Virus record (IMG/VR): IMGVR_UViG_3300035170_000032
Location: 1 to 49,037 of that record
Source: a virus
Length of the DNA: 49,037 nucleotides
Reading direction: 5' to 3' (one strand)
Shown here: positions 1-49,037 of the stretch, one piece after another
Numbering within the stretch: position 1 is the first letter of the stretch
Layout: each line of letters starts with the position of its first letter
The notes under the pieces: generated by a model
What the model was told of the DNA's origin: nothing
Databases searched by the model: none
What the model saw: the letters and a program-made list of their open reading frames with translations, nothing else
Made by a program: the position numbers and the translations under genes

Positions 1-41
1 TCGGGAGTTCCAAAATCTGATTCTTGATAAGCATGATTCAT
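1..41 (-). CDS. 5' fragment of DUF6456-like gene (duplicate end)
   Basis: The ATG at 41-39 and the 12 following codons repeat the start of the full gene at 48417-48908. The reading frame runs off the left edge because the contig ends inside the gene. This is not a separate gene. Confidence 0.9.
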   Translation of the reverse strand, partial: MNHAYQESDFGTP

Positions 42-119
42 AATACTTGCCTCTTGTGGATGATTAATATATCCTTGACTTCGAGGCTCTACCGCTTCAC
101 CGCTAGCAAAATTTAAATG

Positions 120-154
120 ACCCGCGCTTCCCTTCACCTGGCGCGGGTTTTTTT
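120..154 (+). terminator. GC-rich hairpin with 3' T-run
   Basis: Stem ACCCGCGC (120-127) pairs with GCGCGGGT (141-148), followed by seven T on the plus strand. No plus-strand gene reads into it, since its neighbours are both leftward. It may end antisense transcription or act weakly in both directions, because on the minus strand only a short AT-rich tail follows. A second copy sits at 48987-49021 with one base changed beside the stem. Confidence 0.7.
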
Positions 155-452
155 ATTCTACCTCTGATTTTTCACAGTTACAGTTTTTGAAAAAAATAAT
201 ATCCTTGATTAGTTTTTTAGTAATTATGTCAATGATATTCATGGTTTTTTCTTCGGTTGAAACATCATAGGTTAATTCTATTTGTGCAGCTAACATCGTA
301 GTAATCGCTAGTATCAAGTGTATCTCGATATCAGACTTTTCTCGAATCCCTATTTTTAAGCACATTTTTATAAAATCTGATGAAAATTTATTCGCATTCA
401 TGATCATGTGCTTACTGATTTTTATTTTTTGTTCTGGAGTAGCTTCAGACAT
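153..452 (-). CDS. Hypothetical protein, last gene of left operon
   Basis: It encodes 99 aa. GAGGG lies about 4 nt before the ATG. No known domain is recognised. The sequence is helical and ends in a short Cys motif (NCNCEK). Its N-terminus (SEATPEQKIKISK) resembles that of the next upstream gene (TEITKEQRIILAG), with comparable spacing of later residues, so the two may be diverged tandem paralogues. It ends about 5 nt before the GC-rich hairpin. Confidence 0.75.
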   Translation of the reverse strand: MSEATPEQKIKISKHMIMNANKFSSDFIKMCLKIGIREKSDIEIHLILAITTMLAAQIELTYDVSTEEKTMNIIDIITKKLIKDIIFFKNCNCEKSEVE

Positions 453-475
453 TTTACCCTCAATTATTAATTTTT

Positions 476-751
476 TTATGCTGCACGAAGATCGTTATAT
501 TTGCATGCAATCCCAACTATATGATTTTTTATCCCCTGAGAAATATCGAGAATTTCTACTTCATCGCTGTAAGAACCGCCTATTAATTGCCCTAAAGTTC
601 CAGAAAGAAAAACCACAAATTCTGTACCTTGTACATCTTCCGGGATATTTATTTCATTGCAATATTGATAAAATTCCTCTTGGATTTTTTGAGCAAGACC
701 CCTCATAAAACCCGCAAGAATAATTCTTTGTTCTTTGGTTATTTCGGTCAT
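476..751 (-). CDS. Hypothetical protein, possible paralogue of neighbour
   Basis: It encodes 91 aa from the ATG at 751, which has GAGGA 5 nt upstream. An ATG at 784 is possible but overlaps the upstream gene and lacks a better ribosome site. Predicted mostly helical, with no recognised domain. The N-terminal pattern (E-x-T-x-E-Q-R/K-I) is shared with the next gene downstream. Confidence 0.75.
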   Translation of the reverse strand: MTEITKEQRIILAGFMRGLAQKIQEEFYQYCNEINIPEDVQGTEFVVFLSGTLGQLIGGSYSDEVEILDISQGIKNHIVGIACKYNDLRAA

Positions 752-758
752 TTTTTCC

Positions 759-965
759 TCAATCCTTAGTGTTAATATATTCATGGAATCGCTGCCAACT
801 AGCTAACCATCGTGCCATTTCTGGCGTGTATCCCTTGCGAAAATCATCCCGGTACCAAGCATAAACCAATGCCCGTTTTTCTGCTGTCCATACTCCTAAA
901 CCGAAGTGACGACCGCATGAGCATGGGATTTTGTCATAGGTTTGCTCTGTGGATTTTTTGATCAT
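759..965 (-). CDS. Small CxC-containing hypothetical protein
   Basis: It encodes 68 aa. An N-terminal CSCGRH is followed by a Trp/Tyr/Arg-rich helical part (WTAEKRALVYAWYRDDF). The ATG overlaps the stop of the replication gene (ATGA), so translation is probably coupled. The Cys-Cys-His cluster could bind metal, but there are too few ligands to name a finger type. Confidence 0.75.
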   Translation of the reverse strand: MIKKSTEQTYDKIPCSCGRHFGLGVWTAEKRALVYAWYRDDFRKGYTPEMARWLASWQRFHEYINTKD

Positions 966-1834
966 GGAGAAGCCCCTACCTGATCAAGTTTTCTTTGGGG
1001 TCTAACCGGAGCTTTTTTGGTTAAATATGCGAAAAATCGTAGGGAATTGGTTGGTTTTTTTTCTTTGACACGTTTAGTGATTTCAATTCGCATCTGTGCA
1101 ATTATCCATCCCATGTCATAGCGATGGTGCCAGTCTTGAATCGCTGCTGCGTCAAGTTCATCCAATTTTTCCTTGCCCAACAGGGCACAACAAACATCAA
1201 TACAAACAATAATATCATTAAAATTTAAATCTCCCCATAAATCTTTGAAAGAGTTATCCACATTCTTCGGGGATGATTCTGTGGATAACTGACTACAACT
1301 AGACACAGAAGAGATGTTATATTCTTTAACAACAATACTTGTTTGTTTTGTTTGTTTGTCTTGTTGTATGTCGTGACACTGTGTGACATTGTGTGACATG
1401 TCGTGATTATCGTGACTATCTATATTATTAGATGGTTTATTATTATCATTATTATCACTAATAAGTTTTTGTTTTTTAACTTCTTTTTCTCTTTGTCTCT
1501 GCAATCTTTTTCTTTCAGCCGCCCCATCATCTTCTCTGAGTGGTTGTTCTCTATCCCAAATTTCGAGAAAATTATCGGAGGTAATAAAACCCTTGTCACA
1601 CATCGATGTGACAATGCGTGACACTGTGTGACATTCCACTTCTTGAGAAAAGGCTATTTCTTCGTAATCAATTCCATCTAAACTCCCGCGTGGAGAATTT
1701 CTTGACGCATAGTCATAAATTTCCCAATAAACAGCGGTGATGAATGCCCGGTGTTCACCTGAAGCTTTCGCAATCATTCGTAATCTTGTGCTTGAAGGGG
1801 TGCCATGGTGGGAGCGGAAATAATGATAGCTCAT
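962..1834 (-). CDS. Phage replication initiator-like protein
   Basis: It encodes 290 aa. The first ~100 residues look like a winged-helix replication domain of phage O/DnaD-like proteins (YFRSHHGTPSSTRLRMIAK, then SQEVECHTVSRIVTSMCDKG, a helix-turn-helix-like pair). Residues ~100-185 are a basic then Asn/Asp/His-rich low-complexity linker. The C-terminal ~100 aa are compact and helical and could contact a helicase or loader. SD GAGGG precedes the ATG, which overlaps the upstream stop. Linker DNA carries TGTGACA repeats and an AT-rich tract, an arrangement like the lambda origin inside gene O. The role is inferred from architecture, not from a named family hit. Confidence 0.65.
   Translation of the reverse strand: MSYHYFRSHHGTPSSTRLRMIAKASGEHRAFITAVYWEIYDYASRNSPRGSLDGIDYEEIAFSQEVECHTVSRIVTSMCDKGFITSDNFLEIWDREQPLREDDGAAERKRLQRQREKEVKKQKLISDNNDNNKPSNNIDSHDNHDMSHNVTQCHDIQQDKQTKQTSIVVKEYNISSVSSCSQLSTESSPKNVDNSFKDLWGDLNFNDIIVCIDVCCALLGKEKLDELDAAAIQDWHHRYDMGWIIAQMRIEITKRVKEKKPTNSLRFFAYLTKKAPVRPQRKLDQVGASP
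1371..1640. other. Candidate replication origin (iterons plus AT-rich tract)
   Basis: Inside the replication gene, TCGTGACA (1371), TGTGTGACA (1380) and TTGTGTGACA (1389) lie in a row, followed by two TCGTGA copies. A second cluster at 1593-1635 holds TTGTCACA/TGTGACAA as an inverted pair, then GCGTGACA and TGTGTGACA. Between the clusters, 1415-1490 is almost pure A/T. Iterons beside an AT-rich unwinding region inside the initiator gene is the lambdoid layout. Function is inferred. Confidence 0.5.
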
Positions 1835-2163
1835 GCAACCCTCGCTACTGAAAGGATTGATGGTATTTTTAATTGCAGCATAACGCGCTCATTCAAGAGT
1901 CGTTTAAATGCCGATTTACCAATAATATTAGGAAGGGTAGATCGGGGGCTGAAAACCGTTAATATGCTGCCGGCGGGAAGTTTTTGGGTTATCAAAAATG
2001 ATAACCTTGGACATTTTTCCCACCCCCGATGTATAGGCGTGATGCCATAAGGTAAGGTATCGATGAACTCTCGTTCACCACATATTATAGAGTTTTCAGC
2101 TCCATTTTTCAACATAATTATTACTTTTTTCAAAGTCAACAGGATAATATTATGATTCTTCAT
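1831..2163 (-). CDS. Hypothetical protein upstream of replication gene
   Basis: It encodes 110 aa. The ATG at 2163 is 4 nt after the upstream stop with GGTAAGG before it; an internal ATG at 2115 is an alternative. The stop overlaps the start of the replication gene. Nothing recognisable; the C-terminal half is basic. The operon position and overlaps on both sides support it as real. Confidence 0.6.
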   Translation of the reverse strand: MKNHNIILLTLKKVIIMLKNGAENSIICGEREFIDTLPYGITPIHRGWEKCPRLSFLITQKLPAGSILTVFSPRSTLPNIIGKSAFKRLLNERVMLQLKIPSILSVARVA

Positions 2164-2167
2164 ATTG

Positions 2168-2383
2168 TTACCTTACCGTGTCGTTTTCTTGACGCTGCCT
2201 TTCCCATAGAAGCGTATTAAGTATATCCATAGCCGTTTCTCTACTGTAACCCCGTACCATCATCATACGATTAATTACGAGCTTTTTAGCGTACATATGG
2301 GCTACCCATCCCTTAGTAGATTTATTGTGATAGCGGAAATTATCCTCTTCATATTTCAAATCTGCTAACCAGTCTTCTTTCAT
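2168..2383 (-). CDS. Hypothetical small basic protein
   Basis: It encodes 71 aa, rich in Lys, Arg and Met, with no recognised domain. It sits 4 nt before the next gene in the leftward operon, so it is probably co-transcribed from the promoter at 3552-3579. Confidence 0.65.
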   Translation of the reverse strand: MKEDWLADLKYEEDNFRYHNKSTKGWVAHMYAKKLVINRMMMVRGYSRETAMDILNTLLWERQRQENDTVR

Positions 2384-2394
2384 GATCCCTACTC

Positions 2395-2610
2395 TTATTG
2401 CCCATGCTTTACATTTATGAGATATTGGCGCGCGGCCGGGAATGGAAGTCCTTTTCCAAGCATAATGGATTCTAGGGTGAGAACACCTTGAAGCGTGGGA
2501 AAGACAGAATAGCTTAGATCGTGGGGGTATTTGCGGTTAAGAATTTCGTCAATTCTTTCCTGGGTAGCCTGTAAAGATTGTATACAGGCGAAGGATGATT
2601 GTTCATTCAT
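2395..2610 (-). CDS. Hypothetical small protein
   Basis: It encodes 71 aa (MNEQSSFACIQSLQATQ...). A purine-rich AAAGGGAAA leader precedes the ATG. The N-terminal half is helical and a Gly/Pro-containing part follows. Family unknown. Confidence 0.65.
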   Translation of the reverse strand: MNEQSSFACIQSLQATQERIDEILNRKYPHDLSYSVFPTLQGVLTLESIMLGKGLPFPAARQYLINVKHGQ

Positions 2611-2703
2611 CGTGTTTCCCTTTGCTTTTCGGAGTTTTTAGGCTCCTCAGATTAATCAAACGGGTATGCGTCAAATTAGCGCATCAATTTCAGTACTGTT
2701 TTT

Positions 2704-2733
2704 TTATAATAAACAATGTATTGCTTATTATAA
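2704..2733. repeat. AT-rich perfect hairpin in a 257-bp gap
   Basis: TTATAATAA (2704-2712) and TTATTATAA (2725-2733) are exact complements, with CAAT/ATTG nested inside. The gap 2611-2867 holds no convincing gene, only this hairpin and a smaller GGAG...CTCC pair near 2630-2645. A 5' leader, processing site or protein-binding site is possible. Confidence 0.5.
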
Positions 2734-2867
2734 TGGGGAGTGTGGATGGTCATTCAGGCGGTTATATAGCTAATATTACTTTCGCTGTATTTCTACAGGG
2801 AGATCCATAATATGACCTAAACTCATCCACACACATCTACCGATTTTTGAGGACATCAGCAGCAGTC

Positions 2868-3062
2868 CTATTTGGGGGATCGATCCCCACAAATTTCTAA
2901 ATTTTGCGCTTCAAATTTTTTACAAATCGGCGAGGTTGGGTTTTGGATACATGCCATTTTTTCCTCATGTTCACCATGGAACATGTAAAGCGGCATAACA
3001 ATAAGCAGCCCTACAAGCCCAACGAACATTGCTATAGCGAATACCTTATCTCCAAAATTCAT
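2868..3062 (-). CDS. Single-pass membrane protein
   Basis: It encodes 64 aa. Residues ~8-28 form one hydrophobic helix (AIAMFVGLVGLLIVMPLYMF). A short tail with three Cys follows. The ATG shares its first base with the GapR stop region. The topology is clear but the function is unknown. Confidence 0.7.
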   Translation of the reverse strand: MNFGDKVFAIAMFVGLVGLLIVMPLYMFHGEHEEKMACIQNPTSPICKKFEAQNLEICGDRSPK

Positions 3063-3310
3063 TATTCCCCCATCGCCATTCCAAGCGCGTGCTTGTAAAC
3101 ATCAAGCATGGTTTCTTGTTCCTCCAACTCGGATTTATCTAATTTGCGTAAGCGTACGATTAAGCGCATAATTTTTGCATCAAATCCGTTGCCCTTCGCT
3201 TCTGCATAGACTCCCTTAATATCGGCGGCGATGGTTGATTTTTCACCTTCCAATCGTTCTATGCGTTCGATATAGCTTTTTAGATATTCTTCTGAAACAA
3301 CTTGTGTCAT
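3062..3310 (-). CDS. GapR-like nucleoid-associated protein (DUF2312)
   Basis: It encodes 82 aa and matches GapR/DUF2312 over its whole length: [20 protein letters not shown], then [20 protein letters not shown], then a C-terminal helix. In Caulobacter GapR is a coiled-coil DNA clamp that binds overtwisted AT-rich DNA ahead of polymerases. GapR is largely confined to alphaproteobacteria and their phages, so this is the best host marker here. As an early operon member beside the replication gene, it may aid phage replication or alter host chromosome behaviour (inference). Confidence 0.9.
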
Positions 3311-3335
3311 TTTTAATCCGTTAAGCGTTTTTTAC

Positions 3336-3545
3336 TCAAATAACCGTAGAATTGTCTGGTAAATCAAAAAAATCATTAGGTTGCACTAATCCATTAGTAA
3401 CAATGAAAATTTTCACCATAATATTGGGTGAAGGAATCCTAAGACGTTTTATATAACGCCTGATAGTGGGCTGACTTACGCCTATATCATTCGCAAACGA
3501 TTCTACGGTTATTTTTTGTTTTTTAATGTAATCATATAATCTCAT
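3336..3545 (-). CDS. Cro-like helix-turn-helix repressor
   Basis: It encodes 69 aa. Residues ~13-35 (VESFANDIGVSQPTIRRYIK) are a clear HTH. It is the first gene of the leftward operon and diverges from the CI-like gene, the usual Cro position. Its -10 box (3557-3552) puts the transcript start at about 3545, the A of the ATG, so the message may be leaderless. The recognition helix differs from the CI-like protein, but both probably act on the TACC-N5-GGTA sites. Confidence 0.8.
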   Translation of the reverse strand: MRLYDYIKKQKITVESFANDIGVSQPTIRRYIKRLRIPSPNIMVKIFIVTNGLVQPNDFFDLPDNSTVI

Positions 3546-3551
3546 GGTTTA

Positions 3552-3579
3552 ACAATACCACTATGGTACACGGTGTCAA
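3552..3579 (-). promoter_or_regulatory. Leftward early promoter
   Basis: TTGACA (3579-3574), a 16-bp spacer and TATTGT (3557-3552) on the minus strand drive the operon from 3545 to 153. An operator palindrome (3556-3568) covers the spacer and -10, so the repressor should block polymerase. The -35 and spacer are the same as those of the rightward promoter because both lie in the 45-bp repeat. Confidence 0.8.
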
Positions 3580-3599
3580 CAATAAAATACCGTTTTGGT
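3555..3599. repeat. Left arm of 45-bp inverted repeat flanking the repressor
   Basis: 3555-3599 is the exact reverse complement of 4105-4149. It carries two operator sites and the -35/spacer of the leftward promoter. The match stops abruptly at both ends, as in a recent duplication or gene conversion. Confidence 0.95.
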
Positions 3600-3627
3600 T
3601 AATTTACATAAGAGTTCCAAAACGGTA
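3556..3627. promoter_or_regulatory. Left operator cluster (three TACC-N5-GGTA sites)
   Basis: Three 13-bp partial palindromes: TACCACTATGGTA (3556-3568), TACCGTTTTGGTT (3588-3600) and TTCCAAAACGGTA (3615-3627). Sites 2 and 3 face each other as 12-bp inverted arms 18 bp apart. Site 1 covers the leftward promoter and site 3 covers the -10 of the predicted repressor promoter, which suggests autoregulation. Confidence 0.8.
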
Positions 3628-3631
3628 TGTT
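3603..3631 (+). promoter_or_regulatory. Predicted repressor-maintenance promoter
   Basis: TTTACA (3603-3608), 17 bp, then TATGTT (3626-3631). The transcript start would fall at about 3638, the A of the repressor ATG. That gives a leaderless message, as for lambda cI from PRM. An operator half overlaps the -10. The weaker -10 fits a regulated promoter. Confidence 0.55.
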
Positions 3632-3637
3632 TATTTT

Positions 3638-4045
3638 ATGTTAAAAAACAAAATTAGAGATGTTAGAAAGCAATGCGGCCTTACTATTCAACAACTCGCT
3701 GATAAGGCTAAAACGTCGCATGCTCAAATAGTACGTTTAGAAAAGGGGGATCGGCGATTAACTGTCGAATGGATAGATCGCATTGCAACAGCATTGCAAT
3801 GTGATCCCATGGAATTGATAGTATCAAATAACACTCAACATAATGATTCTATTATTGATCAAAACATATTATCTAATACCATATGCGCGGTAGAGGACTG
3901 GATAATTTTAAATGCAATATCTATAACTTCTCATCAAAAATCTAAAGCTATTTGTTCGCTTTATACGCACATTATGAATAATTCTGTCTCCACTCCCTCG
4001 GCACAAGAAATAAAATTAGTCATAAACACCATCTTAAGCCAATAA
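3638..4045 (+). CDS. CI-like prophage repressor (XRE family)
   Basis: It encodes 135 aa. Residues 1-65 are an HTH_3 domain (IRDVRKQCGLTIQQLADKAK, then TSHAQIVRLEKGDRRLTVEW). The C-terminal ~60 aa are helical and not a LexA-type peptidase, so RecA-stimulated self-cleavage is not expected. An upstream ATG at 3563 would start inside an operator and read unlike this family, so 3638 is preferred. It is flanked by five operators and divergent promoters, the hallmark of an immunity switch. Confidence 0.8.
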   Translation: MLKNKIRDVRKQCGLTIQQLADKAKTSHAQIVRLEKGDRRLTVEWIDRIATALQCDPMELIVSNNTQHNDSIIDQNILSNTICAVEDWIILNAISITSHQKSKAICSLYTHIMNNSVSTPSAQEIKLVINTILSQ

Positions 4046-4103
4046 ATATACGTACCCTAACTATCATTGCCCTGATGATAATTTATCATCATAAATATTT
4101 TTG

Positions 4104-4148
4104 TACCAAAACGGTATTTTATTGTTGACACCGTGTACCATAGTGGTA
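4104..4148. promoter_or_regulatory. Right operator pair
   Basis: TACCAAAACGGTA (4104-4116) and TACCATAGTGGTA (4136-4148) repeat the left operators in reverse order. The second lies in the spacer and -10 of the rightward promoter, giving direct repression of the early operon. Confidence 0.85.
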
Positions 4149-4149
4149 T
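4105..4149. repeat. Right arm of 45-bp inverted repeat
   Basis: Exact reverse complement of 3555-3599. The 505 bp between the arms contain the repressor gene and one further operator. Confidence 0.95.
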
Positions 4150-4152
4150 GAT
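4125..4152 (+). promoter_or_regulatory. Rightward early promoter
   Basis: TTGACA (4125-4130), 16-bp spacer, TATGAT (4147-4152): close to the sigma-70 consensus. It should drive the early operon from 4215. The -10 is stronger than that of the leftward promoter (TATTGT) although the rest is the same. Confidence 0.85.
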
Positions 4153-4214
4153 TACTCTATCATTCGGATTTATTTGATTGATATGATGCTAACAAAAATC
4201 AATATGGGGAAAAA

Positions 4215-4487
4215 ATGGGTATAAAACTTTCAACTGACGATCAGGTGCGATTGCTGCAAACTTTCCGGGCAGTTAATGAATTGGTAGAGCATATGGGTAA
4301 AGTCGATTTTGATATTGATCTTGTTCAGTATGCAATCGATCTTGCCGGCGTAGGTGATGTCATCAAAGACTCATGTGTACTTTCACTAAAAACTAACCAA
4401 GAAATCGAAGAGGAAATCGAAAACGAACGCCAAGAGCGTGATTTTCGGTCGTATCAACACGCAATTTATCATGAAAATAGGATTTAA
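4215..4487 (+). CDS. Hypothetical early protein
   Basis: It encodes 90 aa, the first gene after the rightward promoter, with GGGGAAAA before the ATG. Predicted helical, with a very acidic C-terminal coiled stretch (EIEEEIENERQERDFRSY). No family is recognised. The position is where lambdoid phages put antiterminators or regulators, but nothing in the sequence supports such a role. Confidence 0.75.
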   Translation: MGIKLSTDDQVRLLQTFRAVNELVEHMGKVDFDIDLVQYAIDLAGVGDVIKDSCVLSLKTNQEIEEEIENERQERDFRSYQHAIYHENRI

Positions 4488-4488
4488 T

Positions 4489-4590
4489 ATGAGCGACAGA
4501 GATAAATCAGAGCTTATCAGGCTTTTGACTGAATACCACCAGGCTAGCATGGCCTTGATGAATTTGGTCAAAAAAAGAGCCGCTTCTTAG
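4489..4590 (+). CDS. Tiny helical protein (33 aa)
   Basis: It starts at ATG 4489 just after the previous stop, with AGGA upstream. It encodes one amphipathic helix ending in KKRAAS. Its last codons overlap the stem of the minus-strand hairpin at 4576-4602. It may be translated, but its size makes this uncertain. Confidence 0.45.
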   Translation: MSDRDKSELIRLLTEYHQASMALMNLVKKRAAS

Positions 4591-4602
4591 GAAAACGGCT
4601 CT
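4570..4602 (-). terminator. Minus-strand intrinsic terminator inside rightward operon
   Basis: Read on the minus strand, AGAGCCG (4602-4596) pairs with CGGCTCT (4582-4576), followed by seven T (4576-4570). It faces against the operon, so it would stop antisense transcripts heading towards the immunity region. Confidence 0.65.
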
Positions 4603-4610
4603 AATAGTAG

Positions 4611-4650
4611 GGATGCTATCCCATAGTGTGGAAACTCAAAGATAGCATCC
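4611..4650. repeat. 10-bp perfect hairpin
   Basis: GGATGCTATC (4611-4620) and GATAGCATCC (4641-4650) are exact complements around a 20-nt loop, with no T-run on either side. It lies between two small genes in the early operon. It could be an RNA-processing or protein-binding hairpin. Confidence 0.55.
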
Positions 4651-4682
4651 TGATTCGTAATGTCAATGAAAAAAGAGCTATT

Positions 4683-4808
4683 ATGCGAATGGTTATACTA
4701 GGACTTTTATTTTTAACGGCTGTTGATCAATTAGGTGATCGCTGGTTTGACTATCAAGATAGGCAGGAAGCACAGGCAAACGCTAAAATCCAATTAGCGG
4801 GGCAATGA
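4683..4808 (+). CDS. Small single-pass membrane protein
   Basis: It encodes 41 aa from ATG 4683, with a GAG-containing leader. An ATG at 4626 would place the start in the hairpin loop and is less likely. Residues 1-15 are hydrophobic (MRMVILGLLFLTAVDQ), followed by an acidic/Gln-rich tail. The stop overlaps the next start (TGATG). Confidence 0.55.
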   Translation: MRMVILGLLFLTAVDQLGDRWFDYQDRQEAQANAKIQLAGQ

Positions 4809-4978
4809 TGCGACAATTAAACCTTAGACTTGATGATGAACTGATAAACCGCCTGGTCAATCGTCCTCGGATGAAATGGCAATGGATTTTAAAAATGGCT
4901 GCGAAAAACTGGATAACTGAACATGTTAGCGACCGGGCGGCAAAACTTAAGAGGAACGTCGAAAATGACCCCAACTGA
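4808..4978 (+). CDS. Ribbon-helix-helix-like small protein
   Basis: It encodes 56 aa. The N-terminus MRQLNLRLDDELINRL looks like the beta strand and first helix of RHH (Arc/MetJ) repressors. A second helix rich in Trp and Lys follows. It is coupled to genes on both sides by overlaps. Probably a DNA-binding regulator of the early region. Confidence 0.6.
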   Translation: MRQLNLRLDDELINRLVNRPRMKWQWILKMAAKNWITEHVSDRAAKLKRNVENDPN

Positions 4979-5333
4979 AAAAGAGTTTTACAAAGCATTA
5001 GGCGAAAGGTTGTACTATTCTAGGATACACTGCGGATTATCTTCACAAGACATGGGGAAAATACTCAATGTATCCCATCAGCAGGTGCAAAAATATACTA
5101 AAGGAACAGATCGTATATCATTATACAGGGTTAATTTATGGGCGATTGCCACTAAAACGCATATCGAGGATTTGCTTGGAATTCTTAAAGATGATGAAGA
5201 TGCTTTTTATTTAAACCCTGTCACTCGAATCGATATGGAATTTGCAAAAACCTTTAAGGATTTGTCCAAGCCGATTGCAACAAAAATTATCAGCCTCATG
5301 AGGGAAATAGGGAAGGATAGAAATGCTCAATAA
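4965..5333 (+). CDS. XRE-family transcriptional regulator
   Basis: It encodes 122 aa from ATG 4965 (AAGAGGA 9 nt upstream), preferred over 4923. Residues ~8-70 form an HTH_3 domain of the type common in alphaproteobacterial genomes and phages (LSSQDMGKILNVSHQQVQKY followed by TKGTDRIS). The C-terminal ~50 aa are helical. It starts inside the RHH gene and ends inside the exonuclease gene, so the three are likely translated together. Confidence 0.8.
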   Translation: MTPTEKEFYKALGERLYYSRIHCGLSSQDMGKILNVSHQQVQKYTKGTDRISLYRVNLWAIATKTHIEDLLGILKDDEDAFYLNPVTRIDMEFAKTFKDLSKPIATKIISLMREIGKDRNAQ

Positions 5334-6252
5334 ACAGCCTGTAGGAACAGCGCCGGGGATTTATTATGATATGTCCGACGAGGAATATCATGCTGACCCA
5401 TCCTTAAGCAGCAGCGGAATAAAAAAGCTCTTACCCGCCGAGGAAGGTGACAAACCAAATCCCTTAGAATATTGGGAGGAATCGGTTTTAAACCCAAATC
5501 GAGAGCCGCTAGACACGGCCGCATTACGTTATGGACGCGCCTACCATACGCTTGTGCTTCAGCCCCAAATTTTTAGCAATCAATTTATCGTATTACCTCC
5601 CGTCAATGATATAAAAATTGATTCTGAGGCATGGGCTGAATTGAGGGATGGTGAAGATGGTAAAGATTTTATCCTTCTTGAATCAAAAACGGCAAAAGTT
5701 GTGAAATATGGTGGTAAAAAAATTGTTATTTCACAAAGCGATTATGCCGATATGTGCACAATGCGTGATGTTTTATTCAGATCGCCGCAAATATCAACAC
5801 TGCTGAATGAAAGCGACAAAGAAGTTGCGATTTTCTGGCGTGATGAAGAAACCGGAATCATGTGCCGGGTGAAGTTTGACTTATTACATCCTCAATTTAT
5901 CACCGATTTGAAAACTATTGCTTCCAGTACCTCATCGAAACGCAAACTGCGCTATGAGTGCTTGGATAGAAAATACCCGGTTTCTGCTGCTATGTACCTC
6001 GAAGGATTAAGAGTGGCGTGCGAAAATGGGTGGATTACTGAAAATAGTCATTCCCAGTTTGCCTTATTGTTTCAGGGTAAAAATAAGCCTCATACCCCAC
6101 GTTTGGTAGTTATCAATGATAACCACATAATAAAAGGTCATGATTATTTTAGGCTTGGACTGGAAATTTACCAGGAAAATTTAGAAAAATACGGCACTGA
6201 TCGTTGGTCGGATGACCAATGTCATGCCGAATATTTATTTGATGAAATTTAA
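5323..6252 (+). CDS. RecE/ExoVIII-like PD-(D/E)XK exonuclease
   Basis: It encodes 309 aa. The order matches PDDEXK-type exodeoxyribonuclease VIII proteins: an N-terminal YYDMSDEEYHADPSLSSSGI, then YGRAYHTLVLQP, then the catalytic core EVAIFWRDE...CRVKFDLL...ITDLKT (Asp, then Asp-x-Lys). Such enzymes resect dsDNA 5' ends to leave 3' ssDNA for the partner annealing protein, here the next gene. Recombination may circularise or concatenate phage DNA. Confidence 0.85.
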   Translation: MLNKQPVGTAPGIYYDMSDEEYHADPSLSSSGIKKLLPAEEGDKPNPLEYWEESVLNPNREPLDTAALRYGRAYHTLVLQPQIFSNQFIVLPPVNDIKIDSEAWAELRDGEDGKDFILLESKTAKVVKYGGKKIVISQSDYADMCTMRDVLFRSPQISTLLNESDKEVAIFWRDEETGIMCRVKFDLLHPQFITDLKTIASSTSSKRKLRYECLDRKYPVSAAMYLEGLRVACENGWITENSHSQFALLFQGKNKPHTPRLVVINDNHIIKGHDYFRLGLEIYQENLEKYGTDRWSDDQCHAEYLFDEI

Positions 6253-6267
6253 TTAAGGAACAAAATT

Positions 6268-7434
6268 ATGAAAGAACCCACAGAATTTGGTAATGAAAAT
6301 AGCGTTGTCGAGCTTGTAACTAAAGCTGAATACGATATTCAAATAGCTACCGCAAAAAAATATCCTCGCTCTGTCAGGCAATTCATACAAAATGCCACTG
6401 AGCTTGTGACATTGAATGAAGCCACCTCAGAAGATTGCATCTATGCCCTTCCTAGAGCTGGAAAAACTATTGAAGGCCCAAGTGCGCGATTTGCTGAAAT
6501 TATATTGCATGCGTGGGGTCATACTCGCGCAGGGGCGCGGATAGTTAATGAAGATGGTAGATTCATTACAGCCCAGGGCGTTTGTCATGATTTGCAAAGC
6601 AATACCCTTATTACATACGAAATACGCCGCCGAATCACTAATAAAAGCGGAAAGAGATTTGATGATGATATGATAGGCGTTACCGGGAACGCTGCCGCAT
6701 CTATTGCTTTACGTAATGCAATCACAAAAGTAATCCCAAAAGCATTGTGGGAACCTGTTTATCAGGAGGCAAGAAAGGTCGTTATGGGAGATTCTAAGAC
6801 TTTGGCCAATAGAAGGGCATCAGCTCTTGTTCATCTTCAAAAATTTGGTGTCACCGAAGAAATGGTTCTAAAGAAGCTTGAAATAAAGGGAATCGAGGAC
6901 ATTACTTTAGATCATTTAGTTACGCTTAGAGGAATCGCTACAGCATTAAAAGAGGGTGAGCATACAATGGAAAAAATTTTCCTTGATGAAGCTAGTTCCT
7001 CTCCTTCAAAAAAACCGAATGATATCAACGATATCTTAAACAAATCCTCTCAAGAATCGTTCGATCCGCAAACCGGCGAAATAATCAGCCCGGCACCGGC
7101 AAAGCATAACGATCCATTAAATGCTTCAATCGACGCAGCCATGGCGGAACAACAAAATACGTCCAATAACAGTGACAACACTCACATTGAGACAGTAGAC
7201 GATTCTGAACAAGCAGAAGAAATTTTCCCCCTCGATCTAATACCAGCCCTCGTTTCCCGTACCGGAGCAGAACTAAAAAGGGATGCAAGTAATATGATCA
7301 AACACCTTGAAAAGACACAACAAGAACAGCGTAAAGAGTTGCTAGAAAGACATGATCCCGGTTTGTTAAATTCTCTCAGCAATAAAGGAATGGGGCAGAT
7401 AAAAAGTAAAATTACAAAATTACTACAAGAATAA
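6268..7434 (+). CDS. Putative single-strand annealing protein
   Basis: It encodes 388 aa. The first ~220 residues are conserved-looking (YALPRAGKTIEGPSARFAEI, and GVTGNAAASIALRNAITKVI). The C-terminal ~170 aa are a variable, charged linker plus a Lys-rich helical end. No classical RecT or Erf motif is certain. The assignment rests mainly on its place directly after the RecE-like exonuclease, the usual exonuclease/annealase order. Confidence 0.6.
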   Translation: MKEPTEFGNENSVVELVTKAEYDIQIATAKKYPRSVRQFIQNATELVTLNEATSEDCIYALPRAGKTIEGPSARFAEIILHAWGHTRAGARIVNEDGRFITAQGVCHDLQSNTLITYEIRRRITNKSGKRFDDDMIGVTGNAAASIALRNAITKVIPKALWEPVYQEARKVVMGDSKTLANRRASALVHLQKFGVTEEMVLKKLEIKGIEDITLDHLVTLRGIATALKEGEHTMEKIFLDEASSSPSKKPNDINDILNKSSQESFDPQTGEIISPAPAKHNDPLNASIDAAMAEQQNTSNNSDNTHIETVDDSEQAEEIFPLDLIPALVSRTGAELKRDASNMIKHLEKTQQEQRKELLERHDPGLLNSLSNKGMGQIKSKITKLLQE

Positions 7435-7460
7435 TCAACATTAACAAAAGGAAATTTTAT

Positions 7461-8306
7461 ATGACTCAAGAAACAACCAAAAAACCAACCTCAAAGTTAG
7501 AAATCATTACCCCCGAAATCGCCGGGAAATGGCTAGGTAAAAATGAAAACAACCGCCACATAACTAAAAATTCCATTGAAATTTATACTAAAGCTATGTT
7601 GCGTGGTGAGTGGATACCCAATACTCAAGCGATAGGTTTTGACGTTGATGGAAATCTTATTGACGGTCAACATAGATTACATGCGGTCCTTGCTTCAGGA
7701 ATAACGATAGAATCCTTTGTGGTACGAAATTTACCAAAAAATGCCTTCTCTACTATTGATACAGGTAGAAAACGTAGAACATCAGATTTTCTATCTATGT
7801 CTGGTCACCTGAATTCAATTAGTATAGCGGCGGGTTTGTGGTGGTTACATGCTTATAAAAAACATGTATTTAAAAATATGGTAACCACACGAAGAGTTTC
7901 TAACTCGGAGATCATGGAAATTTTTGAAGAAAATCCATCATTTCCAGAAACAGTAAAATACATAAAGAGTTTATCTTTTAAGCAGCCGTTAATTCCACCA
8001 TCAGCGGCAATGGCACTTTGTTATATTTTTGCTACAAAATGCCCACATGAATCACGGGAATTTTTTAGAAAATTATATACAGGAAGCAATCTTAGTGAAG
8101 ATAGCCCTCTCTTGGTGTTAAGAAATCAACAAATTAATTTACGAACCAATAGGATTAATCAAGGAAAAAGGGAACTTGTTATATCGGTCATAAAAGCATG
8201 GAATGCGTTTATAAATAATAAGCCAATGACTAGTTTAAAGGTGTTACCAACTGAAGAAGTTCCTCAAATTGAATGGGGTCAATCTGAATTTAAATTAAGC
8301 GCATGA
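7461..8306 (+). CDS. DGQHRL-motif (ParB/DndB-like) protein
   Basis: It encodes 281 aa with AAAGGAAA upstream. Residues ~60-80 contain IGFDVDGNLIDGQHRLHAVL, the signature of ParB-like nuclease-fold and DGQHR proteins. A helical C-terminal domain follows. Related phage proteins are common near recombination genes, but their role is not established. Some DGQHR proteins (DndB) regulate DNA phosphorothioation genes; that link is only a possibility here. Confidence 0.75.
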   Translation: MTQETTKKPTSKLEIITPEIAGKWLGKNENNRHITKNSIEIYTKAMLRGEWIPNTQAIGFDVDGNLIDGQHRLHAVLASGITIESFVVRNLPKNAFSTIDTGRKRRTSDFLSMSGHLNSISIAAGLWWLHAYKKHVFKNMVTTRRVSNSEIMEIFEENPSFPETVKYIKSLSFKQPLIPPSAAMALCYIFATKCPHESREFFRKLYTGSNLSEDSPLLVLRNQQINLRTNRINQGKRELVISVIKAWNAFINNKPMTSLKVLPTEEVPQIEWGQSEFKLSA

Positions 8307-8314
8307 GGTCAATC

Positions 8315-8416
8315 ATGAATAAACTAAAAAAGTTAACAGAAATAGACATATTCCTAATATTTTTAATAATTATTATCCTAGTAATGGGCGGTAGTATTAT
8401 TTATTTAAACTTCTAA
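8315..8416 (+). CDS. Tiny membrane protein (33 aa)
   Basis: ATG 8315 lies 9 nt after the previous stop with GAGG upstream. Residues ~10-30 are one hydrophobic helix rich in Ile, Leu and Phe. The stop is 1 nt before the next ATG, so it probably forms a pair with it. Confidence 0.5.
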   Translation: MNKLKKLTEIDIFLIFLIIIILVMGGSIIYLNF

Positions 8417-8417
8417 A

Positions 8418-8630
8418 ATGCCTAATTTTTTAATAGTAATTGCTGTATTTTTCGGTATTGTCATGAGTATAATTTTTTATAATACCGGAAAAACCAGCGG
8501 TCAAAACAAAACCTGTCAACAAGCGTATGCGGAGGATGTGGATAGAAAAATACCTATTTGCCGGATTTGGAAAGACAGGATAGACCGGGAGACTAACGAA
8601 AAACTGGGAGTGAAAAATGACAGTCCATGA
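8418..8630 (+). CDS. Membrane-anchored small protein
   Basis: It encodes 70 aa: an N-terminal membrane helix (residues ~3-22, FLIVIAVFFGIVMSIIFY) and a ~45-residue polar domain with two Cys (C33, C48 approximately). Topology resembles small spanin-like or exclusion proteins, but its early-operon position argues against lysis. Confidence 0.55.
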   Translation: MPNFLIVIAVFFGIVMSIIFYNTGKTSGQNKTCQQAYAEDVDRKIPICRIWKDRIDRETNEKLGVKNDSP

Positions 8631-8646
8631 ATAAAAAACAAAGCGT

Positions 8647-8852
8647 GGGTTGTCACCAAATACCCTGAAAAGGGTAGTAGTCAAGAACGCGATAGGGACT
8701 TTAAACTAGCGTGACAGCCCGGAGAGACGGCACTTTATGGCGGCATTCTCTCGTTATTGGGATGATATTTAATATACGCATGGATTGTCCTAAGTTGGAT
8801 TCTGTGCGTCCCTATAAATTATCGCGTTACAGGAAGGGTAGGAATGCCGCCA
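8647..8852 (+). ncRNA. Candidate structured RNA element
   Basis: The ~260-nt gap between genes folds well on paper. GGGTTGTCAC (8647-8656) pairs with GTGACAGCCC (8711-8720) around a TACCCT-GAAA-AGGGTA tetraloop hairpin (8661-8676). Then TGGCGGCATTC (8738-8748) pairs exactly with GAATGCCGCCA (8842-8852), closing a rod with further ACGCA/TGCGT pairing inside. No convincing reading frame crosses it. It does not match a tRNA, tmRNA, common riboswitch or group I intron core that I can recognise. Confidence 0.5.
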
Positions 8853-8889
8853 CCAAACAACAACGCAGCGATGCGGAGAGAGGGGATAT

Positions 8890-9072
8890 ATGGAATGCCC
8901 ATACTGCCTAAATGAACTATGTGACCATGATTATTTTGGTCGCGGAATACCTGGGACAAGAGATTTTAAAAAGATAGGTGACATATATAAATATGCTAAT
9001 GAAGATTGTTCAATGTTTGACCAACATTTCCATACAAGAAATGGTGATCTTCGTGAAGGATATCCTTGTTAG
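8890..9072 (+). CDS. Small zinc-finger-like protein
   Basis: It encodes 60 aa with a strong GAGAGGGG site 5 nt before the ATG. CPYC at residues 3-6 and a later CDHD, HFHTR and terminal Cys could bind zinc. Family unknown. Confidence 0.6.
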   Translation: MECPYCLNELCDHDYFGRGIPGTRDFKKIGDIYKYANEDCSMFDQHFHTRNGDLREGYPC

Positions 9073-9098
9073 AGTAAAAACAACCGCAGCGGAGTAAG

Positions 9099-9230
9099 GT
9101 GATTAGTAAAAACATTTACGATTTAAAGCTGCATGAGGAAAACACGCGATTGCGTGCTGCTTTAGAATTTTATGAATATTTGCATGACGATGGTAAAATC
9201 GCCCGTGAGGCGTTAAAGGACACAAAATGA
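9099..9230 (+). CDS. Small protein with GTG start
   Basis: It encodes 43 aa from GTG 9099, with GGAG 5 nt upstream. It contains the segment LHEENTRLRAALEFYEYLHD, typical of short phage coiled-coil proteins. The stop overlaps the next start (ATGA). That segment resembles the TQENARLRN stretch in the next gene. Confidence 0.5.
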   Translation: MISKNIYDLKLHEENTRLRAALEFYEYLHDDGKIAREALKDTK

Positions 9231-9610
9231 CCACAAACGACGAAATCACACCGGAATTGGTGCGTACCATGATACAGGCAATGGATGAGGGTGATATATA
9301 TCGTCAATCCGCCTATAGGGCTATTTTGCAAGCATATCTCAATAAATGCCAACATTTCGACGCTATAGTAAAGGATGGAAGGCGCTTAATTTCAGAAAAA
9401 ATTACACTGACTCAGGAAAACGCGCGGTTGCGGAATATCGTGGATAAGCAGCGAGAGGCGTTGGAAAATATAAGGCCAATATTACGCCAAATACCAGATT
9501 TAACGGAAGCTATGGAATTTCATAAAGTAACTCATTACTGCGCTAATTTACTCGCAATCATCGAAGATGCCCTAGCCCTCACCATCCCCAATAAGGACAC
9601 CCCATCATGA
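9227..9610 (+). CDS. Coiled-coil hypothetical protein
   Basis: It encodes 127 aa, helical, with a central heptad-like part (ISEKITLTQENARLRNIVDK). It is coupled by 4-base overlaps to the genes on both sides. Phage accessory proteins with ENARLR segments are common and mostly uncharacterised. Confidence 0.7.
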   Translation: MTTNDEITPELVRTMIQAMDEGDIYRQSAYRAILQAYLNKCQHFDAIVKDGRRLISEKITLTQENARLRNIVDKQREALENIRPILRQIPDLTEAMEFHKVTHYCANLLAIIEDALALTIPNKDTPS

Positions 9611-9753
9611 AAAAAATCATCATCATAGGGTATCTAATTTTAGTCGCTATTTTTATCAGTTATCTCACATGGCACGGCGATTATACGGTTTTATTGGCGT
9701 TTTTTAGCGTCTGGATAGCGTGTATTTTTTTAGATAGGAGGAAGGGGAAATGA
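9607..9753 (+). CDS. Two-helix membrane protein (48 aa)
   Basis: It starts at ATG 9607 overlapping the previous stop and ends overlapping the next start. Two hydrophobic helices (residues ~4-20 and 26-42) are separated by TWHGDYT, and a basic tail RRKGK suggests the C-terminus is cytoplasmic. Function unknown. Confidence 0.6.
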   Translation: MKKIIIIGYLILVAIFISYLTWHGDYTVLLAFFSVWIACIFLDRRKGK

Positions 9754-10169
9754 GTCGATATTATTTCGTGGAGTGTCCTTTAGAGGCTGCACTTGCTGCT
9801 AAAAACCATGGGTTTAAATTTGCTGATAAAGACGGCGACGAACTTTTTTTAGTGCAAGAAATGAGTGGACGGCATGTCTTTCAAAAATGGATTAATGATT
9901 TTTATGAGGGTAAGCAATATCGTAAGATGGCCGATTATTACGGTAAATATTATATTGCACCTAAAATTTTAAAAACCATAGATGACGATCTGATTGAAAC
10001 GGGAGATCATAAGTTTCTGTTGGTTGCACCGGAACAATATGTAAAAAAATATCCGTTGACTATGATTACGAAGGAGTGTGCTGATTGGACAATTGAAGAA
10101 GATTGCGCTCACATAATACGACGCGGTGATTTTAGCTTTCCAACCATCAAATACGAGGATGTAGCATGA
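9750..10169 (+). CDS. Hypothetical early protein
   Basis: It encodes 139 aa with AGGAGG about 8-13 nt upstream of the ATG. Rich in Tyr, Lys and Asp, with no recognised domain. It overlaps the next gene by 4 bases. Confidence 0.7.
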   Translation: MSRYYFVECPLEAALAAKNHGFKFADKDGDELFLVQEMSGRHVFQKWINDFYEGKQYRKMADYYGKYYIAPKILKTIDDDLIETGDHKFLLVAPEQYVKKYPLTMITKECADWTIEEDCAHIIRRGDFSFPTIKYEDVA

Positions 10170-10378
10170 GCGGCGGATGTTATGATTATCCTTTCATAAA
10201 AATGGATACTTTTATAGAACAATTTGAAACGAATAATGATAAACGGCGTGAAGCATTTAGAATACTCTGTGGGCTAGTATCCATCGCAATGAGAGAAATT
10301 GAGTGGGTTGATTCTTATGACACTGAGCCAGGGGATGAGTATGATGCCATTGATGCTGCTTTAAACTTTAAAGGATGA
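10166..10378 (+). CDS. MSGG-type small phage protein
   Basis: It encodes 70 aa, beginning MSGGCYDYPF. Short proteins with an MSGG(S/C)YDY start occur widely in phage early regions without known function. The C-terminal half is acidic. Confidence 0.65.
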   Translation: MSGGCYDYPFIKMDTFIEQFETNNDKRREAFRILCGLVSIAMREIEWVDSYDTEPGDEYDAIDAALNFKG

Positions 10379-10384
10379 TCATAA

Positions 10385-10849
10385 ATGACGCAAGAACTTA
10401 TTACCATTGAGGAAATCATTAAGCTGAATAGCGAGCGGACGCAGGGAACTTGGCAATATAAAACAGAAGGTAAGCCTGACTATCAATATATATCTCGCGA
10501 CGGCATACAACAGCTTGACGATACTATTATTTTCGATGATGGCATATATCCTATTGATCCTAAAGATTTAGAGTTTATCGCAGCAGCCCCACGGATCGCA
10601 GCAAAGGCGATTGATCTTGATGAAATTTGTCAAGATCAGCACAAGAGGTTAGGGATCATTACGCGCGATATGAATGGATGGGCTAAAAGCTTTGCAGAAG
10701 AAAAAAGAAAGACGACCGAGTTGGATAATATAGTAAATCGACTCCGAAAATCCAACGACGATCTGGTTAAAGAAAATCGAGAGCTACAGAAGCTGGTGTA
10801 TGATCTGCAACAAACGAATCAAACGCTTTTGAAGAGGTTGGGAGCATGA
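10385..10849 (+). CDS. Hypothetical protein with C-terminal coiled coil
   Basis: It encodes 154 aa. The first half contains AAPRIAAKAIDL, a segment often seen in short phage proteins of the ead/DUF-type early region. The last ~60 residues form a leucine-heptad coil (LDNIVNRLRKSNDDLVKENR). Probably oligomeric; partner unknown. Confidence 0.7.
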   Translation: MTQELITIEEIIKLNSERTQGTWQYKTEGKPDYQYISRDGIQQLDDTIIFDDGIYPIDPKDLEFIAAAPRIAAKAIDLDEICQDQHKRLGIITRDMNGWAKSFAEEKRKTTELDNIVNRLRKSNDDLVKENRELQKLVYDLQQTNQTLLKRLGA

Positions 10850-11523
10850 CACAAAATCTACGACCAATAACTCTACCAATAGACCCCGCCAAAGCTCACC
10901 TGTATGTGGCTAGGAACGGGGTTGGGGTGAAGGAAATTATATTGTGTTACTCCACCGATAATTATCCATATAGCGTAATATATGATGATCAAAACGACGA
11001 GTTTATAACTACACATGGTTCTGTACACTCAATTCCAAGCCATCAATACGACCTCACCCACGAAATCATTCCCGAACCCGAAGCGCAGGGGCTTGATTGG
11101 AGTGGTGTTATAAAGACATTACATGATGCAGCGTATAAATTTCATAAAAGAAAAGTAAACGATTGTGGAGATTTGGAGTTTAAGCAAGATGCCCTCGCCA
11201 TCCTCCAGCAATTCGAGCGCGAATGTATACAAACTACCCCACTTTGTATACATTGCGATGCACAAAAGATACAAACCTCTACCGATTTAACGGGAAACTT
11301 AAGTGATGAATACAAAGCCCCCTGCGTAGTAAAAAATCCGAACGACATAAATGGCCTCACGTTGCGCGATTATTTCGCTGTGGCGGCGTTGCAGGGATTG
11401 TTAAGCGATCAAATTAATCCAAGTGAAGAATTATTTGGTCATCAAACCGTAGCAAGTAGGTCGGCTGCCGATGCTTATCTATTAGCCGATGCCATGCTCA
11501 AAGCGAGAGGGGAGATTAAATAA
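10846..11523 (+). CDS. Modular hypothetical early protein
   Basis: It encodes 225 aa. Residues ~55-110 are a linker and helix. The C-terminal ~50 aa (GLTLRDYFAVAALQGLLSDQ, later YLLADAMLKAR) match a short module common at the end of phage early proteins. Four-base overlap upstream; the stop abuts the next start. Function unknown. Confidence 0.7.
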   Translation: MTQNLRPITLPIDPAKAHLYVARNGVGVKEIILCYSTDNYPYSVIYDDQNDEFITTHGSVHSIPSHQYDLTHEIIPEPEAQGLDWSGVIKTLHDAAYKFHKRKVNDCGDLEFKQDALAILQQFERECIQTTPLCIHCDAQKIQTSTDLTGNLSDEYKAPCVVKNPNDINGLTLRDYFAVAALQGLLSDQINPSEELFGHQTVASRSAADAYLLADAMLKARGEIK

Positions 11524-11705
11524 TGGATATATGGTTTGCTATAGGGATCACATTTTGGGTATTTGCAGTTGTTACCGTTTCATTTTGGAATTGCGGTGCT
11601 ATAAGTTTTCTCAAAGAAAAGGTTGTTGAACTGGAGGTCAGGATAACTATTTTAGAGGTTAAATTGATGGTGCTTGAATTAAAGAAAGATGAATTGCCAT
11701 TTTAA
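11523..11705 (+). CDS. Membrane protein with coiled tail
   Basis: It encodes 60 aa: one membrane helix (residues ~5-29) and then a Leu/Val/Glu heptad coil. Coupled to the previous gene by a one-base overlap. Role unknown. Confidence 0.6.
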   Translation: MDIWFAIGITFWVFAVVTVSFWNCGAISFLKEKVVELEVRITILEVKLMVLELKKDELPF

Positions 11706-11723
11706 CAGAGAGGATCGGTAAAA

Positions 11724-12518
11724 ATTCTTAAAGTTTTAGATTTATTCAGCGGTATTGGTGGGTTTTCTCTCGGCCTTGAACGTGCCGGCATGAAAACGGT
11801 TGCTTTCTGCGAGATTGAGAAGTTTCCACAGGCAGTGCTGCATAAGCATTGGCCTGATGTGCCGATTTATGATGATGTTTGCCAACTGACAGCAGAAAAA
11901 TTAAGGAGTGATGGAATTGGAACAATTGACGTTATTTGCGGCGGATTCCCATGCCAAGATATTTCCGTTGCAGGAAAAAGAAAAGGTCTTGCAGGGAGAA
12001 GAAGTGGATTATGGAAAGAATACGTTAGAATTATTAACGATATTAGACCCCACTACGTTATTGTGGAAAACGTCACAGGTTTGTTATCAGGAGCAAGGGG
12101 GGCTTGGTTTGGAGAATTTCTCACGGACCTGGCCCAAATCGGGTATGATGCAGAATGGGAATGTATATCGGCGCAACAGGTTGGAGCTCCACACCAAAGA
12201 CAGAGGGCTTGGATTATTGCTTACCCCAGTAAGGTCAGACGGAATAATGGCATATTTAATTACATCAAATATGAAATTCCGGCTTACAAAGAATGGAACA
12301 TATCGCAAAATATCAAATCAGGGAAAGGATGGAAACATTGGCTTATTGAGGTTTGTAAAAATTGTGACTGGTTTGTATCCAAAAGCGACTTTTGTGGAAT
12401 GGATGATGGGTTATCCAAAGAATTGGACGCTATTGCAACTTTAGGGAATGCCGTCGTGCCGCAAATCCCGGAAATCATCGGACGCGCAATAATGAATAGT
12501 TATGAAAATCGAAAATAG
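11724..12518 (+). CDS. Cytosine-C5 DNA methyltransferase, ATT start
   Basis: It encodes 264 aa. Motif I DLFSGIGG (residues 6-13) lies before the first ATG (11790). The frame is closed at TAA 11703, and the only usable start is ATT 11724, with AGAGGA 9 nt upstream. Other motifs: CGGFPCQD with catalytic Cys about 77, ENV about 115-117, QRQRAW about 160, and LGNAVVPQ near 245. The target-recognition part is short. It would methylate phage DNA against host restriction, or regulate. A second reading frame (11911-12444) is open and family-like throughout. Confidence 0.9.
   Translation: MLKVLDLFSGIGGFSLGLERAGMKTVAFCEIEKFPQAVLHKHWPDVPIYDDVCQLTAEKLRSDGIGTIDVICGGFPCQDISVAGKRKGLAGRRSGLWKEYVRIINDIRPHYVIVENVTGLLSGARGAWFGEFLTDLAQIGYDAEWECISAQQVGAPHQRQRAWIIAYPSKVRRNNGIFNYIKYEIPAYKEWNISQNIKSGKGWKHWLIEVCKNCDWFVSKSDFCGMDDGLSKELDAIATLGNAVVPQIPEIIGRAIMNSYENRK
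11911..12444 (+). CDS. Embedded +1-frame gene within the methyltransferase
   Basis: It encodes 177 aa wholly inside the methyltransferase in the +1 frame. AAGGAG lies 2 nt before ATG 11911 (8 nt before an alternative TTG 11917). The product has FSRTWPKSGMMQNGNVYRR (about 70-88), then a variable part and FVEWMMGYPKNWT at the end. From memory these match a family of unknown-function phage proteins with (E)TWPRSGM-x-RNG-x-A/VYRL and VEWLMGFP-x-GWT motifs, usually found beside dcm-type genes. Both motif blocks arise from conserved methyltransferase codons read +1, which suggests birth by overprinting. Expression is unproven. Confidence 0.6.
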   Translation: MELEQLTLFAADSHAKIFPLQEKEKVLQGEEVDYGKNTLELLTILDPTTLLWKTSQVCYQEQGGLGLENFSRTWPKSGMMQNGNVYRRNRLELHTKDRGLGLLLTPVRSDGIMAYLITSNMKFRLTKNGTYRKISNQGKDGNIGLLRFVKIVTGLYPKATFVEWMMGYPKNWTLLQL

Positions 12519-12708
12519 CCCAATAGTCAAATACCTATACCTCATATTTTGCAAGTGCGGATGGGGAAAGTATATTATTCCTGACGGTACGGAGGTCAAT
12601 ATAGCTTGCGATATGATCAAGCAAGAGGCTGAGTTAGGGTGCCGTTTCTGCGGCGGTGAAAAGCTTCATATGAGAAATGCTAACGATGGGATGAATGAGG
12701 CAATGTAA
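12502..12708 (+). CDS. Small zinc-ribbon-like protein
   Basis: It encodes 68 aa overlapping the end of the methyltransferase. FCKCGWGKYI and CRFCGGEKLH provide CxC and CxxC pairs about 30 residues apart, the layout of a zinc ribbon. Its stop overlaps the next start. Confidence 0.65.
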   Translation: MKIENSPIVKYLYLIFCKCGWGKYIIPDGTEVNIACDMIKQEAELGCRFCGGEKLHMRNANDGMNEAM

Positions 12709-13130
12709 TGACAGTGTTTGACCTGATTAAATGTGGGCGTTTAAAGCTAAATGTCGCCAGAGATATTCTTAAAAAAGAATCATCAAAATATGGTAGTGAT
12801 TTTGTTGAAATGGTTTGCGATCCTCCTAATGATAATTTTATAAAGGCACTGCGTTCACGAGATTTTTTGGTGCAAATATCTCAAGAAAATGGTGCTATCC
12901 GTCTCTCTATAAATCGCACTATTTTAAATCAAAAAGGAACGCGCTGGCAAGATGGCATTAGCTGGGATGAAATTCAGAATATCAAAAATAAAATTGGTTA
13001 TGCTGAGAGGTGCGCTGTCGAGATTTATCCACCGGAAAATCATAAAGTCGATGTTGCTAATATACGTCATATCTGGGTTTTAGAAAAAGAACCCGATTTT
13101 ATGTGGAAAAATAATTTGGTTGACAAATAG
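12708..13130 (+). CDS. DUF7694-like phage protein
   Basis: It encodes 140 aa. The C-terminal ~80 residues (ISWDEIQNIKNKIGYAERCA, then EIYPPE, then NIRHIWVLE) match a small phage domain with WDEL-x(2)-KNEI, AVEVYPP and NMRHLWVL blocks. It is the last gene of the rightward operon, and its final codons and stop lie in the left arm of the 40-bp inverted repeat. Confidence 0.75.
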   Translation: MTVFDLIKCGRLKLNVARDILKKESSKYGSDFVEMVCDPPNDNFIKALRSRDFLVQISQENGAIRLSINRTILNQKGTRWQDGISWDEIQNIKNKIGYAERCAVEIYPPENHKVDVANIRHIWVLEKEPDFMWKNNLVDK

Positions 13131-13205
13131 GTGGTATTTTCGGCTATGGTTGCGATGACACATATGCAACCATAGCCGAAAATACCACCTATTTGTCAAC
13201 CAAAT
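13114..13205. repeat. Perfect 40-bp inverted repeat, 12-bp loop
   Basis: 13114-13153 is the exact reverse complement of 13166-13205, with loop GATGACACATAT. It marks the end of the rightward operon. A run-on transcript would form a 40-bp RNA duplex, a good RNase III substrate, and the DNA could extrude as a cruciform. There is no U-run after it, so it is not an ordinary intrinsic terminator. Each arm contains TTGACA pointing inward, without a good -10. Confidence 0.97.
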
Positions 13206-13211
13206 CTCCCC

Positions 13212-13239
13212 TTGACTTATAAAACCAACGTGATAGAGT
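13212..13239 (+). promoter_or_regulatory. Promoter of candidate small RNA
   Basis: TTGACT (13212-13217), 16 bp, TAGAGT (13234-13239). It starts 7 bp after the big inverted repeat, with no gene in front of it, only the short hairpin transcript ending at 13304. No operator is evident. Confidence 0.6.
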
Positions 13240-13245
13240 GATCGT

Positions 13246-13304
13246 GGAGGCATCAGTCCAAAACCTTTGATGCAGTGAAAAGTCAGGGGAAACCCTGGCT
13301 TTTT
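13246..13304 (+). ncRNA. Candidate phage small RNA, about 60 nt
   Basis: From the predicted start near 13246, hairpin 1 is GCATCA (13250-13255) with TGATGC (13268-13273) around a 12-nt loop, GTCCAAAACCTT. A short AGTGAAA linker follows, then the terminator hairpin. No start codon with a ribosome site lies inside. The promoter-two hairpins-terminator layout is that of a stand-alone regulatory RNA. The exposed loop is the likely pairing region; its target is unknown. Confidence 0.55.
13281..13304 (+). terminator. Intrinsic terminator of the small RNA
   Basis: AGTCAGGG (13281-13288), GAAA tetraloop, CCCTGGCT (13293-13300) and then TTTTT: an 8-bp stem with one G-U pair. It faces the stop of the leftward gene at 13369. 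Confidence 0.85.
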
Positions 13305-13368
13305 GCATTTTAGGGAATAGAATCAAAACTGCATATTAGCTGTTATGGAACAGATAAGCTAGCTTATA

Positions 13369-14154
13369 TTATTTTCCATACTGGCGATATGCTAATCCGC
13401 AAAGCAAATCACAATCAATAGGTTTTTCTTTTTCAAAAAATCCAGCATTTGGATCTAACTCATCCAGATAAACCGGAATTGCCTTTCTTCCTTCCTCTTC
13501 TTTTTTATTTAACGCGCGCCCTATCAGACGCTCAAGCTTTGCCATACGATCAAATTGCTCTGGAAAATCTATGCGTATTTTATTCCAATAACCCATTCCT
13601 CCCTTAACACAACCTATGCAATTATTATGACCATACGGAGTACCAGACTTTTGCTGTCTATACATGAAAGGAAGTTCGATTCCAGCATCTTGCAATATCG
13701 CCTTACAATTCTCGCTGGTGAGCATTCCTTCTAGGAGGGGCAATTCCAAATCGATTGATGGATTTTGTTGCCTAAATCGCTCAATACGGTTATTTTCATC
13801 ATATGTATATCCAAAAATCTGTATATCATCTGATCGCTGGAAATTCTTACGTATTTCTTTTTTTAATAAATTTGTACATGGAGCGCCATTTATTCCGGTA
13901 AGAAATTTTTTTCTTTCAAAAACCTCCCATATATTATTGTAATCAGGAGATTTTAATATGATTATTTCGTGATTGAACCATTTTTTACAATCACTTAAGA
14001 AGCGCATATTATCAGGGTGTTCGCTGCCAGTATCACAATAAGCAACAATTATTTCATGATCGTGTTTATATTTTTGAATCGCCATTTTCGCTGCTACGGC
14101 TGATGTTGCACCACAAGAAAACCAACATATAACTCTTTGATTATCGAAACTCAC
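13369..14154 (-). CDS. PAPS-reductase-like ATP-pyrophosphatase
   Basis: It encodes 261 aa. The N-terminus VICWFSCGATSAVAAKMA is a PP-loop (SGG-x-TS type), followed by AYCDTGSEHPDNMRF. The C-terminal half has CIGC about residue 181 and CDLLCG near the end, which could ligate an Fe-S cluster. The family covers CysH, DndC and many phage proteins. The phage members' substrate is not established; sulfur chemistry on nucleic acid or sulfur assimilation are the options. It is the last gene of the leftward block starting at about 17386. Confidence 0.8.
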   Translation of the reverse strand: MSFDNQRVICWFSCGATSAVAAKMAIQKYKHDHEIIVAYCDTGSEHPDNMRFLSDCKKWFNHEIIILKSPDYNNIWEVFERKKFLTGINGAPCTNLLKKEIRKNFQRSDDIQIFGYTYDENNRIERFRQQNPSIDLELPLLEGMLTSENCKAILQDAGIELPFMYRQQKSGTPYGHNNCIGCVKGGMGYWNKIRIDFPEQFDRMAKLERLIGRALNKKEEEGRKAIPVYLDELDPNAGFFEKEKPIDCDLLCGLAYRQYGK

Positions 14155-14183
14155 GCTAACTCCCTCCCCTTCTCAGTTATTGC

Positions 14184-14576
14184 CTAAATCACTTCTTGCC
14201 TAATAACAATTAGGTCATCTTTTTTGGTTCTGGTAGTTTTTATCATACTCCCTTCTATGTACGTTGCCTTCAGATTATTCTTTAATTCTTTAGGAATATT
14301 GTAATAAAACCGAGAGAATGAAAAACCCAACTCATCATGTTTTTCCGAAATAAAAAATTGGTTATCGCGCAAATATTTATTTCCTTTGCGATAAAAGATA
14401 CGATTTCCGCCTCCGCTGCGAGTAACTATGACTAAATATGAAAAATCACTGCGTATCCAGATACTATCGGGAACGGGTATTGAATCAAAATCAATACCAA
14501 GTGCCTGTATCAATTTCAGTGAAAAATCATCAAATCCGGCATTTCTGTTATAAGCCATTGGGTCTAAAGTACTCAT
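14184..14576 (-). CDS. Hypothetical protein
   Basis: It encodes 130 aa with GGGAGGGAG upstream of the ATG, which overlaps the preceding stop (ATGA). Mixed alpha/beta composition, rich in aromatic and Arg residues (RSDFSYLVIVTRSGGGNRIF). No family is recognised. Confidence 0.65.
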   Translation of the reverse strand: MSTLDPMAYNRNAGFDDFSLKLIQALGIDFDSIPVPDSIWIRSDFSYLVIVTRSGGGNRIFYRKGNKYLRDNQFFISEKHDELGFSFSRFYYNIPKELKNNLKATYIEGSMIKTTRTKKDDLIVIRQEVI

Positions 14577-14758
14577 GTTAGCTCCCTCCCCTGCAACTCC
14601 TTTTCAGCCCACCGCACACTCTCGGCAAGAACCTCGCATTCGGATTTAGCCTGATGATTCATTCCGCCACCGATAGTCTCTAAAACTATTGCAGCTTTTT
14701 GAAGGGCTATGAGGCGTAATTTATATAAGCTTTTGTCAACCTGTTCTTCTAAGTTCAT
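14573..14758 (-). CDS. Small helical hypothetical protein
   Basis: It encodes 61 aa from ATG 14758, which overlaps the upstream stop (ATGA); an ATG at 14776 is less likely. Helical, ending in VRWAEKELQGRELT. Unknown. Confidence 0.6.
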   Translation of the reverse strand: MNLEEQVDKSLYKLRLIALQKAAIVLETIGGGMNHQAKSECEVLAESVRWAEKELQGRELT

Positions 14759-14970
14759 TGTTTCATTCTCCACCATTCAAGAAATTTTTCTGCAAAATTA
14801 TCATTCTTATCAAAAAGAATGTCCTCCCCGTTTCCTATGCCAATAAGTACCTGATTATTATCAATATTATGATGAACATAGCGAATATGAGATCGAACAA
14901 GACAAGTAATTATGGTAACTTCAAAACGGGTTTTTACTTCAAAAACGAAATGCTCGTAGGTGGTTTTCAT
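14755..14970 (-). CDS. Hypothetical protein
   Basis: It encodes 71 aa. Beta-rich first half, and a C-terminal FAEKFLEWWRMK helix. Overlaps genes on both sides by 4 bases. Unknown. Confidence 0.6.
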   Translation of the reverse strand: MKTTYEHFVFEVKTRFEVTIITCLVRSHIRYVHHNIDNNQVLIGIGNGEDILFDKNDNFAEKFLEWWRMKQ

Positions 14971-15134
14971 GGTTTCGTCATCCTATCCAGCCAAAGAACC
15001 ACCATACTAGTTGTTCCAGCAAGAATGTAATATAAAGCACCACCGCCATGTACAATATTATAAATATCCCAACCGATGAAACCTCCGTTGAATATGTAAG
15101 ATAAAAATATCCCTAACTCAATTCTCACTCTCAT
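14967..15134 (-). CDS. Small membrane protein (55 aa)
   Basis: ATG 15134 overlaps the upstream stop region, and its TGA overlaps the next ATG (14970). Two hydrophobic segments, residues ~6-22 and 33-49 (LYYILAGTTSMVVLWL), are split by a Gly/His turn. Supported by tight packing in the operon. Confidence 0.55.
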   Translation of the reverse strand: MRVRIELGIFLSYIFNGGFIGWDIYNIVHGGGALYYILAGTTSMVVLWLDRMTKP

Positions 15135-15427
15135 ACTGCCAACTCCAATTGCCTATTATTATTCTGCGTCACGGCCTGCCTGATTTTACCACATTCAGCC
15201 CGGTAAGCACTAAAATCCCCCTCCCCGCCCGTCATCATGATATTATTTAAATGACGGCAATTTTTGCAGAAAACCTGCAAAATACCGTATGATTCTGCTT
15301 TTGGTAGTGGAAATTCACACGCATTCACCGCACCACGTGATACATCATAAAGTTTGTTCTGGCATGGTATGTCGGGAAATGACGGCTCACCATCAAGAGG
15401 TTTGAATTTTATGCTATATGATGTCAT
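15131..15427 (-). CDS. Hypothetical Cys-containing protein
   Basis: It encodes 98 aa from ATG 15427 with AGGG upstream; an ATG at 15478 would overlap the previous gene deeply. Four Cys, including FCKNCRHL in a CxxC setting, suggest metal binding. Unknown family. Confidence 0.6.
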   Translation of the reverse strand: MTSYSIKFKPLDGEPSFPDIPCQNKLYDVSRGAVNACEFPLPKAESYGILQVFCKNCRHLNNIMMTGGEGDFSAYRAECGKIRQAVTQNNNRQLELAV

Positions 15428-15596
15428 TCGTTGCCCTAACCGTACTGCCCTGCCTATTATCCAGATGCTGTTCTTCAAATTTTTTGTATTGTTCTGGATA
15501 GTAAAGCTCTATATAAGTGAGAATTGCATCATCCCCATTAGGAACAATCCGTATACAATAAAGGACTTTTTCTATTAGGCCGTCGAGTTCTTTCAT
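15414..15596 (-). CDS. Hypothetical acidic small protein
   Basis: It encodes 60 aa. Its ATG overlaps the upstream stop and its end overlaps the next gene by 14 bases. The segment YIELYYPEQYKKFEEQHLDN is helical. Unknown. Confidence 0.55.
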   Translation of the reverse strand: MKELDGLIEKVLYCIRIVPNGDDAILTYIELYYPEQYKKFEEQHLDNRQGSTVRATNDII

Positions 15597-16195
15597 GCCG
15601 CTACCTCCAAAACCTTTAGTTGCCGTGCCAATGATTGTACTTCGGAAGTGACATAATCCATATTACGGTATACGTCTCTAAATCCTTCCGACATTTCTGG
15701 ATGCTTAGGAAAATCAGGCATAGTTTTAAATAATGCATTTATTGCCGGCATATAATCGAACAGATGGGCTGTATCAAAACCTAACCACCAAACATTATCA
15801 TTACTTGGATCAATATGACAGATACCACGACTTTCATCGCCGCTAAGACATGGCTCAGCAAATGTTATTCCGCCATGGACACTTATTTCACAATCATCTC
15901 CATCTTTTCCGAAACACGGATGACTTTCTGAAACACCAACATAGCCACATAAGCTACCAGTATGTGGAGTGCGCACTATCAAGCATGGATATCCTGTTTC
16001 TTCATCGCGCCATTGCCGTTTGTCAGGCTCATTTTGCCATTCACCTTCGCCCCAGGTTGATTTGTCTATTGTTGTGTATTCTAGTGTTTGCATCGAATTA
16101 GCCGAAATGGGGTTATCTATAGCGTGCTTGATAATTTCTTTTGCCGCACCGATAACATCCTTGCCATTACCGGTTATTGTGATTGTTCTTTCCAT
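15593..16195 (-). CDS. Conserved phage hypothetical protein (WGEG/HGGITF type)
   Basis: It encodes 200 aa from ATG 16195, with GAGGAGAGGA upstream. Core blocks: TWGEGEWQNEPDKRQWRDEE, GYPCLIVRTPHTGSLCGYVG, HPCFGKDGDDCEISVHGGIT and VWWLGFDTAH. These blocks recur in many unrelated phage genomes, and the conserved Cys/His/Asp suggest a metal or nucleotide site. Its function is not known to me. Confidence 0.7.
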   Translation of the reverse strand: MERTITITGNGKDVIGAAKEIIKHAIDNPISANSMQTLEYTTIDKSTWGEGEWQNEPDKRQWRDEETGYPCLIVRTPHTGSLCGYVGVSESHPCFGKDGDDCEISVHGGITFAEPCLSGDESRGICHIDPSNDNVWWLGFDTAHLFDYMPAINALFKTMPDFPKHPEMSEGFRDVYRNMDYVTSEVQSLARQLKVLEVAA

Positions 16196-16206
16196 TATTC
16201 CTCTCC

Positions 16207-16350
16207 TCACCAGCATTGATAAACATTATTCGCATTAACCACCTGCTCTTTTCGCATGCGCTCAATGATCTTTAATGCCCTGTTATAGCCTTTTGAAACG
16301 ATGGATAGGGCTTCTGTGTAGAGGGTATCGTCGTTAGTGAGTGTGGTCAT
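16207..16350 (-). CDS. Mini FtsK-gamma-like winged helix (47 aa)
   Basis: It starts at ATG 16350 overlapping the upstream stop. The pattern LYTEALSIVSKGYNRALKII then ERMRKEQVV recalls the FtsK gamma domain (GYNRAARLI-x-x-ME-x-EGIV), which binds KOPS/FRS sequences near dif. It is shorter than a normal gamma domain and lacks the motor. It might bind host KOPS-like DNA or compete with FtsK. The resemblance is by eye. Confidence 0.5.
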   Translation of the reverse strand: MTTLTNDDTLYTEALSIVSKGYNRALKIIERMRKEQVVNANNVYQCW

Positions 16351-16517
16351 TGATTTTTTTCCAATTTCAATAATAATCCATCAAATCTACTACTAAGATG
16401 GGATTGATAAATTGCAATATCTTGCAGTCTGTCGCGTATGATTTGATCGGCCTCTTGAATAAGTATCATGTATTTAAATACATATTTGAGATCTGCTAGT
16501 ATTTCTTCTCTGGTCAT
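16347..16517 (-). CDS. Small helical hypothetical protein
   Basis: It encodes 56 aa between the RHH gene and the FtsK-gamma-like gene, overlapping both by one to four bases. Predicted as one long helix pair (EEILADLKYVFKYMILIQEA). Unknown. Confidence 0.5.
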   Translation of the reverse strand: MTREEILADLKYVFKYMILIQEADQIIRDRLQDIAIYQSHLSSRFDGLLLKLEKNQ

Positions 16518-16711
16518 TATTTGTATTCCTTCTCAATCAAATCCATAATTTGCCGTATAATTCCTATCCCAGTATCAAGCTTTCTTTGAGCGATTTTTCT
16601 ATGTAGCTCCTTACTTAATTTAAGAGGAACATGCACTATATCCCCTTCTAAACTTCTAATATCAATAGGTTTTTTATTGCTACTAGGGCGACCCGCTTGT
16701 GTTCCTTTCAT
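16517..16711 (-). CDS. Ribbon-helix-helix protein, likely ParA partner
   Basis: It encodes 64 aa. A basic N-terminal tail (GTQAGRPSSNKKP) leads to VHVPLKLSKELHRKIAQRKL, an RHH core. ParF-type partition systems pair a small ParA with just such a protein (ParG-like), whose flexible tail stimulates the ATPase. It lies 42 bp downstream of parA with an ATTAAATAA site between. Centromere binding is inferred. Confidence 0.7.
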   Translation of the reverse strand: MKGTQAGRPSSNKKPIDIRSLEGDIVHVPLKLSKELHRKIAQRKLDTGIGIIRQIMDLIEKEYK

Positions 16712-16736
16712 GATTTACCAATGATTTAGTTTAAAG

Positions 16737-16769
16737 ATTAAATAACAATATAATTATTCAATTAAATAA
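16737..16769. repeat. ATTAAATAA repeats downstream of parA
   Basis: Two exact ATTAAATAA copies (16737-16745 and 16761-16769) with the same orientation, 24 bp apart. The second lies in the last codons of parA. With the upstream copies, they may form part of the centromere or operator. Confidence 0.5.
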
Positions 16770-17386
16770 TCAATAGATTCTTTCATTATTTGATTTATTT
16801 CTTGCGCTGCTTCACCTTGCGGATTTTCATCAAATACACTATTACCTATAGCTGCCGACGATGGATAAATAACACGCTGGTGGGTTCGACCATTGAGAAT
16901 GGGAAGTTCGTAACCACGTAATACATCCACCACATCATTACCTATCTTAGTTCCCTTAATGGCGCGGCTAATAACAAATGCCGCTTTTAACTGTCCGTTT
17001 GTTATAGATATTCGATCCTGTACAAGTTTTACCAGGGCTTCGGTACCCCATATATCATATGCCGAAGGAGTTACCGGTATTAATACGAGATTCGCAGCTT
17101 TCATTGCACTAATAGATAGACTATCGGCTTGTGGGGCACCATCGATAATAACGATATCTCTTTTTCTGATATCCTTTATAACCTTTTCAATAATGGGCTT
17201 ATTTACCGGATGAACATCGATAGGATGATCCTCTTTTGCACTCCACCAATCATAGGAGCTACCTTGTGGATCAGAATCAATCAATAAAACATCCTTTTTT
17301 GAACGATGAAACGCAGAGGCAAGATTAGTAGATATTGTAGTCTTTCCAGAACCACCCTTTTGATTTAATACAGCTATAACATACAT
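16754..17386 (-). CDS. parA: ParA/ParF-type partition ATPase
   Basis: It encodes 210 aa, the short ParF/type Ib size without an N-terminal HTH. Deviant Walker A KGGSGKTT at residues 10-17, LLIDSDPQGS (Walker A'), VIIDGAPQ (Walker B). It would use ATP-dependent gradients on the nucleoid to place replicon copies. With the RHH gene and no integrase in the window, it points to extrachromosomal prophage maintenance. Its start overlaps a TTATTTAAT repeat, suggesting autoregulation. Confidence 0.9.
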   Translation of the reverse strand: MYVIAVLNQKGGSGKTTISTNLASAFHRSKKDVLLIDSDPQGSSYDWWSAKEDHPIDVHPVNKPIIEKVIKDIRKRDIVIIDGAPQADSLSISAMKAANLVLIPVTPSAYDIWGTEALVKLVQDRISITNGQLKAAFVISRAIKGTKIGNDVVDVLRGYELPILNGRTHQRVIYPSSAAIGNSVFDENPQGEAAQEINQIMKESIDYLIE

Positions 17387-17410
17387 TATTTAATTATTCC
17401 GTTATTTAAT
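17386..17410. repeat. TTATTTAAT repeats at the parA start
   Basis: Two exact copies (17386-17394 and 17402-17410), 16 bp apart, are the reverse complement of the ATTAAATAA pair after parA. They are placed where an RHH partner could repress parA and seed a partition complex. Confidence 0.55.
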
Positions 17411-17421
17411 TATAAAATGTT

Positions 17422-17449
17422 TTGACAAAATGATTTTATGATTTATAAA
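17422..17449 (+). promoter_or_regulatory. Promoter of the conversion operon
   Basis: TTGACA (17422-17427), 16 bp, TATAAA (17444-17449), near-consensus. It should drive the metallophosphoesterase and acyltransferase genes. It is divergent from parA, sharing the AT-rich gap with the repeats. Confidence 0.75.
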
Positions 17450-17478
17450 CATAATAATTATAAATGCAAGAGGAAAAT

Positions 17479-17973
17479 ATGGTCACCACATTCGTAATGG
17501 GAGATACTCACCTAGGGCAAGAAAGTATCCTAACATTCAAACGCAAAGATGGTTCGCCATTGCGGGAATTCAGCAGTATTGAGGAGCATGACGAATATAT
17601 CATCGAGCAATGGAACAAGACCGTGCGCCCACAAGATAAAGTTTATCACTGTGGGGATGTAACCATGCACAGACGATTCTTACCTCTGTGCACACGTCTA
17701 AATGGCCATAAACGGCTTGTAATGGGAAATCACGATGAGCATGGGGTAAAGGAGTATTTAAAGTATTTTGAAGAGCTTTATGGAAGTCGGGTGCTTGATG
17801 GGATTATCATAACTCATATCCCAATACATACCGATTGCGTAGCGCGTTTCAAGGTTAATGTACATGGTCATCTTCATGCCAATGTGATTGACGACCCACG
17901 TTATATCAATGTGAGTTGTGAGCAGGTAGGATATACGCCGGTGAGCTTAGAGGAAATAAGGGCGAGATTGTGA
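17479..17973 (+). CDS. Calcineurin-like metallophosphoesterase
   Basis: It encodes 164 aa from ATG 17479 with AAGAGGA 7 nt upstream. Complete motif set: GDTHLG (about 8-13), CGDV, GNHDEHG, THIPIH and GHLH. The two-metal phosphoesterase fold is clear. Phage members of this small YfcE-like group act on phosphodiesters or dinucleotides in some cases; the substrate here is unknown. It is first in an operon with a GTG-start gene and an acyltransferase. Confidence 0.85.
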   Translation: MVTTFVMGDTHLGQESILTFKRKDGSPLREFSSIEEHDEYIIEQWNKTVRPQDKVYHCGDVTMHRRFLPLCTRLNGHKRLVMGNHDEHGVKEYLKYFEELYGSRVLDGIIITHIPIHTDCVARFKVNVHGHLHANVIDDPRYINVSCEQVGYTPVSLEEIRARL

Positions 17974-18095
17974 AAGAAATAGGGGACAGACAAGAAACTA
18001 TCGAACTGGACAAAATAACGAAAATGTCAGATGAGAAATTAATATTAATGCTGCCTCTGATAATCGAAGCTTACTTAGAAAAATGCGAGCAATGA
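17970..18095 (+). CDS. Small linker protein, GTG start
   Basis: It encodes 41 aa from GTG 17970, which overlaps the previous stop (GTGA), and ends overlapping the acyltransferase ATG. Helical (MSDEKLILMLPLIIEAYLEK). Real by packing, but otherwise uncharacterised. Confidence 0.45.
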   Translation: MKEIGDRQETIELDKITKMSDEKLILMLPLIIEAYLEKCEQ

Positions 18096-19216
18096 AAGAA
18101 ATTGACGGACTAACCGGCCTCCGAGGCTATGCTGCATTATGGATAATGTTGTTTCATTCATTAACCATCATCACACCATTTTACGGCACCGCAAAGAAAT
18201 ACCCATTCACGGGCATTATTGGCGTAGACATGTTTTTCGTACTGTCGGGATTTTTGCTATTTATACCGTTTGCAGATGCCCTAATAGCAGAAATACCTAT
18301 ACCTGATACTAGTATCATGTATTATTTTAAAAAACGCTTCTTGCGCATATTTCCGGCCTATTACGCGCAAATAGCAATTCTTGCAGGGCTTTCATTAGCG
18401 GGGGTTTATGAAGTGCAACCGCCCTCTGTATGGATAGCTCATATTTTCATGGTGCATAATTTTTATTCTGGATGGGCTAAAGCAATAAATGGGGTGTGGT
18501 GGACACTTGCACCGGAGTTTGATTTTTATTTGGTGCTGCCGTTACTGTTCTTGTTAATAAGAAAAAAAGGAATGGATTGGTTCATACTATCAGCCATACA
18601 GCTATCAATAGTTTATAAATTAATCATATTTCCTCATATAACAAACATGGATGATGGGTATAAACAATATATGTTAGGCCAATTACCAGGCAGGATTGAT
18701 CTTTTCGCAATTGGGATGACCGCAGCTTTTATTTATCGCAAATATTACGATCAACTGCGGAATTTTCCTAATGCAGAAAAGATTATGGTTTTGGCGGGGA
18801 TTATTGGAATTGGTGGATTTTACTTGGTGATGACATCATTAGGGCGTGGAGTATATTACGGCGGTCACTGGAGTCTTTACATAGCAGAAACGATTTATGG
18901 GTTAATCGCAGCTATTTTGATATTGGGGATTACTTTGAATGGTGGAATCGGAAAGGCGATATTTTCTAATAGGGTGATGGTTTATTTCGGCACGGTGAGC
19001 TATAGCATTTATCTATGGCATGTGCCTATTTTGCGCATGATCTTTGAAAATAAATCAGTTGTGGCGGCATTGAATGGAGGCTTGAAAGCGGGGATTATAG
19101 TGATGTACGTGGGGATCGTATTTGCGGTATCGCATTTATCCTACAGATGGATTGAAAAGCCGTTTATACGTCTAAGCCATGTAAAGAGCAGCCTCAGCCG
19201 CCCTGCGATGAACTAA
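18092..19216 (+). CDS. Acyltransferase 3 family membrane protein
   Basis: It encodes 374 aa. ATG 18092 overlaps the previous stop. An OafA/YrhL-like integral membrane acyltransferase: GLTGLRGYAALWIMLFHS at the start, GVDMFFVLSGFLL, KKRFLRIFPAYYAQI, then about ten membrane helices and YSIYLWHVPI. These proteins add acetyl groups to surface glycans. In prophages such genes often change the host O-antigen and block superinfection (lysogenic conversion), the likely role here. The 3' end overlaps the endolysin gene on the other strand by 45 bp. Confidence 0.85.
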   Translation: MKEIDGLTGLRGYAALWIMLFHSLTIITPFYGTAKKYPFTGIIGVDMFFVLSGFLLFIPFADALIAEIPIPDTSIMYYFKKRFLRIFPAYYAQIAILAGLSLAGVYEVQPPSVWIAHIFMVHNFYSGWAKAINGVWWTLAPEFDFYLVLPLLFLLIRKKGMDWFILSAIQLSIVYKLIIFPHITNMDDGYKQYMLGQLPGRIDLFAIGMTAAFIYRKYYDQLRNFPNAEKIMVLAGIIGIGGFYLVMTSLGRGVYYGGHWSLYIAETIYGLIAAILILGITLNGGIGKAIFSNRVMVYFGTVSYSIYLWHVPILRMIFENKSVVAALNGGLKAGIIVMYVGIVFAVSHLSYRWIEKPFIRLSHVKSSLSRPAMN

Positions 19217-19600
19217 ACCGGCAACCTTCCTACCACCGGACCAAACATACCGCATAAACTCCATTTTAACGTCATCATCACCGCGATTTATGCGGCTGCG
19301 AAGGGTGGACCGCTGTAAGATTCCGGCACCGAGATTGTAGGTAAATGACAATAAGGCCGCATGTTGATTTTCGTTCAGTTGTCGCTTGATTAGTCTTGCT
19401 ACTGCTGCCGCTGCTACTTGCATATCGGATGCAAGCAAGCTCTCGGCCTCTTGCTGCGTGATCACGGTGAACTCTTCACTGGGCTTTATCAGGTGACCTA
19501 TACCGATTGTGAGAAGTCCTGCACTGTCTTTATATGGGCGCAACAGGCATCCCTCGGCATCACGGATAAAATCTATCGCGATTTGGGGAATTTTGATCAT
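19172..19600 (-). CDS. T4-type lysozyme endolysin (GH24)
   Basis: It encodes 142 aa. The catalytic triad spacing equals that of T4 lysozyme: Glu16, Asp25, Thr31 in DAEGCLLRPYKDSAGLLTIG. ALLSFTYNLGAG and the C-terminal GLVHRRAAEAALY are also typical. No signal peptide or SAR helix, so it needs the holin. It hydrolyses peptidoglycan at lysis. It is separated from the holin by a rightward four-gene island, so its transcription must cross that island or start in the 19601-19712 gap. Confidence 0.95.
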   Translation of the reverse strand: MIKIPQIAIDFIRDAEGCLLRPYKDSAGLLTIGIGHLIKPSEEFTVITQQEAESLLASDMQVAAAAVARLIKRQLNENQHAALLSFTYNLGAGILQRSTLRSRINRGDDDVKMEFMRYVWSGGRKVAGLVHRRAAEAALYMA

Positions 19601-19635
19601 TTTGGATATTTTTTCAAAAATAGTTATTTTATCTA

Positions 19636-19664
19636 TTGACTGTGGTTAAAATAACCACTATACT
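19636..19664 (+). promoter_or_regulatory. Promoter with palindromic operator in its spacer
   Basis: TTGACT (19636-19641), 17-bp spacer, TATACT (19659-19664). The whole spacer is a perfect palindrome, GTGGTTA-AAA-TAACCAC (19642-19658). A repressor bound there would switch the island off. The sequence differs from the TACC-N5-GGTA immunity operators, so another regulator is expected, perhaps the island's own HTH protein. Confidence 0.85.
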
Positions 19665-19712
19665 AACCTCATAAGCAACGACGAACGGGGCTAAATAATA
19701 AGGAGATAAAAA

Positions 19713-19874
19713 ATGTCAAGTTTAGTAACGCAAAAAGATTTAGATGTATGGAATGATTTATTTGGTTATTATATTGATGTAAAAGAGAATGAAAACCGGG
19801 CTATGCGCCGTGCAGAAAATGAAGAAAATCCACCAAAGAAAAGTCCTGATAACATTTTGTATGATATGCAATAA
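19713..19874 (+). CDS. Island gene 1, small acidic protein
   Basis: It encodes 53 aa with AAGGAGA 8 nt before the ATG. Aromatic helix (LDVWNDLFGYYIDV) followed by a charged, Pro-rich tail. No known family. First gene after the operator-promoter. Confidence 0.65.
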   Translation: MSSLVTQKDLDVWNDLFGYYIDVKENENRAMRRAENEENPPKKSPDNILYDMQ

Positions 19875-19890
19875 TAAGGAGATTATACAA

Positions 19891-20172
19891 ATGCGCGATA
19901 TTTTTATAAGTACAAAAGCGTCTGGTAATGATTTGATCGTTAATAAATCATTTTCCATCAATCATAAAGTAGGATGTTCGAGAAATACTTACCTTATTTA
20001 CTATAAAATAGTCAACATACCAGACGATGTTTCTGATGATAATGTTATTTTGAGTTTCAAAAAATGCCCCATTAATCCTTGTCTTGATGAACCAAACAGT
20101 TTTATTTATGAATATGAGGCAATTGATCAAGGATCAAAAACGGGAAAAATTGCGCGTCCATTTACAGCCTAA
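19891..20172 (+). CDS. Island gene 2, hypothetical beta-rich protein
   Basis: It encodes 93 aa from ATG 19891 with AAGGAG 9 nt upstream; an ATG at 19789 would overlap island gene 1 out of frame. Beta-rich and Cys-containing (three Cys). No known family. Anti-host or exclusion factor by context only. Confidence 0.65.
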   Translation: MRDIFISTKASGNDLIVNKSFSINHKVGCSRNTYLIYYKIVNIPDDVSDDNVILSFKKCPINPCLDEPNSFIYEYEAIDQGSKTGKIARPFTA

Positions 20173-20198
20173 CAACAACCCCCAACAAGGATAAAACA

Positions 20199-20441
20199 AT
20201 GAAAACATCATTTTTTGACGGTAACGTATTTGTATTAGAAAATTTTTCTGCTAATTTTGATAAGCCATTAGGTCATTACATGCAATCTTGGGTTCCACCA
20301 AGCAGCGGAAATCTTAATGCGCATGCCCCTTCTGTTGATTTTTATAAATGCGTAAGGCTATCCGATGGAAAGGAATTTGAAGGCACCAGAGATGAATGTG
20401 ATGTATTTTTCAGTAAAGATTTTAATAAAGATGCGGCATGA
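20199..20441 (+). CDS. Island gene 3, hypothetical protein
   Basis: It encodes 80 aa with AAGGA upstream. The C-terminal part YKCVRLSDGKEFEGTRDECD resembles short sequence-specific or regulator-like folds but no family can be named. Its stop overlaps the next ATG. Confidence 0.65.
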   Translation: MKTSFFDGNVFVLENFSANFDKPLGHYMQSWVPPSSGNLNAHAPSVDFYKCVRLSDGKEFEGTRDECDVFFSKDFNKDAA

Positions 20442-20611
20442 CCCCCGAAGAACTCCGCACCATATGTGAACAAAACGGCGGTCAAGCTGCCGTTGCAAGA
20501 TTAATCCCATGCACAAAAGGCCACATGAGTAAAATGTGTTGTGGGATTTTTCCGATTCCAGATAAAACCGCTAACCATATTCGGCTGGTGATTAAATCAC
20601 TTCAGAAATGA
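20438..20611 (+). CDS. Island gene 4, small helix-turn-helix protein
   Basis: It encodes 57 aa (ATGA overlap upstream). GGQAAVARLIPCTKGHMSKM followed by PIPDKTANHIR fits the Cro-like HTH of short phage regulators (QA-x-LAR-x-LG...V-x-R...G-x-PIP). It ends one base before the holin stop. It may repress the island promoter (inference). Confidence 0.6.
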   Translation: MTPEELRTICEQNGGQAAVARLIPCTKGHMSKMCCGIFPIPDKTANHIRLVIKSLQK

Positions 20612-21058
20612 TCATTTTGAACGCCCTTTATTCACCTCACGCTGTCCAAAATAAAATGCGATAACAGCCGCAAATATCGCTTTATCGTCATCCGTCCACA
20701 TGATATCCAGATACTCAAATGATGGGGCATGATCACCGATTAGGCTGTACTGAATGTATTTCACGGCAGCGTACAGAAAAAAGAATGCAAAGGCTAATAC
20801 AGGCCGCACCGTTCCATTAAGCGCATCCACCCATGATATACCAGTTTTATAGGTATTATATAGGGCGGTCATTTGACTAGCGTAGGCCGTCGCACCAACT
20901 TCCTCAGCTTGAACGTCTGCATTGTCTTTGGCAGCTTGCATCTGCAATTGCAAAATAGCCAATTCATGCGATTTGTCGGATTTATCTTGCCACAACTTAA
21001 GCAAAGCAGAGGCAAACGGGGCAAAAAATCCACCAAGGGAAGCGAGGAGCGTGATCAT
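20612..21058 (-). CDS. Three-helix holin (GTA_holin_3TM-like)
   Basis: It encodes 148 aa. N-terminal helix (residues 3-18), a long amphipathic coil (KSHELAILQLQMQAAKDNAD), then VRPVLAFAFFFLYAAVKYI and a third helix ending IFAAVIAFYFGQREV. The order matches the three-helix holin family used for gene-transfer-agent release in alphaproteobacteria. It would open the inner membrane for the endolysin. Confidence 0.8.
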   Translation of the reverse strand: MITLLASLGGFFAPFASALLKLWQDKSDKSHELAILQLQMQAAKDNADVQAEEVGATAYASQMTALYNTYKTGISWVDALNGTVRPVLAFAFFFLYAAVKYIQYSLIGDHAPSFEYLDIMWTDDDKAIFAAVIAFYFGQREVNKGRSK

Positions 21059-21315
21059 TTTTTTCTCATTTCTACATGATTTTTATCAATGGCGATACTT
21101 ACACCGGCCCATGCAACGCCTAGGCCAGCAGTTAAAATAACCAGAATTATAGTAGCAATAACTTTGTTTTGAATGAGTTCACAAATTTCACGGGAGCGTC
21201 TAAGATGTTGAATATCTTTTTGTATAGCGATAGGATTTTCCATATCAAATCCAAGCTTCAGTAGTGTTGATTCTACGGCTATATCAACAATATAGTTAAT
21301 ATCGTGCTCTCCCAT
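21055..21315 (-). CDS. Single-pass membrane protein, lysis accessory candidate
   Basis: It encodes 86 aa. A ~48-residue soluble helical part precedes one membrane helix (ATIILVILTAGLGVAWAGVS) and a short basic end. It overlaps the holin by 4 bases. It may be a second holin or antiholin. A spanin is less likely because the helix is C-terminal and no lipobox is seen. Confidence 0.6.
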   Translation of the reverse strand: MGEHDINYIVDIAVESTLLKLGFDMENPIAIQKDIQHLRRSREICELIQNKVIATIILVILTAGLGVAWAGVSIAIDKNHVEMRKK

Positions 21316-21324
21316 AGACTACCT

Positions 21325-21867
21325 CTATAATGTCAGTTCACTAACAGTTCCTATCGTATTTGATGAACCTACGCCACTGGTCGAGCTATTGACCCGGTAT
21401 GTTTTGTTTTTCGGACAAATAAAAGAAAAACTATCTTGGCGGTTTGTCACAAGTCCGCTACAACTCCTAACATCTACGGTTGCACCATCAATCAATAATG
21501 TGAGGGTGGCACTGCCTAAAGCAGCACTAGCTTGGGTAAATGAAAAAATCACAAACGTGTCGTTAATCACGCTTGGCGTATAGGTCGTGTCGAATGCCGG
21601 CGTTGATCTTGCACTATAGGAACGCTCGCTATTTAATAACCATCCATCCGGGGCTTTTCCAATTGCACTTACCTCTTTGAATACCAATGCTGATACATCA
21701 CTACTATCGATGCAGCACCATACTTTATTGCCATTTTTAACCCAAAAAATAGTATTAGCTACGTAATCTATTCCAGGTGTCAGTTGTCCGGTTTCATCCG
21801 ATACCGGATCGCGGGTACATATTAACCAATAAAAAGTGGGGTCAGATTGTAAAGTATAATCACTCAT
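21325..21867 (-). CDS. Tail-region virion protein
   Basis: It encodes 180 aa, beta-rich, Ser/Thr-rich. First part SDYTLQSDPTFYWLICTRDP, and a C-terminal jelly-roll-like half with Cys pairs. It lies last in the fibre block, so it may be a fibre tip or fibre-associated protein. No known family. Confidence 0.55.
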   Translation of the reverse strand: MSDYTLQSDPTFYWLICTRDPVSDETGQLTPGIDYVANTIFWVKNGNKVWCCIDSSDVSALVFKEVSAIGKAPDGWLLNSERSYSARSTPAFDTTYTPSVINDTFVIFSFTQASAALGSATLTLLIDGATVDVRSCSGLVTNRQDSFSFICPKNKTYRVNSSTSGVGSSNTIGTVSELTL

Positions 21868-21877
21868 ATTAAATCCC

Positions 21878-24034
21878 TTAATTTGCTTTAAAGAAAACTA
21901 TACTATAGGTTGATGTATCAGCACCGCTACTTGATGTAATCGTGAATGAACCGGAAGTAGTTGTAACGGTGACGGTACCTAACGTACCAGAAGCAGTGGT
22001 GCGTACTGGAAAACCTCTCCATGTTGAATCAAGAAGGCTATTATTGATTGTTGCGGTGCCGCTTGATAGAACAACGCCCGTGACCATAGAGGCATTCGCG
22101 GTACTAGCCGAAACGGCGGCGGATTTAAGTTGAAGGCCTTTGGTAGCGGTTGCTACTATTAGATTTCCTGCGGAAACCGATAAATCACCAGCACCTACGG
22201 TCACATTGCCGTTTGAACGCGCTACTGAAAGGCCGCTCGTAAATGTGATAGCAGTACCGGCCGAGCCAGAAGCAGCATATTTTAAATCAATTGACGTACC
22301 ATTGAGTTCGATAACGGTAGCTGGATTTGCCGTGTTGTATTTATAGGATCCAGCCGTAGTATCCCAATCGGTGTTGTAACCGTAATAGGTCGTATCGCCA
22401 GATGCGATACCGATTGAGGCACCTTTATACATCCTTAGATACGTGCCAGAACCTAAATTAGTGCCAAAATCAAGAAGTGGAGTAGTGCCGCTTAAGGCAC
22501 CCCCGCCATTATCGACAAGGATAGTATTGATAGCAAATTGATTCGTTGAAGAATTAAACCTAAAAGTCGTGTTATTTTTCGGCTGTAAGGATTGTGTGCC
22601 GCTCGCCGTAATGAACAGAGGAAAACATGTGGTATCCGTCGCTTCATTGACTGAGGCTATTGTTTGAGGTACTATATCGCCTGTGCCATCGAAAGAAGCA
22701 CCGCCAATAAGACGAGCATTTTGAAGTGCGGTAGCTGTAGACGCATTACCCGTAAGGGCTGCCGTAATCGTTCCCGCAGTAAAATTTCCACTTGCATCGC
22801 GGGTAACTATTGCTGACGCAGTGTTTGCGCTCGCTGCTGTGGTGTTGCCATTGGGTAAAACTCCTGTAACTCCATTAGTCAAATCAATTTGCGCCCAGGC
22901 AGGATTATTAGTCGTACCGGTATTGGATAAATACCGCGTAGCTGTTGTATTTTTCGCTAAATGATTCCATACTCCCGTTGCGGAAATGTAGGGTATATCA
23001 CCTTGCGCCCAGGCGGATGAATCTAATCCTATTCCACCTCTCACTGGTGCCAATGTTCCTGTCCATCCCAATGTTAAACTAGCAGCATTAAGTAACGCCG
23101 TGGAAGGAGAACCGCCAAGAGTCAATGTTACATTCGTATCATCAGTTTTTGTGAGTGCAGAACCAGGAACATCAGCAGCGGTAATGGTATCCCAGGCCGG
23201 GGCAGCCGATACAGAACCATTTCCCGTTTGTCGAAGGAATTTCCTAGTAGTTGTGGTATTTCCTGCTAATTTGGATAACGTATTTGCTGAAGAAGAATAA
23301 AGAGTATCACCAAGCGCATAGGTGCTTTGATTTGTTCCACCATATATTTCTGCTATTACACTTCCATTCCAAGTACCAGTACCAATAATACCAACTGTTG
23401 TAAGTGATGAGGTTACAACATTCGATGCTAGGGTAGTTCCACTTAATGAGCCAGCCGGCGCACTTCCCGATAATGTCGCTGTAATCGTTCCTGCGGCAAA
23501 ATTTCCACTTGCATCGCGGGTAACTATTGCTGAGGCTGTATTGATACTCACTGCCGTCGTATTACTATTGGGTAAAACGCCTGTCACGGCATTAGAACTG
23601 GCAAGATTGACCGCCCCAAAAGCAATAGTGGTTCCAGAACGACGCATCACCTGAAAATCACTCGCCGCAGTGATATCAGCAACGTTTCCGGTGGTATTTG
23701 CCGAACGTCCAATAATCGACAATCCAGCGGATTGCCTAATCATGGCATCCGTGACTTTGTTGGCACCAATAGCGGTAATACCCGTAGATCCTATAGTAAT
23801 ATCACCAGTCACGGGATTTGTTACCCATGCCGTACCGGATGCGATAAGCAAATTTCCTGCGGTCGCCGTAGTATCACCAAGCGCAACTGTGTTAATTTTT
23901 GAAACAATTGGATTTGGATAAAACCCTGAAAGATCCCCGCCAGCGGCACCGATTACATCAGCCGCTAGTTGACTCAATACATTTTTAATCAAACTTGTGG
24001 CATTGCACGTCGCTATATCTGTGTCGATAGTCAT
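21878..24034 (-). CDS. Large repetitive tail fibre protein
   Basis: It encodes 718 aa. The N-terminus includes GGDLSGFYPNPIVSKI, common in phage fibre starts. A long beta-repeat shaft follows: VTGVLPNSNTTAVSIN and TASAIVTRDASGNFAAG units occur twice, with GGTNQSTYALGDTLYSSSAN and AWAQGDIPYISATGVWN variants. A Ser/Thr-rich C-terminus ends it. Fibrous trimeric shaft, receptor contact. No intramolecular chaperone motif is evident. Confidence 0.8.
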   Translation of the reverse strand: MTIDTDIATCNATSLIKNVLSQLAADVIGAAGGDLSGFYPNPIVSKINTVALGDTTATAGNLLIASGTAWVTNPVTGDITIGSTGITAIGANKVTDAMIRQSAGLSIIGRSANTTGNVADITAASDFQVMRRSGTTIAFGAVNLASSNAVTGVLPNSNTTAVSINTASAIVTRDASGNFAAGTITATLSGSAPAGSLSGTTLASNVVTSSLTTVGIIGTGTWNGSVIAEIYGGTNQSTYALGDTLYSSSANTLSKLAGNTTTTRKFLRQTGNGSVSAAPAWDTITAADVPGSALTKTDDTNVTLTLGGSPSTALLNAASLTLGWTGTLAPVRGGIGLDSSAWAQGDIPYISATGVWNHLAKNTTATRYLSNTGTTNNPAWAQIDLTNGVTGVLPNGNTTAASANTASAIVTRDASGNFTAGTITAALTGNASTATALQNARLIGGASFDGTGDIVPQTIASVNEATDTTCFPLFITASGTQSLQPKNNTTFRFNSSTNQFAINTILVDNGGGALSGTTPLLDFGTNLGSGTYLRMYKGASIGIASGDTTYYGYNTDWDTTAGSYKYNTANPATVIELNGTSIDLKYAASGSAGTAITFTSGLSVARSNGNVTVGAGDLSVSAGNLIVATATKGLQLKSAAVSASTANASMVTGVVLSSGTATINNSLLDSTWRGFPVRTTASGTLGTVTVTTTSGSFTITSSSGADTSTYSIVFFKAN
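22781..22816 (-). repeat. 36-bp exact direct repeat in fibre gene, copy 1
   Basis: The same as 23498-23533. It encodes the ...VTRDASGNF... unit. Surrounding bases match imperfectly for ~110 bp. Confidence 0.9.
23498..23533 (-). repeat. 36-bp exact direct repeat in fibre gene, copy 2
   Basis: Second copy, 717 bp from the first. Recombination between copies would delete an in-frame 239-residue segment of the shaft. Confidence 0.9.
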
Positions 24035-25149
24035 TATAAGACTCCGTAGACCGCTTTCATCTGTGCGTTAATATTGGTGATTTCTGTGTTTGTGAGGATG
24101 CGTGACCATATAGCCAAATCTCCGAACGACCCACGCATTGGTGAGCCTTCGGCAAAATTTCCTACTGAACTAACTGAAGCACCCCCAGATTGCACCTCCG
24201 ATTGAGTAAGTGAGCCAATTTGTACACCATTGCCATATAATAAAGAGGCTCCAGACGCTTTCTTTATCCACATGATTATACTGACACCCGACGCAAGCGT
24301 TGTGAGAGTGCCGGTAATCGTGGTATTTGCAACGCCATGTAATGAAAATCCTTCAACGCCGTTTGTCGATGGATTGTAGGAAAGTGCCAAGGTGTTTGAA
24401 GCATTTTCCCACGAAAAGATAGACCTGGTCACATTGTCAGTTGTAGAGGCTTTTATGACCGCCAACATGGTCATATCCCCACTCGTCATGATGGTTGAAA
24501 TATTTGGCGTTCCTAAACTAAAATCTCGGTCGGTATTGGCACTTCCAAAATCAAAACCATCAATTGCATTGAGTGCCGCAGTTGTTAATAGGATATTGCC
24601 AGTACCTACTTTAGACCCACTGATTGCGTTGCTGCCAAAATCATGTATTGCCGTCACATTGCTCGGCGTGCCAGTATAGGCTCCGGCGTATCGGGTGCTA
24701 TACCATGTATTCGGAGCGGAAGTGGTAAGCGGATCGATGACTGCATAACCGGTATTAATTGAGGTGCAATACATTTTCGTTCCGTCTGATTCAAACGTTA
24801 AGATACTCACACCATTAACTAATGTTGGATAAGCACCTGTATTGAATACATATATTCCATTTCCTTCAAAAGTTAATTGTGCATTGCTTGAAGAAGTAAT
24901 CGTCAAATCATATTTTCCGCCGGCCGCCATATTGGTAGGTACTTCTAGTACGGCATTGGCCGTAATCGTCAATACCGCCGACCGGGCTACATTCACATCC
25001 CATGCAATCCTATGATTGACATCGACAGTCAAAGTAACGGTATTAAAAACTTCATTCACCACAAAATTATTCATTACTCCGGTGCCGGAGGCCGTACTAA
25101 TTTCTTGCCCTGAAGGAAGTTGACTTATTGGTATGAATTCGTCTGCCAT
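24034..25149 (-). CDS. Tail adhesin with LamG-like C-terminal domain
   Basis: It encodes 371 aa. Residues ~1-130 are a beta-rich carrier. The C-terminal ~200 aa look like a LamG/concanavalin-like lectin (DGFDFGSANTDRDFSLGTPN, SGDMTMLAVIKAS, RGSFGDLAIWSRILTNTEIT). It may bind a surface sugar. One-base overlap with the fibre gene. Confidence 0.75.
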   Translation of the reverse strand: MADEFIPISQLPSGQEISTASGTGVMNNFVVNEVFNTVTLTVDVNHRIAWDVNVARSAVLTITANAVLEVPTNMAAGGKYDLTITSSSNAQLTFEGNGIYVFNTGAYPTLVNGVSILTFESDGTKMYCTSINTGYAVIDPLTTSAPNTWYSTRYAGAYTGTPSNVTAIHDFGSNAISGSKVGTGNILLTTAALNAIDGFDFGSANTDRDFSLGTPNISTIMTSGDMTMLAVIKASTTDNVTRSIFSWENASNTLALSYNPSTNGVEGFSLHGVANTTITGTLTTLASGVSIIMWIKKASGASLLYGNGVQIGSLTQSEVQSGGASVSSVGNFAEGSPMRGSFGDLAIWSRILTNTEITNINAQMKAVYGVL

Positions 25150-25152
25150 TCT

Positions 25153-25278
25153 TTAACCCGTTACTATGATTTTTCCGTTTACATCTAAGAGAATAATGCC
25201 GCTGTCTGTGGTGATTGCCTTAGTAGGCGGGGGCAACACTATTGGAAATAATAAAAGTTTGCGTCGTCTGCGTGACAT
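25153..25278 (-). CDS. Tiny basic protein
   Basis: It encodes 41 aa from ATG 25278 (MSRRRRKLLLFPIVLPPP...), 5 nt after the previous stop; a longer start at 25338 would overlap that gene by 55 bp. Arg-rich start, then hydrophobic and Pro residues. Small virion decoration or spurious. Confidence 0.4.
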   Translation of the reverse strand: MSRRRRKLLLFPIVLPPPTKAITTDSGIILLDVNGKIIVTG

Positions 25279-25283
25279 GATGA

Positions 25284-25652
25284 TTAACTCGCATTCGCAA
25301 CAATGATCACGGTTGCATTGGTTGACCCGGCCGCACATTTAGGCCGTACAAATTGGGGGGCTTCAGTAATTAAATTGAGTCCTGCCGTTGTAAATGATAG
25401 AGGATTACCGAAATTATCCGTGAGCGTAGCCCATACGGCACTACCAGGACTCAGTAATACGTTGGGGTCATTACTTCCCTCTATGGTAATGGCCGCGCCA
25501 ATGGTGCCAAATACTTGTACTGTTTTGTCAGCCAAGCTTGAATAGGTCATAGGCTGCCCGGTATCTCCACCGGTTAGACCTGACCAGTTTACAATACTAA
25601 GACCGGCTTGAGTGCCAGTAGTGCCTTGAATTGTGTAAGAAACTATTCCCAT
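25284..25652 (-). CDS. Small virion protein in fibre block
   Basis: It encodes 122 aa. The segment VFGTIGAAITIEGSNDPNVL is found in a type of small phage structural proteins near tail fibres. A beta-sandwich is expected. Function unknown. Confidence 0.6.
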   Translation of the reverse strand: MGIVSYTIQGTTGTQAGLSIVNWSGLTGGDTGQPMTYSSLADKTVQVFGTIGAAITIEGSNDPNVLLSPGSAVWATLTDNFGNPLSFTTAGLNLITEAPQFVRPKCAAGSTNATVIIVANAS

Positions 25653-25669
25653 AATATTTCCTTTTAAAA

Positions 25670-26050
25670 TTAACTTAAATTACCCGCCGCAATCCAAACG
25701 GTAGGGGTTATTTTTTGAATACGTGCATGTCCATTTTGTACTGCGATAGTAAGTGCACCACCTACAGAGAGGAGTGTGTCGCTATTAATCGCTAATGTAA
25801 GATGACCGGTGCCAAGCACATACACATCGATAAAACTACCATTAGGAAATGGAACGGCTGCATTGGATGGGATGGTATAAGTTTGTGAGGCTGAATTATT
25901 TGCGGTTACTGGCGAATAATTATCTGATAGGGCAAACGTATACGAGGTGCCCGTTTGTGCATTTACGTGAGCCGGTATACCTGCACCGGGAGGGCCTTGC
26001 TCACCGACTGTGATAACCTGAATTTGATCGATAGTTGAAGTTTCTGTCAT
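25670..26050 (-). CDS. Fibre-associated protein with collagen-like GEQGPPGAG
   Basis: It encodes 126 aa from ATG 26050, which overlaps the upstream stop (ATGA). A short Gly-x-Pro stretch (GEQGPPGAGIP) is followed by a ~95-aa beta domain with SYTFALSDNYSPVTANN. Possibly a fibre head or a collagen-like joint. Confidence 0.65.
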   Translation of the reverse strand: MTETSTIDQIQVITVGEQGPPGAGIPAHVNAQTGTSYTFALSDNYSPVTANNSASQTYTIPSNAAVPFPNGSFIDVYVLGTGHLTLAINSDTLLSVGGALTIAVQNGHARIQKITPTVWIAAGNLS

Positions 26051-26400
26051 ACCTGAACACTCACACATCCCTGGAGGAATCTATTGATATAGCCGCCAGG
26101 TGAAATTATCTCGAAATTGTAAAATCCGCACTGAACCGGCAAATCATCCGTTGCACTGCCAGCAAGAAAGGCGGTGGCAACAGATAAAATACTATCTTGA
26201 TAGGAAAAGTTGATGCTGTGATTATCCGTTGTCAGTGAAACAAACGGTGTGGGATAATCCGCTTGCGTGTACATATTGAGTGTTGCCGCCGCGCCGGTGA
26301 GGTCGGTTAAATTTCCTGTCTCATCCGAAAATATCCAACTCTCAGAAAAATCCACCCCTTTATAGATGATCAAATCAAATTGCGCTGGTAGAATTGACAT
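26047..26400 (-). CDS. Fibre/baseplate adaptor-like protein
   Basis: It encodes 117 aa. Start LPAQFDLIIYKGVDFSESWI is typical of small Ig-like phage tail proteins that precede fibres. A beta-sandwich is predicted. The exact role is unproven. Confidence 0.6.
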   Translation of the reverse strand: MSILPAQFDLIIYKGVDFSESWIFSDETGNLTDLTGAAATLNMYTQADYPTPFVSLTTDNHSINFSYQDSILSVATAFLAGSATDDLPVQCGFYNFEIISPGGYINRFLQGCVSVQV

Positions 26401-26408
26401 AGATCACC

Positions 26409-26750
26409 TCATGAGGCCGGAAGTGCGACACGTAATTCATTAATCTGTTGCCTGGTAGTGGCTAACCATCCATTATCGATACCTAAAATCGCCTCATCGC
26501 GGCGGCGGTCGGTAATAGTGTTTTCAATGGCTGCTATTTGTCTTAGGACAGAACGCTTTTCGGAGGAGAGCGAACAAGCCACTCCTATCGGTTTTCCATT
26601 GCTATCGGAGGAAATAGAGCCGCCTTCTGATTGAATACCGAATACATACTCATAAAGGTCATCACTTATTTCTACCGCATCCTCCGGCATCGTGCCATGG
26701 ATGGTATCATCATAAAATCCACCGGTTGTTTTAGAGTAAAATCTTGTCAT
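26409..26750 (-). CDS. Tail fibre assembly (Tfa-like) chaperone
   Basis: It encodes 113 aa. The N-terminus FYSKTTGGFYDDTIHGTMPE and later EISDDLYEYV match the Tfa/DUF4376-type start. The C-terminal half is helical. It immediately follows a fibre gene, the normal Tfa position. Confidence 0.75.
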   Translation of the reverse strand: MTRFYSKTTGGFYDDTIHGTMPEDAVEISDDLYEYVFGIQSEGGSISSDSNGKPIGVACSLSSEKRSVLRQIAAIENTITDRRRDEAILGIDNGWLATTRQQINELRVALPAS

Positions 26751-26752
26751 TT

Positions 26753-27424
26753 TTAATAACCTATCGCTAAAAGATTGACACCATAACCGCCACCGCCCGT
26801 ACTGCTAAATCTCACGATACACGTGGATGTAGTGACGGAAGTAGAACTTACTGTCACATTGGCCGGAGGAGCAACAGGCGAACCGGTGCCAGGAACCGCA
26901 CCATAAGAAGCGCATGACCATAAATTAGCGTTTGGAAAAGTAAGTGGAAGCGTCACAGTAGTTGGGTCGGTAATGGATACTAAATGTACCCACTGAATAA
27001 TTAATCCGCTCGGAAGTTGTGCATAACCATTATTGGATGCAATCGTGAAACTATCAGTTGCCCAGTTTGCTGAAGGTGGGGTGGAAGTATTGCTATTAGT
27101 GATAGATGTATAAACCACACCACTTTTGATAACTCTATCCCCTTTGCTGTAAGAAAATGGACTACCATTATTCATTGAGGTGGTGATAAAGTCTGGCGTT
27201 CCATGTTGCTGATACTTTTGCAATGCCGAAGTAACATCATAGAAAAGCTGATTTGTTTGAGCACGGCTAATATCTAGGGCACCTGGGATTGTTTCGTCTA
27301 ACTCGTAGTCAGGCCCCCATCCTTGCCCGTAAGACACCGAACCATCAATTTGAATTGCATCCGGCACAACGGTTAAATCGCCCGCAGCCCCAAATATTGT
27401 ATCAAAATAACCACTGTTAGGCAT
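26753..27424 (-). CDS. Short tail fibre protein
   Basis: It encodes 223 aa. PNSGYFDTIFGAAGDL at the N-terminus probably attaches to the DUF2612 baseplate protein just upstream. A central KGDRVIKSGVVYTSI repeat-like unit (carbohydrate-binding type) and a Gly-rich C-terminal tip end it. Pairs with the Tfa-like gene. Confidence 0.75.
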   Translation of the reverse strand: MPNSGYFDTIFGAAGDLTVVPDAIQIDGSVSYGQGWGPDYELDETIPGALDISRAQTNQLFYDVTSALQKYQQHGTPDFITTSMNNGSPFSYSKGDRVIKSGVVYTSITNSNTSTPPSANWATDSFTIASNNGYAQLPSGLIIQWVHLVSITDPTTVTLPLTFPNANLWSCASYGAVPGTGSPVAPPANVTVSSTSVTTSTCIVRFSSTGGGGYGVNLLAIGY

Positions 27425-27427
27425 AGT

Positions 27428-28081
27428 CTACGCTCCGAAATTACCATTGTTAAAATTCTTGCGGAAAGGGCCGAATCCCCAGATACGTCGAGTCAAATCA
27501 ATATAAGTGGTTCCTACCCCGGCCGGACGCGGCAGGATGTCGAAATTATCAAATAAAAATGTAAGCTCACGCGACAACGGGAAATTAAATACATAGCGTT
27601 GTTCCATGTTGCCTTTATCCTGCAACCAGCAACTACCCATCCCACCAAAGACATATTTCAGCATGCGGTTTGTTTCTGGAACCGTGCCGCTGCTCGTGAG
27701 TTGGAAATAACGCAATTGCAGATAAATCCGCGCCATTTCTGTTGGCATCTGCCGGATAATGCCGTTTGGATTGGCAAAATTATAATGAGCGAAATTACCG
27801 CGCTTTGATCCAAATCCCCACGATGTCCTATTGGATGGCCTGGACACCATGTTAATAGGCGCACCCAAAATGATCGACCAAACCGAAAGACCAAAATCGT
27901 TTGCAGTTCTCAGGTCAAAAACATTGGTTATCCAGTTTTCCCAAAATTCGGTTTGGTTTGTTGTGTACCAGGCCGCTTTTTGAGTAAGCAGTGATTGTAA
28001 ATTGGCCGCGTCATTATATTCCCATAGGATTGCCTTTAGCAGATTAACGCTAAAATCAAACTCTTGTACGGTGTCACTCAT
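27428..28081 (-). CDS. DUF2612-family baseplate/tail protein
   Basis: It encodes 217 aa. LLKAILWEYNDAANLQSLLT, AAWYTTNQTEFWENWI and VFDLRTANDFGLSVWSIILG are DUF2612 blocks. In contractile phages it follows the J-like wedge and probably links it to fibres. One-base overlap with the J gene. Confidence 0.8.
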   Translation of the reverse strand: MSDTVQEFDFSVNLLKAILWEYNDAANLQSLLTQKAAWYTTNQTEFWENWITNVFDLRTANDFGLSVWSIILGAPINMVSRPSNRTSWGFGSKRGNFAHYNFANPNGIIRQMPTEMARIYLQLRYFQLTSSGTVPETNRMLKYVFGGMGSCWLQDKGNMEQRYVFNFPLSRELTFLFDNFDILPRPAGVGTTYIDLTRRIWGFGPFRKNFNNGNFGA

Positions 28082-29268
28082 TAGGCAATTACCACGGTAA
28101 TGTAACTATTTTGTGTGTGGGCAATCTGATTCGGTGCAATCACTATCGGTGTATTGCTGTAATCAATCGGACTTAGGAGGCTGATTTCAACATTGCTGAT
28201 ATAGTAAGATGGGTATTCGGCAGCAATCCCACCCATAATCTCAAAAGGTGATACATCCGCCCCGACCACAAATCCTGCCAGTCCGGCGATTACTCCATTC
28301 GCATAATCTAAAATCGCCTGGGTAATATTGGCGGAATTACCATTACTGGTCGTCACTCTCACCAAAATTCCTATTACTTCGGGCCGGTCAAACAATACGA
28401 CATACGGTTGACCACTTGCCGGTTCTATGAGTGTAACACTCGTATTTCCATTCCAATTACAGCCGGAGCTTTTATTTTCAAGCAATGCTGCGGCCACATC
28501 CGTATCGGTTCCACCATCCACGCAGGCATAGATCGAATGACCTACCATGCTTATGCCCTGGATGGTTTGCGTGGTAGAGGCGATATTTTCCAGAAATGAA
28601 AGACTGCGCACGCCATCCGTTGCATAAAGTGCGGAAGTAATCGCAACCGGCAACGCCACACCTTGAAACGCCAGCGTATTGTTGCGTAATACCCGCGTTT
28701 GTTGGTCGCTTTGCGTGGTGGTGCCCAGGATACCTGCGCTTGGATTGGTAACGGTTTCCCATCCTAAAACATTGGTGACTATGGTAGTCAGTTCGTTAAT
28801 GGGGCATGGTACGGGCCCAAATTCTACCGACGAAAAATTCGCTGTGATCGTGCCGCCAATGCCAATAGTCACCGTGCTATCGACTGCAAATAAATCTCCG
28901 GCCACCGTAGAGGCTTGGCTTCCTTGTGGAATCACGGCACCGGCAACGCCTGTTATGCTAACACCAGTTACCGCCGTTTTTGTCGCTGGTGTGCGCTGCA
29001 TCCCGGTGAGAGACATGATTGCATCAAGAAACACCCCACCTGCGATATTTGGATTGATTTGATTTGCGAGTGCTGCGTTATTATTGACTTCTTCATCACG
29101 TGAGATTGCTTCAGCGGTGATCAACACGCCTTGCGGGGTATCGGGTGTTACCACTAAATCCGCACCGAAAACTGTTTTATATTCGGTTTGTACTTCGCTC
29201 AGGATCGACGATGTATCGGGCACTATCACGCCAGTGCTATCGATATATTGATAGGGGCTATCAACCAT
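28081..29268 (-). CDS. Baseplate J-like wedge protein
   Basis: It encodes 395 aa. DTPQGVLITAEAISRDEEVN and GGVFLDAIMSLTGMQRTPAT are Baseplate_J signatures, and a long beta-rich middle and C-terminal part follows. It forms the wedge ring with the gp25-like protein encoded just upstream. Confidence 0.85.
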   Translation of the reverse strand: MVDSPYQYIDSTGVIVPDTSSILSEVQTEYKTVFGADLVVTPDTPQGVLITAEAISRDEEVNNNAALANQINPNIAGGVFLDAIMSLTGMQRTPATKTAVTGVSITGVAGAVIPQGSQASTVAGDLFAVDSTVTIGIGGTITANFSSVEFGPVPCPINELTTIVTNVLGWETVTNPSAGILGTTTQSDQQTRVLRNNTLAFQGVALPVAITSALYATDGVRSLSFLENIASTTQTIQGISMVGHSIYACVDGGTDTDVAAALLENKSSGCNWNGNTSVTLIEPASGQPYVVLFDRPEVIGILVRVTTSNGNSANITQAILDYANGVIAGLAGFVVGADVSPFEIMGGIAAEYPSYYISNVEISLLSPIDYSNTPIVIAPNQIAHTQNSYITVVIA

Positions 29269-29271
29269 TGA

Positions 29272-29619
29272 TTAATCGCTTATTTGTGTTATGCCAAATT
29301 GTGTGGTGATTTCTGCGGTGTAATGCAGGATATTGTCGCTTACAGTGATCGTGATATTGCTTACTTGCGTAACCCCTTCGACATTTTGAAAGGTATTACG
29401 CAAGTACGATTGCCACAGAGCAAGATTAGGAACGCCTATCCAAACCGCTTGGAAATTCGGAAGCCCTAGGCCAGTTGCATAAATCATTTCGCCAAGCTGC
29501 GCACGAGCCGCAGTTTTACAGGCTGCCATGACTGCGCTATTGGTAGTTAACACCAATAGGTTACCGTTTGCTGCAAGAAATATATCGTTGTCAGCATTCG
29601 TTGCAAAAGTTTGAACCAT
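29272..29619 (-). CDS. gp25/W-like baseplate wedge protein
   Basis: It encodes 115 aa. ARAQLGEMIYATGLGLPNF and WQSYLRNTFQNVEGVTQVSN fit the gp25/gpW fold that starts sheath polymerisation. Operon order (spike, W, J) supports this. Confidence 0.75.
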   Translation of the reverse strand: MVQTFATNADNDIFLAANGNLLVLTTNSAVMAACKTAARAQLGEMIYATGLGLPNFQAVWIGVPNLALWQSYLRNTFQNVEGVTQVSNITITVSDNILHYTAEITTQFGITQISD

Positions 29620-29626
29620 GGATTAC

Positions 29627-30289
29627 CTATGGGGTTGGTGGCTCGGTCGAATCCGTGCCCGTTTGTACGCCACCATGAATATGTTCTGTGAGGCTTATGG
29701 TTTGTGCCACTACATCCCCATCCACTGTCACGTCACCCGTGCAATGTACGGTAGGTGTATCAAGTACAATTTCCGGTGCGGTGATTTTTACTTTATTGGC
29801 CCATATGGCGATACGGACTGTTCCATCAAGCGTTTGTAACACTGCGTTTGCGCTATCTTCTGCATTGATGGTAACCCCCCTGAACATAGTATCAGGTATC
29901 AGCACGGCATCAGAAAATGTATGTTTCCGAGCGGTATTAGGTGGCGATTCCACAAGCGATTGCAAAAATAACGAGATATCCCGGTCGTTGGCCTTAATCC
30001 ATCCCAAATCGCCAGGATTTACTGGAAAACTTAAAACAAAATTACCAGCCCCAAATTGAGCAACAGGAATCGACGCAATTTGCGCTCGTGCTATTAGCTC
30101 ATTGGCAGTATTGACCATCTTAATAAGCGGTTGCACACTGGCTCGGTTAGTTTCTCTATCATAGGCCACCACGCGAGCGGGGAGCATATCATCAGTATTT
30201 TGTAAATGTTTGGTGAGTGCTAATGCTATCACTCCCTTCAAACTATCGTCATCCGCAGTATTTCTTGATGGTGTTGTAGCTTGAACCAT
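29627..30289 (-). CDS. Baseplate spike (Gp138/gpV-like)
   Basis: It encodes 220 aa from ATG 30289, overlapping the hub stop (TAATG). MLPARVVAYDRETNRASVQP is an OB-fold start, and DLGWIKANDRDISLFLQS is typical of Gp138-type spikes. A C-terminal beta-helix part ends in TEHIHGG, a His-x-His tip motif that binds iron in spike tips. It pierces the outer membrane. Confidence 0.8.
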   Translation of the reverse strand: MVQATTPSRNTADDDSLKGVIALALTKHLQNTDDMLPARVVAYDRETNRASVQPLIKMVNTANELIARAQIASIPVAQFGAGNFVLSFPVNPGDLGWIKANDRDISLFLQSLVESPPNTARKHTFSDAVLIPDTMFRGVTINAEDSANAVLQTLDGTVRIAIWANKVKITAPEIVLDTPTVHCTGDVTVDGDVVAQTISLTEHIHGGVQTGTDSTEPPTP

Positions 30290-31137
30290 TAGGAAACCGT
30301 ACCATATGCGTATTGCGGAGCGCGGCAAAGTAGATTTTGCCAAAATGGCTGCTCTCTGTTTGCCACGTCATAAACTATTTTTTCTACGTAATAATCACCA
30401 TTGGCCGCAGGATTTTCCATGCTTTCAATGCGAACTAATCCGCCTAGATTGATGGTATTATCCATCATTAGGCTCACCGCCACGCCGTAATCAGTAATTT
30501 GCGGAATACCTATCATTCCTGTCGATGAATTAATCACTCGCGCCGCACCGGGCAGTGGTGTTTTTGCATCAAGTAAGTATAGATTGCCATTATCAGGATA
30601 GGCAACGATCCCGCCTACATTATTAAGCTGCTGCAATTGCGCATTGACAGAGCCGCTATGCGATACATTACCGACGATTTTATCAGTAGCATGGTTGATC
30701 AACACTAAACCTAAATCATCAGCTATCGATTGCGCTATCTGTGATAACAACGCATTCGGCGGATAGGTCTTGCTCGTTGTTTGTGTTGCCTGATAAACGC
30801 CTGTATAAGATTCTAAAATGATTCCAATATCCGGCGGCTGCGTCATGGCACTTTTCCAGATACTGCCATCGAATAATAAAAACGTACCATAACTTTGCCG
30901 CCCTACTTCGAGCGTAAAGCGTATATTGGTACGTTTTGTACTGAGTGGCGAGGTACGGCTTAAAATGTAATTGCGCTGTTCGCGGGTTAAATTATAGATG
31001 ACGCATTCACAACTATTCGAGAGCGCACTCATGAATTTTTGACCGGTTGCCCGGATATTCAACCCTTCAAACGTATTAATGCCATCTTCAAATTCAATGG
31101 TCGCCTTGACAATCCGCTGATCAAAAGCCGAAACCAT
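30289..31137 (-). CDS. Baseplate hub protein
   Basis: It encodes 282 aa. GLNIRATGQKFMSALSNSCE, VIYNLTREQRNYILSRTSPL and later NGDYYVEKIVYDVANREQPF are typical of Mu gp44/D-type hub proteins in this phage group. The hub caps the tube and holds the spike made by the next gene. Confidence 0.8.
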   Translation of the reverse strand: MVSAFDQRIVKATIEFEDGINTFEGLNIRATGQKFMSALSNSCECVIYNLTREQRNYILSRTSPLSTKRTNIRFTLEVGRQSYGTFLLFDGSIWKSAMTQPPDIGIILESYTGVYQATQTTSKTYPPNALLSQIAQSIADDLGLVLINHATDKIVGNVSHSGSVNAQLQQLNNVGGIVAYPDNGNLYLLDAKTPLPGAARVINSSTGMIGIPQITDYGVAVSLMMDNTINLGGLVRIESMENPAANGDYYVEKIVYDVANREQPFWQNLLCRAPQYAYGTVS

Positions 31138-31150
31138 TTATACAATTCTC

Positions 31151-31179
31151 TTGATTTATTAATTACTGTTGCTTAAATA
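31151..31179 (+). promoter_or_regulatory. Promoter of lone rightward gene
   Basis: TTGATT (31151-31156), 17 bp, TAAATA (31174-31179), followed by GAGGA 5 nt before ATG 31202. It allows expression independent of late transcription, on the other strand. Confidence 0.55.
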
Positions 31180-31201
31180 AGTTCTCAACTTTGAGGATAG
31201 T

Positions 31202-31396
31202 ATGTACGAAGATAGACAAAACCAGATGGTAGAAATTGTTTTTAAAGATGGTACCAGCATGGAACCATATATTTTTCTTGAATATAAAGACGGAGTATAT
31301 TATTTCGATAGCGCAAGAGGAGTTAAATTTACCGTACCAGAAGAAAATCTTAATTATTTGATATTCAAACCCAATGCCACTTTCACATTCGTGTAA
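31202..31396 (+). CDS. Lone rightward moron-like gene
   Basis: It encodes 64 aa. Compact beta-rich sequence (MVEIVFKDGTSMEPYIFLEY, then VYYFDSARGVKF). It is the only plus-strand gene within ~28 kb of leftward tail and head genes, with its own promoter, and ends exactly where the glycine-rich gene ends (31397). Such isolated genes in late regions are often expressed by lysogens and affect host defence or exclusion. No family is recognised. Confidence 0.65.
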   Translation: MYEDRQNQMVEIVFKDGTSMEPYIFLEYKDGVYYFDSARGVKFTVPEENLNYLIFKPNATFTFV

Positions 31397-32233
31397 TCAA
31401 TAAATAACAATTCTACCGTCTGTTCCTGCTGCCCCTGCTCCATTACCACCAACTCCAGCCGTACCACCATAATAAGGGCTTGCCGTTCCAGCGGGAGTGC
31501 GTCCGCTTCCAGCCGTAAGTGTTTGGCTGCTTGTCAATATAGGATCGTAGTAACCAGATCCGCCACCACCACCGCTATTATTTGTGGGGTCAATACTTGC
31601 ACCACCACCGCCACCGAAGTAACCACCGCCGCCACCGCCAGCACCTAAACTTGCACCTCTGCCACCATCACCACCTTGTCCTGAACTTCCTGCGGTTCCA
31701 TTATTTCCCGTACTTCCGGTACCGAATACTCCCCCTGCCAATTGAGTGCCTGGGCCACCTCCTGTTATTCCAGTGCCGGCAACGCTACCAATAACGCCAT
31801 TCGTGCCGCCACCCGGACCGCCGCTTGCTAATTCTGCTCCGCCGCCACCACCACCAGCTACCGCAAGAATAGTACCACCTCTTTTTATTTGAGTACGACC
31901 ACCACCACCACCTTCTCTAGTGCCGCCAACTCCTCCGGTACCACCTCCGCCTATTGCATTGGCTGCTGAATTTCCTACACCACCACCACCAATAATCAAA
32001 TCAAGGGTTTCTCCGGGAGTAGTGGGAATATCGCATTTAAGATAACCTCCGCCGCCACCATTAGACGCAGCATTACCACCCGAAGCACCCGCCGCTCCCC
32101 ACATTTCAACAGTAATGCTTGTTTTTCCGGCAGGAACTATAAACGTAGCTGTTGCACTCGCCATACTATAGACGGTAGGCGATACCGGCGTAGTCATCGT
32201 TATTGCAAAAAGTGCAATTGGAAAATTAAACAT
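31397..32233 (-). CDS. Glycine-rich tail adhesin
   Basis: It encodes 278 aa. Residues ~25-50 are a beta domain (YSMASATATFIVPAGKTSIT). From about 60 to 260 many runs of 4-7 Gly alternate with short polar segments, and it ends DGRIVIY. Poly-Gly II sandwich folds form the receptor-binding tips of some phages (for example S16 gp38), so an adhesin is likely. Low sequence complexity. Confidence 0.7.
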   Translation of the reverse strand: MFNFPIALFAITMTTPVSPTVYSMASATATFIVPAGKTSITVEMWGAAGASGGNAASNGGGGGYLKCDIPTTPGETLDLIIGGGGVGNSAANAIGGGGTGGVGGTREGGGGGRTQIKRGGTILAVAGGGGGGAELASGGPGGGTNGVIGSVAGTGITGGGPGTQLAGGVFGTGSTGNNGTAGSSGQGGDGGRGASLGAGGGGGGYFGGGGGASIDPTNNSGGGGGSGYYDPILTSSQTLTAGSGRTPAGTASPYYGGTAGVGGNGAGAAGTDGRIVIY

Positions 32234-33096
32234 TATGCAAAACTCTGAAGTCCAGCCCCATCAAGCGTCGTGCCATCGAAACTGTAAAAACTGTAAATAT
32301 CTGTTCCACCCGTAGAAACCGGGGCGACACCACCAGGCCATTTAAAAACTGCATTCCAGGTGATAGTAAATCCACCACTGACTACTTTTAGTGCGTAGGT
32401 TTTTCCCGCCTCAATATTACTAGGCGCACCCATATTTCGGTTAGTGGTAGGTGTCACTTGCGCCAATGCCCCTAAATTCATATTCCAAGCGATTGTCGCA
32501 GCATCGGTAAGGATTTGCACATTGCCGCCAGCTTGCCCTACATAATCGATATTGCCGGTGCTATTGATAGAATCGAACGTACCCCCGTTAATGCTGCTAT
32601 TAGTCACAACAATACTATCCGCAGTGCCACCCGTGATTGTTACATCATTAGCATTTTGCTCCGCCATGGTGCCAAGACCAAGACCAGTATTATTGATACC
32701 TGCGAGTATATCGGTGCCATCACAATAAACTGGAAGCGTAGAACCTTGCGCAACTACTACGCCCATTCCTGAAACGGTTTTAACGGTAAGCGTATGCGCA
32801 CCGGTGCAATTATTGACGATAAGATAGTGTCGCCCCACTGGTTCAAATATCAAATTTACATCAGCCGTCAATGTGCCAGAGCAAACAAATATCGAGTTTT
32901 TACCGTCATCCGGTGAACCATCGACATTGACCACCGTAATATCAGCATTACTAAATACTTTCGGGGATTTTCCACCAAAACACTTATCGCTTATCTGGAA
33001 ATTATTATTGGTAATTGGCCCCCAAATACCTAAATTAGTATGATCTTGCTGTATCGTTTGCCCGGTATTTGCGGTAAATGTATCCGTTGCCGACAT
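32233..33096 (-). CDS. Tail fibre-like structural protein
   Basis: It encodes 287 aa. First part VFSNADITVVNVDG, then LIFEPVGRHYLIVNNCTGAH and later AGKTYALKVVSGGFTITWNA. This set recurs in phage fibre-like proteins of proteobacteria. It probably carries the glycine-rich adhesin encoded next, overlapping it by one base. Confidence 0.7.
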   Translation of the reverse strand: MSATDTFTANTGQTIQQDHTNLGIWGPITNNNFQISDKCFGGKSPKVFSNADITVVNVDGSPDDGKNSIFVCSGTLTADVNLIFEPVGRHYLIVNNCTGAHTLTVKTVSGMGVVVAQGSTLPVYCDGTDILAGINNTGLGLGTMAEQNANDVTITGGTADSIVVTNSSINGGTFDSINSTGNIDYVGQAGGNVQILTDAATIAWNMNLGALAQVTPTTNRNMGAPSNIEAGKTYALKVVSGGFTITWNAVFKWPGGVAPVSTGGTDIYSFYSFDGTTLDGAGLQSFA

Positions 33097-33114
33097 AGTT
33101 TTCTCACTTAATTA

Positions 33115-33564
33115 TTAGCCGCCCCAAAGTCCATCGCCCCATAATCCCTCACCCCATCCACCCGGAGGCGGCGGCGTGGTATATCCTTGTGGCGCGAAGC
33201 GCAAAGGAAGCGGACCGTCAGGATTAAAAAATGCTGCTGTAATGGGTAAAGACGGCGGTTGTCTTATAACTTCCAATTCTGCCGCACTCGCATAAATTAG
33301 CGTTTGGGTAACGCCAAATTGGGTGTAATTAGGTAATTCAAAATTTTGCACTACAATCATGAAGTTTCCGGCTTCCTGATATTCTGCCGGGATGATTTTG
33401 GTGTTTCCTACTGCCCTCGCATTACTCAAAACCACTACATTGTTAAGCGACAGGCTGACCGATACTGTACTGTTGGTGCTTTTTATCGTAAAATCCCATT
33501 GGTTATTATCCAGTGTGACCGTAAAAGACTGATTCGGCACTGATTTCAAAGGAATTGTTTGCAT
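33115..33564 (-). CDS. Baseplate plug-like protein (Pam3 gp18 type)
   Basis: It encodes 149 aa. IPLKSVPNQSFTVTLDNNQW, VVLSNARAVGNT and NFELPNYTQFGVTQTLIYAS match the small plug family known from the Pam3 baseplate. A Gly/Trp-rich tail (GWGEGLWGDGLWGG) is added. The plug would close the baseplate centre near the hub. Confidence 0.7.
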   Translation of the reverse strand: MQTIPLKSVPNQSFTVTLDNNQWDFTIKSTNSTVSVSLSLNNVVVLSNARAVGNTKIIPAEYQEAGNFMIVVQNFELPNYTQFGVTQTLIYASAAELEVIRQPPSLPITAAFFNPDGPLPLRFAPQGYTTPPPPGGWGEGLWGDGLWGG

Positions 33565-33566
33565 TT

Positions 33567-34109
33567 TTATTCTTTAAAATAAACATCAAGCAATGATTTT
33601 TTTGATGCCGAAAAATCAACTGTTTTTGTGTTTTGCTGCCCTGTTTGTACTGTGTTACTATCCACCGGATTAGCCGGGGAATAATTAGCTGGTGCCGGAG
33701 CCGGGGATACGGACACCGGCGCAATAAACAGCACTTCTTGAAAATTGAGCGATATGACGATTGAGTCAAAAATATCTGGATTTTCTTGATGCGGCATTTC
33801 GGCAATGATCATATTGCCATAAACGCCCGTTTTCGTTTGTACGGTTAGATTCGTCGCATTGATGAAAGCGGTGCGCATTTGTTGATAGTCCTGCGAGTAA
33901 AACTCGGAGGCAATCATCATTTGCATCGTGATACGAATGGGGTTAATAATGTGATGATCACTAATGATCACGCCCGTTTCTACTGGGTGCTGCATCACTT
34001 TTGAAGTTTCGATAATCTCCCCACGTAGCGGCTGCGAATTGGTAAAAACCTTCGCAAAAGTGCTATTGTCGAATATGCCAACAATATCTTGCCCCGATAA
34101 GTTTACCAT
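33567..34109 (-). CDS. Dit-like distal tail protein
   Basis: It encodes 180 aa. ETSKVMQHPVETGVIISDHH and INPIRITMQMMIASEFYSQD are typical of the Dit-like N-terminal domain in contractile phages. A Pro/Ala-rich linker and a short C-terminal helix follow. It shares one base with the tape-measure stop. Confidence 0.75.
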   Translation of the reverse strand: MVNLSGQDIVGIFDNSTFAKVFTNSQPLRGEIIETSKVMQHPVETGVIISDHHIINPIRITMQMMIASEFYSQDYQQMRTAFINATNLTVQTKTGVYGNMIIAEMPHQENPDIFDSIVISLNFQEVLFIAPVSVSPAPAPANYSPANPVDSNTVQTGQQNTKTVDFSASKKSLLDVYFKE

Positions 34110-35656
34110 TACATTGCTATCCCATCATCCGTATTTGCGATTGCATCCCGCAATTGTTTGACCAGTTCCCCGGCTGTATTTCGGGCGATATCCGTCGAGT
34201 TGTTGCCCTGCGCATTTACATTCACGTCACCAATTTTGACATTGATTGTCTTTGAACTGGATGTGTCGCCACCCGACATGCCGAAGGATGATGTTGAAGC
34301 TATCCGTAATGCTTCTTGACCGCGTATAATCGCTTCATAATCACCATTCGCAGGACGTTCAAACCTTCTGCTAAATAAAGATGCCGAATTGTAAGCCCCC
34401 CCTGAATTAATCAGGGAGTCTTTCAATCCCATTTGTTCTATTTCCCAGGCAGCGGCACGGCGTTGGTCATCCGCATTTGCGCTTGTAACATCTATGCCAA
34501 TTCCGGCCTTGATCTTTGCTACCCTATCAGGATGCCATTGATAAAGCCCACGGGCTGCACCATTATCGCCAATAGCACCCGGATTGCCGCCACTCTCACG
34601 TTGCTCATTGGCTGCGATACCCGCCGCAACATCCGCCGGATAACCTTGCGAGATCCAAAAAGCAACCGAATCTTTGGTGCCACCTGGAGTGGGTAAAAAT
34701 GGAGATTTTTGACCACCATGCGTTTTTGACCACTCACTATCTTGATTTATCCTCGCGCCTTCATGATCAAACAAGACATCGTTGGCACTCACCAGAAATT
34801 TATTCACACCAGTAATGAGCGGAATAAATTTAGCCCCGATTTGTGTAAATATTGAATCAATTAGTGTTTTTGTTTCAGAAAGTGCCTTATTCAGTTCTTG
34901 CGCTTGCGTGGCCGATACTTCTTGATTTGCCGCCAAACGCTTTTGAAGGTTAAGTTCTTTTTCAAAATCTGCATCGCTGGCAGTGAGTAAACGTTTTTCG
35001 CCTACATCCGTAATTGGTTGCGGGAGGCTTTGAAAAAACCTGTCAGCCCCCTCTTTTCCTTGAAACTGCGGTAATTTTAGTTGTCGCCTGAGAAACCTCA
35101 AATACCCTTCTTCATCCGGTGCTTTCAATCCTTTCGAGGTAAGATCATGAAAAACATCCGAGTAATTCGCAAATATCGCCCCTTCCTTGCCGCCGAATGC
35201 CCGGCCCGCCGCATCAAGAGCCTTTATCTTTTCGATATTCTGCCCGAGTAAATCACCCTCAGACTTCAGGGCTGCGTTATTTTGGGCTGCATTAAATACC
35301 CCACCCGCAATAGCTTTTGCCGAAAAATAAGCTGCTGCTGCGGTTGCAGTCTTTTCAAGGAGATTAACAAACTCATTACCGGTATTAAGCCGTTCTTTAT
35401 CGATCCGTTCCTGTTCTTTTTCTGCGGCGCGTTGCTCTTGCATTGCCGCTTTTTTCTTTTGCTGAAGGGATAATATCTGCTTTTCTTGATCAGCAGCATT
35501 TTTAGTAGTTTTCTTGCTCGATTCGTCTTGTGCTTTTAATAACTCGGCATCAGCATTTTTTACCGCAGCAACAGCATTTTCAACCTTTTTGGTGGCTGCA
35601 ATCGCCTCGTCAGAATTGCTTTTAAATAGGATGAAGAACGTATCTAAAACCGTCAT
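34109..35656 (-). CDS. Tape measure protein with tail lysozyme domain
   Basis: It encodes 515 aa. Residues ~15-90 are coiled coil, ~95-300 are helical, and ~315-440 are a lytic domain (AGIAANEQRESGGNPGAIGD, then NGAARGLYQWHPDRV). The Glu in NEQRESGG is a candidate catalytic acid. The tape sets tail length; about 1.5 angstrom per residue predicts a tail near 75-80 nm. The lytic part opens peptidoglycan on entry. It starts 3 bases after the stop of the frameshifted chaperone. Confidence 0.85.
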   Translation of the reverse strand: MTVLDTFFILFKSNSDEAIAATKKVENAVAAVKNADAELLKAQDESSKKTTKNAADQEKQILSLQQKKKAAMQEQRAAEKEQERIDKERLNTGNEFVNLLEKTATAAAAYFSAKAIAGGVFNAAQNNAALKSEGDLLGQNIEKIKALDAAGRAFGGKEGAIFANYSDVFHDLTSKGLKAPDEEGYLRFLRRQLKLPQFQGKEGADRFFQSLPQPITDVGEKRLLTASDADFEKELNLQKRLAANQEVSATQAQELNKALSETKTLIDSIFTQIGAKFIPLITGVNKFLVSANDVLFDHEGARINQDSEWSKTHGGQKSPFLPTPGGTKDSVAFWISQGYPADVAAGIAANEQRESGGNPGAIGDNGAARGLYQWHPDRVAKIKAGIGIDVTSANADDQRRAAAWEIEQMGLKDSLINSGGAYNSASLFSRRFERPANGDYEAIIRGQEALRIASTSSFGMSGGDTSSSKTINVKIGDVNVNAQGNNSTDIARNTAGELVKQLRDAIANTDDGIAM

Positions 35657-35658
35657 TA

Positions 35659-36206
35659 CTATTTATCCTTATTTGCCATATACTTATTGTAATTAGTAAC
35701 AGCAATAATTTCCCACATATCGTAGGCATCTTCTAAAGTGTAAATGGTTTTTAGTTCGTGGAGGGTTGCTTTTCCGTTTGCGATGATGGCTCCGAGAAAG
35801 TTGTCAACATTTGGAAAATCTTTTTGAGCATTGTCAGGAAAAGCCCCTGAAAGAAATTTGAGGCTTTTCCGCTCTGAAAAAAACGATTGTTATAGCCCAT
35901 CATTTCGTTTTCAAGCATAAGTTGCATTTCCCAATCCTCAACATGGTTATTTATTAGCGCCACTGTAGAAAGACGGATTATTTTATCCCCTGCATAAATG
36001 CCTACAAAATTCATCATTTTTAGGGCTATGTCTGCATTTCTCGGATAATCCCCAATTTTAGGGAGCGATGCAGTAACCATTGTTGGATAATATTGAGGAC
36101 ATATTTCTCTCCCATACCATGCGGGAATTTTTGATAAAATAAATTTCCATTCTTCCCCGTTCCATCCCATGATGGAAATTTCCTTCGGTTGAACTAAATC
36201 AGTCAT
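35659..36206 (-). CDS. Tail assembly chaperone, -1 frameshift product
   Basis: It encodes 182 aa if ribosomes slip -1 at T-TTT-TTT (35883-35877) after residue 110. The -1 frame then reads SERKSLKFLSGAFPDNAQKD, DNFLGAIIANGKATLHELKT, AYDMWEIIAVTNYNKYMANK and stops at 35659, 2 bases before the tape-measure ATG. This tail has natural composition, and gene order (tube, chaperone, tape) is where G/GT frameshifts occur. A homopolymer sequencing error could also join the frames. Confidence 0.75.
35751..36206 (-). CDS. Tail assembly chaperone, unshifted product
   Basis: It encodes 151 aa. Residues 1-108 are coherent (EISIMGWNGEEWKFILSKIP, DIALKMMNFVGIYAGDKIIR). After the T-run the 0-frame becomes Phe/Ser-rich (FFQSGKASNFFQGLF) and ends after 43 residues. 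The short form is G-like, more abundant than the shifted form if slippage is programmed. Confidence 0.75.
   Translation of the reverse strand: MTDLVQPKEISIMGWNGEEWKFILSKIPAWYGREICPQYYPTMVTASLPKIGDYPRNADIALKMMNFVGIYAGDKIIRLSTVALINNHVEDWEMQLMLENEMMGYNNRFFQSGKASNFFQGLFLTMLKKIFQMLTTFSEPSSQTEKQPSTN
35877..35883 (-). promoter_or_regulatory. Slippery heptamer for -1 frameshift
   Basis: T-TTT-TTT in the 0 frame of the chaperone gene (CGT TTT TTT CAG). The -1 frame is open from the TAA just upstream (about 35893) to 35659. A second possible site, C-AAA-AAG, lies ~52 nt downstream. Confidence 0.65.
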
Positions 36207-36207
36207 A

Positions 36208-36654
36208 TTACGCGCCTACTTTGTTTTCAAACGTAAAGCTATAAGTCTTAGTTTTTAAGCGCCCTGCGCTGGCAACACTCTTGCCAAACTCGCCATTGAT
36301 ACAGAAGCCACCAGTGAAAATCACAATTGAGCCGTCTGGATAACTGATTGTCATATTGATATCATCCCGTGTAGAGAATTTCCCCTTAGCGACACGATTT
36401 GCATCAAACAGGACTTGCAGGTTAATATCATCATCCGAATCCGGTATAACATTGAGAACTACCGGCAATACCGTTGCTTTAGCCCATTTTACCAGATCGC
36501 CATTTAACCCCATGGCACTATCGGCAATCTGCACGGCCCCAATAGCCACCGGGTCATTATCATCCGCAAATTGTGTGATGGTTAACCCTGCCGGAAACGT
36601 CACAGAAGCCGTTAATGTCACAACGGTTCCAAAACCCGAAATATCTTGACTCAT
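36208..36654 (-). CDS. Tail tube protein (DUF3277)
   Basis: It encodes 148 aa. DISGFGTVVTLTASVTFPAG, TQFADDNDPVAIG and SAGRLKTKTYSFTFENKVGA are DUF3277 features. It follows the sheath gene. Forms the inner tube through which DNA passes. Confidence 0.85.
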   Translation of the reverse strand: MSQDISGFGTVVTLTASVTFPAGLTITQFADDNDPVAIGAVQIADSAMGLNGDLVKWAKATVLPVVLNVIPDSDDDINLQVLFDANRVAKGKFSTRDDINMTISYPDGSIVIFTGGFCINGEFGKSVASAGRLKTKTYSFTFENKVGA

Positions 36655-36670
36655 TATTTTTATCCTTCAG

Positions 36671-38170
36671 TTAAATTAGAATGTCACGGCCTTCAATCAG
36701 GCGTATATCATCGTCTTTGCTGTAAATGAGGGTATAAACGATCTTATATTGAGTGCTGGAATCGACGGTATAGGGCTGAATAACCGCATTAAGCCAATAG
36801 CCAGTATTTTGCACCTGCCGCCATGCGTTCGGGTCATTGCTGATTGTGGTGATGTAAAGCTGTTGCTGCGTTGTGAGTGCCTTACCTACTGAGATCGTGC
36901 CATTAAGTAATGCAAGGTTCACATCCGATTGAATGACGGTAAGCACCTGCCCGCGCCCTGCCAAATTCGCAGGGATACGAGTAGAGCTAATCAAGAGTGC
37001 CATCAAATCAGCGGCAATCTGCTGTTTTAACCATACTTCATTGGCATATGTATTTTGATCAAGCGGGTCGGTGGATGCACCAAACATCAAGCCGCGTTGA
37101 TAAAATGCAAGCAAAGTCCCGGCTGATTGTGTTTGACCATAATAATTAACCCGCAATGCGTCATAAGTGTTTGCATCGGTATCCGTAGTCACCGAAGCCG
37201 TCAAATCGAATTGCTGGAACATGTAGTTTTGTACACTATTCGGAGCCGTGTAGTCTGTTGCCGCCATAATCATCATTGGGGCTTGTTCTGGATATTCGGT
37301 TGATAATGGTGCAAGCGTCATCGTGCAACCACTCAGATTGAACAGCATTGCGCTATAGGATACGGCATTGGAAGCACTCACCGGAATACTGTAGAGGTAG
37401 CTCACATTTTGGCCATCGTTCCAAGTGGCCGCATCCAAGATATTTTGTTGCGTCAGGGATGGGATGAAGGCAAACGAGCCGAAATTATTGGATAATTGAG
37501 ATGATTGCGTCAAAACTTCGGTAATAGTTTGTGCAGCAGAGCCATTGGAAAGAATCGCACCTGTCAACCAACCAAGCGGCGCGGCAATGTCATTCGATAC
37601 ACCAGCGGTAACTGAAATAACATCCGCGCCAGTCGTGCCCGATACCAAATCAAAGCAACTACGCACTGCATCATAAGTGACTGTTGCGCTAGTGAAAGCC
37701 GCACCACCACCAGAAAACGCCCTAATAGCTGTTTGAAGGGTAGATGCCACCACGGATAGCGAACCAGCAGCAGAAAAATCAATCCCGGTGAATGTATGGG
37801 TGAATCCGCCCATTTGTAACGTAAAGCTACCGGCGGAAATAGCGGTGAATGTCGATAATAGATAAGTTGCTGGCTTTCCGAATATCTTAGAACCTACGGC
37901 AACATTCGCCCAGAACGCATAACTGATTTTTTGTGGGGATGTAATGCTTTTGCTTATCCATCCGAAATAGAATTGCGCTCGCAGATATTCTGTTGAGGTA
38001 GTGCCGAAATAAGTGCCTACATCATCCGCATTATCAAATTCAACCACGGAGCCGGTAGGAACAAGCGGATTCTCAGTGAATAAACGCGCAATGAGATCAC
38101 GGGTAAGAGGAGGCGAGCCAGCACCTACACCGGACGTAATATTTACGTACCGACTTTGCGAAATAGCCAT
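36671..38170 (-). CDS. Tail sheath protein (DUF3383)
   Basis: It encodes 499 aa, normal size for the family. Begins SQSRYVNITSGVGAGSPPLT, with NPLVPTGSVVEFDNADDVGT and a C-terminal SKDDDIRLIEGRDILI. The sheath contracts to drive the tube into the cell, and is the clearest evidence of a myovirus morphology. Confidence 0.9.
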   Translation of the reverse strand: MAISQSRYVNITSGVGAGSPPLTRDLIARLFTENPLVPTGSVVEFDNADDVGTYFGTTSTEYLRAQFYFGWISKSITSPQKISYAFWANVAVGSKIFGKPATYLLSTFTAISAGSFTLQMGGFTHTFTGIDFSAAGSLSVVASTLQTAIRAFSGGGAAFTSATVTYDAVRSCFDLVSGTTGADVISVTAGVSNDIAAPLGWLTGAILSNGSAAQTITEVLTQSSQLSNNFGSFAFIPSLTQQNILDAATWNDGQNVSYLYSIPVSASNAVSYSAMLFNLSGCTMTLAPLSTEYPEQAPMMIMAATDYTAPNSVQNYMFQQFDLTASVTTDTDANTYDALRVNYYGQTQSAGTLLAFYQRGLMFGASTDPLDQNTYANEVWLKQQIAADLMALLISSTRIPANLAGRGQVLTVIQSDVNLALLNGTISVGKALTTQQQLYITTISNDPNAWRQVQNTGYWLNAVIQPYTVDSSTQYKIVYTLIYSKDDDIRLIEGRDILI

Positions 38171-38182
38171 TTTCTATCCTTT

Positions 38183-38722
38183 TTAAATTGGGATGATGTT
38201 ATAAAACGCTGTATCAATGATAGGCGTTGTAGAAAGAATTATTTGCTTATGCGTAAGGACAAAATCAAAGCTCGGATGCGCTTCATAGCGGTTTCTATCA
38301 TCGATGAAGTAAGGATTGCGTACATCTTCAACTCGCAATATACCGATTCCTTGATCTATCAAAGTCGTGATTGTCGTGTCACTCTGCATGATATGCGCAA
38401 TCAGGTTCACAATATCCGAAGCGGTATACTGCGTTGTATTGGCCGGATCTTGTGTTGATAGGCACCCTATCTGAAATGTCGTTTCGTATTGCTGTAATTC
38501 TTCATGTGCCATGGCTCCGGTCATGGAATCATAGGCATCATAGCGATAAGGAAAACCAATACGTCTATCACCTATTTTATCCAGATAGGCGGTGGGTTTG
38601 ATATTTATGCCCTGATTTGTGGGCTGAAATGCCTGTTTTATTGGCACACCTGGAATACCTGCGTTGGCCTCACCGGCGATAATGGTTGAAATTATCAACG
38701 CTATTAGCTGATTATCTAACAT
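38183..38722 (-). CDS. Neck/tail terminator-like protein
   Basis: It encodes 179 aa from ATG 38722, which overlaps the previous stop; an ATG at 38767 is less likely. YETTFQIGCLSTQDPANTTQ, VNLIAHIMQSDTT and GIGILRVEDVRNPYFIDDRN fit LIC_12616-type phage neck proteins in front of DUF3383 sheaths. Probably a tail terminator. Confidence 0.7.
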   Translation of the reverse strand: MLDNQLIALIISTIIAGEANAGIPGVPIKQAFQPTNQGINIKPTAYLDKIGDRRIGFPYRYDAYDSMTGAMAHEELQQYETTFQIGCLSTQDPANTTQYTASDIVNLIAHIMQSDTTITTLIDQGIGILRVEDVRNPYFIDDRNRYEAHPSFDFVLTHKQIILSTTPIIDTAFYNIIPI

Positions 38723-39093
38723 ACGGTGCAATCCCCAGGAACATGGACACAAACTATTCCCGTCCATCCGTTCATCAAAAACCAGTCGGTTTCTGATAAG
38801 GACTGGTAACGTTGATTAGCATAAATGAACTGATCACCTGCTTTGATACGTTCAACATCAATAATGTTACTGGACACATAGAACGTCTTATAATCACCCT
38901 GTAAATCAAGCCCATATCGCTCGTAAAGATTACGCGGTATCGCTTGTACACTACCCACCATTGGCACTGGTGCTGCATATTGCGAGACATCCAAACCGAT
39001 TGCATTTTCACTACGGGTCAAAAAACGCACATAGAGAAAGCTTTGCTTACCGATAATCGATAGAGCCTGCCCTAGCAAATTTTGAGGTATCAT
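38716..39093 (-). CDS. Neck/connector protein
   Basis: It encodes 125 aa. GSVQAIPRNLYERYGLDLQG and IIDVERIKAGDQFIYANQRY occur in collar or head-closure proteins of this phage type. Position between tail-completion and terminator genes supports a neck role. Confidence 0.65.
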   Translation of the reverse strand: MIPQNLLGQALSIIGKQSFLYVRFLTRSENAIGLDVSQYAAPVPMVGSVQAIPRNLYERYGLDLQGDYKTFYVSSNIIDVERIKAGDQFIYANQRYQSLSETDWFLMNGWTGIVCVHVPGDCTVC

Positions 39094-39618
39094 TTATTTT
39101 TCTTCAACATGCGTCGTGAGTGTGGCTATCATGTGGCCGGTATCATTAAGCGGTTTGGTTGATACGCCGCTAAGATTAAGCTTTCCTTCTTTGAGCTTCG
39201 TAGCAATTTCCCCGATTGTGCGTCCGGTGACTTCCTTGCCTAGCTGCTTATATTTTCTCACGCCTATTGTGATGGGTGAGAGTGGCGGACTATCGACGGA
39301 TTTTATCTGTTCGACGACATCCGAGGCAGCTTGTTCAGTGATAATATTCATTGCATCCAGTGCGGAGATTTTACCTTCCACGACCCGGGCGGAAACTTTA
39401 TTAATTGTTTCTTGCCACTTATTCTGGTTTTTGATGATAGCTGGTCGCATAAATGGACGCGCCGGAATGGTTCTAGTACCAAATTCCTGCATCATGGCCA
39501 CTTCCGCTACTTGCATCCCATCCGGGTATTTCGCAGTTTCAAACCATCCGACCTTGCCTTCCAGCTTTCCCAGGGAAGCAATTTTTAGTTCAAGATCACG
39601 AAAGACATTCTTTACCAT
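39094..39618 (-). CDS. HK97 gp10 / Mu G-like tail completion protein
   Basis: It encodes 174 aa from ATG 39618; a longer frame to 39747 overlaps the upstream gene and is out of character. VGWFETAKYPDGMQVAEVAM, then MQEFGTRTIPARPFMRPAI, is the classic signature of this family (E-F-G-T...IPARPFMRP). Joins head and tail. Confidence 0.8.
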   Translation of the reverse strand: MVKNVFRDLELKIASLGKLEGKVGWFETAKYPDGMQVAEVAMMQEFGTRTIPARPFMRPAIIKNQNKWQETINKVSARVVEGKISALDAMNIITEQAASDVVEQIKSVDSPPLSPITIGVRKYKQLGKEVTGRTIGEIATKLKEGKLNLSGVSTKPLNDTGHMIATLTTHVEEK

Positions 39619-40058
39619 CCCCAACCAGCACGACGAAAAGCGGCAATTTCTGGCCTCCCTCCGAAGTAAGCCCCTCCAACAGAAGCCACCTGCAAGAGAG
39701 CAAGTAATTGTTGACCATAGGGTGTGGTTTGTAGCCAGTATTGCCACTGATTGCCGAAGGGAGGCGTAGCGTTAGTGATCGATACTTTATCAACCGTTGC
39801 ACCCGTCAATACCCCGGCAACGGTGCCAGTAGCTATATTAAGTGAGATAGCGCATAAATGCGCAGTCATCAAATAAAGTGCTTGTGTCCGTTGCTGCAAC
39901 GAACGTGCCCCAAAATAACAACCGCCTGTTTGATCACTGATATAGTTTGTTGCTGCATCCCATTGTGCTTGAATCGTTGCATCAGAGATAGTTGCAATAC
40001 TGGCAAATTGGGGAAATTGTGCCCGGAATTGCGCAATATCAAGCATAATCACGGACAT
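39612..40058 (-). CDS. Head-tail connector (DUF4054)
   Basis: It encodes 148 aa. DIAQFRAQFPQFASIATISD, ATNYISDQTGGCYFGARSL and ALYLMTAHLCAI are DUF4054 blocks. It would form the adaptor ring under the portal. Confidence 0.85.
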   Translation of the reverse strand: MSVIMLDIAQFRAQFPQFASIATISDATIQAQWDAATNYISDQTGGCYFGARSLQQRTQALYLMTAHLCAISLNIATGTVAGVLTGATVDKVSITNATPPFGNQWQYWLQTTPYGQQLLALLQVASVGGAYFGGRPEIAAFRRAGWGW

Positions 40059-40067
40059 AATTTTTAC

Positions 40068-40217
40068 CTATTTTTTCCTAGATTGCGAGCCAGCACAGTC
40101 ATAACAAGTCGTTCTTACAGGCAGTTTTGAATTGCTATTAGAGGACGGCTTTACTACTCCGGGCATTGGTTGGCGGCAATTCATGCAAGCCATATACAAA
40201 TCAGGATGACCCTTCAT
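40068..40217 (-). CDS. Small four-Cys zinc-ribbon protein
   Basis: It encodes 49 aa from ATG 40217 with AGGAAAA upstream. CMNC (11-14) and CYDC (38-41) are spaced like a zinc ribbon. It fills the gap between connector and capsid genes on the same strand. A late small protein of unknown role. Confidence 0.65.
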   Translation of the reverse strand: MKGHPDLYMACMNCRQPMPGVVKPSSNSNSKLPVRTTCYDCAGSQSRKK

Positions 40218-40225
40218 GATTTTTC

Positions 40226-40621
40226 CTATTCTAATGGTGCGGAAGTTCCCTTTTTACCTGAAAATCCTTCCGGTTTCACCGTATCTGAATCTTTAAAATC
40301 TTCAGGGGTTTTTGGTGCGGACTTGTCCTTATATTGCATGCCACTTGCTGCAACAACTTCAGGTTCGCGTTCTTTTGCCTCATAGCTGATAAATCCATTC
40401 TCTACATGAGCCTGGAATGTTACATCTTTTTTAAGAAACTCAAGATCATCCTCGTCAACTTCGGTTTGAATCCCGATAGGAGTAATGAGCAGACTATTGG
40501 CAACATTAGAGCCACCTTTAATGAGTACGCTTTTTGTGATTTGAGCTTCACCGGCAATACTCACATAACCGTGGTAGGTCACGTCTGCTGTCATTGTTGA
40601 CGTTACATAATATTTTTTCAT
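40226..40621 (-). CDS. Capsid-region hypothetical protein
   Basis: It encodes 131 aa. N-terminal ~55 residues are beta-rich; the C-terminal half is charged and Pro-rich (APKTPEDFKDSDTVKPEGFS). Directly after the capsid gene. May be a decoration or head fibre base. Confidence 0.6.
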   Translation of the reverse strand: MKKYYVTSTMTADVTYHGYVSIAGEAQITKSVLIKGGSNVANSLLITPIGIQTEVDEDDLEFLKKDVTFQAHVENGFISYEAKEREPEVVAASGMQYKDKSAPKTPEDFKDSDTVKPEGFSGKKGTSAPLE

Positions 40622-40630
40622 GGTTCCCCC

Positions 40631-41764
40631 TTAAATTCCTGTGACCCTATAGACTGCATACGGACGCTTACAAATAGCACCAGCAGTTGCCATCAAATAT
40701 GCCTCTTGATAGCCCTTAGTCATCTGTTGAACGCCGATTGTTTGGAACCGGGCAGGAACTACTTGCATCCATGTACGATTATCGTCTGTGCTCAATCCGT
40801 CATTAACCGCATCCGCATAGAGATAGAATACATTCGCGCCGCCATTGGCCAATTGGAATTGTGGACAGCTTACGATTCTCATATTTGGATAGGTTTGTTT
40901 TATCCAAGACTCTACCGAAATCCCAAAATCAGTTGTCACAGCAAGATATGCAACACGTGAGGTTGGAAGCACCAACGTCATTGGTGTGCTGACATCGATA
41001 ATACCTTGTGATTGCGTCATCAAACCAGCCACGGCAAGGCGTAGATCCTGAGTGATGCCTTGGAATGTTTTGTTTGACCACAATGCAGAAGAGGTCACAG
41101 GATCGACATAAGCATTATTGTATGACAGTAAATTAGGATCATTCAGCATACCGTAAGTTTTGTCATTTCCTGAGTTATAGCCATAGAACGCAATCAAGTT
41201 ACGCTGAATCGCTAAGTTTAGCGTAGCAGCATTTCTTTTGATTGCTGCACTATTTTCTTGAATACGCGAAACCCTGGCTTCTTCTAAGCGTCCTACAAGG
41301 ATGCCTGTTTCAAATCTCGTCACAGTACGTTGCACAAAATTAGGGTTCCAGGTGGTAAGCGGTGTATTGCTCGTATCGCTATAGGGAGCAGTCGTACCGG
41401 CAATTTCGATAGTACGAACAATTACCTGCTCATCCTCCCAACTACCAATTGTAGAAAGCCCCAAGATACCATCCGCTTGACGTACTGCTGTTGCGATACC
41501 CACATGACCAGGCATGAAATTTTGCAAGAATTGCAAAGGAACTGCATTGCTTGGTGTAGTAATTGGTTGTTGTATGGCATCCATACCGAAGCTAATTGCC
41601 TTGGCATATTCAGGATGAATACTAGCCATATTGGCTATTGTATCATAGCCACCAATACCGATAGCTTTAAGATCTTCGTAGTCATCCAGTGCAAAATCAA
41701 CACCCGCTTCAAACGGGCGGATTTTTTCCCCGTAAACATGGGAATGTATTACGCTTTGTTCCAT
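40631..41764 (-). CDS. Major capsid protein (DUF2184)
   Basis: It encodes 377 aa. FLQNFMPGHVGIATAVRQAD, then IGSWEDEQVIVRTIEIAG and NLIAFYGYNSGNDKTYGMLN are DUF2184 features, with MQVVPARFQTIGVQQMTKGY near the end. HK97-like fold family. The gene is set off by a terminator upstream, so it may have its own promoter or be reached by read-through. Confidence 0.9.
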   Translation of the reverse strand: MEQSVIHSHVYGEKIRPFEAGVDFALDDYEDLKAIGIGGYDTIANMASIHPEYAKAISFGMDAIQQPITTPSNAVPLQFLQNFMPGHVGIATAVRQADGILGLSTIGSWEDEQVIVRTIEIAGTTAPYSDTSNTPLTTWNPNFVQRTVTRFETGILVGRLEEARVSRIQENSAAIKRNAATLNLAIQRNLIAFYGYNSGNDKTYGMLNDPNLLSYNNAYVDPVTSSALWSNKTFQGITQDLRLAVAGLMTQSQGIIDVSTPMTLVLPTSRVAYLAVTTDFGISVESWIKQTYPNMRIVSCPQFQLANGGANVFYLYADAVNDGLSTDDNRTWMQVVPARFQTIGVQQMTKGYQEAYLMATAGAICKRPYAVYRVTGI

Positions 41765-41779
41765 TTTATTATTCCTTAT

Positions 41780-41814
41780 AAAAAAACCCCACAGAAATTA
41801 ATCCTGTGAGGTTT
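41780..41814 (-). terminator. Terminator between cement and capsid genes
   Basis: On the minus strand CCTCACAG (41811-41804) pairs with CTGTGGGG, followed by about seven T. It lies after the cement gene stop (41843) and before the capsid start (41764). It may tune capsid versus upstream expression. Confidence 0.75.
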
Positions 41815-41842
41815 AAATGTTATTCAAGAGGGTGAGGTTCGC

Positions 41843-42598
41843 TTAGTCAGTTAATTGGATTACCGCGACACTTGTTGAAGCAGCTACGTCATATCGAGTC
41901 ACAACACAATTAGGCACGAATGTTTTACCGGAAGGAGCAACCGCATTACCTGTCATTGTTGTTGAACTGACAGTCGCCGCGCCGGTAACGGTATACGTAC
42001 CATTGCCACCTGTTCCTGAACCGAGTGCGGAAATAACGGTACCCGGTGTTACGCCTGTGCCGGAGATAACCGTACCAATTGCAAGTGGTGCACCATCAGC
42101 AACAAAGCCGCTCACTGTCAAAGTATTTGTTGAAACAACACCAGTGAATGTCGATATAGGTGACATACTGTCCAGCGCACCCGTAGTATTATCGTAATAC
42201 ACGAGATTGCCTATATTAGCGGCCGTGGCCAGTTTTACAAAGAATTGGCCGAAGGTTGCTAAAGCACCAACTGAATAATCTGGCAAGATTAATGATGGTG
42301 ACAATGCCCCACCCACCGAAGCAGAACCCCAAAGAGTTTGTTCGAGTGGATTAACCAGAATACCGGCAAATTGACCCGTACCACCGACTTGTGCAGTACC
42401 AGCCAAAGAGCTTCCTGGTGGGTAAGAAGTGGGATCTGGATTGCCGCCACTTGATTTGGTGAAAGCAAAACCTATTGATTGTGCTTGACCAGCGGAATAT
42501 AGATTCCAGGTTTGCGCACGAACCGGGCCATTATCAGCCTGTTGACCGATAAAACCTAACGTATTGAATACATTTACTTGAGATTGAAAGTCAGTCAT
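41843..42598 (-). CDS. Capsid cement/decoration protein
   Basis: It encodes 251 aa. VNVFNTLGFIGQQADNGPVR and the FAGILVNPLEQTLWG block fit the structural cement family of DUF2184 phages. An inserted Gly/Thr-rich loop (GTGVTPGTVISALGSGTGGN) is common in metagenomic phage surface proteins. It stabilises the shell. Confidence 0.75.
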   Translation of the reverse strand: MTDFQSQVNVFNTLGFIGQQADNGPVRAQTWNLYSAGQAQSIGFAFTKSSGGNPDPTSYPPGSSLAGTAQVGGTGQFAGILVNPLEQTLWGSASVGGALSPSLILPDYSVGALATFGQFFVKLATAANIGNLVYYDNTTGALDSMSPISTFTGVVSTNTLTVSGFVADGAPLAIGTVISGTGVTPGTVISALGSGTGGNGTYTVTGAATVSSTTMTGNAVAPSGKTFVPNCVVTRYDVAASTSVAVIQLTD

Positions 42599-42600
42599 GA

Positions 42601-43887
42601 TTATTCCTTTTTAGCTGCTTTATTGATATTTTTAAGCGTCTCGGCAAGCTTACCGCTTTTCTTTGGTGCAGAATCCGCTGCATAGCCTACACTCGATACA
42701 GTACGATTATGCAAAAATCCGGTGAGTACTGCATGTTCATTACCGGCCGTGCAAGGAATAGCCAGCTTTTCAACACCATATTTAGCCACTTCGTCGAGAG
42801 TCTTATCAGCATGGTCAAACGTTCCGATATGATGGGATAATTTTTCAGCAAGTGCGTTTTTAGCTGCTATATCGGCAAGAAGCGTCTTGGTACTATTTGC
42901 CTTAAAGTCAGCAAATTGTTTTTCCAAGGAGTCGAGAGCGGCACCGGTTCTTTCGATACTTTCGAGCTTTTCAACGCGGTTAATATCGCTATCCTTTGCA
43001 TCTTTCTTGTCTTTATCGTCCATATCCTCATCTTCAGCCTTCTTGTCCTTGTCATCATCGTCATATTTTTCGTCCTCGGCTTTTTTCTTTTCTTCTTCTT
43101 CAGCGGCATCTTTGGCCATGCGCTTCTCAGCCCAATCAAGAACCTTTTCTAAGCGTTCATCTTTTTTCTTTTCTTCTTCAGACATTTTTAAATCCTTTGC
43201 ATCAAAAGTTATTTTAAAGTGGTCAAGCACGGCAACGTCCTTACCCATCCTACCTTGGTCAACCAAGGCAAGGTGATTGCCCCGGATATTTCTTTGTATG
43301 GCATCGTACTTAATGCCATTCCATACGCCTGATACCATTTCATAAATGCAACGATATCCTGCGGATAATTCTTTTTTTCCAGCTTCTATTAAATCAGCAA
43401 GATTTTCAGAAAAGACTTTGATATTTCCGTATAAAATACCATTGTCATAATAGACGTTATCACCTATGACACCTTCCACGCCTTTTTGTTCAGCAGGAGT
43501 TAATCCCTCGGCACCTGCACCAAGCATGACATGATCATTGATGAAAGGGAGTAAGCGGAATGATTTTAGTGTTTCTTCTGAGGAAAGCTCATCTTCAGGA
43601 CGGTAGACATTATATATTTCATTAGGATTAGGTGCGCCAATTGCAGCACCAGAATAAGGGAAAACACCGACTTTACTTATCGGATTGCCGACAATTTCGT
43701 ACCAACCATTACCATCATATTTACGAGCACTTTCAGTTTCATCTTTTGCAGCTTCTCTTTGTTCTGAATAGGCAATAGCAACAGCTTGTTTTTGTGATTT
43801 TCCAGCTTCAATCTCTTTCTTGATATTGGATTTAAATGCAGAGCTAGAAGTACTTTTTTCTAATGGCATTTTATTCCTCAAACTCAA
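42601..43887 (-). CDS. DUF2213 prohead protease/scaffold
   Basis: It encodes 428 aa. The N-terminus [20 protein letters not shown]-like basic start leads to a protease-like part ([52 protein letters not shown]). Residues ~240-310 are an extreme Lys/Asp/Glu coil that acts like a scaffold, then a helical C-terminus. Cleaves head proteins during maturation. Confidence 0.85.
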
Positions 43888-44773
43888 TTATAGGCTTCAT
43901 CCTGCATCTACAATTCACGGCCTGGCCTGGTATCCCGCGCTCGCCTGTTTTTTGATCAATCACAGGCAAGTTATCGAATCGGTATACATTTCCATTCATT
44001 GCGATATGATCTTTCCTGGGCTGGTGAGATCCGCCCGTATGTAGCCATTCAAATTTTGCCAAACCCGCCGCTTGCAAACGCCCTTTGCTAATCGAATTGA
44101 ACGCTTTACGCGTTTGATCATGCGATATCATCTTGGCGCGGCGTAACGTGATTCCTTTTTCATTAGCCAAGAACGGCACCAAATCTTGCAATCCGTTTCC
44201 TGTAGTGATAGACCGCAACACCGCACCATTGACCGCTTCAAGATATTGCTGCGGTATGGACTTAATCAATGCCACATTCTCAGCAACAGAAGCTTTTAGC
44301 ACCTCGCCAATTTCACCTTTCAATCCCGTGGTAGGGATTGTTAAGCCTCCGGTTAGTTTCTGGAGGCTATTTTGTACTGCAAGCTCACTTGATCTATTTT
44401 CGCTATCAACCATCTGTGTAGCGATAGGAAGTGCCTTAGAATTGAAAAGCGCATCAAATCTCTTTTGCAGTTCGTTGGATAATCGCTTGGCCTCGGCAAC
44501 GATGCTCTTTTCATCCTGAGCAAAATACTGTTCAGCCGTTTCGCCGTAGAACATCCTTTTGACTGCAAGTAACGTGATATCGGTCATCTGCTGAATGAGA
44601 ATATCAAGCTGCGTATTATAACGCATTGCAGCGACAATATTGGGATTAAGCGGCGTTCCTTCGAGTGATTCAGGTTTACGCTTCCTTAGCTCCCGCAATT
44701 TGCTCCTCGTCAGTTTCAAGCTCGCGGTCAACTTCCAACTCCATGCCATTATATCCGCTGTCTTTATCTGCAA
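43871..44773 (-). CDS. Mu F / SPP1 gp7-like head morphogenesis protein
   Basis: It encodes 300 aa (ATG 44749 is an alternative start). The C-terminal ~110 aa carry [19 protein letters not shown]-like core, [20 protein letters not shown] and [10 protein letters not shown], the gp7 minor head signature with its conserved Cys-Arg-Cys. It overlaps portal and protease genes. Minor capsid protein bound to the portal. Confidence 0.85.
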
Positions 44774-46187
44774 TGAGACGGCCTCTTATATCATAGCCAT
44801 CAACAGCACCGGCAGCAGATAAAGCCGTATCAGTTTGCGCTTTTTTCAAGTTGATATCAGCAAGTTCAGCAGCGGTAGGACTATCTACAGGATTCCAGTT
44901 AACCTCAGTAGCGAATGGTTTAATTTTAAATTTCGGTGTCACTTCCGAACGGATAAGCAATAAATGATGACGTTCAACAAGCGGTGATAGATCATGTTCC
45001 TGGATACTTTCTAGTTCCTCATGATAACTGGCCTCTTCAAATTCACCTGTCGCATTAAAGCCTTTTGGTGATGTTCCAAGCAATTTCGTTGCCGGAACTC
45101 CAGCACCGGCAGCCACCAATTGGTATTGCGTCATGATGACTGCATCCAGTTCAGAGAGCGACGTGTCGAATTGAGTTATTTCTTCATCGCCACCAACAAC
45201 TTTAAATCCGAAATTATTTTGTAAATTTGTCCATATTTGAGCCTGAGCAATAAATGCTTCAGGGTTTTCAATAATTTTTGTTGTATCGCATTTCAGTACG
45301 GTAAGCCGCTTGCTCATTGCGAGCATTGGGGCTTCATTGGCGGTGCGCTCGGCTGCGTAGACACGTTCCATAATCATTTGCGGCACCGGAATACCCCCAT
45401 AAAAATAGGTAGGTTTCAAGATATCCGGCAAACTGCCATTACGGAATATGATCAAGTGTGTACGGTGTATCCGCTGTGCATTAATACGCCACCATGTCGG
45501 CTCATAAAAATGCTGCGACGCAGGATTAGCCGTTGCATAAAAATCAAGCTCGGGAGTAACCCATGTTGGATCTATCAAACTGATACCGCGATAACTACCG
45601 GGTCTGATACCATCAGGATTAAACGGCTTTACGTAATAATCGGGATCTGTACTATCGACATGGAATAATGCAATGCGAATGCCAAATACACGACCCTTGG
45701 CAACAAAATCAACACAGTGTTTTTTAATACCATAGTGTTTGTCTCGCTGGCGGATAAAATCTAATATTTCAGGCTCTATCTCGGTGCCATCATTGGATGT
45801 AATTTCGTATCCATTTCGGGTAGCATCCTTTGCGGGCATCGTACAAGCTTTACGAATCAACCAGTTTTGATCAAGCATTGCGCAAGCTTGCCAGCCGATA
45901 AAACCTTGACTCGCATAATATTCAAGCTGAACAGCCGGTATATTATCAATCAAGCCTATTTTTAATGGTATCGGCTGACTAAGCGCATCATCCATGGCAT
46001 ATTTTGAGCCGTCAGGATTGACAGTAACAAAATGGCTTGCATCGCGCTGAAAAGTCTTTCTTAGAATTTCTTGCTGTTTGATTGCTAGTGCTGTTGTAGT
46101 TGAATGTACATTGGATTCTGAATTAAAAAACCCCTTCACCGCTTTTGTGACTACGGTGACTGGTTGTTTTTTAATCCACTCAAACAT
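44676..46187 (-). CDS. Portal protein (DUF1073)
   Basis: It encodes 503 aa. [20 protein letters not shown], then [30 protein letters not shown] and [20 protein letters not shown] are DUF1073 features. It forms the DNA-entry ring. The C-terminal ~70 aa are charged. One-base overlap with the terminase. Confidence 0.9.
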
Positions 46188-47467
46188 TATGAAAAGAATC
46201 CTGTTGGCTTTGTCATTATTTCAGTAAATCCCCATACAAGCGCGTCCATATGGTCGGGGGAATACTTCATCGTTTTTGCGTCGTAATCACACATCTGATC
46301 TTCAAGAACAGGGAAACTTCCTACGTGGTGGCACTTTCCTTGCTCATATAATGCTGAAATTGGCTCTGCTCGTGTGATCTTACCTCGGCTTGCATGTACA
46401 GCTTTGTATGAAACGGTTTTGTCAACCATGCGCAATAGCGTTTCTATCATTTCGCCGCCGTTATTGGCTTCGCCGATAATCCGGTCTGCTTTCCATTGAT
46501 GATAGGCATTCACTGCCACTCGTGCCCATTCCTCGGGTGTTCCTCTCATCGATATGTCATCGAGCACATAACCGTGACCATCCGTACCCGTTGCCACTAC
46601 AATAATTCCGGTTTCGTCGCTATCGGGATTAGAGGTTGTTGCCGGGTCAATTGAAACAACAATACGCCGTAATGTTGGATGGGTTTTTACTCTCAGAGCA
46701 TCAAGTTGTGATCGTTTCCAGAGTGCCCCAGGATTATCATCAAGGATTTCTGCATTAAGCTCTTGTCGGCCTAATCTAGTACCTTCATATTTTGAGATAA
46801 TCTGCTGTAAGAATGCACCGGCAAGATTGCTTTTATTATCGTAAGTGCTTCCTTTGGTGACAAAAGTAGTCTTGCTATAGAGTATTTCTTTGACTAACTT
46901 TGTAGGCTTAGGCGTGGTAGTTATGACCGACTGCGGATTATCACCTAAGCGAAGTCCAAATACCGCTTGGTCATATGCTTCGGGATAACGCCACGCGGCT
47001 AATTCATCCATCCATAGCTTGCAATGCTGCTTTCCACGCAAACGCTCCGGCTCATCCGCTGTAAAAACCAAGCTGCGGGCACCATTAGGCCATTCAATCA
47101 GTTTCTTATGCGCTTTGTAGACTGGTCGCTCGTCTTTTGAACAAATCGCAAGAATACCACTTTCGCCCTCAATCATAATATCGCGGGCATCATCAGTGGT
47201 AGCACCAATGAGGTTAACGTAGGGATAGTATTTTACCCATGTACGTACAGTTTCAGCACCAGTACGAGTTTTACCAAATCCACGACCGGCGAGGATTAGC
47301 CAGTTAATCCATACTCCCGGAGGAATAAATTGATTTGGCCTAGCATGCCATGACCAATCGTATAATAATGCTTCTGCTTCTGCATCGCTTAAAGCATTAA
47401 TTCTCTGAATCTGTTCCTGTGGTGGAAGTGTTCGGAATAAGTCCGCGCAAGAGAACTGATTTTGCAT
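46187..47467 (-). CDS. terL: Terminase large subunit
   Basis: It encodes 426 aa. Walker [13 protein letters not shown] (about 58-69), Walker [11 protein letters not shown], and a nuclease domain with [35 protein letters not shown] and [14 protein letters not shown]. Cuts and pumps DNA. It starts inside the small-subunit gene (71-bp overlap). Confidence 0.95.
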
Positions 47468-47831
47468 TGGATAATTCTACGTCTGCTTTTACTTCGGATT
47501 TTTCAATTATTAAGCCGTGTATCTTAGCCTTACCCATTGTCGCAGAAACCGCAGCGGATGGATTAGCGATTTGATGGGCTAATTTCCTCGCATGTTCAAG
47601 CTCGAGTGTGAGAGAATCTACGGTTACCTCATGCCGTTTAGCATGCTGTTCCATCAGCTCTTTTATCCTCGGGGATACTCCGGGGTGATTTTTTAAATCA
47701 TATGCTTCATTCCAAACATCTTTATCGCTCATATTTTCAGAGTCATAAGCTTGACGATAAGCTTCAGAAGCATTACCAGTTTCAACATAAAATTGGCAAA
47801 ATTTTTCTTGTTTTACGGTCAAATCACCCAT
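47397..47831 (-). CDS. terS: Terminase small subunit
   Basis: It encodes 144 aa. LTVKQEKFCQFYVETGNASE, AYRQAYDSENMSDKDVWNEA is the Terminase_2 HTH start; a helical oligomerisation part follows. Recognises the packaging site. Confidence 0.9.
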   Translation of the reverse strand: MGDLTVKQEKFCQFYVETGNASEAYRQAYDSENMSDKDVWNEAYDLKNHPGVSPRIKELMEQHAKRHEVTVDSLTLELEHARKLAHQIANPSAAVSATMGKAKIHGLIIEKSEVKADVELSNAKSVLLRGLIPNTSTTGTDSEN

Positions 47832-47836
47832 AGCGA

Positions 47837-48112
47837 TTATTCAGTTGTTAATCCGGTATCGAGAGGTTTTTCCTCTTCAGCACTGTTTTCCTCTGGAACA
47901 GCCGAAGATTCAGGAACATCAGCAGATTCAGCAGCCGGTGCTTGTTCTTCAGTTTTAGGAGATTCTTCAGCTTTAGGTGATTCTGAACCAGTATCAACAG
48001 ACTCAGCAATATCAGTATTTTCAAGCATTCTATTTACCTCGTTTAATCCACCAGTTAAAAAATTGATATCGGCAATTAAGGCTTTTTGTCTTTGTAATAA
48101 TTTTTCTTTCAT
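47837..48112 (-). CDS. Acidic coiled-coil protein
   Basis: It encodes 91 aa. Residues 1-32 are helical; the rest is a Glu/Pro/Ser-rich disordered tail (EESPKTEEQAPAAESADVPE). No family. Sits just before terminase small; possibly a packaging accessory. Confidence 0.6.
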   Translation of the reverse strand: MKEKLLQRQKALIADINFLTGGLNEVNRMLENTDIAESVDTGSESPKAEESPKTEEQAPAAESADVPESSAVPEENSAEEEKPLDTGLTTE

Positions 48113-48303
48113 GCTGCTTCCTTAATTTCAATAATGGTTATTTGTTCCGTAACAATATTACAAATCCTTACAAAATCGATATGGGCTAATTTCTTAGCGT
48201 GCTCTAGCTTCATTGCATGCACTTCAACAGCACATTTACCTTTAAAACCATTACTTTTTTCATAATAAACTTCGATGGGAAATACTTTTAGCCCGACAGT
48301 CAT
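48109..48303 (-). CDS. Hypothetical late protein
   Basis: It encodes 64 aa from ATG 48303; the ATG at 48339 would lie in the terminator. EHAKKLAHIDFVRICN recalls the EHARKLAHQIANPSA segment in the terminase small subunit, perhaps by chance. Four-base overlap downstream. Confidence 0.6.
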   Translation of the reverse strand: MTVGLKVFPIEVYYEKSNGFKGKCAVEVHAMKLEHAKKLAHIDFVRICNIVTEQITIIEIKEAA

Positions 48304-48317
48304 ATGATTTTTTCCAA

Positions 48318-48350
48318 TAAAAAACCCCGCCGGAATCAACCGAACGGGGT
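48318..48350 (-). terminator. Terminator after DUF6456-like gene
   Basis: On the minus strand ACCCCG (48350-48345) pairs with CGGGGT, followed by a T-run (48324-48319). It separates the DUF6456-like gene from the packaging and head genes. Confidence 0.75.
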
Positions 48351-48416
48351 ATAGCTACAAATATTTGATGGTAAACTGATCATATCACACGGATGTACGT
48401 TTTGCAATAGCTATTT

Positions 48417-48908
48417 TTATATCCCATAATGTTTTATCAATTTATCCAGGCCAGAATGAAGCAATCCACGCACACGCCGAAGTTTTCCAGCGTTTTTTGT
48501 GAAATTTGTCAAATATCCGTCATCGATGACAATACATTCGATAACGAGGCGTTCACTTATGCCACGAAATCCTTTATCATCCAGTATTGCCAAGGAATTA
48601 TTATATGTGACTCTCGCATCAAGTAAAACATCAACGGCATACTCCTTACAGTTTCCTTTAACGTCAAAATCTGCTGAAGATTTGATATATGAAAACTGCC
48701 CGGCCTTTTCGGCTTCACACTGGAGAAACTTGCCAGCGGAATGCTGTTGATGATCAATAATGTGACGGGCAAAAAGCTCATCAAAATGATTCTGTATTTT
48801 TACTATGGCTACCTTTTCGTTTTCTTCAGTGTAACCAATTCTTACGCCACCACCCCGTAATTGGGTTTCGGGAGTTCCAAAATCTGATTCTTGATAAGCA
48901 TGATTCAT
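48417..48908 (-). CDS. DUF6456-like protein near terminase
   Basis: It encodes 163 aa from ATG 48908 with AGAGG 9 nt upstream; a longer frame to 49004 crosses the hairpin. DHQQHSAGKFLQCEAEKAG and ERLVIECIVIDDGYLTNFTK then LRRVRGLLHSGLDKLIKHYG match the DUF6456 pattern (AG-x-Y...R...L...VC-x-D-x-L-x-E...GLL-x-AL-x-LA-x-HYG). Sits upstream of terminase, where such proteins may serve as late regulators. It spans the circular joint. Confidence 0.65.
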   Translation of the reverse strand: MNHAYQESDFGTPETQLRGGGVRIGYTEENEKVAIVKIQNHFDELFARHIIDHQQHSAGKFLQCEAEKAGQFSYIKSSADFDVKGNCKEYAVDVLLDARVTYNNSLAILDDKGFRGISERLVIECIVIDDGYLTNFTKNAGKLRRVRGLLHSGLDKLIKHYGI

Positions 48909-49037
48909 AATACTTGCCTCTTGTGGATGATTAATATATCCTTGACTTCGAGGCTCTACCGCTTCACCGCTAGCAAAATTTAAATGACCCGCGCGTCCCT
49001 TCACCTGGCGCGGGTTTTTTTATTCTACCTCTGATTT
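48868..49037. repeat. Right copy of terminal direct repeat
   Basis: Matches 1-170 with one difference (G48995 versus T128). Contains the start of the DUF6456-like gene and the second copy of the GC-rich hairpin (48987-49021). Confidence 0.97.

Follow-up and report, generated by a model that had tools for sequence, protein, structure and literature searches.

The window analysed here, a stretch of viral DNA of 49,037 nt, contains a gene encoding a CI-like repressor between two arms of operator-promoter DNA which mirror each other exactly, and the question raised by this locus is why two separated arms of a repressor switch are identical. In our judgement, the region is probably a lambda-type lysis/lysogeny switch of a probable plasmid-like temperate phage, whose arms would have been made perfect by recent copying.

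Genes, promoters and operators of the immunity region

The two ends of the record (1-170 / 48868-49037) repeat each other over 170 nt, apart from one mismatch. A terminase search found another contig of this phage, L013, in a different sample; over 10.5 kb it has 99.96% identity and spans the joined ends, so that a complete genome, circular or circularly permuted, is probable. L013 stops short of the arms. A plasmid-type ParA-like ATPase, an O-acetyltransferase gene (18083-19216; phrog_3333, E 2.7e-49) typical of lysogenic conversion, and the fact that no integrase was noticed among the ORFs scanned make it likely, as far as gene content can tell, that this is a temperate phage with a plasmid-like prophage.

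The features of the region are listed in Table 1. The CI-like protein of 135 aa also matches the phrog_3 transcriptional repressor family (E 2.3e-11); it shows no match to a peptidase family and no recognised oligomerisation domain in its C-terminal part, and its AlphaFold model, made without an alignment, is poor (mean pLDDT 41.8). The Cro-like gene is divergent from cI and heads the leftward operon, adjacent to the early promoter at 3579-3552. The replication initiation gene, located among the leftward genes, contains direct repeats GTGACAYTGT in a 10-nt phase at 1363-1409 and 1608-1644, which are iteron-like and mark a candidate origin of replication.

Table 1. Coordinates of genes, arms, operators and promoters in the window.
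Feature	Coordinates	Strand	Remarks
Replication initiation protein gene	962..1834	-	among the leftward genes; 10-nt-phased repeats inside
GapR-like DNA-binding protein	3062..3310	-	leftward operon; PF10073, E 1e-32
Cro-like HTH protein, 69 aa	3336..3545	-	HTH_3, E 1.1e-7; phrog_35 transcriptional repressor, E 4.8e-7
Leftward early promoter, TTGACA-16-TATTGT	3552..3579	-	10/12; TGn before the -10
Left arm of the 45-nt perfect inverted repeat	3555..3599	-	OR-like; promoter reads leftward
Operator O1 left, TACCACTATGGTA	3556..3568	.	in the spacer of the leftward promoter, overlaps its -10
Operator O2 left, TACCGTTTTGGTT	3588..3600	.	between the two divergent promoters
Repressor (PRM-like) promoter, TTTACA-17-TATGTT	3603..3631	+	9/12; reads into cI
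Operator O3, TTCCAAAACGGTA	3615..3627	.	in the cI promoter, overlaps its -10; without right-hand partner
CI-like repressor, 135 aa	3638..4045	+	N-terminal HTH_3, PF01381, E 7.9e-12
Operator O2 right, TACCAAAACGGTA	4104..4116	.	perfect half-sites
Right arm of the 45-nt perfect inverted repeat	4105..4149	+	OL-like; promoter reads rightward
Rightward early promoter, TTGACA-16-TATGAT	4125..4152	+	11/12; TGn before the -10
Operator O1 right, TACCATAGTGGTA	4136..4148	.	palindrome of the TACCN5GGTA type
First gene of the rightward operon, 90 aa	4215..4487	+	without convincing family match
Exonuclease VIII-like protein (RecE type)	5323..6252	+	rightward operon; phrog_412, E 2.5e-54
ParA-like partition ATPase, plasmid-type	16754..17386	-	suggests plasmid-like prophage maintenance

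The preliminary description of this DNA had reported a perfect 45-bp inverted duplication around the CI-like gene, and the duplication is real: the arms are exact reverse complements at 45/45 nt, or 48/50 with the flanks included, and 505 nt separate them. Reading away from the repressor gene, both arms show the order ACCAAAACGGTA TTTTATTG TTGACA CCGTG TACCATAGTGGTA T, which corresponds to O2, an A/T-rich linker, the -35, five bases, and O1 running into the -10. The -10 elements lie mostly outside the shared sequence, and the common -35 and 16-nt spacer with a distinct -10 on each side are as previously described. The limits of identity practically coincide with the outer edges of O1 and O2; since the final base of the inner operator is not the same in both arms (GGTT and GGTA), identity ends one base short of that operator. 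In 30 Markov-1 genomes of equal length and dinucleotide content, with arms within 3.5 kb, the longest perfect inverted repeat ranges from 12 to 15 nt, against 45 nt here. The window genome and the related loci (about 2.3 Mb) contain only one other inverted repeat of at least 17 nt whose arms are separated by 150 nt or more (25 nt, in L068). With a loop of 12 nt, a second long perfect inverted repeat of the window genome (40 nt, 13114-13205) is located at the 3' end of a DUF7694 gene (12708-13130), and its RNA fold has an energy of -71.6 kcal/mol (z -14.9).

The three promoters were found by an unbiased sigma-70 scan and are correctly placed for cro, cI and the right operon. The predicted starts, seven bases past the -10, fall on the A of the ATG of cro (3545) and of cI (3638), which predicts leaderless mRNAs for the two genes. 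The cI and cro mRNAs of phage PY54 are leaderless by experiment (PMC4488713); thus transcripts starting at AUG are a likeness of both phages, experimental in PY54 and predicted in the window, whereas the number of operators between cI and cro is one in PY54 and three in the window.

The two operators per arm given in the preliminary description are confirmed as TACCN5GGTA palindromes. The region contains five such sites, three of them exact and two with one mismatch, and the O1 copies are inside both early promoters. The whole genome contains three exact TACCN5GGTA sites, all within the immunity region, and 21 sites with at most one mismatch, a number above every one of 100 shuffles. The third operator, O3, was absent from the preliminary description; two of its bases fall within the -10 of the cI promoter, a register that it shares with O1 in the early promoters. 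The centre of O2 left (3594) is at about -44 of the cI promoter, which is close to where lambda CI activates PRM. Another palindrome, TGACACCGTGTAC, lies over both -35 elements (3566-3578 and 4126-4138), and a matching sequence, TGACACGGTGTAA, is present between cI and cro in the related locus L199 (5598-5610); TGACACCGTGTAC is a possible Cro site.

From this anatomy we infer a set of protein-DNA contacts, an autoregulation of cI and a loop. CI dimers would bind O1 and O2 on each side; since the O1 and O2 centres are 32 bp apart in each arm, about three helical turns, both dimers would share one face of the DNA and could bind cooperatively. CI at O1, in the -35/-10 spacer, would shut both outward early promoters, the left one leading to Cro, GapR and probably the replication protein, and the right one to the exonuclease and recombination genes. 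From its place near -44, O2 may contribute to the activation of the cI promoter, and O3, over the -10 of this promoter, would limit cI when repressor is abundant. A repressor loop could bridge the inverted operator pairs, about 0.5 kb apart.

Relatives and known repressor switches

No phage records similar to 2400-5400 were found, no cI relatives were found in viral contigs by exact-peptide search, and the exact promoter core occurs in viral contigs nowhere besides the window. A search with a degenerate promoter-operator pattern matched 30 viral stretches; an inverted pair was present in none of them (0/30), only one had a repressor-type gene, and they were discounted as probably coincidental or as promoters of another kind. 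Two large viral contigs, L164 (3739-3766, 6067-6094) and L185 (10856-10883, 13184-13211), each contain two promoter copies TTGACATTCGGTACC-N5-GGTATAAT in the same direction, 2.3 kb apart. The searches gave no close relative sharing the operator by which the arm identity could be dated.

The loci used for comparison are relatives of the gene neighbouring the exonuclease and relatives of GapR, together with repressor-bearing regions of alphaproteobacterial genomes. In these loci, inverted arms scoring at least 14 flank 10 of the 127 repressor-type genes, the window counted; the shuffled scores have their 95th percentile at 11 and their maximum at 15. Outside the window, the longest exact arm run in the 127 repressor-type HTH gene neighbourhoods is 21 nt (L201). 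Several alphaproteobacterial-type phages show inverted operator-promoter arms around cI: in L200, L203 and L204, the repressor gene has on either side a -35 followed by an operator, amid bases that have drifted; L004 keeps the order of the window, with arms matching at 35/48; arms match at 28/33 in L204 and at 28/35 in L202; and L199, L201 and L203 have operator pairs 30-34 bp apart flanking the cI gene. The nearest locus by neighbouring genes is L199 (exonuclease 39%, GapR 78%), in which only the operators match: they are in the same places, the far-side pair being 30 bp apart, and the bases around them are different. The CI and Cro of L199 are not convincing as alignable relatives (BLASTP E 0.16 for CI, none for Cro). 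Judged from these sequences, the inverted operator-promoter layout is a common, ordinary design and perfect identity is no part of it, since relatives keep the layout but drift outside the operators. The preliminary description had named widely differing arms in relatives as evidence against its reading; the arms do differ outside the operators, but the inverted arrangement itself is conserved.

Compared with characterised phages, the window is a compact lambda-type OR/OL immunity region whose design is closest to those of N15/phiKO2 and Rhizobium phage 16-3. The arms of lambda, P22, phiKO2, N15, 16-3, HK97, phi80 and D3 share runs of 7-12 nt, the figures of HK97 and D3 being weak because no OL is annotated in the stretch used. 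Lambda resembles the window in the paired operators in both outward early promoters, the third operator at PRM and the divergence of cro from cI. The lambda arms align at 38/51 over the operators and the -35, the best of the eight, with a longest common run of 12 nt, so the flanks of the CI-like gene are, as the preliminary description held, OL/OR-like and far more alike than those of lambda. The differences are that lambda has 2.3 kb between its arms, with the rex genes, against 505 nt; three OL sites against two; and a CI of the LexA family with a peptidase domain, which the CI of the window lacks.

The repressor CB of N15/phiKO2 is without the cleavage residues and has three OR and two OL binding sites (PMC4997575). 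The window likewise has three operators between the repressor gene and cro and two past the far end of the repressor gene, and shares with the N15/phiKO2 immB region its compactness, the divergence of repressor and cro, probably the plasmid-like lifestyle, and a repressor without peptidase domain or self-cleavage residues. In contrast, OL and OR of N15/phiKO2 have common runs of only 7-8 nt, against 45 nt; N15-type operators are 16 bp long, TA-N10-TA, instead of TACCN5GGTA; the repressor has 202 aa in the records, against 135 aa; and OL is upstream of repA, whereas the replication gene of the window is on the cro side, so that the N15-type control of a replication gene by far-side operators is not found. 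The N15-type prophage is a linear plasmid with a protelomerase, and none was noticed among the listed ORFs of the window. Rhizobium phage 16-3 resembles the window in having OL directly downstream of the repressor gene, short inter-arm spacing and two operators at each early promoter; it differs in its repressor of 263 aa, its operators, annotated as 12 bp on the left and 14 bp on the right, and its arms, which share 7 nt.

Origin of the identity of the arms

A recent copying event is the most likely origin of the perfect identity, likelier than selection alone. One arm would have been copied recently onto the other, each -10 being kept separately, and no drift would have followed yet; the route may have been template switching between imperfect inverted repeats or annealing recombination. 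Outside O1, O2 and the -35, the arms have 14 positions, and all match (14/14; composition-based p about 1.5e-8), which favours copying; if TGACACCGTGTAC is counted as a site, nine positions are left (p about 1e-5), both values ignoring constraints not yet recognised. In PMC8604942, template switching is described as a process that homogenises the arms of inverted repeats and can invert the spacer, and the phage itself encodes an exonuclease VIII-like protein. The 14 matching positions can fairly be read as gene conversion, which the preliminary description proposed, but a single copying event suffices. An exchange between arms that still continues, by template switching or phage annealing, and keeps them identical, with promoters co-evolving with the repressor and cI in both orientations as a by-product, seems to us quite improbable. 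Selection alone could keep the 45 bases if each arm held an extra site, TGACACCGTGTAC (perhaps for Cro), and an A/T-rich UP-like element, and if a symmetric loop needed equal arms. The overlap of TGACACCGTGTAC with the -35 in both arms and its match in L199 agree with this, and so do the edges of identity, which coincide with operator edges; as identity would end there under selection too, the division between copying and selection is a matter of judgement. However, relatives of the same layout (L200, L202, L204, L199) drift around the operators, the arms of lambda, P22, N15 and phi80 do so too, and the eight bases between O2 and the -35 (3580-3587) have no evident role, so we hold selection alone to be unlikely.

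The preliminary description had also suggested that the arms could recombine and flip the repressor. Perfect arms of 45 nt, the exonuclease VIII-like recombination gene nearby and the ability of template switching to invert a spacer fit an invertible segment 3600-4104, yet cI is divergent from cro in the six relatives examined (L004, L199, L200, L201, L203 and L204), among the genes examined none for a DNA invertase was seen, and the record contains one orientation, no second having been found. Moreover, with identical arms, and with the variable parts of the -10 elements outside them, a flip would leave the early promoters and operator pairs nearly intact; being nearly neutral for the early promoters, it would make no evident switch. 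A literature search at title and abstract level found no paper on an invertible immunity repressor, and we regard inversion as very improbable. That one arm is an artefact of assembly or amplification is hardly credible: a single contig covers the region, L013 does not reach the arms and the genome holds the second long perfect repeat of 40 nt, but each arm is rightly placed with its own -10, its own operon and unique flanks, one early operon would have no promoter without either arm, and relatives have operators at both positions.

Implications for changes of immunity

If the perfection reflects only a recent chance copying, the switch of this phage is an ordinary one. As a simple symmetric switch, it suits testing what the differences between OL and OR contribute. 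For a new immunity, OL and OR must both track the changed binding specificity of the repressor, and the joint change of separated operators is a real question; copying from arm to arm would achieve such a change at once, and the present genome may represent the situation shortly after it.

Follow-up and report, generated by a model that had tools for sequence, protein, structure and literature searches.

The window, a stretch of 49,037 nt (49 kb) from an IMG/VR virus record, holds two genes on one strand of the same DNA: alpha, read in frame 0 and specifying the large subunit of a C5-cytosine DNA methyltransferase, and beta, read in the +1 frame inside it (Table 1). Beta is a selected protein-coding gene, conserved among the relatives of this locus, and the nesting was shown to be strongly conserved and widespread in phages. 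We consider it highly probable that the two frames specify one C5-cytosine methyltransferase, made as two polypeptides from one DNA stretch, in which alpha is the catalytic chain (motifs I-VIII and X) and beta docks on alpha and gives motif IX and, most probably, the recognition region.

Table 1. Features of the nested methyltransferase locus, in positions of the window
Feature	Position	Strand	Basis
GAGAGGA, possible Shine-Dalgarno of alpha	11708..11714	+	sequence
Alpha, C5-cytosine DNA methyltransferase large subunit, motifs I-VIII and X	11724..12518	+	PF00145, phrog_363, motif coordinates
Alpha motif I, LDLFSG, AdoMet binding	11736..11753	+	motif coordinates
AAGGAG, internal Shine-Dalgarno for beta	11903..11908	+	8 nt before TTG 11917, 2 nt before ATG 11911
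Beta, nested +1-frame subunit, putative target-recognition region and motif IX	11911..12444	+	open-frame, shadow-similarity and substitution tests; phrog_1008
Alpha motif IV with catalytic Cys, GGFPCQDIS (PCQ)	11940..11966	+	motif coordinates
Alpha motif VI, VIVENV (ENV)	12057..12074	+	motif coordinates
Beta conserved FSRTWPKSGMMQNG, opposite alpha LTDLAQIGYDAEWE	12118..12159	+	motif coordinates
Alpha motif VIII, RQRAWIIAYP (RQR..AYP)	12198..12227	+	motif coordinates
Beta LLLTPVRSD, family consensus LLPTPxASD module; putative target-recognition region begins	12214..12240	+	
Beta motif IX, FVEWMMGYPKNWT, opposite alpha FCGMDDGLSKELDA	12391..12429	+	pattern, L066 vs M.HhaI alignment
Alpha motif X, LGNAVVPQ	12441..12464	+	motif coordinates

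In a Pfam search alpha matched PF00145 with E 9.6e-51 (173.6 bits against a curated cutoff of 22), covering only profile positions 1-192 of 324, and a PHROG profile search matched it to phrog_363 ('DNA methyltransferase'). Ahead of its motif I (window 11706-11735) there is no ATG, GTG or TTG; the sole start-like codon is ATT 11724, which stands at the position of the relatives' starts with GAGAGGA upstream. Initiation at AUU is rare but known (infC), and is possible for alpha at this codon. The lack of a usual start codon might also indicate a decaying locus in which the start of alpha is gone and the phage makes neither protein, a reading that we find very unlikely given the placement of the ATT, the GAGAGGA before it, and two frames that are both intact over 175 codons with all motifs present.

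Beta is 177 aa long from ATG 11911 or 175 aa from TTG 11917 (MEQLTLF...), its stop codon is at 12442-12444, and the +1 frame is stop-free over 11905-12441. An earlier, sequence-only reading of this DNA had proposed two proteins in one stretch, the inner one starting after AAGGAG and staying open to near the end of the host gene. The frame-0 and +1 motifs are all where it placed them, and the AAGGAG and the open frame stand; its start codon is refined to TTG 11917, the better-spaced candidate, because ATG 11911 lies just 2 nt from AAGGAG. When the synonymous codons of alpha were shuffled with its protein and codon usage fixed, none of 20,000 permutations kept the span stop-free (0 stops observed against 6.76 expected, P < 5e-5). 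The longest +1 run of the locus reaches 179 codons where 64 would be expected; in +2 the run is 33 against 42. Toward the closest relative found (L016), +1 identity is 44-50% inside the nested span and 17-18% outside it. Beta matched phrog_1008 (E 4.6e-20), as did all 46 members tested; the inner family, which the sequence-only reading had taken to be of unknown function, is labelled 'DNA methyltransferase' and is most likely part of a methyltransferase. Pfam, NCBIfam and PADLOC held nothing for beta, and PDB sequence searches by beta or a beta profile gave chance hits only. An AlphaFold model of beta alone was poor (pLDDT 61.8, pTM 0.25) and Foldseek returned no matches for it, which we treat as neutral evidence.

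The +1 frame is likewise open in 203 non-redundant viral loci, which were gathered by alpha alone so that their selection was not biased toward a +1 result; many are metagenomic contigs, and pair counts are without phylogenetic correction. A +1 run of at least 140 codons is present in 203/203, with a mean of 242 codons against 109 expected from synonymous permutation, and no relative has a +1 frame cut short by scattered stops. The +2 frame of these loci reaches 55 codons against 62 expected. The +1 excess is present in five of five GC bins and is clearest at low GC, because chance stops are most likely there: below 50% GC, P is at most 0.01 for each of the 42 loci. Measured against synonymously permuted pairs, +1 similarity to the window has a z of 4.16 from the nested start to motif VIII and of 3.16 from VIII to IX. 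The 5' part of alpha, which served as an internal control, gives 0.54, that is, none upstream of the nest.

Substitution patterns point the same way. In close pairs, each with its own 5' control and partly non-independent, the ratio of third- to first-position changes is 0.92 inside the overlap, compared with 2.77 for the 5' part of those genes. Third-position changes per codon fall from 0.290 in the 5' part to 0.151 inside the overlap, and fourfold-site divergence from 0.354 to 0.113. Of 41 loci, 25 have a properly spaced Shine-Dalgarno sequence before a +1 start, where 8.8 would be expected and 200 shuffles gave 16 at most. It could be argued that the +1 frame is only a shadow, a by-product that conserved methyltransferase codons and codon usage leave behind and that is not translated, since every conserved +1 motif sits on conserved alpha codons, a derivation that the sequence-only reading had rightly pointed out, and since high GC makes a long +1 run to some extent expected. 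Synonymous permutation, however, controls for both conserved codons and codon usage, the fourfold sites are suppressed inside the overlap only, the 5' control is without +1 similarity, and relatives have the same sequence as an annotated separate gene or as an in-frame part. We regard the by-product reading as refuted by these tests, and give it next to no credence, unless all of them have a common unseen bias.

A tblastn search with the inner protein found 119 phage and 7 plasmid records, and a scan with a single beta protein found 9 loci. Ten of the phage loci were read. Nine have the match one frame (+1) off the methylase frame, which is annotated in all of them but L003; in L007, the remaining one, the annotation follows the +1 frame itself, and an intact frame-0 methylase is present as well. 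Some homologues of beta are annotated separate genes or lie within single-frame methyltransferases. Neither of the two outcomes that the sequence-only reading had named as refuting it, scattered +1 stops in relatives and a lack of homologues outside shadow translations, was thus observed. Beta apart from alpha was never found among the loci read; L118 was considered as a stand-alone beta and rejected, the C-terminus of alpha being present in the other frame. The nested state is the usual one among relatives rather than a relic kept by the genome of the window, as had been suggested.

Two groups of these relatives deserve description in their own right. In one subclade (L002, L004, L007, L133-L135; beta beginning MSWLFS...), found in E. 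coli prophages, a Leptospira plasmid and Acinetobacter and Microcystis phages, the +1 ATG lies about 4 nt after the alpha start and beta nearly spans alpha. In its member L133 (E. coli PCP07014 prophage), the annotation marks alpha, which has an internal stop, as a pseudogene, and the same few bases make a stop in the beta frame. In the other group, of actinophage records (L364, L365 and L006), overlapping pairs of 'DNA methylase' genes are annotated (Peaches 77/76, Lilbooboo 32/33, Smooch 7/6), each pair most likely being one enzyme.

Motif IX places beta within the methyltransferase. It is absent from frame 0 of alpha in the window and appears in beta as FVEWMMGYP, of the form FVEWMMG-x-P-x-x-W. 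Of the 203 loci, 153 have this pattern in the +1 frame, 3 in frame 0 and none in +2; the three frame-0 cases (L028, L259, L302), examined as counter-examples, are single-indel exchanges between frames and not clean. The identity of the motif rests on L066, which has IX and X in one frame and covers PF00145 positions 1-323 of 324. Its RLNPEFVEWMMGYPIGW...GLGNSLVP aligns by phmmer to KLHPRECARVMGYPDSY...QFGNSVV of M.HhaI (273-315), a domain that scores just 5 bits alone yet is collinear with a strong N-terminal match, and its AlphaFold model superposes on M.HhaI 12-321 with Z 25.5 and rmsd 2.9 over 232 residues. As a control, high-GC actinophage loci with IX in frame 0 have no significant +1 excess, whereas loci from the same search with IX in +1 do. 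By this alignment the C-terminus of beta is motif IX, and beta is most likely the second subunit of a two-polypeptide methyltransferase. A real overprinted protein with a function other than methylation, e.g. a regulator or an anti-restriction factor, would account for the N-terminal half of beta (EQLTLFAEDS ... FSRTWPKSGMMQNG), which is without counterpart in ordinary methyltransferases, and for the poorly folded model of beta alone. It would leave unexplained that beta ends in the very motif missing from alpha, that it is never seen without alpha in the loci read, and that fused and split relatives exist; we consider it very unlikely.

In C5 methyltransferases the target-recognition domain lies between motifs VIII and IX, and for this reason beta would be expected to carry it. 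We cut the gene into segments and compared 60 pairs, every locus being used once. The third/first ratio is 2.55 before the nest, 2.15 from the nest start to VIII and 2.38 after the nest; between VIII and IX it is only 0.80, and over the final 30 codons, which include IX, it is 0.95. Conservation between VIII and IX in these pairs is higher for the +1 protein (0.633) than for alpha (0.573). Over the 204 codons of the VIII-IX segment, L136 and L138 differ at 16 first, 7 second and 0 third positions, which is the pattern of a gene read in +1. In L066, most of the frame-0 stretch after motif VIII is modelled with pLDDT below 50.

Actinophage relatives tell a similar story. ArcusAngelus gp74 and DotProduct gp64, of mycobacteriophages, have I-VIII, LLPTP (PTP) modules, IX and X all in a single frame, whereas in Peaches gp77/76 and Lilbooboo gp32/33 alpha stops after VIII and the +1 gene holds the PTP modules, IX and X; Smooch gp7/6 has the same split. 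PHROG 1008 spans nested betas and actinophage C-terminal halves, and ArcusAngelus gp74 matches both PHROG 363 and PHROG 1008 in one chain; in profile comparison only the LLPTP surroundings of the two kinds align (Prob 98.3, E 2e-14, 48 columns). Judged by the rates and by these single-chain and split relatives, beta probably carries the target-recognition region. The frame change near motif VIII in actinophages could instead suggest programmed frameshifting, which would fuse frame 0 and +1 into one chain with no independent initiation of beta. The class of the window has IX in +1 and X in frame 0, so that two opposite shifts would be required, beta is constrained far upstream of VIII, and internal Shine-Dalgarno sequences are enriched; we find frameshifting extremely unlikely.

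Less well suited to a simple two-subunit scheme are actinophage loci of the L330 type (L330, L335, L345, L351), with I-VIII, IX and X in frame 0 and the PTP modules in a +1 frame that closes just 5' of motif IX. Tandem modules are seen in the variable region of L037, L099 and L351, with LLPTPxxxD in +1 and (V)ADTxxxG in frame 0 in up to about 5 copies, and are possibly several recognition units. From the two-subunit enzyme we lean toward a broader proposal, that in phage C5 methyltransferases of one large class the recognition region is encoded in +1 within the catalytic gene. Between VIII and X the DNA would code chiefly for beta, with the alpha reading there as filler, lineages would move among single-chain, split and nested states by shifting the frame of the recognition region, IX and X, and specificity modules would be duplicated in two frames at once.

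As to origin, the sequence-only reading had derived the whole family by overprinting of a dcm gene. This appears right for one part of beta: its N-terminal two thirds, which overlie the conserved motifs IV-VIII of alpha and have no equivalent in ordinary methyltransferases, look overprinted, as does the alpha stretch opposite the recognition region and motif IX. It does not extend to motif IX, which aligns to ordinary single-chain C5 methyltransferases. Since IX and the PTP modules are both common to single-chain enzymes, in that part it may be the alpha reading that is newer.

In the mechanism that we infer, one message would be translated into alpha from 11724 (apparent AUU) and into beta from 11917 or 11911, the latter started by its own internal Shine-Dalgarno sequence. 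Beta would dock on alpha and complete the small domain that binds the DNA major groove and recognises the target, and alpha would flip and methylate the cytosine; either chain alone would be expected to be inactive or non-specific. The enzyme presumably shields phage DNA from host restriction, and none of the neighbours scanned was recognised as a restriction gene. Elsewhere in the window, a perfect 40-nt inverted repeat with a 12-nt loop (13114-13205) starts inside the 3' end of an ORF at 12708-13130; it has no Rfam match and is either a strong hairpin or a fold-back assembly artefact. A phage phosphoadenosine phosphosulfate reductase-like gene lies at 13369-14154 on the minus strand (phrog_424, E 1.3e-51).

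Long same-strand nested genes with such evidence are rare in prokaryotes and phages. The present pair occurs in hundreds of phage, prophage and plasmid records, from Mycobacterium, Vibrio, Bacteroides, Microcystis, E. coli and Leptospira hosts, and in the majority of records read only one of the two proteins is annotated. If our interpretation is true, phage methyltransferases cloned or modelled as alpha alone are without motif IX and probably without the recognition region, and would seem inactive or be assigned a wrong specificity. Relatives in single-chain, split and nested form also allow the formation of overlapping genes to be followed step by step, which is rarely possible.

Among two-polypeptide C5 methyltransferases, M.EcoHK31I and M.AquI are already known to have motif IX in their small subunits; M.EaeI is another two-polypeptide enzyme, and the specificity of M.EcoHK31I is YGGCCR. 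Lee, Kam and Shaw are said to have described in 1995 a small subunit of M.EcoHK31I of 176 aa, nested in an alternative frame of the large one, with both subunits reportedly needed in vitro. Beta of the window, nested in another frame of the alpha gene, resembles that reported arrangement. An E. coli search for an EcoHK31I-like locus gave four prophage relatives, with no restriction gene near them in the stretches examined.

M.EcoHK31I is a naturally split enzyme (PMC3439449) with motifs I-VIII and X in its large subunit, IX in its small subunit and a recognition domain predicted in the large one (PMC3404938). By this published motif layout the window is alike, alpha having I-VIII and X and only beta having IX. 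It differs in being an orphan phage gene, as judged from the neighbours scanned, and in that rates and relatives favour recognition by beta, which would conflict with the published prediction. In M.AquI the large polypeptide has I-VIII and the small subunit IX and X (PMC3404938). There, too, two polypeptides make one enzyme with I-VIII in the large one, but X (LGNAVVPQ) of the window stays in alpha, unlike in an AquI-type split; it is the actinophage relatives Peaches, Lilbooboo and Smooch that look AquI-like. M.HhaI and other monomeric PF00145 enzymes have the same motifs, but in a single chain with the recognition domain and IX in one frame, and the label of PHROG 1008/363 omits that most members found here nest in another gene. 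In the literature searched, with REBASE outside the search, no paper on phage nesting of this kind was found; the ShiLan paper (PMC11855218), considered as a precedent, concerns an out-of-frame HNH insertion in a phage methylase, which is a different thing. Relative to M.EcoHK31I and M.AquI, the breadth of the arrangement in phages, the evidence of selection in two frames and the case for recognition by beta are new as far as the literature searched shows.

Follow-up and report, generated by a model that had tools for sequence, protein, structure and literature searches.

The lysis genes of the virus analysed here are separated by an island of four small genes, which very probably entered the genome as an insertion, i.e., as a moron, and which is best explained as an autorepressed anti-defence moron; this reading, the functional part of which we infer, is given a probability of about 50%. 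The window, meaning the whole stretch of DNA that was analysed, is the 49,037-bp virus record IMGVR_UViG_3300035170_000032. Within it, four rightward ORFs encoding proteins of 53, 93, 80 and 57 aa (OrfA to OrfD) are located between two leftward genes, namely the endolysin gene (phage lysozyme; 19172-19600, minus strand; PF00959, E 3e-36) and a holin-like gene (20612-21058, minus strand; phrog_6637, E 1.5e-24; 3TM-holin-like), for which comparison with GTA_holin_3TM gave an E of 0.004, below the cut-off. The sequence-only reading had described four small rightward genes between leftward holin and endolysin, and the ORF coordinates and strands confirm this arrangement.

All four ORFs are encoded on the plus strand. 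OrfA (19713-19874) is acidic (pI 4.5), and its residues 9-34 are similar to the T7 RecBCD inhibitor gp5.9; OrfB (19891-20172) and OrfC (20199-20441; acidic, pI 4.9) are orphans identified as coding by codon usage; OrfD (20438-20611; basic, pI 9.2), a YdaS/Cro-like HTH candidate, is the presumed autorepressor and overlaps OrfC by 4 bp. Scored on the phage's own codon usage, each of the four is the top-scoring of its six frames (z 1.9-3.4 as compared to shuffles), and the Shine-Dalgarno sequences of OrfA and OrfB are strong (-9.3 kcal/mol), that of OrfC being moderate (-5.2). The coding island has a GC content of 35% as compared to 42% for the window, which places it among the lowest 4% of equal windows. 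Its extent, set by flanking 11-bp direct repeats, is approximately 19594-20619 and thus slightly larger than the range given earlier. Rfam and tRNA searches returned no match, and no terminator was found on the plus strand just after OrfD; an own terminator is usual for morons but not universal. The description of the island as self-contained consequently holds for transcription initiation but not for termination. On the endolysin's other side a second rightward block is located (17464-19216, plus strand), which consists of a phosphoesterase gene (phrog_547, E 1e-49), a small ORF and an O-acetyltransferase gene (phrog_3333, E 3e-49; 18083-19216, O-antigen acetylase-like), the 3' end of the latter overlapping the endolysin 3' end by 45 bp, so that the endolysin has rightward genes on both sides. 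A role of this block in serotype conversion is possible.

Evidence for an insertion comes from the island edges. The 11-bp sequence TGATCATTTTG occurs in exactly two perfect copies in the window, one at each edge: the left copy (19594-19604) holds the minus-strand endolysin start codon and the right copy (20609-20619) holds both the minus-strand holin stop and the plus-strand OrfD stop. A common 11-mer was obtained for random pairs of 40-bp windows in 76 of 200,000 trials, whereby the true chance is somewhat higher, as start or stop codons in a similar sequence context make up both edges. A copy of the flanking repeat with one mismatch, TGATCATTTTT, lies at 21052-21062, which is the ATGA junction between the gene at 21055-21315 and the holin gene, and AAAATGATCA is a sequence common to gene junctions in the holin operon. 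When the island and one repeat copy were removed in silico, the rebuilt empty site GGGCGTTCAAAATGATCAAAATTCCC was obtained; in it, the TGA stop of the holin gene and the ATG start of the endolysin gene merge into a 4-bp ATGA overlap, and both the holin and the endolysin protein are left intact. The same 4-bp overlap between a homologous holin gene and the adjacent lysozyme gene is found in the Vibrio phages PS25B.1, 1.185.O and 1.021.A and in ctah5458, with overlaps of 1 bp in ZCVPP1 and 61 bp in AcaML1. The island is absent from all six relatives, distant ones throughout, in which a homologous holin adjoins the lysozyme; the holin relatives from a Bradyrhizobium phage, C48C1 and Mosig are uninformative here, as they have no annotated lysozyme beside the holin. 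The sequence-only reading had named as a test whether the same gene order is kept as core lysis genes in all relatives; the comparison was carried out, and the order is not kept. Its proposal of a moron cassette is thereby strongly supported, by the empty site rebuilt from the flanking repeats as well as by the direct holin/lysozyme overlap in distant relatives. A segment of roughly 1,015 bp would thus have been inserted at the ATGA where the holin stop overlapped the endolysin start, and the insertion would have left the 11-bp duplication behind. That the change was an insertion and not a loss is suggested by the spread of overlaps among the relatives. The insertion removed the endolysin's Shine-Dalgarno sequence, for which +0.4 kcal/mol is calculated now versus -4.4 in the rebuilt empty site.

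Upstream of OrfA a predicted sigma70-like promoter is found (TTGACT-17-TATACT, 19636-19664, plus strand; 10 of 12 consensus matches). Promoter-like matches in the island region occur at chance density (18 found, 17.3 expected), and since they are no commoner than by chance, the call is supported by position and not by score; what the island offers with respect to a moron's own promoter is a sequence element in the right place. The spacer of this promoter is filled by the presumed operator GTGGTTA-AAA-TAACCAC (GTGGTTAAAATAACCAC, 19642-19658, plus strand), a 7-3-7 inverted repeat with perfect 7-bp arms. The earlier description of a near-consensus promoter whose entire 17-bp spacer is a perfect palindrome therefore stands for the promoter and for the arms and is slightly overstated for the AAA centre. 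Among the 23 sites in the window that score at least 10/12, the island promoter is the only one with a symmetrical spacer, and the chance of such symmetry is, by our own estimate, ~1%. A second operator-like 7-3-7 inverted repeat, ATAGTTA-TTT-TATCTAT (19620-19636, plus strand; one mismatch to RTRGTTANNNTAACYAY), has its centre 22 bp, i.e., about two helical turns, upstream of that of the main one. Its score is reached by 1.2% of shuffled flanks and by 1.7% of other 115-bp stretches, both post hoc figures, and as an operator it is suggestive only. The promoter-operator pattern was not found in viral contigs. The window holds no other exact copy of the operator, hence the latter is not evidently common to the phage's CI/Cro-type module at ~3.3-4.0 kb (3563-4045 and 3336-3545).

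The protein presumed to act on this operator is OrfD. Its top Pfam match is YdaS (PF15943; E 0.014, below the curated cut-off of 30 bits), and the phage sequence closest to it (38.8% identity; E 0.2 when the whole collection was searched) is an ORF of the Pseudomonas phage OQ658365 that carries no annotation. This ORF clearly belongs to the YdaS/P22-Cro regulators (E 4e-19 and 4e-9) and resides in the cro position, divergent from a repressor gene. A two-sequence profile built from OrfD and this ORF finds the Cro structures 3bd1 (E 6e-4) and 1rzs (E 0.01), values to be read with the caveat that half of the profile is a clear YdaS/P22-Cro member. The operator region of the homologue in OQ658365 differs in sequence. 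The single-sequence AlphaFold model of OrfD (pLDDT 70) contains a helix and a hairpin instead of an HTH and had no match in the PDB; single-sequence models being unreliable, it was discounted, yet it is kept as evidence against an HTH fold. PDB matches of OrfD to TALE repeats were rejected as a summed-repeat artefact in which no single stretch passes. OrfD thus gives a weak but consistent match to YdaS/Cro-type HTH proteins and is a likely rather than a proven member of the HTH proteins. It shares with the YdaS and P22-Cro regulators (PF15943, PF14549) the top Pfam match and the cro position of its nearest phage homologue; it differs from them in scoring below the Pfam cut-off and in ending a cargo operon instead of facing a CI gene, and the phage carries a separate CI/Cro module. 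From the architecture and the weak Cro/YdaS match it is plausible that OrfD is the putative repressor acting on the palindrome, and we consider autorepression probable.

For OrfA, a relationship to gp5.9 of phage T7 is suggested by several comparisons with borderline statistics. Searched against PHROG 9014 (phrog_9014, gp5.9-like RecBCD inhibitor), OrfA gave E 0.0039 (E 3.8e-4 within this record), with the qualification that, at E up to 1, phrog_9014 also matched weakly in 9 of the 14 genomes used as controls. In a phmmer search of the PDB, gp5.9 chains were the sole sequence matches (E 0.06 and 0.07), and the local alignment score of OrfA with gp5.9 was 59 versus a maximum of 58 in 10,000 shuffles. 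A profile from eight gp5.9 proteins ranked OrfA first among ~7,100 decoys, but with 12.2 bits only. The shared block is N-terminal (LVT...DVWND..GYID), and it is the same block, residues 4-26, to which the match between T7 gp5.9 and the gp5.9 proteins of Klebsiella and Serratia phages is confined. In the RecBCD-gp5.9 structure, gp5.9 residues D11, D15, D21 and E24 contact arginines or lysines of RecB and RecC (PMC9836394 Table 1); OrfA D11, D15, D22 and E25 align with them, all being acidic, in an alignment with one gap, OrfA having one extra residue between the acidic pairs. The C-terminal contacts of gp5.9 (E36, D38/E39, E45), which belong to the terminal acidic coiled coil with which gp5.9 binds the RecB arm, are lacking in OrfA, and the PP at its positions 40-41 would break a coiled coil; several annotated gp5.9 family members also differ in the C-terminal part. 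In all, OrfA resembles gp5.9 in length (53 versus 52 aa), in acidity and in the N-terminal block, and differs from it in net charge (-4 versus -8), in not keeping the C-terminal coiled coil, in not lying beside an exonuclease gene, and in the type of phage, the statistics being weak. The window does contain an exonuclease VIII gene (5323-6252; phrog_412, E 2.5e-54), and lambda Gam was not detected in the phage; given this combination, a RecBCD inhibitor would fit. The sequence link is borderline, and the odds that OrfA is a true gp5.9-like DNA mimic are put at slightly less than even.

For OrfB and OrfC, searches of Pfam, PHROGs, NCBIfam and PDB sequences gave nothing credible, a tblastn search of phage records (E up to 1) gave no match, and exact peptide patterns gave none in viral contigs. 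A PDB match of OrfC to Symfoil was rejected on the same ground as the TALE repeats, no single stretch passing, and the AlphaFold model of OrfB, computed without homologues, was not usable (pLDDT 37). The statement that three genes have no known relatives accordingly applies to OrfB and OrfC in the collections searched and fails for OrfA, which resembles T7 gp5.9. OrfB and OrfC are probably further small, putative counter-defence proteins.

The layout of the island invites comparison with acr-aca operons. All acr-aca promoters reviewed have an inverted repeat within the predicted core promoter, and some have a similar repeat immediately beyond it; repression is exerted by the cognate Aca (PMC9410906). 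AcaFinder expects genes on the same strand, gaps of <250 bp and proteins of <200 aa, and YdaS is the top Pfam match of 1 of 12 known Acas (PMC9765179). The island agrees with these strand, spacing and size rules and has its inverted repeat within the predicted core promoter. It shares with acr-aca operons the short same-strand genes, a terminal small gene that is an HTH candidate, the inverted repeat inside the core promoter and possibly a second similar repeat, and by this analogy it may work like an acr-aca operon in layout. It differs in its position within the lysis gene pair, in that no credible Acr homologue was found in Pfam, NCBIfam or PDB sequences, and in OrfD, which found no Aca chain among the Aca families with solved structures, its profile reaching Aca2 only at E 0.67. 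The latter two differences are the reason why the island is not classified as acr-aca. With the morons of lambda-like phages it has in common a predicted promoter of its own, low GC and a position between genes that adjoin in relatives; it differs from them in having no terminator that could be found, a probable autorepressor and a flanking 11-bp duplication at an ATGA start/stop overlap.

When 25 kb were compared to phages by megablast, no close relatives were revealed, and scans of viral contigs with the holin, OrfA, OrfB and OrfC found none; the endolysin scan of viral contigs gave one match (30%). Genome-collection scans with MCP and TerL yielded nothing, and a TerL search gave 28 loci having little in common with this genome beyond TerL. 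Beyond these, only a 10.7-kb piece of the virus itself was obtained, which is nearly identical and does not include the island region. Many viral contigs encode a TerL 57-80% identical to that of the window (46187-47467, minus strand) and have little or nothing else in common with it, which suggests that the terminase gene is exchanged among unrelated phages. The capsid is closest to enterobacterial Wifcevirus-type phages (44% identity) and leans towards a proteobacterial host, a match that does not settle the presence of RecBCD. Elsewhere in the window a ParA-like partition protein is encoded (16754-17386, minus strand; phrog_164, E 2e-45) and no integrase was recognised among the proteins scanned; the virus may be a phage-plasmid. 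A cytosine methyltransferase-like gene of 242 aa and a 178-aa ORF, which itself resembles part of a methyltransferase, overlap in different frames (11790-12518 and 11908-12444, plus strand) and may represent a frameshifted gene. A PAPS reductase-like gene (13369-14154, minus strand; phrog_424, E 1e-51) falls into the PHROGs category moron and host takeover.

The mechanism suggested for the autorepressed anti-defence moron assumes that OrfD is absent from a naive cell at the time of DNA entry and that the promoter is free, so that host RNA polymerase would make a burst of OrfA, OrfB and OrfC. OrfD, as product of the last gene, would accumulate and, in dimeric form, occupy the inverted repeat that separates -35 from -10 and probably also the second repeat two helical turns upstream, thereby shutting the promoter. 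This shut-off would limit toxicity and halt rightward antisense transcription into the holin gene before lysis. OrfA would most likely serve as a gp5.9-like acidic DNA mimic that blocks either RecBCD or another DNA-binding defence complex related to it; gp5.9 itself inhibits MukBEF as well, and its expression is toxic (PMC7617805). An exclusion or anti-defence function, as proposed by the sequence-only reading, is favoured as the putative role of the island, the chances for anti-defence cargo as such being evenly balanced. The most specific version, in which a new autorepressed anti-defence locus comprising a gp5.9-like RecBCD/MukBEF-type DNA mimic outside T7-like phages and two unknown counter-defence families entered at an ATGA overlap, is tentative and rather unlikely to hold in full.

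An autorepressed moron could also carry cargo that benefits the lysogen or keeps other phages out (superinfection exclusion or toxin-antitoxin-like) without any counter-defence role, a less likely alternative: its own promoter and a strand opposite to the late genes fit prophage expression, a CI/Cro-type module is present in the window and an O-antigen acetylase-like gene lies next door, and terminal HTH genes are known in toxin-antitoxin operons too, YdaS having been called a toxin (PMC5700373). The gp5.9-like block of OrfA points instead to a DNA mimic, no toxin family match was obtained, and the want of a recognised integrase among the proteins scanned likewise speaks against this alternative. 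A switch of lysis timing, improbable in our estimate, leaves the cargo unexplained, as three of the genes are not regulators. Such a switch would act through antisense transcription into the holin gene and an endolysin uncoupled from the holin and its Shine-Dalgarno sequence, with OrfD relieving the interference; it draws on the missing terminator, on the change in the endolysin ribosome site from -4.4 to +0.4 kcal/mol and on an operator positioned between the island genes and the endolysin, features which may have arisen incidentally from the site of insertion. Least probable is that neutral or decaying passenger genes are at hand, with the gp5.9 similarity and the palindrome arising by chance. 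The orphan status of OrfB and OrfC, the borderline OrfA match and the chance density of promoter matches agree with it, but the four frames are open, coding-like and tightly spaced, OrfA and OrfB have strong ribosome sites, and the spacer symmetry is expected by chance at ~1%.

The island provides three concrete, small counter-defence gene candidates together with a predicted operator. If OrfA is a true relative of gp5.9, RecBCD DNA-mimic inhibitors would not be confined to T7-like phages, and the regulated cassette would show how phages contain a host-toxic protein. Having entered at a start/stop overlap, where the duplication can still be seen, the island clearly illustrates moron entry into tight operons and also shows the cost of such entry to the lysis genes.
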